Shown here: piece by piece, positions 1 through 37,300 of the stretch
How positions within the stretch are numbered: position 1 is the stretch's first letter
Layout: every line of letters starts with the position of its first letter
DNA from: an uncultured Roseiflexus sp.
GTDB lineage: Bacteria > Chloroflexota > Chloroflexia > Chloroflexales > Roseiflexaceae
Direction of reading: 5' to 3'
NCBI GenBank assembly: GCA_937935075.1
Contig: CALGYB010000113.1
Coordinates: forward strand, 1 to 37,300
Length of the DNA: 37,300 nt
The notes under the pieces: generated by a model
What the model was told of the DNA's origin: nothing
Databases searched by the model: none
The model's input: only the letters and a program-made list of their open reading frames with translations
Program-made: the position numbers and the translations under genes

Positions 1-162
1 GGGGGGGAAAGGGGGGGACGTTGATGCCCGTCATCGCCGGCGCGCGCTGCGGGGCGTCTTCGGTCATGAAGGTCAGGGAGGGAACGCGGCGCCTGAGCCT
101 GTCGAAGCGACGAAGGCCCGCTCCTCGTCGCTCACATCGCTTGGATAGGGTTGACGTGTCAT
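1..162 (-). pseudogene. 5' remnant of an IS5/IS4-type transposase
   Basis: Reading from the ATG at 162 on the minus strand gives MTRQPYPSDVSDEERAFVA, a typical amino end of IS5-group transposases (family pattern YPSDVSDEEW..V). The frame stops at 73-75. A second frame then continues with LTFMTEDAPQRAP, resembling the stretch that normally follows in this family. Between the two parts lies a copy of the CTTCGACAGGCTCAG repeat (93-107, minus orientation), so the coding sequence appears interrupted and shifted by the repeat. The conserved Trp after DEE is Arg. The rest is beyond the left edge or already lost. Family assignment is from motif memory only. Confidence 0.6.
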
Positions 163-287
163 GCTGAAATCATACCACGTTTATCTCTGAAGTGCATAAC
201 AGGCTCTAGGGCGCGGTCAGGAGTCCACAGGGCACGCCTGCCGTGCGCGTTGACCGTTGCGCCTGGCTCAACGAACGCTCGAACGCC

Positions 288-315
288 TTGGCTGACTGAT
301 CGCGTTTAGTATTAT
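288..315 (+). promoter_or_regulatory. Putative promoter of the STAS-domain gene
   Basis: TTGGCT (288-293), a 16-base spacer and TATTAT (310-315) precede the gene starting at 344. A ribosome binding site AGGAG lies at 331-335. The -10 is reasonable and the -35 weak. Confidence 0.4.
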
Positions 316-343
316 CTGATAGCCCGTTCCAGGAGCAAACGCC

Positions 344-1453
344 ATGCGCCACTTTCTCGCATCTCTGATTGCTGTCAGACACCCTGATGAGGACGCTCAA
401 CGACGCGGGCAGAACGTCATCTTGCTGGCATATGGGTTGATCCTTACGAGCATCTTACTGGCAGCCTATGTTACAGTTGCAGGCGCGCCTGTATCGCGCG
501 TCGCTATTCCCATCATTGCCAGCTTCGTCGTGCAGACGACCGTGATCATCCTGGCGCGCAACGGACGGGTCAATCTGGCAGGCGGCATTATAGTTGGCAT
601 GGCAATTGTGGGCATCGTTGGCTCCGCAATACTGAATGCCGATCAGCTCGTTACACCGCTGTTCTTGCCGGCGCCTTTGCTCATCGCTACCGCAGTGCTG
701 CCGCCGATTGGCGTCATCGCCACGCTGCTCGGCGCTCTGACAGGCATCGGCGCCTTGATCGTCGCATTGCCGCCGCCAGAAAATACAATACTGCGCAATG
801 CACTGTTTGTTGGCATCGGGCTGCTCTCCTTCTTTACGGCTCTGACCGGCATCCTGATCAGCGCCGGGCACGAACGCCTTCAGCGCCGGCTCCGTCAGGC
901 GCGGCGCCACGCCGATCAGACGGCGCAGGCGTTGCAAACATTGAATGAAGAACTCGATCGGCGCGTTCAGATGCAAACCGAACGCCTTCAGCATATGGTG
1001 CAGGAACTGGAGGAACGTTCAACCGAACAGGAGCGCCTGCTGCAAGAAATTGCCGTCCAGCGCGACATCATCCGGGAACTCAGCCTGCCAATCCTGCCGG
1101 TCGGGCGCGATGTGCTGGTCGCGCCGCTCATTGGCGCACTCGACGGGGATCGGTTGCATCAGTTGCAGCACCAGACATTCCGGCGGGTTGAACGCACCCA
1201 TGCCCGAATGCTCATTCTGGACGTCACCGGTGTGCCGCTGATCGATACGCACGTCGCTCAGGGTCTGACAGGGTTGATCCATGGATTGCGTCTGCTGGGC
1301 GCGGAAGTGGCGATAGTGGGGGTGCGCCCCGAAGTGGCGCAGACTATTATTGGACTTGGTATTCAACTGCGGGATGTCAGCGTCTTCAGCGACCTGGGTT
1401 CTGCGCTTCAGTATGCGACATTTCGCTTTGCTGAACGCAAGACGATCGTCTGA
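344..1453 (+). CDS. Membrane-anchored STAS-domain protein, RsbR-like
   Basis: This 369-residue protein is a likely regulatory antisigma-factor-antagonist relative. Residues about 24-172 form roughly five to six hydrophobic membrane segments. Residues about 176-240 form a charged coiled coil (many Arg, Gln, Glu, Leu). Residues about 247-360 form a STAS domain. The STAS core shows DVTGVPLIDT, where Thr295 and Thr302 fall at positions that in RsbR/RsbS are phosphorylated by the RsbT kinase (family knowledge). The start ATG has AGGAG 8 bases upstream. No rsbT, rsbS or phosphatase gene is adjacent, so the partner must be encoded elsewhere. In classical RsbR the sensor half is a soluble globin fold; here it is a membrane domain, so it may sense a membrane or external cue. 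That last point is inference. Confidence 0.75.
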   Translation: MRHFLASLIAVRHPDEDAQRRGQNVILLAYGLILTSILLAAYVTVAGAPVSRVAIPIIASFVVQTTVIILARNGRVNLAGGIIVGMAIVGIVGSAILNADQLVTPLFLPAPLLIATAVLPPIGVIATLLGALTGIGALIVALPPPENTILRNALFVGIGLLSFFTALTGILISAGHERLQRRLRQARRHADQTAQALQTLNEELDRRVQMQTERLQHMVQELEERSTEQERLLQEIAVQRDIIRELSLPILPVGRDVLVAPLIGALDGDRLHQLQHQTFRRVERTHARMLILDVTGVPLIDTHVAQGLTGLIHGLRLLGAEVAIVGVRPEVAQTIIGLGIQLRDVSVFSDLGSALQYATFRFAERKTIV

Positions 1454-1472
1454 ACAGGCGGTCTGGCGCCAT

Positions 1473-1501
1473 GCGCTGGCTTCGACAGGCCCAGCCGGCG
1501 C
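1473..1501 (+). repeat. TTCGACAGG-core hairpin repeat, copy b
   Basis: Arms GCGCTGGCT (1473-1481) and AGCCGGCGC (1493-1501) pair with one mismatch around the loop TCGACAGGCCC. Same core as the copies at 93, 1760, 5278, 5369 and 24303. Confidence 0.6.
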
Positions 1502-1587
1502 CGACCGCTGGATCACCACAGAGACTTGCCGGAAAAACGCGCGACAATACCGTTCCCCGCACGAAAACTGTCATCATATTGTTACAG

Positions 1588-1618
1588 TTATTCACAATTT
1601 GTGGATAACTGTGGATAA
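1588..1618. promoter_or_regulatory. Cluster of three DnaA boxes
   Basis: TTATTCACA on the plus strand (1588-1596) and two perfect TTATCCACA boxes on the minus strand (1600-1608 and 1610-1618) lie within 31 bases. The first two form a near-perfect inverted repeat. An AT-rich stretch (about 1570-1600) overlaps the cluster. TTATCCACA is the classical high-affinity DnaA box. Whether this is part of an origin, a DnaA-titration site or a regulated promoter cannot be told from the sequence. dnaA itself is not in the window. Confidence 0.55.
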
Positions 1619-1759
1619 GTCCTAAATGTAGGGTTCTATCTTTCGAGCAGGTACAAGAATCAGATAAGCCTGAAGCCCTGCTGATGACGACGGTCTTCCT
1701 CAACAATGCCTGCATCTCACGGATTGCCCTGCCTCGCTTGACTTCGGCTCGCCGCCGGA

Positions 1760-1788
1760 GCGGTGGCTTCGACAGGCTCAGCCACTGC
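1760..1788 (+). repeat. TTCGACAGGCTC hairpin repeat, copy c
   Basis: Arms GCGGTGGCT (1760-1768) and AGCCACTGC (1780-1788) enclose the conserved loop TCGACAGGCTC, with one mismatch in the stem. Confidence 0.65.
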
Positions 1789-1814
1789 CACTGCCCAAAA
1801 GCCATACTAACTTG

Positions 1815-1990
1815 CGGTCAGTCAGACAAGATATTCGAGCGCCCGGTTCGCAAGGCGTAACGATCCACAACACGCGTTGGCAGTCGTGGACGCACTGCGC
1901 ATCGACATCAGCAGCCCCGCAAGGCTTTCAGTCCTCAGCGAGGGCTTTCGCCCGCAGCATCCCGGCAGTATTGGACGAATGACCGCGCAT
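1815..1990 (+). repeat. Interspersed repeat, copy R1
   Basis: This copy matches the repeat at about 4978-5205 in the same orientation. Shared blocks include GTCAGACAA (1821 and 4981), the identical 20-mer at 1852-1871 and 5012-5031, GGCAGTCGTGG, CAGCAGCCCC, CCTCAGCGAGGGC and ATGACCGCGCAT. Read on the minus strand both copies end a frame in CGSLRLA(N/Q)R followed by a stop, so they may descend from a short decayed gene. Internal short palindromes (for example GGGCTTTCGCCC) suggest folding. Confidence 0.65.
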
Positions 1991-2008
1991 GAGCGCCAGA
2001 AGTATCCT

Positions 2009-4756
2009 TCACGCATCGGGATCAATCAGTCCAAACCATCCTTTGCGAATCACCCACTTTGCCAGTTCCAACACCGGCGCCACGGTCGCTGCCAGCCCTG
2101 CAATGATCAGCCAGTCGGTCAGCGGCAGGGCATAGGTCCCAAAGGCATCGTGCAGGAACGGCAGATACACGATCAGCGAGAGCAATACCAGTTCCCAGAT
2201 GATTGCCAGGTTGAGCCATTTATTGGCAAATGGCTTATTCCACACCGAATTCCGGTCCGAACGGAAGTTATAGGCTTTGAAGAACTGGATCAACACCAGC
2301 GAAACGAACGTCATCGTCATTGCCTCTTCCAGACTACGCCCCGAATTCAGCGCCCATATGAAGAGCGCCAGGTTGACAATCGTCGACCAGACGCCGCCAA
2401 GCACCATGAGCGCGACCACCGGGCGAGTGAAAATGCCGATCCGGGGATTGCGCGGCTTGCGCTTCATCAGGTCGGCTTCCGGCGGGTCGACGGCCAGCGC
2501 CAGCGCGGGTAATCCGTCGGTCGCCAGGTTGACATACAGGATCTGCACTGCCGAGAGCGGCAGCGGCAGCCCCAGGAACGACGCACCCGCCATCAGCCCG
2601 ATCTCGCCGATGTTGGACGAGAGCAGATACATCAGGTATTTCTTGATATTGCTGAAGACGCCGCGCCCCTCTTCCACCGCCGCCACGATCGAGGCAAAAT
2701 TGTCGTCGGTCAGGGTCATCGCTGCGGCTTCTTTGGTCACATCGGCGCCGGTGATGCCCATTGCCACCCCAATATCGGCCCGCTTGAGCGCCGGCGCATC
2801 GTTGACGCCATCACCGGTCATGGCAACCACATGGCCGTTCGACTGCCAGGCAGTTACTACCCGCAGTTTATGGGACGGCGAAACACGCGCATAAACGCGG
2901 ATATCCTCAACTGCGCGCTTCAACTGCTCATCCGACATGGACTCCAGTTCCGCGCCGGTCACAACACGACCGCCGTTGAGCAGGTGCAACTCCCCCGCAA
3001 TTGCCTGCGCCGTCAAGGGATGGTCGCCGGTAATCATGACCGGGCGAATACCGGCTTCGATACATGTGGCGATTGCGTCTCTGGCTTCGGGGCGGGGCGG
3101 ATCGATCATTCCAACCAGGCCCAGGAAGGTCATACCGGTCTCTGCGTCATCCGGCGTTGCGCCTGGTTTGAACGCAATACCCAGCACCCGCATCGCCTGG
3201 CTCGCCATCTGCTGCGCCTGTAACAGGATCTGCTCGCGCCCGGCGTCATCCAGCAGGTGAATGCCATCGGCGGTAATCACCGTATCGCACCCTTCCAGAA
3301 TGACCTCCGGCGCACCTTTCGCATACGCGGTTACGCCATCCGCTCCCCGATGGAGCGTGGTCATGCGCTTGGTTTCGGACGAAAATGGGATTTCGTGGAT
3401 GCGCGGACTCTCAACATCGAGGGTCTCTTTCCACAATCCGGCTTTGGCAGCCGCGACCACGAGCGCGCCTTCGGTTGGATCGCCCTTGATGTCCCAACTG
3501 CCATCATCTTTCCGAATCAGGCGCGCATCCGACGCGAGAACCGCCGCTTTCAGGGTGAGCACGAGCGGCTCAGGCGGTGAAACCGGATGATCATCGAGAA
3601 GGAACTCGCCTGCGGGCGCGTACCCGGCGCCAGAGACGGCAAAGCATTTCCCGGCAGTGAAGACCTGGCGAACCGTCATTTCATCCTTTGTCAACGTGCC
3701 GGTTTTGTCGGTACAGATCACCGAGGTGCTGCCCAGTGTTTCAACCGCCGGCAGGCGACGGATGAGTGCGTGACGTTTTGCCATCTTCTGCACGCCTATC
3801 GCCAGCGAAATCGTGACGACGGCGGGCAAAGCCTCCGGTACGACCGCCACTGCCAGCGCAATGCCGAAGATCAGCATGTCGATGATCGGTTGCCCGCGCA
3901 GCAGCCCAAGCGCCACGATCAGCGCCACGACAACGAACGCTGCACGCGCCAGCACGCCGCCAACCCGGTCCAGGTTCTGCTGCAGCGGCGTGCGCACCGT
4001 CTCGACCGTCTGGAGCATTTGGGCGATTTTGCCGAACTCAGTGCGCATACCGGTGGCAACGATCAGCGCCTTTCCGCGCCCATACGTCGCCGACGTACCG
4101 GCATACACCATATTCTTGCGGTCTCCCAGCGGCAAATTGTCGCGCCCCAGCGGATGCGCGTGTTTCTCGACCGGAACCGACTCGCCGGTCAGTGCAGCCT
4201 CTTCGATTTGCAGGTTGATCGCTTCGATCAGCCGCGCATCCGCTGGAATACGGTCGCCGGTGTGGAGCAGAATGACATCGCCTGGAACCAGATCGCGCGC
4301 TGGAATGCGGATCTCCTGCCCATCACGCAGCACGGCTGCGGTTGGCGCCGCCATCTGCTGCAAGGCTTCGATAGCGCGCTCGGCGCGGTATTCCTGGATA
4401 AACCCAAGCAGCACCGCAAACAGCACAATAATGGCAATGACGATCGATTCAACGCCATGACCCAAAAAGAACGAAATCGCCGTTGCAATCAGCAGGATGA
4501 TAATCAGAACATTCTTGAACTGTTCGAGCAGAATCTCCCACGGTGAAATGCGCCGCGCCGCCTGAAGTTCGTTGGGACCGTACTGCTCCAGACGTTTGCG
4601 GGCTTCGTTGCTGCTCAATCCGTCGGGTGCGCTGCCGAGCAAGGCGAAAACCTCTTCAACAGCGTATGCATGCCAGCAGTGCTCCGGCGCTGTATCGCCA
4701 TGTGCCGGAGAAGACCCTGTCCGCTCGATATCCGGTTGTACAGTTGAAGGTTTCAT
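2009..4756 (-). CDS. P2A-type cation-transporting ATPase, riboswitch-controlled, probably Mn2+/Ca2+ efflux
   Basis: This 915-residue pump is of the SERCA/PMR1 group. It shows the actuator TGES (190-193), the phosphorylated Asp350 in DKTGT, KGAPE (480-484) and TGDGVNDAP (647-655). About ten membrane helices are present. Ligands matching both SERCA metal sites are seen: PEALP in M4 (307-311; SERCA has PEGLP), NIGE in M5 (715-718) and NLATDG in M6 (743-748). An upstream in-frame ATG (4783) exists, but the ATG at 4756 has GGGAG 8 bases ahead and lies after the leader terminator, so it is chosen. The yybP-ykoY riboswitch just upstream argues for Mn2+ export, since P-type ATPases under this motif (for example Lactococcus YoaB) protect from manganese. 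Ca2+ remains possible from the protein alone. Confidence 0.9.
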   Translation of the reverse strand: MKPSTVQPDIERTGSSPAHGDTAPEHCWHAYAVEEVFALLGSAPDGLSSNEARKRLEQYGPNELQAARRISPWEILLEQFKNVLIIILLIATAISFFLGHGVESIVIAIIVLFAVLLGFIQEYRAERAIEALQQMAAPTAAVLRDGQEIRIPARDLVPGDVILLHTGDRIPADARLIEAINLQIEEAALTGESVPVEKHAHPLGRDNLPLGDRKNMVYAGTSATYGRGKALIVATGMRTEFGKIAQMLQTVETVRTPLQQNLDRVGGVLARAAFVVVALIVALGLLRGQPIIDMLIFGIALAVAVVPEALPAVVTISLAIGVQKMAKRHALIRRLPAVETLGSTSVICTDKTGTLTKDEMTVRQVFTAGKCFAVSGAGYAPAGEFLLDDHPVSPPEPLVLTLKAAVLASDARLIRKDDGSWDIKGDPTEGALVVAAAKAGLWKETLDVESPRIHEIPFSSETKRMTTLHRGADGVTAYAKGAPEVILEGCDTVITADGIHLLDDAGREQILLQAQQMASQAMRVLGIAFKPGATPDDAETGMTFLGLVGMIDPPRPEARDAIATCIEAGIRPVMITGDHPLTAQAIAGELHLLNGGRVVTGAELESMSDEQLKRAVEDIRVYARVSPSHKLRVVTAWQSNGHVVAMTGDGVNDAPALKRADIGVAMGITGADVTKEAAAMTLTDDNFASIVAAVEEGRGVFSNIKKYLMYLLSSNIGEIGLMAGASFLGLPLPLSAVQILYVNLATDGLPALALAVDPPEADLMKRKPRNPRIGIFTRPVVALMVLGGVWSTIVNLALFIWALNSGRSLEEAMTMTFVSLVLIQFFKAYNFRSDRNSVWNKPFANKWLNLAIIWELVLLSLIVYLPFLHDAFGTYALPLTDWLIIAGLAATVAPVLELAKWVIRKGWFGLIDPDA

Positions 4757-4780
4757 GCGCCGTTCTCCCTTCTCCGCACA

Positions 4781-4817
4781 CAAACAAAAAGACCACCGCT
4801 CTTCAAGCGATGGTCTT
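4781..4817 (-). terminator. Intrinsic terminator in the ATPase leader (riboswitch expression platform)
   Basis: On the minus strand AAGACCATCGCT (4817-4806) pairs over 12 bp with AGCGGTGGTCTT (4800-4789) around a five-base loop, followed by a T-rich tail TTTTTGTTT. It lies between the aptamer and the start codon. Its 5' arm contains CCATC, which also closes the aptamer P1 helix. Confidence 0.85.
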
Positions 4818-4902
4818 GCGGTTTCGTTCAGACAGCCGGGAAATCTCTTTCCGTGATGACGGCCGCCCGACCCGGAAAATCCGGGTGCTACTCCCCATCT
4901 GT
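4806..4902 (-). promoter_or_regulatory. yybP-ykoY (manganese) riboswitch aptamer
   Basis: The minus-strand leader carries the hallmark GGGGAGTAGC near its 5' end (from about 4896). A short hairpin CCCGGATTTTCCGGG follows, then the second conserved loop CCGTCATCACGG and a 3' segment GAACGAAACCGCAAGACC, the order expected for yybP-ykoY. P1 forms from GATGG (4899-4895) and CCATC (4813-4809). The predicted transcription start, about 4902, is immediately before the aptamer. Established knowledge: this class binds Mn2+ and controls Mn exporters and P-type ATPases. Here ligand binding should stabilise P1 and block the terminator, giving an ON switch. Confidence 0.85.
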
Positions 4903-4908
4903 TGCTAG

Positions 4909-4937
4909 AGTATAGCGGGGAAGGCGCATCCCGTCAA
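4909..4937 (-). promoter_or_regulatory. Promoter of the riboswitch-ATPase transcript
   Basis: Minus-strand TTGACG (4937-4932), a 17-base spacer and TATACT (4914-4909) form a near-consensus sigma-70-type promoter placed directly upstream of the riboswitch. Confidence 0.75.
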
Positions 4938-4977
4938 GGGGCGCTGTCGCGTTTTTCGTTGCTATACCAAATGGTGT

Positions 4978-5205
4978 TCAGTCAGACAAAATGTTCGCGC
5001 GTTCGCTGGGCAAGGCGTAACGATCCACAACGCGCGCTGGCAGTCGTGGGCGCATGACCGCGCCCTGGCGTCAGCAGCCCCAACGGGGCTTGCACGTGCG
5101 GTGAGCACGGTCGAACCGCGTCCTCAGCGAGGGCGTTCACCCGCAGCGCTCCGGCATCTTGCCGCGCGCACTGGCAGTATGGTCCAAATGACCGCGCATC
5201 GGCAT
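4978..5205 (+). repeat. Interspersed repeat, copy R2
   Basis: A longer copy of the R1 element, in direct orientation, about 3.2 kb away on the other side of the ATPase and its leader. It carries about 50 extra bases in the middle (around 5070-5120). It shares the 20-mer AAGGCGTAACGATCCACAAC (5012-5031) exactly with R1. Confidence 0.65.
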
Positions 5206-5277
5206 CAGATTTTACGATCCAACCTTGTAGCGCAAACAACCGGATGTTGCGCAATCATTGCCCGTGTTGACCATCTT

Positions 5278-5320
5278 GCGGCGGACGTTGGCTTCGACAG
5301 GCTCAGCCAGCGTCCGCCGC
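5278..5320 (+). repeat. TTCGACAGGCTC hairpin repeat, copy d
   Basis: Outer arms GCGGCGGACG (5278-5287) and CGTCCGCCGC (5311-5320) are perfect complements. After a two-base mismatch the inner GGCT/AGCC encloses the conserved TCGACAGGCTC loop. Confidence 0.7.
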
Positions 5321-5368
5321 GCCACTTCCTTGATTGTTTTCGGTGACCGGCCTGCGCAATCCATCGCC

Positions 5369-5392
5369 ACAGGCTCAGCCAGCGTCCGCCGC
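5369..5392 (+). repeat. Partial copy e of the TTCGACAGGCTC repeat
   Basis: ACAGGCTCAGCCAGCGTCCG followed by CCGC repeats the loop and right arm of copy d exactly, but the left arm is missing. It appears to be a broken duplicate. Confidence 0.55.
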
Positions 5393-5570
5393 ACCTCATC
5401 TCTGGATCGTCCAGGTTTTGGGTGATCCTCTATCAGAAACCGGTCGAGGTCTGCACACGACCGGATGAAGCGGTTGCGACCGTCGCCGGGATCTCGCTGT
5501 CGCGCTCACCCTTCGTCCGATTGAGGTCGAAGATGTCGAGGCGAAAGCGATCGCGGCAGCAGGCGCACTG

Positions 5571-6120
5571 CCTGCGCCCGATGCGCGCATTGACGAAGAA
5601 CCCGAACGCCGCAGCCGTGCCGAACATCACCAGGCTATAGATCGCCCGGCGGGATTGCCATTGCAGGGTTGTTGAGAAAGGTTGCACCCGACGCCAGCGC
5701 GATCGCCAGTGTTCCGTTCTGGATGCCGATTTCAATGCCGCTGGTGATGCGCTGCGACCAGTTGAGCCGCATGATTGCTGCAATTGTAAAACCGATGAGC
5801 ATGCTTCCTGCGCTCAACATCAACGTCGCCGGACCGACATCGATGAATGCCTGGACAATGATCGCCCGTTCGCGGATGATTGCCGCCAGGATCACCAGGA
5901 TCAGCAGCGTTACCGACGCAACCTTCACCGGGAAGTCGGCTTCGGCGGCAAACTCAGGACGCTTCGCCCGCATCCACATACCGAGCGCCACCGGCACAAT
6001 CGTCAGCAGCGCAATCTGCACGACAGTCTGCAAGAACGGCAACTGGAGCGTCGTCCCCTGACCCAGGAAATGGATCAGCATCCAGTTCACCAGCGTCGGA
6101 ATAGTGATGACAGTCACCGT
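5571..6120 (-). pseudogene. Truncated, frameshifted bile acid:sodium symporter (BASS) remnant
   Basis: From 6120 the minus strand encodes TVTVITIPTLVNW, the middle of a BASS-family transporter (family pattern TVFTIPLIVNLALTHFLG). About five further membrane segments follow, including GIEIGIQNGTLAIALA. The amino-terminal 120 or so residues are missing: the homology begins exactly where murJ ends. Near the carboxyl end the frame breaks: after NNPAMAIP it reads PGDL and stops, while the +1 frame continues AIYSLVMFGTAAAFGFF. Removing one G from the GGG run at 5645-5647 (ccc on plus) restores the frame. Both lesions point to a dead gene; the single-base shift alone could be a sequencing error. Confidence 0.75.
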
Positions 6121-7673
6121 GCAGGGAAGAATCCCCGCTGCCGCAGGGTCGTTATCAGAAAATCGAGTGCTTCGACGCGCAGTGCCAGGCAGACGCCGAT
6201 GTACGCCAGCGTCGAAAGCCCCCCTGCTCCCAGCAACGCCGCGAGCGGACCGGCAAATGCCAGGGTGTTTCCCAGCAACCACGCCAGGAAGCACAGCACC
6301 ACACATGCGACCAGGCACTTCCACAAGGTTTCGCCGATGCGCAGACCGCCGAGATCCACCAGACGCCGCGAGAGAAGGTACAGAATCAGCGCGTGCCCGA
6401 TCCACTGCGCCGAATTCGCCAGAATGAGCGCCGCCACCCCCAGCGGCGTCAGAAACAGCAATGGAAGCGCCGTTGCCGCATAGATCAGGATGGCCGCCCC
6501 CTGTACCAGATTTGGCGTCAGAGTACGCTGGCGAGCATAGAACGCAAACAGGATCATCTGGTCGAGCGCCGCCGCAGGCAATCCCGGCAGGTAGAACAGC
6601 AACGCGCGCGCCGTTGCCTGCGTATCTTCGCCGCCAAAGGCGCCGCGCTGATACAGCAGCGCGACGACCGGCGCCGCCAGTGCCGCAAGACCGGCGGCGG
6701 CCGGGAGGATGAGCAGCAACACAACTTTGATCCCCATCGCCAGAGTCGCACGAAACGCCTCTTCATCACCGACGCTCGCCTGGCGCGAGAGGGTCGGGAG
6801 CACGGCGAACGACACCGCCGCCGCCACCAGACCGAGGGGGAACTGGATGAGCGCTGTGGCGTAGCGCATCGTCGGAATCGCATCCGGCGCCAGACGCGAC
6901 GCCAGATTGCGGTCGATCACGATTCCGGCGACCGAGAAACCGATCCCCAACGCAACCGGCGCGTAAAGCGCGAGAATCCGGCGCACACCGGGATGCGCCA
7001 GGTCGAGCGTCAGGAACGGAACATGCGTCGCATCACGCAGACCGGGGAGTTGCAACACGACCTGCAAGACTGAACCAAGCAATACACCGGCGACCAGGCT
7101 GAGCGAACCGAACCACGATTGCAGCAACACAGCGCCGAGAATAATCCCCAGATTGAAGATGCTGGTTGTAAACGCGGGCAGGAGAAACCGCTGCCGCGCA
7201 TAGAGCAGCGCCGTAATCAGACCCGAAAGCCCCATAAAGAAAACCGACGGCAGGAGCAGACGGGTCATCACGATGGTCTGTTCGCGGAGTTCAGGCGCAA
7301 ACCCGCCTGCCAGCAGCGTCACAACGGCCGGCGCCTGCCAGACGAGGAAGCCGACGGTCAACGCAATCGCACCAAGCGCCAGATTGACGACGGTGGCGGC
7401 AACGCGCCAGAAGGCGGCGTCGTCTTCTTCCGCATACGCGCTGAATACCGGCACGAGCGCAGCGCTGATCGCGCCATTGACCAGCAGATCGTAGACTATC
7501 GTGGGAACGGCGGAAGCGGCGGTAAAGGCGGCGACATCCGCGCCGCGCCCGAAGAGACCGGCGATAACCGCCTCGCGCACCACGCCGATCAGGCGACTGG
7601 CGATATTGCCGGCCGCGATCAGGAGCGCAGCGGTTGCGACACGGCGGACAACCGCACCCGAAGCGCCGGACAT
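6114..7673 (-). CDS. murJ: Lipid II flippase MurJ (MviN)
   Basis: This 519-residue polytopic membrane protein has the MOP-exporter fold typical of MurJ. It begins AALLIAAGNIASRLIGVVREAVIA, the conserved first helix with a GxxxR/RE motif, and shows about 14 hydrophobic segments. The length is normal for the family. It flips lipid II across the cytoplasmic membrane for peptidoglycan synthesis. It starts 10 bases after the LCP gene, so the two are probably co-transcribed and act together on the envelope. The stop codon TGA (6116-6114) lies within the retained BASS sequence (GTGACT), which suggests that the original end of murJ was lost in the deletion that truncated the neighbour. Confidence 0.92.
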   Translation of the reverse strand: MSGASGAVVRRVATAALLIAAGNIASRLIGVVREAVIAGLFGRGADVAAFTAASAVPTIVYDLLVNGAISAALVPVFSAYAEEDDAAFWRVAATVVNLALGAIALTVGFLVWQAPAVVTLLAGGFAPELREQTIVMTRLLLPSVFFMGLSGLITALLYARQRFLLPAFTTSIFNLGIILGAVLLQSWFGSLSLVAGVLLGSVLQVVLQLPGLRDATHVPFLTLDLAHPGVRRILALYAPVALGIGFSVAGIVIDRNLASRLAPDAIPTMRYATALIQFPLGLVAAAVSFAVLPTLSRQASVGDEEAFRATLAMGIKVVLLLILPAAAGLAALAAPVVALLYQRGAFGGEDTQATARALLFYLPGLPAAALDQMILFAFYARQRTLTPNLVQGAAILIYAATALPLLFLTPLGVAALILANSAQWIGHALILYLLSRRLVDLGGLRIGETLWKCLVACVVLCFLAWLLGNTLAFAGPLAALLGAGGLSTLAYIGVCLALRVEALDFLITTLRQRGFFPAR

Positions 7674-7683
7674 GCTCTTCTTC

Positions 7684-8766
7684 CTATGGCGTGGGGACGC
7701 CGCCGGCGATCATACGGTCAACGATCTCGCGCACGGCTTCAGGATCGGCGGCGAAGGTATCGGGGTCGCCCAGGGTAATGATCATCTTCGAGTCAATCGC
7801 ATACCGCTGAATATTATCGAGGTCCAGCCGGGTCGCAGCGCGCGCCAGGCGGATCATCTCGCTGCGCGGCACGTCGGTGCGCACATAGTCGCGCAGGGCG
7901 CTGGTGTAGTCGTCGATCTTGTTGATCTGCGAAATCAGTCCTCGTTCACGCACACGCTCGACCAGCGCCAGCAACACCTGCTGCTGACGCTGATTCCGTC
8001 CGAAGTCGCTATCGGCGTGGCGTGTGCGCGCATAGATCAAGGCGCGTTCACTATCCATCCACTGCCGCCCCGGCTCGAAGCGCACCCGCATCGTGCGCAC
8101 ATCGCCGGGGAACGCATCCACCGGATAGCGCGGATCATCGATCTCTTTGGGCACATCGATAGAAATGCCGCCGACCAGGTCGATGACCCTGCGAAACCCC
8201 TCGAAGTTGATCAGAGCGAAGTGATGCACCGGAACGCCGACCAGATCGGAGACGGTTTGTTTCAACAGAGCGGCGCCGTATCCTTTGCCGAGACGGGTTT
8301 CACCGAGCAGATAGACCGAATTGATTTTTCGGCGTCCAAACCCTGGCGTATCGACCATCAGGTCGCGCGGGAACGACAGCATACTGACACGACCGGTGCG
8401 CGGGTTGATGTGGAGCAGGATGATCGCATCGGTGCGACTGATCTCCTCATCAGCGCGCGCATCGGCGCCGAGGAGCAGAATATTGACCGGATCATCATTC
8501 TCTGGCGCAACCGTTGGCGCGACGGTAGGAAGAGGAACAGGGAGGACAGGACCCACCGATGTGTCGGCAGGCGCCGGAGCGCTGATCACCGGTTCAGGGG
8601 TCGGCGCCAGGACGACAGGCGTCACGATCATCGCGTCCACATCGTCGAGCGCCTGTTTCCATTCGAAGCCGAGACGGGCAATGGCGATGATGCCGGTCAG
8701 CGCCATAACGCCCAAAAGGACAAGAACGAAGCGACGACGCATACCGGGGTGACGTATCAAGCGCAC
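7684..8766 (-). CDS. LytR-CpsA-Psr (LCP) family wall-polymer transferase
   Basis: This 360-residue protein has an amino-terminal membrane anchor (about 12-32), a Pro/Ala-rich linker (about 45-90) and an LCP catalytic domain (about 100-250). The domain shows NILLLGADAR, RTDAIILLHINP, SFPRDL and KINSVYLLG, the conserved Asp and Arg region that binds the polyprenyl-pyrophosphate substrate. LCP enzymes attach anionic or other glycopolymers to the wall on the outer face of the membrane. The GTG start (8766) follows GGAG by only 2 bases. A TTG two codons later (8760) would have better spacing, so the exact start is uncertain. A separate extended -10 promoter lies just upstream, and murJ follows after 10 bases. 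Confidence 0.88.
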   Translation of the reverse strand: MRLIRHPGMRRRFVLVLLGVMALTGIIAIARLGFEWKQALDDVDAMIVTPVVLAPTPEPVISAPAPADTSVGPVLPVPLPTVAPTVAPENDDPVNILLLGADARADEEISRTDAIILLHINPRTGRVSMLSFPRDLMVDTPGFGRRKINSVYLLGETRLGKGYGAALLKQTVSDLVGVPVHHFALINFEGFRRVIDLVGGISIDVPKEIDDPRYPVDAFPGDVRTMRVRFEPGRQWMDSERALIYARTRHADSDFGRNQRQQQVLLALVERVRERGLISQINKIDDYTSALRDYVRTDVPRSEMIRLARAATRLDLDNIQRYAIDSKMIITLGDPDTFAADPEAVREIVDRMIAGGVPTP

Positions 8767-8798
8767 AACTCCGTGGTTCTTCAGACGTTCACCCTGCT

Positions 8799-8807
8799 AC
8801 TATACCA
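8799..8807 (-). promoter_or_regulatory. Extended -10 promoter of the LCP-murJ unit
   Basis: Minus-strand TGGTATAGT (8807-8799) fits TGnTATAAT. No good -35 is visible, as is common for extended -10 promoters. It lies between the epimerase stop and the LCP start. Confidence 0.5.
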
Positions 8808-8825
8808 CATATTTGCAGCGGTGAT

Positions 8826-9869
8826 TCAGAAAAGGATCTTTGCCAGGCGCAGCACGCCTTGTTTCCACGGGACGCGATGCGAGACGCCCGAAGCGCCTTC
8901 GAACTCCTGCAGATGTTCAATATACCAGCGATAGTTACGAACGAGCGCCTCTTTGTTCGAGTACTTCGGTGTGAAGCCGAGAACTCGTTCGGCTTTCTCG
9001 ATCGACACGAACGAGTCGGTGGCAGCGGTTTCGTACACCCACTTGTAGAGCGGCGAGAGGCGGAGCGCCTCCAGAACGCGCAACGTCCAGATCGCCGGCG
9101 CTGCGGGGAAGGGAATGATCTTCTTGCCGAAACCGGCAGCGTCCAGCACAGCCTGATAATCTTCGCGCATTGTCGTGAACTCTTTCGCGCCAATGTTGAA
9201 GGTGTCATTCACGCGATCCCGATCAAGCGTCGCACACAGGTAGATCGCTTCGCACAGGTCTTCGACATCGAGCAACTGATAGCGGTTATTACCGCTGCCG
9301 ATCATGGGGAAGTTCTTCCCGTCCTTTGCCCAATCATAGAGCAGCGCAAATACGCCAAGACGCTCTGGTCCGACGAATGATTTCGGGCGAATAATCGGCA
9401 CACACATCCCTTTGGCGCGATACTCCAGGCAGATCTGCTCAGCCTTCACCTTCGCCTCACCGTAGGGACCGACGCCGTGGAGCGGGTCGTCCTCGGAGAG
9501 CGGGTGATGATCAGGAATCCCGTAGACCGCCGTCGAAGAGATATGGATCACCCGATCGACGCCGTGCTCGAAGGCTGATTGCAGCACATTGCGCGTGCCG
9601 TCGAGGTCAGTGGAGAAGATGTCTTCTTTTTTATACAGTGGCAGCGCCGCCGCCGCATGCACAACGATCTGCACGCCCTCCATGGCGCGATCAACGCTCG
9701 AACGATCGCGGATATCGCCTTTGATTGCTTTGACCCGGTTCCGTTCCGGGTAGTTGAAGTCGGCAATATCAAGCGAGACGACGGGATGCCCACGCTCCAG
9801 CAGGTAGCGGATCAGATTAATGCCAAGAAAACCGGCGCCGCCGGTAATCAGAAAGGTAGATGCTGTCAT
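8826..9869 (-). CDS. NAD-dependent epimerase/dehydratase (extended SDR)
   Basis: A 347-residue extended short-chain dehydrogenase. It has the Rossmann signature GGAGFLG (10-16), the acidic Asp34 after strand two, GDIRD (51-55), SSTAVYG (111-117) and the catalytic Tyr136-x3-Lys140 in YGEAK. The carboxyl half ([30 protein letters not shown]) resembles NDP-sugar epimerases and 3-beta-hydroxysteroid-type enzymes. The substrate cannot be assigned. Its ATG overlaps the valS stop by ATGA, so it is translationally coupled to valS, and it precedes envelope genes. A role in nucleotide-sugar supply is only a guess. Confidence 0.87.
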
Positions 9870-12589
9870 GGGTGTAATCCTTGCTGCGCCAGGCGATCCT
9901 GCAGGCGAGCGATGGTTTCGCGAACGGCCGCCAGGCCGTCGCGTTCGCGTTGCACCACAGCCGCAGGCGCCTTGTCAACGAAACCAGGGGTGGACAGTCG
10001 CGCTTCGCGCCGCGCCGCTTCCGCCTGCGCCGCTTCCAGTTCTCTGAGCAGACGCGCGCGCTCGGCTTCCAGGTCAATCATACCGGCAAGCGGCAGATAG
10101 GTCTCGACCGCTCCGATCACGAGGGTTGCGGCGTTCGATGGCGTCTGATCGAGCGCTTCGATGATCGTCAATTGATTGGCATCGACACGCGCCAGACGCG
10201 CAATGATCGAACGTTGTGATTCGATCAGCGTCATCTGTGCGCCTGCCACGATCGTCGCCGCAATCAGGCGCGCCGGTTCGACTTTGTATTCGGTGCGGAT
10301 GTTGCGGATGCCGGTGATCAGCGCCTGGACGAGCGCCCAATCTCGCTCAACGCGCTCATCGATCTGCGTCGGGTCTGGTTGTGGATACGACGCGATCATA
10401 ATCGACACCGGAGCAGTGTCGGATCGGCGGTCGTCCACCAGATACTGCCAGGTTTCCTCGGTCACGAACGGCATAAACGGGTGCAATAGACGCAACGCGC
10501 CTTCCAACACCGTATAAAGCACGGCGCGCGTCGATGGCCTGAGCGATTCCTGCTCGAACTGCACTTTTGCGACTTCGACGTACCAGTCGGCGAATTCGCT
10601 CCAGAGGAAATCCTGGATGCCGCGCCCCGCCTCGCCGAAATTGTATGCCCGCATCAACCGATCCACATCCGCTGCCAGACGATGGTAGCGCGACAGGATC
10701 CAGCGGTCGGCGAGCGTCGCCGGTTGAGGATCGCTGATGGCCTGTGACCCGTTCGCGTCGTCTAGTTTCGAGAGCACGAAGCGGGCGATGTTCCACAATT
10801 TATTGGCGAAGTTGCGCGCCGACTCAATCCGCTCCGGATTGAGGTTCAGGTCCTGACCGGGCGAACTGCTGGTCGCCAGCGTGAAGCGCAGCGCATCGGC
10901 GCCATACTGGTCGATCACATCCAGCGGATTGACCACATTGCCATAGGTTTTCGACATCTTGCGTCCATCTTTGTCGCGCACCAGCCCGTGGAGGTAGACC
11001 GTATGGAAGGGCGTTTCGCCTGTCAGGTAGCACCCCATCATCATCATGCGCGCGACCCAGAAGAACAGGATGTCGTACCCTGTTTCCATAACGCTGGTAG
11101 GATAGAAGCGCCGCATATCCGGCGTATCGTCGGGCCAGCCAAGCGTCGAGAAGGGCCAGAGCGCACTGGAGAACCACGTATCGAGCACATCCGGGTCCTG
11201 AACCAGCCCTTCACCCTGTGGATCGGGATCGTCGGGACCGGGCACGATCATCTGGCCGTCGGGCGTGTACCACACGGGAATGCGATGACCCCACCAGAGC
11301 TGACGGCTGATGCACCAGTCCTGAATGTTTTCGAGCCAGTGGAAGAACACTTTCTCGAAGCGTTCCGGCACAATGCGGGTGCGTCCTTCGCGCACTGCTG
11401 CGAGCGCCAGATCAGCCAGCGGTTTGGCGCGCACGAACCACTGCTCGCTGAGAAGCGGCTCAACGACTTCGCCGCCGCGCTGACTGATCCCCACTGACAT
11501 ACGATGGGGACGCACCTCGACCAGCAACTCCTCGCGTTCCAGGTCATCGATCAGGCGCCGCCGCGCCTCGAAGCGATCCAGCCCGGCATACGGACCGGCT
11601 TCGGCGTTGAGGGTCGCATCGGCATTCATGATGTTGATCATCGGCAAATGGTGGCGCTGACCCACCAGATAGTCGTTCGGGTCATGCGCCGGCGTGATTT
11701 TCACCGCGCCGGTACCGAACTCCGGGTCGGCGTAGTCGTCGGCAATAATCGGTATCAGGCGGCCAATGGCCGGCAGCGCGACCATCCGCCCGATCAGATG
11801 TCGGTAGCGCGGATCGTCGGGGTTCACCGCCACTGCGGTATCACCCATGATTGTTTCCGGGCGCGTGGTGGCGACGGTGATAAACTCTGGGGCGCCGGCA
11901 GCCCACCGACCGCTGCCCCAGACGCCAGGACGCCAGTCATCGCTGGCGAGCGGATAGCGCACGTGATACATCGCCATGTCGCGCTCTTCATATTCCACCT
12001 CCAGATCGCTCACCGCAGTTTGCAGGTTGGGCGACCAGTTGACCAGGCGATAGCCGCGATAGATCAGGCCGTCGTCGTACAGCCGCTTGAAGGCGGCGCG
12101 CACCGCACGCGAGAGCATCGGGTCGAGCGTAAACCGCTCGCGCGTCCAGTCGCACGAGGCGCCGAGGCGACGCAACTGACGGGTGATTTCGCCGCCGTAC
12201 TTTTCTTTCCACTCCCAGGTGCGGCGCAGAAACTCCTCACGACCGATCTGCTGACGACTCGTCCCCTCGCTCTGGAGCAACCGTTCGACCTGCAATTGCG
12301 TGGCGATGCCGGCGTGATCGGTTCCGGGCAACCAGAGCGTCGGCTCGCCGAGCATCCGATGCCAGCGCACCATGACATCCTCAATCGTGACGAACATCGC
12401 GTGCCCCATGTGGAGTTCGCCGGTCACATTCGGCGGGGGCATTGAAACAACGAAGGGCGGACGGTCGGAAGTCTCGGGCGGCGTGAAGAAGCCGCTGCGC
12501 TCCCACCATTCGTAGAGGCGCTGCTCAACGCGCTGCGATTCGTAGGCTTTCGCCATTTCAGCCGGTCGCTGACTATCGGGCGTTTTCAT
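9866..12589 (-). CDS. valS: Valyl-tRNA synthetase
   Basis: This class I enzyme charges tRNA-Val with valine. It shows [13 protein letters not shown] with the HIGH-type HMGH at about 60-63 and KMSKT (from about 544) as the KMSKS loop. The CP1 editing domain ([18 protein letters not shown]) is present. The carboxyl end carries the coiled-coil tRNA arm (about 840-905, [20 protein letters not shown]). It has about 907 residues, normal for bacteria. An in-frame GTG at 12601 would add four residues. Neither start has a strong Shine-Dalgarno, and ATG 12589 is preferred. No T-box is seen in its ~100-base leader, unlike thrS in this window. Confidence 0.95.
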
Positions 12590-12678
12590 GGCAATGATCA
12601 CTTACCGCGTAGAGATGGCAAAAAAGTGCGCAGAGCGATCCGCCGTCATTGCGGTGCGCTGCTGCGACAGACAGTACG

Positions 12679-12706
12679 TATTATAGCGGATTCTGTGATC
12701 AGCACA
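12679..12706 (-). promoter_or_regulatory. Promoter of valS
   Basis: Minus-strand TTGTGC (12706-12701), a 16-base spacer and a perfect TATAAT (12684-12679) lie about 90 bases before valS. Confidence 0.65.
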
Positions 12707-12725
12707 AGACCACTCACGTCCAGAC

Positions 12726-13283
12726 GTGCAGAACCTGTTTTCGCAACTCGCCGTGCGCCGGAACCTGAAGATCAGCGCCGGTTTTCGTCCGTGGCGTTTC
12801 AAGGATCGACCGCCGGTCGAACCAGAGGTGGCTGCATTTTGTACAGCGCCCCCGGAAGGCTGGACCGTGCTGGCGACCGTCGATACCCTCACTATTGCTG
12901 CGCCGCCGCCCGGAAATGAATATGCTGCCGTAACCGGCGCTGACGGAATGCGTTCCGTTTGCACAGCAACAGGACTGGGGGGCGATATGCGCATTATCTG
13001 CGACTCACCCGGAGGAGGGACATTGAGCGTCAAGGAGTATACGTGGCCAGGATGGCAGGCTCGGGTAAATGGAGCGCCTGCTGTTCTTCTGGAAGGACCC
13101 TGGCTCAACACTGTCGTTCCGCCAGGGAAGATTGAGGTGATCCTGCGCTACCGTCCCTGGGACGCACCTCCTGGCATCGCGCTCTGCATCGTCGGGCTGG
13201 CAATCTCCGTATGGATGTGGCGATCAGAACGCCAGAACCCGCCATTGGACCCTGAACCGCTTGTCGCTTCCAAAGAGGAGTGA
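12726..13283 (+). pseudogene. C-terminal remnant of a YfhO-like membrane protein
   Basis: The 185-codon frame starts at a GTG without a ribosome binding site. The part from about residue 115 (KEYTWPGWQARVNG, then NTVVPPGKIEVILRYRP and a final membrane helix about 152-168) resembles the carboxyl end of YfhO/GT-C-type membrane proteins, where a beta-rich domain (YPGW.A.VDG...VPAG...V...Y.P) precedes the last helix. Those proteins are usually 600-900 residues with many helices, all missing here. It is the only plus-strand coding trace in a 22-kb block of minus-strand genes. Either a decayed gene or, less likely, a small single-helix protein. Family assignment is by pattern memory. Confidence 0.5.
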
Positions 13284-13300
13284 TCACGGCTGCCAGGACC

Positions 13301-13351
13301 CCCCTCGCCCCTCGCCCCTCGCCCCTCGCCTCTCCCCTCTCCCCTCACCCC
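13301..13351 (+). repeat. Heptanucleotide tandem repeat (CCCCTCG)4 plus variants
   Basis: Four exact CCCCTCG units (13301-13328) are followed by CC and the variants TCTCCCC, TCTCCCC and TCACCCC. The minus strand is a series of GGGG runs just past the dctM stop codon (13347-13345), a sequence able to form a G-quadruplex in DNA or RNA. It lies between the convergent YfhO remnant and dctM. Confidence 0.8.
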
Positions 13352-14679
13352 TGCACCCGCTCGACCAGCCACGTCACCGTGCCGGGGAACAGGATGACCA
13401 GGATCAGCACGACGAGTTGCAGCGCCATGAACGGCAGCGCCCCTTTGTGGATATCGGCGGTCTCAACTTCGGGAGGCGCGACGCTTTGCAGATAGAAGAG
13501 CGAAAAACCGACCGGCGGCGACACAAACGCCGTCTGCAAATTGACCGCCATCATAATGCCGAACCAGATCATATCGATTCCAAGCGCATTTGCAGCAGGA
13601 ACGAAGAGCGGCATCACAATGAAGCTGATCTCGACAAACTCGAGGAAAATGCCGAGCAAAAAGACGACGATGTTGCTGACGATAATAAAGGCGACGATTC
13701 CGCCCGGCAATCCAGTCAGGACCTCAGTCACGAACTTCGTGCCGCCGAGCGCCTCGAAGATCAGCGAGAAGAACGTCGAGCAAAACAGGATCATAATTAC
13801 CAGCGTACTCGTGCGCGCCGTGCTGAGCGCCGAGTCCGCCAGCAATTTCCAGTTCAGGCGTTTGTTCGCCCACGCCAGCAGGATCGCGCCGACCGCGCCG
13901 ACCGAACCGGCTTCCGTCGGCGTTGCCAGACCGAAGAAGATACTGCCGAGCACGGCGAAGATCAGCGCAATCGGCGGCGCCAGCGCCTTCAACGACTTCA
14001 GGAGGAGCGCCCGACCGCGGATCTGGCGCATTTCCAGCGGCAGCGGCGGCGCAAGTTCCGGTTTCAGATAGGCGATCACCACACAGTAGAGCGCATACGA
14101 TCCGGCCAGCATCAACCCTGGTATCAGCGCGCCGGCAAACAGGTCGCCGACCGAGACGCCAATCTGATCGCTGAGGACGACGAGCACCAGGCTTGGCGGA
14201 ATCATCTGCGCCAGCGTTCCCGACGACGTAATAGCGCCGGTTGCAAGACCCTTATCATACCCCAGGCGCACCATGATCGGCAGCGAGATCAACCCCATGG
14301 CGATGATGGTCGCAGCGACGACGCCGGTTGTGGCTGCCAGCAGGGTTCCCACAACAACCACCGCGAGCGCGATGCCGCCGCGCAGCGGACCGAGCAGAAT
14401 ACCGACGGTTTCGAGCAATTCTTCAGCCAGACCCGATTTTTCGAGTATTGAACCAAGGTAGATAAAGAAGGGTATCGCCAGCAGGGTGAAATCGGACATT
14501 GTACCAAACCAGCGGTTCGGCAGAAGGCGCAGCAGGTCGATTTTGACTGCATCGAGCGACAACCCGATCAAACCGAACATGATTGCTGTTCCTGCAAAGG
14601 AGAATGCCACCGGGTATCCGCTGATCAGCAGGAAGAAGAACCCGACGAACATGGCGATGGCCAGCCACTCGTACCCCAT
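13345..14679 (-). CDS. dctM: TRAP transporter large permease (DctM type)
   Basis: This 444-residue membrane protein has about 12 hydrophobic helices and the DctM pattern (early [12 protein letters not shown], middle [19 protein letters not shown], then [16 protein letters not shown] and, near the end, [13 protein letters not shown]). TRAP transporters import organic acids or related solutes using a sodium gradient with a periplasmic binding protein. The gene starts 9 bases after the dctQ stop, so the two form an operon. The stop codon borders the G-rich heptamer repeat. The substrate-binding DctP protein is absent from the window. Confidence 0.92.
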
Positions 14680-14688
14680 CGTACACTC

Positions 14689-15285
14689 CTATTCAACTAC
14701 AGGCGCGTGGTATTCCTCGATCTGCGCCGCCTTTTCAGCGCGCACCGTATTGGTGATAATTGCAAAATACTTGATAGCCTGGGAAATCGCCTGCAACAGC
14801 AGCAACACGAAGGCAACGATAATCATCGACTTGATCGGCGCGCGCGGCAGGCCATCCGGGTCCGGCGACACTTCCCAGGTTCCCCAGTTGCCATTCGGGA
14901 GACGGCCCCATGAAAACAAGACCGGATTGATGGTCACAACGATGGCGAGGATACAGAAGGGGATGAGGAACAACAGCGTTCCGGCGAAATCGATCAGGGC
15001 GCGTCGTCGGGGGGGCCAGTTGGCGTACCAGAAATCGACGCGCACATTCAGGTTATGCTTCAGAATATAGGCGAAGCCCAGGAAGAACATGATCGAGAAC
15101 AGGTACCACTGCAACTCAATAATCGCATTCGAGGTGAGACGTGCGCCAATGAAGCGCCCGACATAGCGCGCAACGACATTGACGAAGCCGATGGCGACCA
15201 TCGCTATGACAATGTACGCCGTTTTGCTGCCGATCCACTCGTTGAGCGCATCAATCGCATCACTCACGCGCAAAAGCACTTGCAT
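14689..15285 (-). CDS. dctQ: TRAP transporter small permease (DctQ type)
   Basis: The 198-residue protein has four membrane segments and the DctQ signature around [20 protein letters not shown], with a C-terminal [13 protein letters not shown] helix. This arrangement is typical of TRAP small subunits of the dicarboxylate/chloroaromatic subgroup. The ATG at 15285 is chosen because GGGGAG lies about 8 bases upstream; an in-frame upstream extension to 15342 has no ribosome site. It pairs with dctM directly downstream. A 200-base leader separates it from an extended -10 promoter. Confidence 0.88.
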
Positions 15286-15468
15286 AGAGCATCGCTCCCC
15301 TTTCTTAAGCCTGGAGACCTTCGCAGCATGGGAGACGCACAAGGAGGCTTACCCCTGTACGACAGGCGCACGGTCATTCACTGCGCATCATGGCGACAGC
15401 GGAGCATTCTTATGAAATATTGTATCAGATGAACGACAAGAAGGCAGAGAGACTACCTGACAACGTTT

Positions 15469-15477
15469 ATTATACCA
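15469..15477 (-). promoter_or_regulatory. Extended -10 promoter upstream of dctQM
   Basis: Minus-strand TGGTATAAT (15477-15469) is a perfect extended -10 located between the AEC carrier stop and dctQ. A second TACAAT occurs about 50 bases further downstream. No clear -35 is seen for either. Confidence 0.5.
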
Positions 15478-15486
15478 TAATTCTCG

Positions 15487-16398
15487 CTACACAATTGCCA
15501 GCACAATCGTTAGCGTTACGATGCTGAGGAGGGTGGAAAACAGGACGGTTGTGATGACGAATTCCGGCAGCAGGTCATTTTCGACTGCAATGATCGACGC
15601 CAGGACGGCGGCGGGCATGGCCGCCTGCAACACGCCAACCGCGCGTTCGATGCCATCGAGACCGAAGAGCGGCGCCAGCAACAGCGCCAGCGCCGGTCCT
15701 GCAACCAATCGAGCGGCGGCTGCCAGCACGGTATCGAGCGTCAGGCGCGGCATGCCTGCGCCGGAGAGCTGCACGCCGAGCGCCACCAGCATGGTGGGAA
15801 TCATGGCAGCGGCAAGGAGACTGATCGAGCGTGAGAGGAGCGGCGGCAGTTCGATCTGCAGGCTGTTGACCAGCAATGCCGGCGGAACGGCAATGAGGGC
15901 TGGCGTTTTGACCACGGCAAGCGCAGCGCGCCAGGCGCTGCCGCGATGCCAGTTGGCGGCGGCGACGCCGACGACAAAGGCGATGCTGGAAATTGCCAGA
16001 AAGTAGACGGTCCCGGCGACCAGCGCCTGATCACTGCCGGGAAAGCGGAACTGAATGATCGGGATGCCGAAGTTCCCGACGTTGCCAAAGATGGCGATGA
16101 GCATGTAGGCGGCGACCATCTTCGGCGAGCGGCGCAGCAGCGTGGCAACCACATACCCTACGCCGGCGCACGCCAGATGCACAACCACCGTATAGGCGAC
16201 CATCTGACCGGCAAGCGCTGCGCCAATGCGCGCGCTGCTCATCACATCGAACGTGAAGGCGGGTATCAGGATGAAGTAGGAAAAGCGGGTCAGAGTGCGC
16301 GACTCGAGACTGAGACGGGGACCGGCGACATAGCCGAATGACACCAGCAGGAACACTGGCGCCAGGACGTTGAGAAAGATCGACAACAGGGCAGGCAC
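15487..16398 (-). CDS. AEC-family (auxin efflux carrier-like) transporter
   Basis: This 303-residue protein shows about ten membrane segments in the 5+5 arrangement of AEC transporters. It opens with LAPVFLLVSFGYVAG and later has FGNVGNFGIPIIQFRFP, the conserved NxGxxGxP crossover region, and GVLQAAMPAAVLASIIA. The GTG at 16398 is preferred because GAGGAG sits 5-6 bases upstream and the next residues start the first helix; the upstream in-frame extension to 16500 is Arg-rich and not membrane-like. Bacterial members move malate, malonate or other organic acids. It is near but not coupled to the TRAP genes. Confidence 0.87.
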   Translation of the reverse strand: MPALLSIFLNVLAPVFLLVSFGYVAGPRLSLESRTLTRFSYFILIPAFTFDVMSSARIGAALAGQMVAYTVVVHLACAGVGYVVATLLRRSPKMVAAYMLIAIFGNVGNFGIPIIQFRFPGSDQALVAGTVYFLAISSIAFVVGVAAANWHRGSAWRAALAVVKTPALIAVPPALLVNSLQIELPPLLSRSISLLAAAMIPTMLVALGVQLSGAGMPRLTLDTVLAAAARLVAGPALALLLAPLFGLDGIERAVGVLQAAMPAAVLASIIAVENDLLPEFVITTVLFSTLLSIVTLTIVLAIV

Positions 16399-16545
16399 GT
16401 TCTGCTCCTCAAGATCAACGCAGCGAAACGAGCGATAGCACGATCCGCGCCCTGCGGCATGGTCAAAAAACCGCAGGAAGGGGGCGGATCGGCGTTCCAA
16501 CGCCAGGGGAGCCTTCTTCTCGCGCGATCAGGGTGTGGACAGGCA

Positions 16546-19500
16546 TCAACCGCCGCCGGCGCGCTGCCGGAGGTAGCCAAGCAGCGACTCGATGGCAGCG
16601 CGCTGTTGATCGGTCGTCTCCTGACGCTGCAATGCGAGCGTCAGCAACTCCTGCGCCTGCTGCGCCGCCTGATCGTAACGCAGCAGATCGCTCAACACGA
16701 TGGTATAGTTCTGGCGCGCCTCCAGATTGTCTGGCTGCAATCGCACTGCTTCAGCAAACGCGCTCGCAGCGGTCTCGAGATCGCCGACGCGCACCGAGAG
16801 CAGACCGATGATCGACGACAATTGCGGATCGTCGGAACGAGACGCCTGGAGCGCGACGTATTTATCACGCAGGCGAGCCAGCTGCGTCGGCTCTGCGGCG
16901 AGCGCCGTCGCAATTGCGCCTATCTGCCCGTCAAGCGCGTATGGGTCGCGCTCGAGCAGCGCCAGATACTGATCAACGGCTTCCGCATATCGTCCCTGCG
17001 TCCGCAAGATTTCGCCCGTCCGCAGCAACGTATCATTGTAGAGCGGGTCGAGATTGCGCGACGTCTCGAGCAACGCCAGCGCCTGCTCATAATCGCCGGA
17101 TCGCGCGATTGCGCCGGCATACTCGTTCAGAATGGCGACATCCTGGGGAGCGATGGCGTGCGCCCGTTGATACCACTCAATCGCCTGCATGAGCGCCTCG
17201 CGATCCTGACCGCCGCTCAGGTTCTGGTACCAGAAGTTGTACATGCGCGCCAGGTTGGCGGCATGGTCTTTGTTGAGCGGCGCCAGTTGCTGAGCGCGCA
17301 ACAGGACGGCGCGAGCGTAACTCATCAACTCCATAGGCGTGCGGCGCAGCACAAACGCCTGCAACTCCGCCGTGTCTTCGAGTTGCAGCAGCGTGGCAAC
17401 GCTGGCGTCTGGATCGACCTGACCGAGCGGGGCGCCGGAACGACGCGCCTCATCGGCGCGCAACGAGACCATGGTCATAAGCGATCGGCCAAGCGTCAGG
17501 TAGTAGAAATCCTGACCTGGCTCCATGCGGATCGCATCCAGCAGGTAGCCGGCGCCGACGATCTGCTGGTCCAACCGCGCGCCTGGATTGTCGATATACC
17601 CCTGCGCCTGTTGCAACCGCATATCCGCCAGCACGCTGTCTACGTTGAACGCCCAGACGCCAAGGAACACGAGGATCAGAATGACGGCATAGACCGCCAT
17701 TGCCGCAGCGCGTCCCTCGGAACGAGTGCGAGCAGCGGCTGCTCGCCCGCTCGATGATGACCCGCGCCTGACGGCCTGGGCGCGGCGGCCGCCGCGCTGG
17801 CGCACCGGCGTCGCCGCCGGCGCCGCTGCTGGCGCCGGAGTCGGCGGCGACGGCGCTGCGCCTGGCAGACGATATTCGCCCACGATCCCGCCCACAGCCA
17901 CCACCAGCGCAAACGACACCCACTGGAGCATAAGCGTCGACACGATCGGAATACCGGTCAACCCCTCGATCGCATGCGCCGTAACCGCAGCGACTGCCGC
18001 AGTGAGCAACACCTGGAGACCCCAGTCGGTCACACGGGTCGCCAGACGCCATGCCAGCGCAAAAAAGCTGAACAACAGGAACAGGTAACTGATGAGACCC
18101 AGGATGCCCTTGTTGATCATCTCATCGAGGTATGCCTGGTGCGACCGATCCGGCGACGCCGATCGCGCCTCGAGACTGGTCAGGGACGGCGGATAGAAGG
18201 GATTGTACGCCACGAACATGGTTTCGGGACCCCACCCGACGATCATGCGCAGTGGATCAGACCGGATGAGCGCCGCCGCGCCGCCGGCTTTGTCATCGCC
18301 AAACCAGATCAGCCAGCGCACCCGACCGGTGCCGGTCTCGACTTCGAGCAGCCGTCCCATACGACCGATGTACGGGACATCGCGCAGTTGCTGGAACACC
18401 GGCGCATCAGACAGGTTGAAGACCGCCAGAAAGCCTGCCAGCGCAATCGCAAGCGCTATCTCGCCGATCAGCAACCCTCGCCAGAGGCGCGCGCGCGCCT
18501 GGTTGCGCTGCTGCGCCCGGCGCAGCGCCAGGATCAGGAGCAGGGTAAAGAACACAAACAGCGCCGCAAAGCCGCCCAGCCATGGTCCGCGACTCTGAGT
18601 GAAGAAGATGGCCGCCAGGAGCAACGCGGCAATGGTAAACGCGCCAACCGCTTCGAGAACGAGACCGAAGCGCGACGGTCCGGCAGTACGGCGAGGGAGC
18701 AAGATCAGCAGCGCATACCCAGACGTCATAAGCGCCACTGCGATGCCCAGCCAGAGAGGCCACTCGACGCCGGGACGACCCTCGAGCGGAACCACGCGCT
18801 GGTTCGGTCCCTGTCCCAGCGTATACGACATACCGAGGAAGACGACATACCCCAGCATCAGGACGCCTGGCATGAACATGCTGAACGTGAGGCGTTCCGC
18901 GCGGCGCGGCGCCAGGGCGATGAGCAGGAACAACCCGCCGGCGACAACCAGCGCACCGGGGTAGACCCACCAGTAGCGCAGGTCGGCGGCGCGCACCACG
19001 GCGCCGAACATCATCGCGGCAAACACCAGGGTCAGCGCAGACAGCGCCAACAAGACATACGCTGCACCCCATCCCAGATCGATTGGCGGACGGGACGGTG
19101 AAGCGTCTGCGTTCCGCGCCTGATGGACGGCGACGATGCCGCGGTAGAGCGCATAGGGCAGCACCATAATCATGTAGGCGGCCACGAAGATTGAGTTCCC
19201 CATCGTGGACGCCACACGCGACACCACATCGCCGCGCCAGGGGAGCGGATCGAGCTGCATGTGCTGAACCAGACCGTAGCACGCGGCGATCAGACCGGCG
19301 AGGATCATCACCATCACCAGGCGATCGAGTTGCTCGCGGCGACGGAGATAGAGGGCAATGAACGCGCCGAGGCCAATGTACGAGAGGTTGGTGAACGTCC
19401 CCTGCAGGCGCTGGTACGACCCCCAGAAACTGACCGCCGGCGCGATCGAGACGGCCGTTGCCAGAAGAAAGACCGCTGCATAGATAATGGTCGGAACAGC

Positions 19501-19761
19501 CAGCGGCACAGCAGCGATGCGCCGGAACCAGGGCACATTGGACGCATCCTCGGCGGCGCGACGGTTTGTCAGGCGTTCGAGCGCGTCGATCAGCGCAACC
19601 GCCAGCATGACCATCACAATCGAGCGCAGCGTAGTCGCTTTATCCGGCTCGAAGTGACGCGCCGATAACAGATTGAAGTAGGTTGGTATCAGCAAGAGGG
19701 CAAGCAGCCAGCCGCCCTCAATCATGCGCTCACACCAGATCGAAACAGATGATCGTGACAC
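16546..19761 (-). CDS. O-antigen ligase-like membrane protein with C-terminal TPR repeats
   Basis: This protein of about 1071 residues has an amino half with some 12-14 membrane helices and a large outside loop with a Wzy_C/O-antigen-ligase signature near 550 (ARSASPDRSHQAYLDEMINKG). A Pro/Ala/Arg-rich linker about 650-690 and one more helix follow. The carboxyl third consists of TPR repeats (AIEWYQRAHAIAPQDVAILN, GDYEQALALLE, GRYAEAVDQYLALLERDP, GDLETAASAFAEAVRLQPDN). Such proteins polymerise or ligate surface glycans, or glycosylate proteins. The GTG at 19761 is chosen because AGGAGG lies 7 bases upstream. The longer frame from a TTG at 19815 would overlap recN and lacks a ribosome site. 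Confidence 0.85.
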   Translation of the reverse strand: MSRSSVSIWCERMIEGGWLLALLLIPTYFNLLSARHFEPDKATTLRSIVMVMLAVALIDALERLTNRRAAEDASNVPWFRRIAAVPLAVPTIIYAAVFLLATAVSIAPAVSFWGSYQRLQGTFTNLSYIGLGAFIALYLRRREQLDRLVMVMILAGLIAACYGLVQHMQLDPLPWRGDVVSRVASTMGNSIFVAAYMIMVLPYALYRGIVAVHQARNADASPSRPPIDLGWGAAYVLLALSALTLVFAAMMFGAVVRAADLRYWWVYPGALVVAGGLFLLIALAPRRAERLTFSMFMPGVLMLGYVVFLGMSYTLGQGPNQRVVPLEGRPGVEWPLWLGIAVALMTSGYALLILLPRRTAGPSRFGLVLEAVGAFTIAALLLAAIFFTQSRGPWLGGFAALFVFFTLLLILALRRAQQRNQARARLWRGLLIGEIALAIALAGFLAVFNLSDAPVFQQLRDVPYIGRMGRLLEVETGTGRVRWLIWFGDDKAGGAAALIRSDPLRMIVGWGPETMFVAYNPFYPPSLTSLEARSASPDRSHQAYLDEMINKGILGLISYLFLLFSFFALAWRLATRVTDWGLQVLLTAAVAAVTAHAIEGLTGIPIVSTLMLQWVSFALVVAVGGIVGEYRLPGAAPSPPTPAPAAAPAATPVRQRGGRRAQAVRRGSSSSGRAAAARTRSEGRAAAMAVYAVILILVFLGVWAFNVDSVLADMRLQQAQGYIDNPGARLDQQIVGAGYLLDAIRMEPGQDFYYLTLGRSLMTMVSLRADEARRSGAPLGQVDPDASVATLLQLEDTAELQAFVLRRTPMELMSYARAVLLRAQQLAPLNKDHAANLARMYNFWYQNLSGGQDREALMQAIEWYQRAHAIAPQDVAILNEYAGAIARSGDYEQALALLETSRNLDPLYNDTLLRTGEILRTQGRYAEAVDQYLALLERDPYALDGQIGAIATALAAEPTQLARLRDKYVALQASRSDDPQLSSIIGLLSVRVGDLETAASAFAEAVRLQPDNLEARQNYTIVLSDLLRYDQAAQQAQELLTLALQRQETTDQQRAAIESLLGYLRQRAGGG

Positions 19762-19798
19762 CGCGAATCCTCCTGCGACGAACTGCATCAGCGCCGGA

Positions 19799-21604
19799 TC
19801 ATGACGTGCGCTCAACGCCGACGCGCAGCGGCTCTGGCGCCAGGTCGCGTTCGAGCCGCTGCTTGTATGCCCGCGCTCGTTCGAGCATGTCGAGCGCGCT
19901 GCGGAGACTATGCTCGCTCACCGGCGTACCATCGAGCATAGCGGCGATCTCGTGCGCCCGTTGCGCATCGTCGAGCCGCTCGACCACCGTTCGCGTTCGT
20001 CCATCACCGAATACTTTCGTGATCGCATAGTGCGCATCGGCGAACGCGGCAACCTGCGGCAGGTGGGTAATACAGATGACCTGATGGCGATCACTGATGC
20101 TCCAGAGTTTTTCCCCCACCACCTGACCGGCGCGACCGCCGACGCCGACGTCGATCTCATCGAATACCAGGGTGGGGATATCATCAACGCGCGAAAGGAT
20201 CGATTTCAGCGCCAGCAGGAGACGTGCGCTCTCGCCGCCCGATGCAATCCGCGCCAGCGGCTTGAGCGGCTCGCCGGGATTGGGCGAGAGCAGAAACTCA
20301 ATCGTATCGATGCCGGTGCGATCAAACGCCAGGCGACGTTCGACCCCACAGTCAACCAGCGGAACGCCGTCAGGGTCTTCGGTGCGCTCGATACTCACCG
20401 CAAAGCGCACATGCGGCAACGCAAGATCGCGCGCCGCCTGCTCCACGGCATGCGCCAGGCGGTCACCCGCCTCCCGGCGACGTTGAGACAACTCAGCGGC
20501 AAGATGGCCGATCTCCGCGAGCAGGCGACGTTCTTCCGCCTCAAGGTCCGCCAAATGTTCGGCGCTGCGGGTCAGGCGTTCGATTTCCGCTTCGGCGGAC
20601 GCTGCTCGTTCGAGGATCTGATCGATGCTGCCGCGGTACTTCCGCTGCATATCGCGGATCAAGGTCAGACGATCCTCGATGGCGTCGAGTCGCGCCGGAT
20701 CGAATTCCATCGCATCGCGGTAAGCGCGCACGCGCGTCGCAAGATCCTCGACATTGTAGAGGAGATCGGCCGCCTGCTCGGCAGCCGGCTGCAACGACGG
20801 ATCGAGACGCGCCAGTTCGGCAAGCGCATCGCTGATAGCGCCGAGGAGTTCGACTGCCGACCGGGCAGCGCGCCGGCCAGTCTCATCGCCGGTGTAGAGC
20901 AGCGCATAGGCTGTCGCAACCAGTTCGGTAATACGCGCGCCATTCTGGAGCAGGGCGCGTTCGCGCAGCAATTCATCTTCTTCGCCAGGACGAAGGCGCG
21001 CTGCGCGGACATCTTCCAGAAGGAAGGTCAACTCCTGAATGCGTTCGGCACGGCGCGCCGCAGCGCTGCGCAACGTTGCGAGTTCATCGCGCACATGGCG
21101 CAACGCCGCGACCTGTGCGGCAACCTGCTCACGCAGCGGGATCAGACCGCCGAAACGGTCGAGCATCTCGCCGTGGGTGCGGCTGTTGAAGAGCGACAGA
21201 CCCTCGTGCTGACCGTGGATATCGACCAGGCGACTGCCAATGTCGCGCAGCACGGCGCTGCTGACCGCGCGCCCGTTGACGCGCGCAACACTCCGCCCGC
21301 TTTCGCGGATTATCTCGCGTGACAGGATCGCCTGATCGTCGTCATCGCGCAGACCATACTCATCAAGGAGCGACAGGAGATCGGGACGGTCGGCAATGCT
21401 GAACACCCCTTCGATGCGGGCGCGTTCGCAGCCGGAGCGCACAAGGGAAGGATCGGTGCGTTCGCCGCGCAGCGTTCCCAACGCATCGATAATAATCGAC
21501 TTGCCGGCGCCGGTCTCGCCGGTAAGGACATTGAACCCGTCGCAGAAGCGCAGATTGAGGCGCTCAATAATTGCGAAATCGCTGATGTTGAGTTCAAGCA
21601 ACAT
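19799..21604 (-). CDS. recN: DNA repair protein RecN
   Basis: The 601-residue SMC-like ATPase acts in double-strand-break repair. It begins MLLELNISDFAIIERL, has Walker A GETGAGKS (29-36), a central coiled coil (about 160-370), the ABC signature region (LARIASGGESARLLLALK) and Walker B (TLVFDEIDVGVGG). An in-frame extension to 21808 exists, but the ATG at 21604 matches the family start exactly. No clear Shine-Dalgarno is visible. A TACAAT lies about 40 bases upstream (minus strand). The O-antigen-ligase gene follows after 37 bases. Confidence 0.95.
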   Translation of the reverse strand: MLLELNISDFAIIERLNLRFCDGFNVLTGETGAGKSIIIDALGTLRGERTDPSLVRSGCERARIEGVFSIADRPDLLSLLDEYGLRDDDDQAILSREIIRESGRSVARVNGRAVSSAVLRDIGSRLVDIHGQHEGLSLFNSRTHGEMLDRFGGLIPLREQVAAQVAALRHVRDELATLRSAAARRAERIQELTFLLEDVRAARLRPGEEDELLRERALLQNGARITELVATAYALLYTGDETGRRAARSAVELLGAISDALAELARLDPSLQPAAEQAADLLYNVEDLATRVRAYRDAMEFDPARLDAIEDRLTLIRDMQRKYRGSIDQILERAASAEAEIERLTRSAEHLADLEAEERRLLAEIGHLAAELSQRRREAGDRLAHAVEQAARDLALPHVRFAVSIERTEDPDGVPLVDCGVERRLAFDRTGIDTIEFLLSPNPGEPLKPLARIASGGESARLLLALKSILSRVDDIPTLVFDEIDVGVGGRAGQVVGEKLWSISDRHQVICITHLPQVAAFADAHYAITKVFGDGRTRTVVERLDDAQRAHEIAAMLDGTPVSEHSLRSALDMLERARAYKQRLERDLAPEPLRVGVERTS

Positions 21605-21690
21605 GCACGTGACGGCGTATGCGTCGCACCTGAATGGACAGGCGACAGCATTGTACCATATTCCGTCCCGGCAGGGCGTTCCGTCCTCGT

Positions 21691-22320
21691 TTACTTGCCA
21701 CGTTCCACTGCGTGGATGGGACGTTTTGCGACCGGCTCGGCGCGACTCTGGAGCCACACATGGACAAAGCGCTGGATTGCGGTGATGTTGCTCAGGACCG
21801 CCAGACACCAGAGCATCAGCGTCACCCAGCCGGTCAGCAATCCAAGGACGATCAGGGCAATCCGCTCGGGGCGCTCGAGCAATCCGGCTTTACCATCGAA
21901 GCCGCACCCTTCAGCGCGGGCGCGGATGTAACTGGTCAACAGCGAACCGATTGCGGACGCGAAGATCAGCAGCGTTTCGACGGCGTGAGGCATCAGACGT
22001 TCAAAATAGATCAGCAATCCGAGAAGGATAACCATATCTGCATAGCGGTCGAGCGTCGAGTCGAGAAACGAACCGAAGCGACTGACCTGATTCGTTGCGC
22101 GCGCCAGAGCGCCATCGAGCACATCGAACAGACTGGCGAACGCGACGATCAATCCGCCGACGAAGAACTGGCCGGATGCCAGCCACCAGACGCTTGCAAT
22201 CGTCAACAGCAGATTCAAAACTGTCAACATCGACGGATGCACACCGGTTCGACCGAGCGTTCGCGCTGCCAGATCAGCCGTCCATTGACGGATATGCTTA
22301 TTGTACCGTTTTGTGAACAT
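21691..22320 (-). CDS. CDP-alcohol phosphatidyltransferase family protein
   Basis: A 209-residue membrane enzyme with about six helices and the full signature D66xxDGxxAR(x8)GxxxDxxxD91 (DVLDGALAR ... GSFLDSTLDR). The four Asp bind metal and CDP-diacylglycerol. Members make phosphatidylglycerol phosphate, phosphatidylserine or inositol phospholipids; the alcohol acceptor is not clear here. The ATG at 22320 has GGAGGT 7 bases upstream, which decides against the longer frame to 22413 that would overlap parB. It lies 67 bases after parB and may be co-transcribed. A second family member is at 35854. Confidence 0.9.
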   Translation of the reverse strand: MFTKRYNKHIRQWTADLAARTLGRTGVHPSMLTVLNLLLTIASVWWLASGQFFVGGLIVAFASLFDVLDGALARATNQVSRFGSFLDSTLDRYADMVILLGLLIYFERLMPHAVETLLIFASAIGSLLTSYIRARAEGCGFDGKAGLLERPERIALIVLGLLTGWVTLMLWCLAVLSNITAIQRFVHVWLQSRAEPVAKRPIHAVERGK

Positions 22321-22387
22321 CGCCCCGACCTCCGCCGCCTGCATGTCTTCAGAAGAGCAAGATCGTCTTTGGAATAACCGACCGGCG

Positions 22388-23296
22388 CTATCTATCCATT
22401 GACAGACGATCAAAGAACTCCTGCATCTTCTCCTCGGTATGAAACACGATCGTCACCCTGAGATCACGGTCGGTACGGACCAGGCTCACCGGCGTACCGA
22501 GCAAACGTTCGAGTTCGCGCCGGATGTTCTGATCGTCCGGCGACAGGTCGGATGACCGGGAAGCGCGCTGGCGTTTGACCGGCGTCTCTTCCGGCAGACG
22601 CGGGCGGACCACCGAGAGCGCGCGATGGATGTCGCCGGTCGTCCGGGCGTGGTCGGTGAGACGCTCCACTTCACGAACATTCAGGTCATAATCGATAATT
22701 GCCGCCACTGTCGCTTCCTGCGCCGCATCATCGGCGAGTTTGAGCAGCGCACGTCCATGGCCGGCGCTGATGCGTCCGGCAAGGAGCGCCTGTTGCGCGA
22801 CCGGCGCAAGTCCCAGGAGGCGGCGCGTATTGGCGACCGCTTCGCGGCTCCGACCGACGCGCTGCGCGATGGCTTCATCGCTGAGACCGAACTCATCCTT
22901 CAGAGTCTGGTAGGCGTGCGCCTCTTCGAGGGCGTTGAGATCGGCGCGCTGAATATTTTCGATCAGTGCAATTTCGAGCGCCTGCTGGTGGGTGCTTTCG
23001 CGGACAATGATCGGCACGCGATCAAGCCCGGCGCGACGGGCGGCGCGCAGGCGACGTTCGCCGGCGATCAACTCATAGCGACCATCGTCTCGTTCGGTGA
23101 CGATCAATGGCTGGATAATCCCATGCTCGCGGATGGATGCCGCCAGTTCGTCGAGCGCGGCTTCATCGAAATCGGTGCGCGGCTGATACGGATTGGCATC
23201 GATGCTGTCGATTGACGTCTCCCGCACCACAGCGCGTTCCGTATCGCCGGGAATCAACGCAGCAAGACCGCTGCCAAGCCCACGAGGACGTTTCAT
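22388..23296 (-). CDS. parB: Chromosome partitioning protein ParB
   Basis: 302 residues. The amino domain carries NPYQPR (35-40) and the CTP-binding box GERRLRAA (79-86). A helix-turn-helix that reads parS follows (about 135-160, LSDEAIAQRVGRSREAVANT). The carboxyl end is a dimerisation region after a basic linker. ParB clamps load at parS and spread. Its ATG overlaps the parA stop by ATGA, so the pair is translationally coupled. A matching parS lies upstream of parA at 24102-24117. Confidence 0.95.
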   Translation of the reverse strand: MKRPRGLGSGLAALIPGDTERAVVRETSIDSIDANPYQPRTDFDEAALDELAASIREHGIIQPLIVTERDDGRYELIAGERRLRAARRAGLDRVPIIVRESTHQQALEIALIENIQRADLNALEEAHAYQTLKDEFGLSDEAIAQRVGRSREAVANTRRLLGLAPVAQQALLAGRISAGHGRALLKLADDAAQEATVAAIIDYDLNVREVERLTDHARTTGDIHRALSVVRPRLPEETPVKRQRASRSSDLSPDDQNIRRELERLLGTPVSLVRTDRDLRVTIVFHTEEKMQEFFDRLSMDR

Positions 23297-24093
23297 TGCA
23301 CAACCGCCTGTCGATCAATACGGCGCAGCACTTCATCAGTAAGCGCTGCATATGCGAACGCACCACGGCTGGAAGGATCGTACTCCGCAATCGTGCGCCC
23401 GTAGCTGGGCGCCTCGCTGATGCGCACACTGCGCGGGATCAGGGTTTGGAAGATGCGTTGCGGGAAGTAACGACGCACCTCTTCGACGACCTGCTGCGCC
23501 AGGTTGGTGCGACCGTCGAACATGGTCATGACCACCCCGACAATCGTCAGACGCGGATTGAGATGGTCGCGGACCCGATCGATCGTCCCCTTCAACTGCG
23601 CCAACCCCTCGAGCGCCAGGTACTCGCACTGAAGCGGTATGATAACTCCACGCGCCGCGCAAAGCGCATTCAACGTCAGCAATCCCAGGGAAGGCGGACA
23701 GTCGAGCAACACCCAATCATACCCGACCACCTGGCCAAGCGCGTCGGCAAGGCGCCATTCGCGGCGTTCAGCCGTGACCAGTTCGACCATGGCGCCGGCG
23801 AGATGTTCATTTGCTGGCACGATGTCCAACCCGGCGCGGCCAGTTGACCGGATTGCCCGATCCAGACCGGCGACGCCGACGATCGCCTCATATGTCGAAT
23901 AGCGCAGATCGCGTTTGGGGACTCCCAGGCTGGTCGTCGCGTTGCCCTGCGGATCGCAATCAACCAGGAGCACCTGCTGACCGCGGCTCGCCAGTTCACC
24001 CGCGAGGTTGACGGCGGTCGTCGTCTTGCCGACGCCGCCCTTCTGGTTCGCCAGAGCGAGGATGTACGGTTCCGAAGCGCCGATGATTGACAT
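23293..24093 (-). CDS. parA: Chromosome partitioning ATPase ParA (Soj)
   Basis: 266 residues. It has the deviant Walker A KGGVGKTT (18-25), LVDCDPQGNAT, and DWVLLDCPPSLGLLTLNAL as the Walker B region. It moves ParB-parS complexes over the nucleoid. The small size, without an amino-terminal DNA-binding domain, marks it as the chromosomal (type Ib/Soj-like) form. No Shine-Dalgarno is visible, because the bases where it should lie are occupied by parS (8 bases from the ATG). ParB binding at this parS could therefore repress its own operon. Confidence 0.95.
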   Translation of the reverse strand: MSIIGASEPYILALANQKGGVGKTTTAVNLAGELASRGQQVLLVDCDPQGNATTSLGVPKRDLRYSTYEAIVGVAGLDRAIRSTGRAGLDIVPANEHLAGAMVELVTAERREWRLADALGQVVGYDWVLLDCPPSLGLLTLNALCAARGVIIPLQCEYLALEGLAQLKGTIDRVRDHLNPRLTIVGVVMTMFDGRTNLAQQVVEEVRRYFPQRIFQTLIPRSVRISEAPSYGRTIAEYDPSSRGAFAYAALTDEVLRRIDRQAVVQ

Positions 24094-24101
24094 TGCAGTA
24101 C

Positions 24102-24117
24102 TGTTTCACGTGAAACG
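24102..24117. promoter_or_regulatory. parS: parS centromere site
   Basis: TGTTTCACGTGAAACG matches the consensus TGTTTCACGTGAAACA at 15 of 16 bases and keeps the full palindrome core GTTTCACGTGAAAC. It ends 8 bases before the parA start codon, within the leader. I saw no second copy in the window. Confidence 0.92.
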
Positions 24118-24142
24118 TCGAGCGCCTCTCCGACGCTGCCTC

Positions 24143-24172
24143 ATTGTAGCATGAGGAAAGAGTTTGCGCGAA
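24143..24172 (-). promoter_or_regulatory. Putative parAB promoter
   Basis: Minus-strand TTCGCG (24172-24167), an 18-base spacer and TACAAT (24148-24143). The -10 is good and the -35 is partial. Transcription would start about 24136, upstream of parS. Confidence 0.45.
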
Positions 24173-24302
24173 CTGCCGTGATATGGGTGCGGACCTGATG
24201 CTGATGGGTCGACGAAATGCCGTATCGCTGCGGTTTGGCGCCCCCGCCGGGAACGTGAACGCTCATACGGGGCTGTACGCACACGGGACAACATAGGAGG
24301 GC

Positions 24303-24337
24303 ACGGCGTGGGCTTCGACAGGCTCAGCCCACGCCGT
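24303..24337 (+). repeat. Perfect 12-bp hairpin with TTCGACAGGCTC loop, copy f
   Basis: ACGGCGTGGGCT (24303-24314) and AGCCCACGCCGT (24326-24337) are exact complements around TCGACAGGCTC. It is the best-preserved member of the repeat family in the window. Confidence 0.8.
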
Positions 24338-24510
24338 CTGTGATCAGGCCGGCGGTACAGACAACATTGGGAGGGCATGGCGTCGCACCCGCAGTACATC
24401 ACACACCGCCTCCACCGCAGGCGCTTCAGGTATGGCGCCGGGAAAGATTGCGCGATTGCGGACAAATTCACGCCGTCTCCCCGCGCCGCCGTCCAATCCT
24501 GCGCACGCGG

Positions 24511-24559
24511 CAGCCCCGCCGGGGCGTGCGCACGGGCTTTCGCCCGCAGCGCCGGGATG
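24511..24559 (+). repeat. Fragment related to interspersed repeats R1/R2
   Basis: CAGCCCCGCCGGGGC, then GGGCTTTCGCCCGCAGC and CCGGGATG, resemble the central and right parts of R1 and R2 (CAGCCCC..., GGGCTTTCGCCCGCAGC, CCGGCA). The left part with the shared 20-mer is absent. Confidence 0.4.
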
Positions 24560-24598
24560 TCGTCTGACTATGCATGGACCCGACCTTCCGATTCCGCC

Positions 24599-24628
24599 TT
24601 GACGTACCAACTCACACCGTGTTAGTAT
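24599..24628 (+). promoter_or_regulatory. Promoter of the DUF151 gene
   Basis: TTGACG (24599-24604), an 18-base spacer and TAGTAT (24623-24628), about 75 bases before the start codon. Confidence 0.6.
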
Positions 24629-24705
24629 GGAAGCTAGCGCTACTATCAGACATCTTTACGCTTGCTGCGCTCAAACGCTCAAGCGATCCTCAGAAAGGTC
24701 GATCG

Positions 24706-25287
24706 ATGATCCGTGTAACTGTTGACAGCATCCGTGTGAGTCTGCTGACACAGCACCGTGTCGTCGTCCTGCGCGAAGCCGAGAGTCGGCGCTACCTGCC
24801 GATCTGGATTGGCGCCTTCGAAGCCGACGCGATCGCGCTCGCCATGCAAGGGCACGAACCACAGCGTCCGATGACGCACGATCTGCTCAAATCAGTCTTC
24901 AGCGAATTGGGCTCGACAATCAGCCACATCGTCATTAACGACATCCAGGATAGTACGTTCTATGCACGGATTGTCGTTGAGCAGGGCAGTCACACCATTG
25001 AGATCGACGCCCGTCCAAGCGATGCGATCGCGCTTGCCGTGCGCGCCGATGCGCCGATCTACGTCGAAACCCATGTCTTCGAGACTGCCGGCGTGCTCTT
25101 CGAGGAAGAAGAAACTGCCGCCGCCGATGAGCAACCCAAGAGCGCGTCGCGCACGCTGGCTGGTGCAACCGAAGCCGACGAACCAGAAGCGGATACATCA
25201 ACTGATGAGGGTCTCTCGCTCTTCCGCGATTTCATCAACACGCTGGATATCGACGATGACGAAAAGAACAAGGGGAAGAAACAGTAG
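24706..25287 (+). CDS. Bifunctional nuclease family protein (DUF151)
   Basis: This 193-residue protein carries a DUF151/BFN domain over residues 1 to about 135. Typical blocks are VVLREAESRRYLPIWIGAFEADAIAL, RPMTHDLLKSVF and HTIEIDARPSDAIALAVR. An acidic tail without a known domain follows (about 138-193, rich in Glu, Asp and Ala). Family members have been linked to DNase/RNase activity in plants; in bacteria the role is mostly unproven. The ATG at 24706 matches the family start and has AAAGG about 8 bases upstream; the longer frame from 24574 overlaps the promoter. Single-gene unit, followed by a perfect palindrome. Confidence 0.85.
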   Translation: MIRVTVDSIRVSLLTQHRVVVLREAESRRYLPIWIGAFEADAIALAMQGHEPQRPMTHDLLKSVFSELGSTISHIVINDIQDSTFYARIVVEQGSHTIEIDARPSDAIALAVRADAPIYVETHVFETAGVLFEEEETAAADEQPKSASRTLAGATEADEPEADTSTDEGLSLFRDFINTLDIDDDEKNKGKKQ

Positions 25288-25325
25288 TCCGCCGGCCACG
25301 TCGGTTCCTCAATATGAGTCTCGTC

Positions 25326-25355
25326 GAGCGTCCTCCTGAATTCAGGAGGACGCTC
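25326..25355 (+). terminator. Perfect palindrome after the DUF151 gene, terminator-like
   Basis: GAGCGTCCTCCTG (25326-25338), loop AATT, CAGGAGGACGCTC (25343-25355): a 13-bp perfect stem 38 bases past the stop codon. The downstream tail CTGTTC has few T, so it is either a weak intrinsic terminator, a 3'-end stabiliser or a protein-binding palindrome. Confidence 0.55.
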
Positions 25356-25597
25356 CTGTTCAATGCGCAGGACTGGCGTGCCATTGTCGTGGAAAACATA
25401 TATAAGATCCTGTGGATACGTCGGTGGAGCAGGGGCGCGTTGATGGTGGAAGAAGGTGAACACATCCTCCACGTCCAACGTTTCTCTGGATAGATTGCGG
25501 AGATCTCTCCACCAGTCGTTCTACAAGGTTTGCGCGCTCTGGACGATTGTTCACCGCTCTTTCCACACTTCCACACACACTACTATGACGGTGATCA

Positions 25598-25618
25598 TCT
25601 TCTCCAATTATGAGAAGA
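25598..25618. promoter_or_regulatory. Inverted repeat upstream of the response-regulator promoter
   Basis: TCTTCTC (25598-25604) and GAGAAGA (25612-25618) are exact complements seven bases apart, about 30 bases before the -35. It may be an operator for the response regulator itself or another factor. Confidence 0.35.
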
Positions 25619-25648
25619 GAGACTCCTCCGGGCAGGAAATCGCATGGA

Positions 25649-25677
25649 TTGACAGCAACCCGACTCTATCGTATACA
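25649..25677 (+). promoter_or_regulatory. Consensus promoter of the two-component operon
   Basis: A perfect TTGACA (25649-25654), a 17-base spacer and TATACA (25672-25677), about 80 bases before the response-regulator start. Confidence 0.75.
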
Positions 25678-25755
25678 TAACATGACAGAATGAGCGCATC
25701 GCTCTCACCACACTGATCCGCGCGCACCGATTTCGCTTACGGTGGGGTAACCGAT

Positions 25756-26448
25756 ATGGCCGCAACAATCCTCGTTGTTGAGGATGAGGAGCCGATTCTC
25801 AACCTGGTCGTCGCCTATCTGAGGGCTGACGGCTTTGTCGTGCATACGGCGCGCGACGGTGAGGCAGGGCTGATGCTTGCGCAGACGCTCCGTCCCGATC
25901 TGGTTATCCTTGATCTACTGCTGCCGGGACTGGACGGTCTTGAAATCTGCCGGCGTCTTCAGCATGATGGTGGACCATATGTGCTCATGCTGACAGCGCG
26001 CGCTGAGGAAGTTGATAAAGTTGTGGGGTTGTCCGTTGGCGCGGACGACTATCTGACCAAACCATTCAGCCCGCGTGAACTGGTTGCGCGCGTTAAGGCG
26101 ATCCTGCGTCGGCGACGCCACGCGAGCGCCGCCTTCTCCCCTGAGTCCGCCCTGTTGACCTTTCGCGATCTTCAGATTGATGTGGCGCGGCGAGAGGTGC
26201 AGCGTCGCGGCGTGCCGATCACGTTGACGGCGCGTGAGTTCGATCTGCTCTATACACTCGCAGCAATGCCCGGGCGCGTGTTTACTCGTGAACAGTTGCT
26301 CGAACGGGTCTGGGGGCATGATTTCGATGGGGTTGATCGCGTGGTTGATGTCCATATCAGTCTGCTGCGGCGCAAACTGGAGGATGATCCGACTGAACCG
26401 ACATTGATCCAGACCGTGCGCGGCGTCGGATACAAATTCACCGGTTGA
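25756..26448 (+). CDS. OmpR/PhoB-family response regulator
   Basis: 230 residues. The receiver domain (about 4-115) has the acidic pair Asp10/Glu11, phospho-acceptor Asp53 (LVILDLLLPGLDG), Thr80 and Lys102 (LTKPFSP). A winged-helix DNA-binding domain follows (about 130-228), ending VDVHISLLRRKLEDDP and TVRGVGYKF. It is phosphorylated by the histidine kinase encoded directly downstream and probably controls the neighbouring symporter gene (inference from position). The stop overlaps or nearly touches the kinase frame. Confidence 0.95.
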   Translation: MAATILVVEDEEPILNLVVAYLRADGFVVHTARDGEAGLMLAQTLRPDLVILDLLLPGLDGLEICRRLQHDGGPYVLMLTARAEEVDKVVGLSVGADDYLTKPFSPRELVARVKAILRRRRHASAAFSPESALLTFRDLQIDVARREVQRRGVPITLTAREFDLLYTLAAMPGRVFTREQLLERVWGHDFDGVDRVVDVHISLLRRKLEDDPTEPTLIQTVRGVGYKFTG

Positions 26449-26486
26449 TACGATTGTTCGGCGCGGAAACCGCCGGTTGCTCTTCC

Positions 26487-27650
26487 ATGTTGCGTATGAA
26501 CTGGTTCCATCAACTCCGCTGGAAACTGTTCGTCTCACACGCGATCATTATTGTGATTGCGATTGTGGTGCTGCTTGGCGCCGCGCAGATTCTGGTGCGC
26601 AGCAGTATGATGGAGGGCGCTGCGATTGCATCATTGTCCAGAGCAGAAGCAGAAGATGATATGCTGGTTCTGGCGGGAGAAACGGCAATCCAGCGTCGTT
26701 TCCAGTCCATCCTCGAACAGGCGCTGCTACTGGCAAGTTTCGGCGCTCTGGCAGCGGCGGTGGTCGTCAGCCTGTTCGTCTCACGGCGCATCGTCGAGCC
26801 GCTCCAGGACCTTACCGCAGTGAGTCGCCGTCTGGCGCAGGGGTATTATCGGGAGCGGACGTTTATTTATTCGGATGATGAACTGGCTGAGTTGAGTCAG
26901 AGTATCAACTATCTGGCGGAGGCGCTCGACCGCACCGAGCAGCGGCGTCTGGCGTTGATCGCCGACGTGGCGCATGAACTGCGCACGCCGCTGACCACCA
27001 TCGAGGGATATATGGAAGGGCTGCTGGATGGCGTCATCGCACCGGATGAGCAGACCTTCACCCTGATCCGGCACGAAGCGGCTCGCTTGCGGCGCCTGAC
27101 CGAGGAACTTGGTCTGTTGTCGCGCGCGGAAGCCGGGGAATTGCACGTTCAGCCGCGCGTTTTCGATGTCTGTTCGTTGTTGCAGGAGTTGATCGCCCGT
27201 TTCCAGCCGCAATTTGTTGCGTGCGAAGTGGATCTGCGCCTTCATGTGCCTGTCCCCGCCCTCGATATCTATGCCGATCCTGATCGGCTGATGCAGGTGA
27301 TGGTGAATCTGCTGTCGAATGCGTTGCGCTACACCCCCGCCGGCGGTCTGGTTGAGGTGTCGCTGACGCCGCTTGGTGAGTATGTGCGCATATCGGTGCG
27401 CGATACCGGGATCGGTATTGAAGCCGAACATCTTCCGCTGATCTTCGAGCGTTTCTACCGGGTCGATAAGTCGCGCACGCGCAATAGTGGCGGCACCGGC
27501 ATCGGTTTGACCATTGCCCGGCACCTGGTGTATGCCTGCGGCGGTGAAATCTGGGCTGAGAGCGATGGCGTCGGAAAAGGCTCGACGTTTCATGTGACTC
27601 TGCCAACCGCCGTTGTCCATCAACCGGTTCGCATCGCCGTGGCTGAATAG
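26487..27650 (+). CDS. HAMP-domain sensor histidine kinase
   Basis: About 387 residues. Two membrane helices (about 13-36 and 79-100) flank a short outside loop of some 42 residues. A HAMP domain follows (about 101-152), then a dimerisation domain with the phosphorylated His163 in DVAHELRTPL, and an ATPase domain with NLLSNALRYTP (N box), DTGIGI (G1), FERFYRVD (F box) and GGTGIGL (G2). The loop is too small for a large ligand-binding fold, so it may sense the membrane, small ions or a partner such as the adjacent symporter. The start is uncertain: the frame is open from a TTG at 26445, and ATGs occur at 26487 and 26496, none with a clear ribosome site. Confidence 0.9.
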   Translation: MLRMNWFHQLRWKLFVSHAIIIVIAIVVLLGAAQILVRSSMMEGAAIASLSRAEAEDDMLVLAGETAIQRRFQSILEQALLLASFGALAAAVVVSLFVSRRIVEPLQDLTAVSRRLAQGYYRERTFIYSDDELAELSQSINYLAEALDRTEQRRLALIADVAHELRTPLTTIEGYMEGLLDGVIAPDEQTFTLIRHEAARLRRLTEELGLLSRAEAGELHVQPRVFDVCSLLQELIARFQPQFVACEVDLRLHVPVPALDIYADPDRLMQVMVNLLSNALRYTPAGGLVEVSLTPLGEYVRISVRDTGIGIEAEHLPLIFERFYRVDKSRTRNSGGTGIGLTIARHLVYACGGEIWAESDGVGKGSTFHVTLPTAVVHQPVRIAVAE

Positions 27651-27686
27651 GCAGGCATCCCGCTCCTGATCACAAAGGAGGCTGTT

Positions 27687-29999
27687 CTGAACTGGACCGG
27701 TCTGCTCATTGGGGCGACGTTCTGGCTGGCGATGATCGCGATTGCGCTCATGTTGCTGACGTTGCTGTTTCCGCAACTTGAGCGCCGCGCCGATGACCGC
27801 CGCCGCGCGTCGCCGCTGCTGCACGTGCCACGCCGACAGAATGAACGGCGCGACCTGCCGGCAGTAACGATTGTTGAAACGCAGAAGACCGCTGCACTGT
27901 CACCTTCCGAACAAGCCGTCTACTGGTCGTCGAACGTGCGTGTGATTGTCGTTCTGCTCCTCGTATGGGCTGGCGGCGCGTTTCTCTCCCCTCTTCTGGC
28001 GCCTGCCCTGACTCAGATCCGGGTATTGACCGGCTTTCCGCTTGGGTACTTCCTTGGGGCGCAGGGCGCCCCGCTCCTCTTTCTGGCGCTGACGGCGCTC
28101 TACACGACGGTGATGACACGGCGCGACCGTCGCTTTGGCGGTCGCGTCGTCGGAACCGCGCCGGCGATGACCGATACCTTGCTGCCGGTAGCCCTGGTGG
28201 TGGTCGGCGGCGTCCTGATTATTGTCGCTGATGTTGTGCTCTCTCTGCCGTTGACCGTTATCGGTTGGGGGGCAATTACGCTGACTATTGCCATCTACGC
28301 CGCGATTGGCGTCCGTAGCCGCGCTGTCGACCTGGACGAGTATTATGCAGCCGGACGACGCATTCCGGCGTTTTTCAACGGGCTGGCGATCAGTGCGGAC
28401 TGGATGAGCGCCGCGACATTCATTTCACTTGCCGGGACGCTCTGGATGCTGGGCTATGAGGGTCTGGCGTACATCATTGGCTGGACCGGCGGGTATGTGT
28501 TGCTGGTGCTGCTCCTGGCGCCCTATCTCCGCAAGTTTGGTCAGTACACGATTCCTGAGTTTATCGGCGTGCGGTATGCTTCAACCGCAGCGCGCCTGGT
28601 GGCTGCGGTCGTGACGGTGATTGTCTCGTTTACCTATCTGACGGCGCAGGTGTCGGGCATTGGCCTGATTATGGGGCGCTTCCTCGGCGTCAACTATCTG
28701 TTCGGCGTGGCGATCGGACTTGGCGCTGTGCTCTTCTGTTCCTACCTGGGCGGGATGAAAGCCGTCACCTGGACGCAGGTCGTTCAGGCGATCGTGATCG
28801 TCGTGACCTATCTGACGCCGGCTGCGCTGCTCTCGCTTAAGGATACGGGGATTGCGCTGCCGCAGGTGATGTATGGCGCCGCTTTCGATGTGATTGCCGA
28901 TCTGGAAGCGACACAGGGGATCGCCAGGTCGTATGCCGACCCGTTCAATGACTGGTCGGTCTGGCAGTACCTGGCGCTGGCAGCCTGCCTGATGTGCGGT
29001 ACAGCCGGTCTGCCGCATATCCTGGTGCGCTTTTACACGACGCCATCGGTGATCCATGCCCGGCGCAGCGTCAGTTGGGCGCTTCTGTTCATCGTCCTGG
29101 TCTATCTGACGATCCCTGCCTACGCCGCCTTTTCCCGCTGGGAGATTCTGGCGCATGTCGTTGGCCAATCGGTGCGCTCGTTGCCACAGTGGGCGGTGAA
29201 TTGGGGCAATGCCGGTCTGTTGAGCATTACCGATTTGACAACGCTCGAAGATCGCAGGGTTACGGAACTTCCGGCGTGGGCGGCGGGAGCGCTGGAAAGT
29301 GGCGCTCTCCGGTTTGCCGACGCCAATGGCGATGGCCGCATTCAGCTCGATGAACTGAGCGGTCGCATGGTCACACCTTTGTCAACTGACGGCATCCTCC
29401 AGTACAATGAGTTGAAGATCAGTCCTGACCTGGTGGTGATCTCAACCCCTGAAATTGTCGGGTTGCCCGGCGCTGTCGCTGCACTGGTGATCGCAGGCGG
29501 TCTGGCGGCGGCGTTGAGCACTGCCGATGGCTTGTTGATGGTCATTACCTCATCGGTGGCGCTGGATGTCTATCAGTCGCTCAATCGGCGCGCCGTGACG
29601 CGCACGCTGCTTGCCATCGGTCGCGCGACACTGTTTCTGGCAGCGTTGCTGGCGGCATTGACGGCGCTGCGCCAGCTGGGGATCATCGTTGAACTTGTCG
29701 CCTGGGCGTTCTCGATTGCCGCCGCGACCATGTTCCCCGTGCTGACGCTTGGCATCTTCTGGCGCCGCGCCAATCGGCAGGGTGCGATCGCTGGCATGCT
29801 CGCCGGATTACTCACGATTATCGGCGCAATCCTGGCCAACTGGCTGAGTCCAACCACCGCCATCCTTGGCATTTCTGGTCCGGCGAGCGGTATCTTCGGA
29901 ATAATCGCCGGTCTGACAGCGACGGTCGTGGTCAGTCGGTTGACCCCGCCGCCGCCGCCGGCAACCCAGACGTTGATCGATGCGCTGCGGCGTCCGTGA
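27687..29999 (+). CDS. Sodium:solute symporter with fused DUF4212 small subunit
   Basis: About 770 residues. After a first helix, residues about 80-150 match the DUF4212 small subunit (YWSSNVRVIVVLLLVWAGG, then GFPLGYFLGAQGAPLLFL). The SSS large subunit follows (about 165-760) with EYYAAGRRIPAFFNGLAISADWMSAATF (split here: AAGRRIPAFF, SADWMSAATF), FCSYLGGMKAVTWTQVVQ and STADGLLMVITSS. It belongs to the acetate/organic-acid group (VC_2705-like), where the two subunits are usually separate genes. An EF-hand-like loop DANGDGRIQLDE lies near residue 550. The first ATG (27732) has no ribosome site and would cut the first helix. AGGAGG at 27676-27681 precedes an in-frame CTG at 27687, which I take as the likely start. 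It follows the kinase by 36 bases, so it is probably in the same operon. Confidence 0.82.
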   Translation: MNWTGLLIGATFWLAMIAIALMLLTLLFPQLERRADDRRRASPLLHVPRRQNERRDLPAVTIVETQKTAALSPSEQAVYWSSNVRVIVVLLLVWAGGAFLSPLLAPALTQIRVLTGFPLGYFLGAQGAPLLFLALTALYTTVMTRRDRRFGGRVVGTAPAMTDTLLPVALVVVGGVLIIVADVVLSLPLTVIGWGAITLTIAIYAAIGVRSRAVDLDEYYAAGRRIPAFFNGLAISADWMSAATFISLAGTLWMLGYEGLAYIIGWTGGYVLLVLLLAPYLRKFGQYTIPEFIGVRYASTAARLVAAVVTVIVSFTYLTAQVSGIGLIMGRFLGVNYLFGVAIGLGAVLFCSYLGGMKAVTWTQVVQAIVIVVTYLTPAALLSLKDTGIALPQVMYGAAFDVIADLEATQGIARSYADPFNDWSVWQYLALAACLMCGTAGLPHILVRFYTTPSVIHARRSVSWALLFIVLVYLTIPAYAAFSRWEILAHVVGQSVRSLPQWAVNWGNAGLLSITDLTTLEDRRVTELPAWAAGALESGALRFADANGDGRIQLDELSGRMVTPLSTDGILQYNELKISPDLVVISTPEIVGLPGAVAALVIAGGLAAALSTADGLLMVITSSVALDVYQSLNRRAVTRTLLAIGRATLFLAALLAALTALRQLGIIVELVAWAFSIAAATMFPVLTLGIFWRRANRQGAIAGMLAGLLTIIGAILANWLSPTTAILGISGPASGIFGIIAGLTATVVVSRLTPPPPPATQTLIDALRRP

Positions 30000-30182
30000 T
30001 GTGCTGGTCCAACAAGCGTGACGGAAACACGGATTCGCATGGGTGCGACGTCTCTCCATGGATCTCTGAGGGATGAAAGTCAATCCGTGCGCCCCCGCGC
30101 CGGATGGCGGTGAGTGTGGTGAACCGCCAGAGCATTCGGACTTCCTGCCAGCTCACGGTTGCCGCCGATACTCGCGGAATCC
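30000..30182. other. Intergenic stretch, nothing recognised
   Basis: Between the symporter stop and the promoter of the T-box transcript I see no gene, hairpin with T-run or known repeat. Confidence 0.5.
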
Positions 30183-30211
30183 TTGACATACCGCACCTCG
30201 TCGTGTACCAT
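30183..30211 (+). promoter_or_regulatory. Promoter of the T-box/thrS transcript
   Basis: TTGACA (30183-30188), a 17-base spacer and TACCAT (30206-30211). Transcription should start near 30218, about 35 bases before the T-box Stem I. Confidence 0.7.
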
Positions 30212-30248
30212 AACAGGGCAGTACGCGAACAAATCGCTCACTATTGCG

Positions 30249-30508
30249 TTGACGAGGACGAGTAGCTGCGCAACGGCCTTCAGGGAGGGCGCGCCGATGA
30301 CTGTAAGCGCACCCGGTAACGGACGCAGCGAAAACCCCCTCCGAGCCGCCTCTTGAACGTCGCACCGACAAGTATGGGGGCGCGGGTCCGCCCGATAGCG
30401 CGGTCATGAGGGAATGCGCTGCCATCACGTGTGCTTCGGCAGCGCCGTTCTGAACATGGGTGGAACCACGAAGCAGCCCTTCGTCCCATGCGGGATGAGG
30501 GGTTTTTT
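30249..30508 (+). promoter_or_regulatory. Threonine T-box riboswitch leader
   Basis: Stem I starts with the typical GACGAGGACGAGTAG (30251-30265). GAGG (30254-30257) pairs with CCTC (30338-30341), and CTGCG (30266-30270) with CGCAG (30324-30328). Between them the 3' strand reads CGAAAACC, which places the specifier ACC (Thr) at 30334-30336. The T-box GGGTGGAACCACG (30458-30470) carries TGGA to pair with a UCCA tRNA end. The antiterminator forms from GGG plus ACGAAG with CTTCGT plus CCC, leaving the seven-base bulge TGGAACC. Uncharged tRNA-Thr should allow read-through into the downstream genes, including thrS. Confidence 0.9.
30477..30508 (+). terminator. T-box intrinsic terminator
   Basis: CCCTTCGTCCC (30477-30487) pairs with GGGATGAGGGG (30492-30502) over 11 bp (two G-U pairs), loop ATGC, then TTTTTT (30503-30508). 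It is mutually exclusive with the T-box antiterminator because CTTCGTCCC takes part in both. Confidence 0.88.
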
Positions 30509-30516
30509 ATTCGACT

Positions 30517-31110
30517 ATGACACGATCCTATCGACCTGTGCAGCGTCAGCCGAAGTCGCGCTCACGTCGCGGCATCGCCTGTCTGGGATGGATAACCGCG
30601 CTCATCTGGGTGTTTGTTGCGCTTGTTGCCGTCTACCTGTTCGTGCTGCGCCCATCGCTCAGCCGCATGGTCGGCGAACAGGCAGTGCAACGCCTGGGTG
30701 GTGATGAAACGCTGGATGGCGGAGGCCTGCTGCCGACGCTGGTCGCTGCGCTTCCCGCCGGCGAAATGCGCATCAATGAGCAGGAGATCAATGCCTACCT
30801 GCAGACGAATGCCGACTTGCTGGCGCCGATCGAGCAGGCGACGGTTCGCCTGGTCAGCGGCGGTCTGGAGGTCGATCTTCGCGCGTTTGGACTGAATGGA
30901 ACGGCGCGTATGGGTGTGGCGCTTCAAAATGGTCGCATCATCGCGCTTAATCCGCGTCTCGATGGACCGCTCGGTCGTCTGATCTCACCCGGTGATCTGC
31001 TGGCGCCGGTTGAGCAACGGCTGAACGAATTGCTGGAAGCGCAGGGGCGCCGGGTCACCGATCTGCGTATCGAACCCGGTGAAATGATCGTTACCGTGAC
31101 GGACACATAG
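30517..31110 (+). CDS. Single-helix membrane-anchored protein of unknown function in the thrS operon
   Basis: 197 residues. A basic amino end (about 1-20) leads into one membrane helix (about 24-46), then an outside domain of about 150 residues with alternating beta-like and amphipathic stretches (GEMRINEQEINAYLQ, GGLEVDLRAFGLNGTARM, GRRVTDLRIEPGEMIVTV). The shape recalls lipid-binding proteins such as DUF2993/LmeA, but I cannot assign it. The ATG is only 8 bases after the T-box terminator T-run; the nearest Shine-Dalgarno-like GAGGGG lies inside the terminator 3' arm. It stands between the T-box and thrS, so it is regulated by threonine charging too. Confidence 0.75.
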   Translation: MTRSYRPVQRQPKSRSRRGIACLGWITALIWVFVALVAVYLFVLRPSLSRMVGEQAVQRLGGDETLDGGGLLPTLVAALPAGEMRINEQEINAYLQTNADLLAPIEQATVRLVSGGLEVDLRAFGLNGTARMGVALQNGRIIALNPRLDGPLGRLISPGDLLAPVEQRLNELLEAQGRRVTDLRIEPGEMIVTVTDT

Positions 31111-31127
31111 AAGCGGCGAGGTTGTCT

Positions 31128-32915
31128 ATGCCGGTTAAGCCAGACACAGATCCCTACTATCGTTTACGCCATTCTGCTGCGCATGTAATGGCACAGGCCG
31201 TGCTCGAACTCTTTCCGGAAGGAAAAATCGCCATTGGACCGCCCATCGAGGACGGGTTCTACTACGATTTCGACCTGCCGCGCCCGTTGACGCCGGATGA
31301 TCTGGAGGAGATCGAACGGCGGATGCGCCGGATCATCGCCGGAAAGCATCCCTTCGTTTATCGCGTCGTCGATCCCGATGAGGCGCGCGCGTTGTTCCGC
31401 GACCAACCATACAAACTGGAGTTGATCGACGGACTGCTCCACGGCCAGGACGAGTATGGCGAACGGGGGAATGCGAGCACGGTCATTTCGACGTACAAAC
31501 ACGATACCTTCGAGGATCTCTGCCGTGGTCCGCATCTGGAACACACCGGACAGATCCCGCCGGATGCCTTCAAGTTGATGAGCGTGGCCGGCGCGTACTG
31601 GCGCGGCGACTCGAACCGTCCGATGCTCCAGCGGATCTACGGCACAGCGTGGAAGAGCAAAGAGGAACTCAACGCCTATCTGCATCGCCTCGAGGAAGCG
31701 AAGCGGCGCGACCACCGCCGAATCGGGAAAGAACTGGGACTGTTTTACTTCTCCGACGACATTGGCCCCGGTTTGCCGCTCTTTACGCCAAAGGGCGAGA
31801 TGTTACGGCATCTGATGGAGTCGTATGTGCGCGAGGTCCAGACGCGCTATGGGTATCAGCACGTCTGGACGGGGCATATCGTCAAGGAGACGCTGTACAA
31901 AAAGTCTGGACACTATGAGGCGTACCGCGAGAACATGTTCCCGCCCATGGTCGAGGATGAGGAGCATATCTACCGCCTGAAGCCGATGAACTGCCCCAGC
32001 CATATGACCCTCTATAAGGAGATGGGGATTCATTCGTATCGTGACCTGCCGTTGCGCTTCGCCGAGTTCGCAACCCTTTATCGCTATGAAGAGCGCGGGA
32101 CGCTGACCGGTCTGACGCGGGTGCGGGCGCTGACCCAGGATGACTGCCATATTTTCTGTCGTCCAGACCAGATCGAAGAAGAATTTGGGCTGGCGTTGCG
32201 TCTCATTCGCGAGGTGCTCGAGACATACCGGTTTACCAACTATCGGGTGCGTCTCTCGCTACGCGGCGAGGGTGGGAAGTACATTGCCGATGACGAGGCG
32301 TGGGACCTGGCGGAGAACGCGCTGCGCACCGCCCTCGATCACTACAACGTGCAGTACGAAGAAGCGCCGGGCGAGGCGGCGATTTACGGACCGAAAGCCG
32401 ATTTTTTGGCGCGCGATGTTCTGGGGCGCGAGTGGCAATTGTCAACCATCCAGGTGGATTTCATCCAACCGCGCCGCCTGGGTCTGGAATACATTGCGGA
32501 AGACGGTCAGCCGCGCACGCCGGTGGTGCTGCACCGCGCCGTGACCGGAACCACAGAGCGCTTTCTGGGGGTGCTGATCGAACATTACGGCGGCGCTTTT
32601 CCGCTCTGGCTGGCGCCGGTTCAGGCGGTCGTCATTCCCATTTCCGATGAACGGCACAGCGCGTATGCCGCCGAAGTCGGGCGACAGTTGACCGCAGCCG
32701 GATTGCGGGTCGATGTTGATACAAGCAGGGAGCGTATGCAGGCGAAGATTCGTCAGGCGCAGTTGCAGAAGATACCGTATATGCTTATAATCGGCGACAG
32801 GGAGCAGAGCGTCGGCGCCGTCGCGGTGCGCACCCGGTCGGGTGAAGACCTCGGCGCAATGCCGGTTGCGGCGTTCATTGCCCGCGCCCGGGCTGAGATC
32901 GAAGCAAAGGCGTAA
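31128..32915 (+). CDS. thrS: Threonyl-tRNA synthetase lacking the TGS domain
   Basis: A class II enzyme of 595 residues. The editing domain is intact: HSAAH (HxxxH, about 16-20) and DLCRGPH with the second Cys/His pair. The catalytic core shows KPMNCPSHM (zinc Cys), RYEERGTLTGLTRVRALTQDDCHIFC (motif 2 and zinc His) and VLHRAVTGTTERF (zinc His, motif 3). The anticodon-binding domain follows (APVQAVVIPISDE to the end). The usual amino-terminal TGS domain of about 60 residues is absent: the editing domain begins 15 residues from the start. ATG 31128 has GAGG 6 bases upstream. It is controlled by the threonine T-box at 30249-30508. Confidence 0.95.
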   Translation: MPVKPDTDPYYRLRHSAAHVMAQAVLELFPEGKIAIGPPIEDGFYYDFDLPRPLTPDDLEEIERRMRRIIAGKHPFVYRVVDPDEARALFRDQPYKLELIDGLLHGQDEYGERGNASTVISTYKHDTFEDLCRGPHLEHTGQIPPDAFKLMSVAGAYWRGDSNRPMLQRIYGTAWKSKEELNAYLHRLEEAKRRDHRRIGKELGLFYFSDDIGPGLPLFTPKGEMLRHLMESYVREVQTRYGYQHVWTGHIVKETLYKKSGHYEAYRENMFPPMVEDEEHIYRLKPMNCPSHMTLYKEMGIHSYRDLPLRFAEFATLYRYEERGTLTGLTRVRALTQDDCHIFCRPDQIEEEFGLALRLIREVLETYRFTNYRVRLSLRGEGGKYIADDEAWDLAENALRTALDHYNVQYEEAPGEAAIYGPKADFLARDVLGREWQLSTIQVDFIQPRRLGLEYIAEDGQPRTPVVLHRAVTGTTERFLGVLIEHYGGAFPLWLAPVQAVVIPISDERHSAYAAEVGRQLTAAGLRVDVDTSRERMQAKIRQAQLQKIPYMLIIGDREQSVGAVAVRTRSGEDLGAMPVAAFIARARAEIEAKA

Positions 32916-32931
32916 CGACGAAGGAGCATCG

Positions 32932-33183
32932 ATGAAGCGATTTATGATTGGCTTCGCCGTTGGCGTGGCGATCGGTGCGGCAGCCGTGGCGATCGGAACC
33001 GCGCGCTTTGGCAGTGTCGAAACGATGGCAGCGCGTGTTCGCGGCGCGATTGCAGTTGGGCGGCAGGCAATGGAAGCCTATGAGCAGGACTTGTGGGCTG
33101 ATGTGCGTCGCCGCCGTGCTATTGGCATGGCGAACACCGATCACACTCCGTCCGATGTGCCAGGGGCGCGGTATGAACGCTGA
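32932..33183 (+). CDS. Small single-helix membrane protein, unknown
   Basis: 83 residues with a glycine/alanine-rich helix at the start (MIGFAVGVAIGAAAVAIG, about 5-22), then a hydrophilic Arg-rich tail. AAGGAG lies 5-6 bases before the ATG, so translation is well supported. It begins 16 bases after thrS and its end overlaps the cinA start by 11 bases. Similar YtxH-like gas-vesicle/stress small proteins have such a helix, but I do not claim membership. Confidence 0.7.
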   Translation: MKRFMIGFAVGVAIGAAAVAIGTARFGSVETMAARVRGAIAVGRQAMEAYEQDLWADVRRRRAIGMANTDHTPSDVPGARYER

Positions 33184-34354
33184 AATTCTGGCGATCGGCT
33201 CAGAGTTGTTACTGGGCGAGACGATTGACACGAACAGCGCCTACCTGGCGCAGCAACTGGCGGCCACCGGCATCAACCTGTTCCGCAAGTCGGTCGTCGG
33301 CGACAATGAGGAACGCATTGCTGCGGCGATCGGCGAAGCGCTCGATCGTGCCGACCTCCTGATCTGCACTGGCGGGCTTGGTCCGACGGTCGATGATGTA
33401 ACGCGCGAAGCGGTTGCGCGCGCGCTCCAGCGTCCGCTCGTCTTCCATCAGCATCTGCTTGACCAGATCGAAGCGCGTTTTCGCGCGTTCGGTCGTCCGA
33501 TGCCGCAGAGCAACCGCCGTCAGGCATACGTTCCCGAAGGCGCGCGGATTGTCGAAAATCCGCGTGGCACTGCGCCCGCCTTTATCGTCGAAGATGCGCG
33601 TGGCACAGTCGTTGTGCTGCCTGGCGTTCCTTCCGAAATGCGCTACCTGTGGGAACACGCTATTCTGCCGTACCTGCGCGATGAGCGCGGTGAAACCAGC
33701 GTCATCCTGGTGCGCACCCTGCACGCCGTCGGTCTCGGCGAAAGCGTCATCGGTGAAAGGCTCGCCGATCTGATGGTTCAGACAAATCCGACACTCGGGA
33801 TTTCCGCCAAGCGCGCACAGTATGAATTGCGCATCGGCGCCAGAGCGAACAGCCGCACCGAGGCGGAGGCGATGATCGCCGGGGTCGAGGCGACGATCCG
33901 AGAACGGCTTGGCGCGAATCTGCTCGGCGACGAGCGCCTCGATCAGATGGTCGCCCGTCTGCTGCGCGAGCGTGGCAGAACGATCGCGCTGCACGAAGGC
34001 GTGGCGGCTGCGCCGCTGTACCGTGCCCTGAGCGCCCAAAAAGACGCGCTTGCCGTCTTGCGAGGTGCGGTCATCCATCCGACGGATATTCCAGCCGATG
34101 ATGATGCGGCGCAGAGCCTGGCGCGCACCGGCGCCGTCGCGGTGCGTCATCAGTGGCGCGCCGATATCGGGCTGGCGCTGCAACCTTCGAGCGTGATTGC
34201 GCCAGATGGCTTTGCGACGATCTGTGTGGCGATTGCCCACGATGGCGGGGTCGATGAGTGGCGCCGCCGCTTCGATATGCGCAGCGAGGATGTCTGGGAT
34301 TTCGCAGGCACGATGGCGTTCGATGCGTTGCGGCAACATCTTGCAGCGTTGTAG
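33173..34354 (+). CDS. cinA: CinA-like protein with degenerate amidase domain
   Basis: 393 residues. The amino half (1 to about 170) is the MoCF-biosynthesis/COG1058 domain: MNAEILAIGSELLLGETIDT (1-20), CTGGLGPTVDDVTREA (around 66-81) and GVPSEMRYLW. This part acts as an ADP-ribose pyrophosphatase in characterised CinA proteins. The carboxyl half (from about 255) lies where nicotinamide-nucleotide amidase (PncC) is expected, but the catalytic AESCTGG block is replaced by ALHEGVAA (272-279) and the TGIAGP block by QPSSVIAP, so the amidase is probably inactive. It sits in the thrS transcription unit. Confidence 0.85.
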   Translation: MNAEILAIGSELLLGETIDTNSAYLAQQLAATGINLFRKSVVGDNEERIAAAIGEALDRADLLICTGGLGPTVDDVTREAVARALQRPLVFHQHLLDQIEARFRAFGRPMPQSNRRQAYVPEGARIVENPRGTAPAFIVEDARGTVVVLPGVPSEMRYLWEHAILPYLRDERGETSVILVRTLHAVGLGESVIGERLADLMVQTNPTLGISAKRAQYELRIGARANSRTEAEAMIAGVEATIRERLGANLLGDERLDQMVARLLRERGRTIALHEGVAAAPLYRALSAQKDALAVLRGAVIHPTDIPADDDAAQSLARTGAVAVRHQWRADIGLALQPSSVIAPDGFATICVAIAHDGGVDEWRRRFDMRSEDVWDFAGTMAFDALRQHLAAL

Positions 34355-34396
34355 CCCGGCATTGTTTTGTCCTTCAGCGCCCATCCCCTTGATTGC

Positions 34397-35122
34397 ATGG
34401 ATCTCCGAACCGCCATTCGAACTGTGCATAGCGATCCGCTCTGGTGGCGCAAAATCCTGATCGGCGGTGCGTTATTCATGTCGATAGTCGGTGCGCCGTT
34501 TGCCGGCGGATGGATTATTGAGTATATCGACAACTCGCGGAAAGGGTTTCCTACGCCGCTCCCTCCCTGGTTCGACTGGTCAACGCGCTGGTTGATGGGG
34601 ATGTTCGCCTGGATCATCGACTTTCTGTTCTATGTTATGCCGTTCATGGTCGTGGGAGTTATCGCATTTTGTGTTGCTTTCTCGGCAGTGTTGAGCAACT
34701 CCCCCGCGTTTGCCAATCAGGCGTTGACGGTCATTGGCGGCGTTATGCTCGTATATGTCCTCTTCATGTTCCTGAGCAGCGTGTCGATGGTTGGTCGCCT
34801 GATATATGTGCAGGACGCTTCGCCGGAGCATGCAATGAGCATGCGCTCCCTGCGCGAGGCGTTGCGCCCTGGGGCGCGCGCCGTGTACTTCCGCGCGCGT
34901 CTGGCGTCGTTGCCCGCTTATCTGCCGGCGGTTGCGTTCGGCGGGTTGACGTTCCTGGTCGCCAACCTGACCTTTCCTGGCGTCCTGGTGATCGTTGCGC
35001 TGCTGATCTGGCTGACGCTGAGCGCGCTGCTCTATGCGCACCTCCTCGTGGTTCAGATATACGTTGCAGCGGAACGCGAACTCGAACGACGCGGCCTCTC
35101 TCGTATCAGTGAGTCGATGTAG
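34397..35122 (+). CDS. DUF4013-type membrane protein
   Basis: About 241 residues with some five to six membrane helices. The opening DPLWWRKILIGGALFMSIVGAPFAGGWI (read in parts: WWRKILIGG, PFAGGWIIEYI) and PLPPWFDW resemble DUF4013 proteins, in which a W..K.LIGG and a later LPPW motif recur. The function is unknown. The start is uncertain; ATG 34397 is consistent with the homologous neighbour. It lies 42 bases after cinA and 13 bases before a second protein of the same type. Confidence 0.72.
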   Translation: MDLRTAIRTVHSDPLWWRKILIGGALFMSIVGAPFAGGWIIEYIDNSRKGFPTPLPPWFDWSTRWLMGMFAWIIDFLFYVMPFMVVGVIAFCVAFSAVLSNSPAFANQALTVIGGVMLVYVLFMFLSSVSMVGRLIYVQDASPEHAMSMRSLREALRPGARAVYFRARLASLPAYLPAVAFGGLTFLVANLTFPGVLVIVALLIWLTLSALLYAHLLVVQIYVAAERELERRGLSRISESM

Positions 35123-35135
35123 CAAAGGAGGAGAC

Positions 35136-35852
35136 ATGGAGATCGGAAAGACCTTCAGTTTCGTGACCGAGGACGAACAGTGGATTACGAAGGTGCTGAT
35201 CGGCGGTTTGATCCCTCTGATACCGATCGTAGGGACGTTCGCTGTTCAGGGGTATTCCTACCGTGTGGCGCAAAATGTGGCGCGTGGCAATCCGCGTCCG
35301 CTGCCAGCGTGGGGTGAGTTCGGCGATCTGCTGAAGACCGGCTTTATGGCGTTTGTGATCCAGTTTGTCTACTTGCTGCCGGTGGCAATCATCTATGCAA
35401 TCTTCGCGTTTCTCACCGTCGCTGCGGCAGCAGTTTCAGGCGAGTCGGAGGGGGGAGCGGCGTTTGTTGGACTGCTTAGTTTGTGTTTCCTCCCGTTGAT
35501 CCTTATCGCTGCAATTGTGTGCATTTTTGCCGCGCTGGCGGCCATCATGCGCTACCTGGCGACCGGATCGTTCGGCGAGGCGTTTAAGTTTGGCGAGGCG
35601 CTCGCCATCCTGCGCAATAATATTGGGGTGTTCTTGATGATCCTGGTCGTGGGCATTATCGCCGGCATTATTGCGGGTCTGGGCGCCATTGCGTGCGGGG
35701 TCGGCGTGCTGTTTACCGTGTTCTATGCGCAGTGCATGATCGGGCATGCGGTCGGTCAAGCGATGCAACGCATCTTCCCGGCGCAACAACCGGTCTACGC
35801 TGCGCCCGGCTACTATGGACCGCCGCCGGGCTATGGTCCGCCGTCGTACTGA
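35136..35852 (+). CDS. DUF4013-type membrane protein, second copy
   Basis: 238 residues. It starts MEIGKTFSFVTEDEQWITKVLIGGLIPLIP-like (seen: QWITKVLIGG), followed by GNPRPLPAWGEFGDLLKTG and four to five further helices. The tail is rich in Pro, Gly and Tyr (from about 215). AAAGGAGG lies 6 bases before the ATG. Shared WxxKxLIGG and PLPxW motifs with the preceding gene suggest a tandem duplication. Function is unknown; the neighbouring phospholipid synthase gene hints at the membrane, nothing more. Confidence 0.8.
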   Translation: MEIGKTFSFVTEDEQWITKVLIGGLIPLIPIVGTFAVQGYSYRVAQNVARGNPRPLPAWGEFGDLLKTGFMAFVIQFVYLLPVAIIYAIFAFLTVAAAAVSGESEGGAAFVGLLSLCFLPLILIAAIVCIFAALAAIMRYLATGSFGEAFKFGEALAILRNNIGVFLMILVVGIIAGIIAGLGAIACGVGVLFTVFYAQCMIGHAVGQAMQRIFPAQQPVYAAPGYYGPPPGYGPPSY

Positions 35853-35853
35853 T

Positions 35854-36417
35854 ATGGCTGCACGTTTGCGCCATGCATTCAAACTGCGCGAAGTGTTCTA
35901 TCCTGCCAACCTGTTGACACTGGCGCGTCTGCTGATGCTGCCGGCGGCGCTGCACGCAATGCAGCGCCCCGACCAGCGCTGGCGGGCGCTCGGCATTCTT
36001 GGCGCTGCCATGTTCACCGACGCTATTGATGGGGCGATCGCCCGTCGCAGGCACGAAGTGTCGCCGTTGGGCAAACTGCTCGATCCGGTGGCGGATAAGT
36101 TGATGATCGATGCGACAGCGGTCACCCTCTCGCGGGTGCGCGGTTTTCCGTGGTGGGCGACCACGCTCATCGTTGGACGCGATCTTGCGATCCTTCTGGG
36201 CGGATTGCTGATCTATCGGCGGCGGCGCGTCATTGCAACCGCGCATCCATCCGGCAAGGCAACGACCCTGGCGCTGACGCTGGCGATGCTCCTCTATCTT
36301 GCCGACGGTCCGCGTAGTGGACGTCCGGCGCTTTATGCTGCGATGGCGCCTTTTGCGCTCTCGGCGTTCGTCTATCTGCGGCAGTTGCTTCAGGAGACCG
36401 GAGATGCGCCGCCATAG
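35854..36417 (+). CDS. CDP-alcohol phosphatidyltransferase (PgsA-like)
   Basis: 187 residues with about four to five membrane helices. The signature D56xxDGxxAR(x8)GxxxDxxxD81 is complete (DAIDGAIAR, GKLLDPVADK). The form PLGKLLDPVADK and the opening NLLTLARLLMLP are typical of phosphatidylglycerol-phosphate synthase and cardiolipin synthase of the same fold. The ATG comes one base after the DUF4013 stop, so translation is coupled. A longer in-frame extension to 35746 overlaps the previous gene and is not favoured. Confidence 0.87.
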   Translation: MAARLRHAFKLREVFYPANLLTLARLLMLPAALHAMQRPDQRWRALGILGAAMFTDAIDGAIARRRHEVSPLGKLLDPVADKLMIDATAVTLSRVRGFPWWATTLIVGRDLAILLGGLLIYRRRRVIATAHPSGKATTLALTLAMLLYLADGPRSGRPALYAAMAPFALSAFVYLRQLLQETGDAPP

Positions 36418-36519
36418 GATTTCTGCTGGCGGAGATTGAAGATCGTGTTCGGTTTGATCGCAAGGCGTTGCGTCTTTGCACTCTTTTCGAGCAATCGTGT
36501 GGCAGCGGGGAGGCGGCGA

Positions 36520-37300
36520 TGCCAATAGCCTTGATTGTCCATGGCGGCGCGTGGGATATTCCTGACGACGAGGTTGAACCGCACCTGGCTGGATGCTGGC
36601 GCGCGCTGGCGGCTGGCTGGGAGGCATTGATGAGCGGCGCCACTGCGCTCGATGCCGTCGAGATGGCGGTGCGCGTCATGGAAGACGATCCTGCGTTCGA
36701 TGCCGGGGTTGGCTCCGTGCTCAACCGTGATGGTCTGGTCGAACTCGACGCTGCTATCATGGACGGCGCGACGTTACGGTCGGGCGCTGTGGCGGCGGTG
36801 CGTGGCGTGCGCAACCCGGTTGTGCTGGCGCGCCGCGTGCTCGACAGCGAAGCGGTGTTGCTGGTCGGTCAGGGCGCCGAACGTTTTGCCGATGCCCTCG
36901 GTATCGAACGATGCACTGACGAAGACCTGGCGACGCCGCGTGAACGCGCGCGCTGGGAGACATTGCGGCGGCAGGAGGCGTTCCACGCGCCGGATGCGTT
37001 TCAGCGCCCGCCTGGTGAGGTCGCCGGGCAGCGCGGCATTGTGTGGGGCGGCAGTGACCGCAACCCGGCATACGCGCCGTCCATGCACGGGACGGCGCCC
37101 CGGTCGCGAGGGGCGCATCCCGGCGATACGGTGGGCGCAGTGGCGCTCGACCGTGAGGGACGCCTGGCGGCGGCGGCATCGACCGGCGGCACGCCGTTCA
37201 AGCGGCCGGGACGGGTCGGCGACACGCCGTTGATCGGCGCGGGGGTGTACGCCGATGGGCAGACCGGCGGCGGCGCCTCGACCGGGTGGGGGGAGGCGAT
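36520..37300 (+). CDS. Isoaspartyl peptidase/L-asparaginase (Ntn hydrolase), partial
   Basis: The first 260 codons of a plant-type asparaginase/isoaspartyl aminopeptidase, cut by the window end with no stop. Visible are HGGAW (8-12), DAGVGSVLNRDG (61-72), ELDAAIMDG (75-83) and HPGDTVGAVALD with the predicted autoprocessing nucleophile Thr204. The substrate-site motif STGGTPFKRPGRVGDTPLIG (221-240) follows. The proenzyme is cleaved before the Thr into two subunits. GGAGG lies 5 bases before the ATG. A gap of 102 bases separates it from the previous gene. Confidence 0.93.

Follow-up and report, generated by a model that had tools for sequence, protein, structure and literature searches.

Which signal governs the gene for a P2A-type cation ATPase in an uncultured Roseiflexus sp., and which ion does its product move? 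The question arises from one leader within the 37,300 nucleotides of DNA that we analysed (contig CALGYB010000113.1; the whole stretch is called the window below). Positions 4937-4756 of the minus strand hold a promoter, a leader with the layout of a compact yybP-ykoY (Mn2+) riboswitch, a terminator that overlaps it and the start of the pump gene. The original prediction for this DNA had named no strand; all of the parts that it claimed lie on the minus strand.

Layout and covariation of the leader

A consensus scan found a sigma-70-type promoter with 10/12 consensus matches, against 0.1 expected in shuffled sequences, and its form, TTGAC[GT]-N17-TATACT, is kept in five Roseiflexus genomes, in agreement with the near-consensus promoter that had been claimed. 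From the spacing, the transcript is expected to start at ~4900, just 5′ of P1.1, and the leader spans ~145 nt between the promoter and the ATG of the P2A ATPase (Table 1). The two yybP-ykoY motifs of the original prediction are also present, GGGGAGTAGC at 4896-4887 and CCGTCATCACGG at 4862-4851 (minus strand), and the L1 core expected of a Mn2+ riboswitch is found as GGGGAGUAG at 4896-4888. A long arm (4869-4829) with an asymmetric UCAUCAC bulge follows, and 3′ of it GCAAGACCAUC runs into the terminator. The predicted order of a terminator and then the pump start codon was likewise recovered, with the ATG 25 nt past the T-run. The leader fold is far more stable than that of shuffled sequences (z = -5.0).

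Table 1. Positions of the promoter, leader and pump features in the window
Feature	Position	Strand	Basis
-35 box TTGACG	4937-4932	-	Consensus scan; kept in five Roseiflexus genomes
-10 box TATACT, 17-nt spacer	4914-4909	-	Consensus scan; kept in five Roseiflexus genomes
Predicted Mn2+ (yybP-ykoY) riboswitch aptamer, compact, without helix P4	4806..4908	-	R2 57.1 bits; R1 90 bits; RF00080 14.5 bits, under cut-off
Switch helix P1.1, 5′ strand GATGG	4895..4899	-	Alignment and transcript folding; compensatory variation in more distant leaders
L1 core GGGGAGUAGC	4887..4896	-	Sequence; also in relatives
Hairpin P2 (ACCCGG-AUUUU-CCGGGU)	4870..4886	-	Fold and alignment
P3 leg: helix 4869-4860/4838-4829, L3 4859-4853, upper helix 4852-4848/4843-4839	4829..4869	-	Compensatory changes
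L3 adenosine (UCA core), place of the Mn2+-discriminating A41/A48	4857	-	56/56 leaders; role from PMC6754395
Switch helix P1.1, 3′ strand CCATC, common to terminator	4809..4813	-	Terminator scan, transcript folding, overlap scan
Intrinsic terminator: stem 4817-4789, T-run 4790-4781	4781..4817	-	Terminator scan and folding
P2A-type cation ATPase, 915 aa from ATG at 4756	2009..4756	-	Pfam E1-E2 ATPase, Cation_ATPase N and C; NCBIfam nearest PMR1-type, under cut-off

Among close relatives of the pump in public genomes with upstream DNA read, 29/79 have GGGGAGTAG within 900 nt upstream. We built two leader alignments, A1 from 22 close leaders and A2 from 56 wider leaders, gathered with a search pattern in which GGGGAGTAG and AGACC are fixed. 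Conservation of these two elements is therefore circular; the GUCA of L3 lies outside the selection pattern, so its invariance in 56/56 aligned leaders, which includes the adenosine at the metal-contacting position, is not. A1 contains 33 cells with compensatory double changes compared with 8.2 in shuffles, and A2 contains 232 compared with 80.9, with no shuffle reaching the real value in either case. The real register also lies far above all slid-register controls in both alignments. Compensatory changes occur in the helices below and above L3, and in the lower P3 helix they affect 5/10 pairs in A1 and 7/10 in A2. P1.1 lacks covariation support in the close group because it has only 5 bp and is invariant there; covariation of this helix is seen in distant leaders only. 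No fourth helix (P4) was found in leaders of the Roseiflexus and Anaerolineae group, and P4 is present in leaders L091, L117, L122 and others. Since compact and P4-bearing sister leaders serve the same pump clade, we treat P4 as variable and not as defining.

Relation to characterised manganese riboswitches

No Rfam family reached its gathering score within the window. With its thresholds relaxed, RF00080 matches the leader from one end to the other with a score of 14.5 bits (genome-wide E 0.155), which sets the leader apart from the RF00080 model and lies under the gathering score of 45 bits, a threshold for annotation and not a biological feature. The original prediction had proposed an RF00080 search as its check and had named the lack of a hit above the gathering score as its refutation, and the leader does not pass that search. 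We rejected the gathering score as a decisive test, since throughout the class it fails where an independent covariance model succeeds. The training set of that model, R2, comprised 21 leaders of the class that come from other genera; most of them precede TerC and YrbG-type genes and some precede other P2A pumps, and all Roseiflexus leaders and all leaders from close pump loci were left out. R2 matches the window leader at 57.1 bits (E 8.4e-12), a homology to other leaders of the class that makes no use of the window, and it has no other match in those P2A, TerC and cation-diffusion regions of this genome that were read. RF00080 in turn scores the training leaders of R2 at up to 40.8 bits. A second model, R1, made from 56 leaders with that of the window included, scores the window leader at 90 bits, a value that contains its own contribution to the training.

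Such leaders were found with R1 in 89/158 genomes of the class, nearly all with E below 1e-7, compared with 2/158 for RF00080 at its cut-off, so the low score against Rfam is a property of the lineage as a whole. That the compact form has no P4 may contribute, yet P4-bearing relatives also score low. Collectively the independent covariance model, the covariation, the L1 and L3 core and a switch helix common to the terminator uphold the prediction of a manganese riboswitch directly ahead of the P2A ATPase, and we regard membership of the leader in the yybP-ykoY class as almost certain. Hits to SSRC10, psRNA14, SNORA68 and Tymo_tRNA-like were set aside, as all are below their own cut-offs. SSRC10, a Streptococcus sRNA family, matches the same leader (window 4784-4900, minus strand) at 21.8 bits, and this family may itself be a Mn-type leader.

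The yoaB gene of Lactococcus lactis codes for a P-type ATPase. The yybP-ykoY (Mn2+) riboswitch has been characterised upstream of yoaB and in Xanthomonas oryzae; of all members of the class, the yoaB leader has been studied best (PMC9190785). An adenosine of the L3 UCA (A41/A48) gives the Mn2+-specific N7 contact in the characterised class (PMC6754395). The Roseiflexus leader shares with the RF00080 class the L1 GGGGAGUAGC, the L3 UCA core with the metal-contacting adenosine and the P3 leg; unlike the crystal structures it has no P4, and three helices meet at its junction in place of a four-way one (PMC6754395). Homology to this class points to Mn2+ as the probable ligand. A 2013 survey of five Chloroflexi genomes includes yybP-ykoY among its motifs, and the supplement of that survey might already list this site (PMC3766115). 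Our search of the available literature found no paper that joins Roseiflexus, manganese and a riboswitch.

P1.1 and the terminator are mutually exclusive

The 3′ strand of P1.1, CCAUC at 4813-4809, sits inside the 5′ arm of the terminator. When growing transcripts were folded, P1.1 (GAUGG/CCAUC) formed once CCAUC had been made and was displaced when the 3′ arm of the terminator appeared, and the full leader reached -41.2 kcal/mol with P1.1 forced compared with -52.4 kcal/mol when free. Under a strict scan this overlap of P1.1 and terminator is present in 55/73 leaders examined, including all five from Roseiflexus. In the L. lactis switch Mn2+ stabilises P1.1 and prevents termination (PMC11087558), and the Roseiflexus leader resembles that ON switch in that the 3′ strand of its P1.1 belongs to the terminator. 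Since this strand is part of the terminator stem, Mn2+ is expected to switch the gene ON, and we consider antitermination a very probable mode of control. At low Mn2+, CCAUC would be taken by the terminator stem and transcription would stop before the pump gene. At high Mn2+, L1 and L3 would dock around the ion and stabilise P1.1, a ligand dependence that we propose by analogy with the riboswitch class; the terminator would then be blocked and the P2A ATPase made, the product most likely exporting Mn2+ and possibly Ca2+ too.

The pump, its clade and its probable substrate

The pump has the full P2A domain set of the PMR1/SPCA-type and SERCA-type ATPases, with cation ATPase N, E1-E2, HAD and C-terminal domains together with DKTGT and TGDGVND. 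SPCA1 carries Mn2+. The nearest solved relatives of the pump are SPCA1 (8iww) and LMCA1 (6zhf), with E down to 1e-183 to SPCA1. The original prediction held that sequence alone would label this protein a Ca2+ ATPase. Its nearest models are indeed of the Ca2+ type; the sequence does not compel the label, because the pump stays under both equivalog cut-offs, with 745.3 bits against 798.3 for TIGR01522 (PMR1-type) and 672.2 bits against 703.4 for TIGR01116 (SERCA-type). It further differs from both types in belonging to a clade of its own, which is marked by the near-invariant M4 motif VVPEALPAVVTI. The membrane segments of the pump read VVPEALPAVV in M4, SSNIGE in M5 and NLATDGLPA in M6. By the ion-site assignments of SERCA, M5 keeps the SERCA-like Asn/Glu that are missing from SPCA1, a point that counts against Mn2+ export, and M8 has Gln at the place of Glu908.

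In a FastTree phylogeny, which has long branches elsewhere, 84/109 pumps fall into one clade with support 100. Leaders recur with this clade: 42/84 of its pumps have one and for the other 42/84 none was detected within the DNA examined, the two states being clustered on the tree. Manganese control is therefore not universal for such pumps, half of the clade having no detectable leader within 1.5 kb. Among close relatives at public loci the leader lies upstream on the pump strand in 39/80, with 3 loci cut by a contig end and 2 hits weak, and the same leader is found in 5/6 Roseiflexus genomes. No leader was found at the four other P2A pumps of this genome or at the TerC and cation-diffusion genes read from it. 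We rejected the PEALP of M4 as a signature of manganese control, since the switch-bearing L056 pump, of another clade, has PEGLP and many PEALP pumps are switchless. Among the close loci checked for Mn exporter genes beside switchless pumps, the only case is L129, with a GDT1 gene behind its own leader; a TerC fragment adjoins the pump at L138, a locus with a switch.

Several pump loci have features of their own. At L129 (4240-5289), in a deltaproteobacterial genome, the pump gene is followed by a Mn-type leader and then a GDT1/UPF0016 gene. In the single-contig Roseiflexus genome G065 (L156, G065:C1:162000-172000) the riboswitch is intact and the pump frame stops early, at 749 aa and before M6, which makes the pump appear broken in this genome. 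At ~27/80 close pump loci, in Anaerolineae-type genomes, the gene immediately 5′ of the pump encodes a conserved protein of 73-90 aa with two hydrophobic stretches (RKYWKPALATGAGGTSLIIWFEEI...YLFNHFVFK; for example L069:1252-1470). It sits between the riboswitch and the pump where a switch is present, occurs also at switchless loci, belongs to no Pfam or NCBIfam family and has no significant match in Roseiflexus. This membrane protein may be a pump subunit of the Anaerolineae.

The genome is that of a phototroph, as had been stated, since one of its frames, of 652 aa, has two photosynthetic reaction-centre domains. The genus Roseiflexus was found to lack MntP, GDT1 and Nramp; cation-diffusion genes are present in 6/6 of its genomes and TerC in most. 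None of the neighbours of the pump gene (a STAS-domain protein, MurJ, a LytR-type protein, an epimerase, valyl-tRNA synthetase and a TRAP transporter) is known to be connected with manganese. Downstream, the first gene in which a domain is recognisable lies on the opposite strand, and no other gene appears to be on the pump transcript. Elsewhere in the window, positions 27732-29999 of the plus strand encode a sodium:solute symporter with an N-terminally fused DUF4212 domain.

Genes behind leaders of the class include TerC, a YrbG-type exchanger and GDT1, families that are tied to Mn export elsewhere (PMC9936198). Mn-type leaders also precede genes not known as Mn exporters at L029, L138, L169, L172 and L017, namely those for a PF04298 zinc metallopeptidase, Spo0M, an M50 peptidase with a CBS domain and an amino-acid permease. 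In genome G030, of the same order, there are eight Mn-type leaders, several of them close together on contig C537.

A precedent comes from Streptococcus pneumoniae, where a Mn-sensing riboswitch activates the P2-type ATPase MgtA (Martin et al. 2019, as described in PMC9331361 and PMC9936198), and MgtA is reported to export Ca2+ as well as Mn2+ when Mn2+ toxicity is extreme (PMC9936198). By its published description MgtA shares with the Roseiflexus locus the arrangement of a Mn riboswitch ahead of a P2-type ATPase; the two organisms belong to different phyla, and Roseiflexus has neither MntP nor GDT1. Since E. coli Alx is under a Mn riboswitch and appears not to be an exporter (PMC9936198), such control does not prove export.

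How far could the leader be something else? That it is a mere terminator hairpin with chance motif matches would fit the lack of an Rfam family at gathering score, and it has next to no chance of being right, because the match of the independent model (E 8e-12) and the covariation already refute it and the element is carried by 89 of the 158 genomes. A yybP-ykoY relative with a changed ligand, responding to another divalent metal or to pH in place of Mn2+, would accord with the RF00080 score of only 14.5 bits, the compact form without P4 and the leaders that precede the permease, Spo0M and peptidase genes. We hold this to be very improbable, as the leader retains the L1 motif and the L3 adenosine, L3 is invariant, leaders with and without P4 stand ahead of pumps of one clade, and known Mn families are among the genes behind leaders of the class. 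A riboswitch that senses Mn2+ could also control a Ca2+ (or Ca2+/Mn2+) ATPase that balances Ca2+ against Mn2+ and does not chiefly export Mn2+. The PEALP, SSNIGE and NLATDG of M4, M5 and M6 keep the Ca2+-site residues of SERCA, the nearest models are Ca2+ pumps of the PMR1 and SERCA types, and pneumococcal MgtA is reported to export Ca2+ too (PMC9936198). Set against these points, MntP and GDT1 are missing from the genus, other leaders of the class stand ahead of TerC, YrbG and GDT1 families, M8 has Gln and not the Glu908 of SERCA, and both Ca2+ equivalog cut-offs are missed, which leaves a Ca2+-balancing role rather unlikely.

We therefore favour, with good confidence, a genuine, compact and lineage-divergent Mn2+ riboswitch that turns ON a P2A ATPase most likely exporting Mn2+ (possibly Ca2+). 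Because its gene starts with the kind of RNA switch that senses manganese, production of the pump is probably triggered by accumulating manganese; that Mn2+ is the ion exported is likely in view of this regulation and of the MgtA precedent. More tentatively, and with the odds somewhat against it, the widespread P2A clade with M4 VVPEALPAVVTI and M6 NLATDGLPA may be devoted to Mn2+ export, recurrently under compact Mn2+ riboswitches overlooked by Rfam, and joined in Anaerolineae by the small membrane protein as a possible pump subunit.

Mn2+ riboswitches ahead of P-type ATPases are already known from pneumococcal MgtA; the present analysis adds a compact variant that is common in Chloroflexota and almost absent from Rfam-based annotation, together with a prediction of the substrate of a pump clade. 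Given the 2/158 genomes reached by RF00080 at its gathering score and the 89/158 reached by the lineage-trained model, standard annotation largely overlooks the manganese regulons of Chloroflexota. Regulation offers a substrate prediction for a pump that is ambiguous by sequence alone, and for its whole clade. If true, a clade of Mn2+ exporters would redefine many genes that are now called calcium or generic cation ATPases.

Follow-up and report, generated by a model that had tools for sequence, protein, structure and literature searches.

The locus lies on the plus strand of the window, i.e. the whole 37,300-nucleotide stretch of DNA from an uncultured Roseiflexus sp. that was analysed, and comprises a promoter, a structured leader and two genes. 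A pattern scan identified a sigma-70-like promoter at 30183-30211 (TTGACA, a spacer of 17, TACCAT), which has 10 of 12 matches, with 0.2 such promoters expected in shuffled sequences, and which is located directly upstream of a T-box leader. The first gene of the operon (30517-31110) encodes a protein of 197 amino acids with an N-terminal hydrophobic stretch, which is LmeA-like according to a weak match to PF11209 (E 5.1e-05, 23.9 bits versus a cut-off of 27.3). It is followed by thrS (31128-32915), encoding threonine--tRNA ligase (TIGR00418, 677.5 bits), the start of which is best placed at the ATG at 31128, with GCGAGG in front of it, while the ORF list begins at the TTG at 31122. The original prediction had thrS downstream of the leader; the identity of the gene was confirmed, but the LmeA-like frame comes first behind the leader and thrS second, and the T-box core lies 664 bases before the thrS frame.

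The leader at 30240-30491 was aligned by cmscan end to end with the T-box family RF00230 (model positions 1-219 of 219), with a score of 84.4 bits and E values of 1.2e-18 in a search of 1 kb and 4.5e-17 in a search of the whole window. The match covers Stem I, Stem II, Stem IIA/B, Stem III and the antiterminator. The S-turn sequence of Stem II and Stem III are both present in the alignment, the latter being recovered also as a folded hairpin at 30411-30451 (-19.4 kcal/mol, as good in 2 of 200 shuffles), and for the Stem IIA/B pseudoknot and the apical double T-loop the primary sequence is aligned as well. A default Rfam search of the leader with gathering scores lists nothing, because 84.4 bits is below the gathering score of 93 for RF00230. 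Thus, the covariance-model check of the original prediction yielded a strongly significant, full-length match, but one that stays under this value, which is the reporting cut-off of the Rfam curators and not a structural feature. Six T-boxes were found in this genome, only one of which is above the cut-off and five of which are below, and for the leader of the same thrS locus in the other five genus members RF00230 gives 95.7, 95.1, 92.7, 92.7 and 90.9 bits, the first two of which exceed 93. As no more than one of the six T-boxes of the genome passes, and the thrS leaders of the relatives score near or above the cut-off, the sub-gathering score is no argument against membership in the family; T-boxes of this G+C-rich phylum are missed at the Rfam gathering cut-off.

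The specifier ACC (30334-30336), as placed by the RF00230 alignment, is a threonine codon and would read the anticodon GGU, and the UGGA at 30461-30464 would pair with a tRNA 3' end UCCA. The original prediction would have been refuted by a discriminator base other than U in tRNA-Thr of this genome. A search of the genome with RF00005 yielded 45 tRNA matches, all of which were taken as loci, and ARAGORN gave 44 distinct tRNAs. All three tRNA-Thr genes (GGU, UGU and CGU) encode UCCA ends according to ARAGORN, and therefore the UGGA of the leader can pair with tRNA-Thr. The discriminator U is found in just 6 of the 44 distinct tRNAs (three Thr, two Gly and one Cys). The discriminator bases of the tRNAs of the same genome thus provide an independent confirmation of a T-box that had been read by eye, and the proposed agreement of the specifier ACC and the T-box TGGA with the gene downstream was borne out by the UCCA ends of tRNA-Thr and by the TIGR00418 match of thrS.

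Two alternative structures can be formed in the 3' part of the leader. The antiterminator (30455-30490) consists of CAUGGG, the UGGAACC bulge and ACGAAG, which pair with CUUCGU and CCCAUG, and its folding energy of -12.3 kcal/mol is moderate in that 10 of 200 shuffles are as good. The intrinsic terminator (30476-30508), identified by pattern scan and folding, has a 12-pair stem (30476-30503) and a run of six T (30503-30508), and none of 200 shuffles reached its folding energy of -22.1 kcal/mol (z -4.79). The antiterminator and the terminator stem overlap and are mutually exclusive; both pairings had been read by eye in the original prediction. A translational T-box that hides an SD motif was considered and rejected, because a terminator with a T run is present; a GAGG is found inside the 3' arm of the terminator, which is too far away for an ordinary SD motif since it lies at least 14 bases before the first ATG. 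When the whole leader of 291 nt was folded as one piece it was not unusually stable, and its folding energy (z -1.35) was discarded as uninformative; Stem I folded alone also lacked unusual stability (z 0.11). Since overall folding energy is thus unexceptional, the identification is based on the fit to the covariance model, on conservation in relatives and on the matching tRNA. The parts of the leader, its pairing options, its match to the tRNA and its conservation are direct observations.

Two other readings of these elements have to be considered. The run GAAAACCCCC contains the triplets AAC and CCC in addition to ACC, and thus the T-box might be read in another frame as specific for asparagine or proline. 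However, tRNA-Asn ends with GCCA (discriminator G) and the three tRNA-Pro end with ACCA (discriminator A), neither of which pairs with UGGA, ACC is invariant in the six leaders of the genus whereas the next base changes, the bases flanking ACC on both sides vary among relatives, and the downstream gene is thrS. Of the three possible frames, ACC alone agrees with the discriminator base as well as with the synthetase encoded downstream, and the probability of an Asn or Pro frame is close to nil. The strong terminator would also be expected if the region contained a plain intrinsic terminator or a peptide attenuator that senses no tRNA, yet the covariance model was matched over its entire length, a promoter is located directly upstream, and the 3' end and the anticodon of the tRNA both fit the amino acid of the downstream gene, so that this explanation, too, can be virtually dismissed.

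The leader at 30240-30491 is almost certainly a full-length transcriptional T-box riboswitch that is specific for tRNA-Thr(GGU), and the complete threonine T-box originally proposed at 30249-30508 is upheld by the full-length RF00230 match, the discriminator of tRNA-Thr and the agreement of the relatives. Against it stand the score under the gathering value, the unremarkable overall folding energy, the C behind the specifier, the distance and the additional gene between the T-box core and thrS, and ten thrS loci of the order, described below, in which no T-box core was seen. By analogy with the known family, it would bind tRNA, allow read-through and mediate regulation in the cell. RNA polymerase would start a few bases past 30211 and produce the leader, and the specifier ACC in Stem I would read the anticodon GGU. 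An uncharged tRNA, once bound, would pair through its UCCA end with the UGGA of the bulge, the antiterminator would be held, and transcription would continue through the LmeA-like gene into thrS. With threonine on the tRNA, the bulge would be unable to accept the 3' end, the downstream half of the antiterminator would become part of the terminator, and transcription would end in the T run. As uncharged tRNA would let transcription run on, it is proposed that the level of ThrRS is raised when threonyl-tRNA is low.

The promoter hexamers, the GCGTTGACGAGGACGAGTA start of Stem I, ACC, the UGGAACC core and the arms of the antiterminator and the terminator are kept in all six members of the genus, while the loops and Stem III vary in sequence. 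The original prediction had drawn attention to a C following the specifier instead of the usual purine. The C at 30337 is real, but it is a common variant and not special to this leader: the six members of the genus have C, G, C, T, A and A at this position, and the 44 thrS leaders counted comprise 23 with A, 16 with C, 3 with G and 2 with T, i.e. 18 with a pyrimidine. This count leaves out four of 48 leaders (L055, L058, L063 and L073), in which the position of the specifier was uncertain, and it was made with a pattern which requires ACC and cannot itself prove it, a fault of which the alignment of the six genomes is free. For other specificities in Chloroflexota, 12 of 13 Ile leaders have A at this position and 7 of 7 Phe leaders have C, as derived from a survey of 58 loci, 8 of which had no specifier candidate, with frames chosen by eye. 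The C at 30337 and the score under the gathering value might also be regarded as signs of decay, i.e. of a family-like relic that no longer binds tRNA. Nevertheless, all six genus members retain the specifier, the bulge, both antiterminator helices and the terminator, the same locus exceeds the gathering score in two of the six, and the frequency of pyrimidines given above likewise speaks against decay, which is thus very improbable.

For the analysis of wider conservation, thrS loci were placed by tblastn, and both T-box cores and LmeA-like frames were counted. Of 60 genomes of the order that were searched, 59 had a match, and the best 30 thrS loci were used. Among these best 30, 28 have an LmeA-like frame upstream and 20 have a T-box core; in each of the 20 T-box-positive loci the order is T-box, LmeA-like gene, thrS. 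A T-box core upstream of thrS is absent in 10 of the 30 within the available sequence, which in one case extends just 649 bases upstream. The 80 further loci from genome_contigs, many of which are outside the phylum or have incomplete sequence, contain a T-box core in 28 cases, an LmeA-like frame in 3 and both together in 2. In total, 48 of the 110 loci have a T-box core before thrS (20 of 30 in the order and 28 of 80 in genome_contigs), a tally from which L105 was left out as a chance core match. These counts indicate that thrS T-boxes are widespread in Chloroflexota, while the additional LmeA-like gene is largely specific to the order. The antiterminator helices A1 and A2, with at least three pairs each, were recovered by a script in 47 of the 48 thrS leaders (L052 failed the pattern), and in those leaders a hairpin follows behind the antiterminator that has 5 to 17 pairs, the shortest of which mean little.

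The LmeA-like, membrane-anchored protein (30517-31110) is kept between the T-box and thrS in Chloroflexales. According to a review (PMC7583486), a purine is usual after the specifier and is put down to stacking, and mutational work is cited against a pairing with U33. It is a doubtful and at best tentative suggestion that in Chloroflexota the identity of the tRNA determines the post-specifier base, which would then not be a general purine, and that the LmeA-like protein is under threonyl-tRNA control across Chloroflexales. If the former were true, the stacking purine of known T-box structures would be dispensable for some specifiers. If the latter were true, an envelope protein would be tied to the threonine supply. 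The natural variation at this position inside one genus provides leaders with which the purine rule could be tested.

The original prediction had counted two RNA regulators within 26 kb, the second of which could not be established. A Rfam search of the whole window revealed no family besides RF00230 that reaches an E value of 0.8, and a search of a short region gave just a weak match to RF00080 (manganese riboswitch) at 4783-4909 on the minus strand, with 14.5 bits versus a gathering score of 45. This candidate manganese (yybP-ykoY) riboswitch contains GGGGAGUAG and a terminator-like hairpin, and it precedes the gene of a P-type cation ATPase (2009-4783, minus strand). A manganese riboswitch before the ATPase gene is possible, but it is not claimed here because the RF00080 score is too low, though the gene would suit. 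The window also contains a valyl-type class I tRNA synthetase (9866-12601, minus strand), near which the Rfam search gave no T-box match.

Other T-boxes of this genome likewise agree with the genes behind them: an Ile T-box precedes a class I (I/L/M/V) synthetase, a Phe T-box precedes PheS, and a Gly T-box precedes a synthetase of class II (G/H/P/S/T). A T-box that contains TGGC and can be read as Ser (UCC) precedes two NUDIX-domain frames (L005, L213; G000:C169), and the next frame downstream (424 amino acids, L213:2232-3503, minus strand) presumably encodes SerRS, which it resembles; as with thrS, other genes are located between the T-box and the synthetase. The sixth T-box-like leader of the genome (L006:1501-1729, corresponding to G000:C100:6650-6878; 54.4 bits) precedes a MerR-GAF regulator and not a synthetase. 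Its core and its Stem I frame are kept in seven genomes (L006, L215-L220), the specifier loop has no conserved triplet, and the final hairpin has no T run. Codon reading may have been lost in this T-box, or its codon may differ from species to species.

T-boxes are nearly universal in Chloroflexota, as 275 of 301 genomes contain at least one RF00230 match with an E value of 0.001 or lower, and 164 contain a match above the cut-off. The view of the window as an opening for riboregulation outside Firmicutes is not new: the consulted portions of the published reports describe Chloroflexi T-boxes for ileS, trpE and a trpB-like gene of Dehalococcoides in 2008 (PMC2494555) and T-boxes in Chloroflexi again in 2013 (PMC3766115), and in these portions the thrS T-box of the present genus is not named. 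With T-boxes being common in the phylum, the thrS leader is ordinary in kind, sound and unsurprising.

It has the RNA class and the phylum in common with the Chloroflexi T-boxes that are covered by the consulted portion of PMC2494555. In comparison with the canonical T-box of RF00230, it shares Stem I with the AGUA motif and the specifier, Stem II with GAAC/AAGUA, the CGG..CCG element, Stem III, the UGGN bulge, the overlap of antiterminator and terminator, and the location in a synthetase operon, whereas it differs in its score of 84.4 bits versus the gathering score of 93, in its G+C content of 64%, and in the C, instead of a purine, that follows the specifier.
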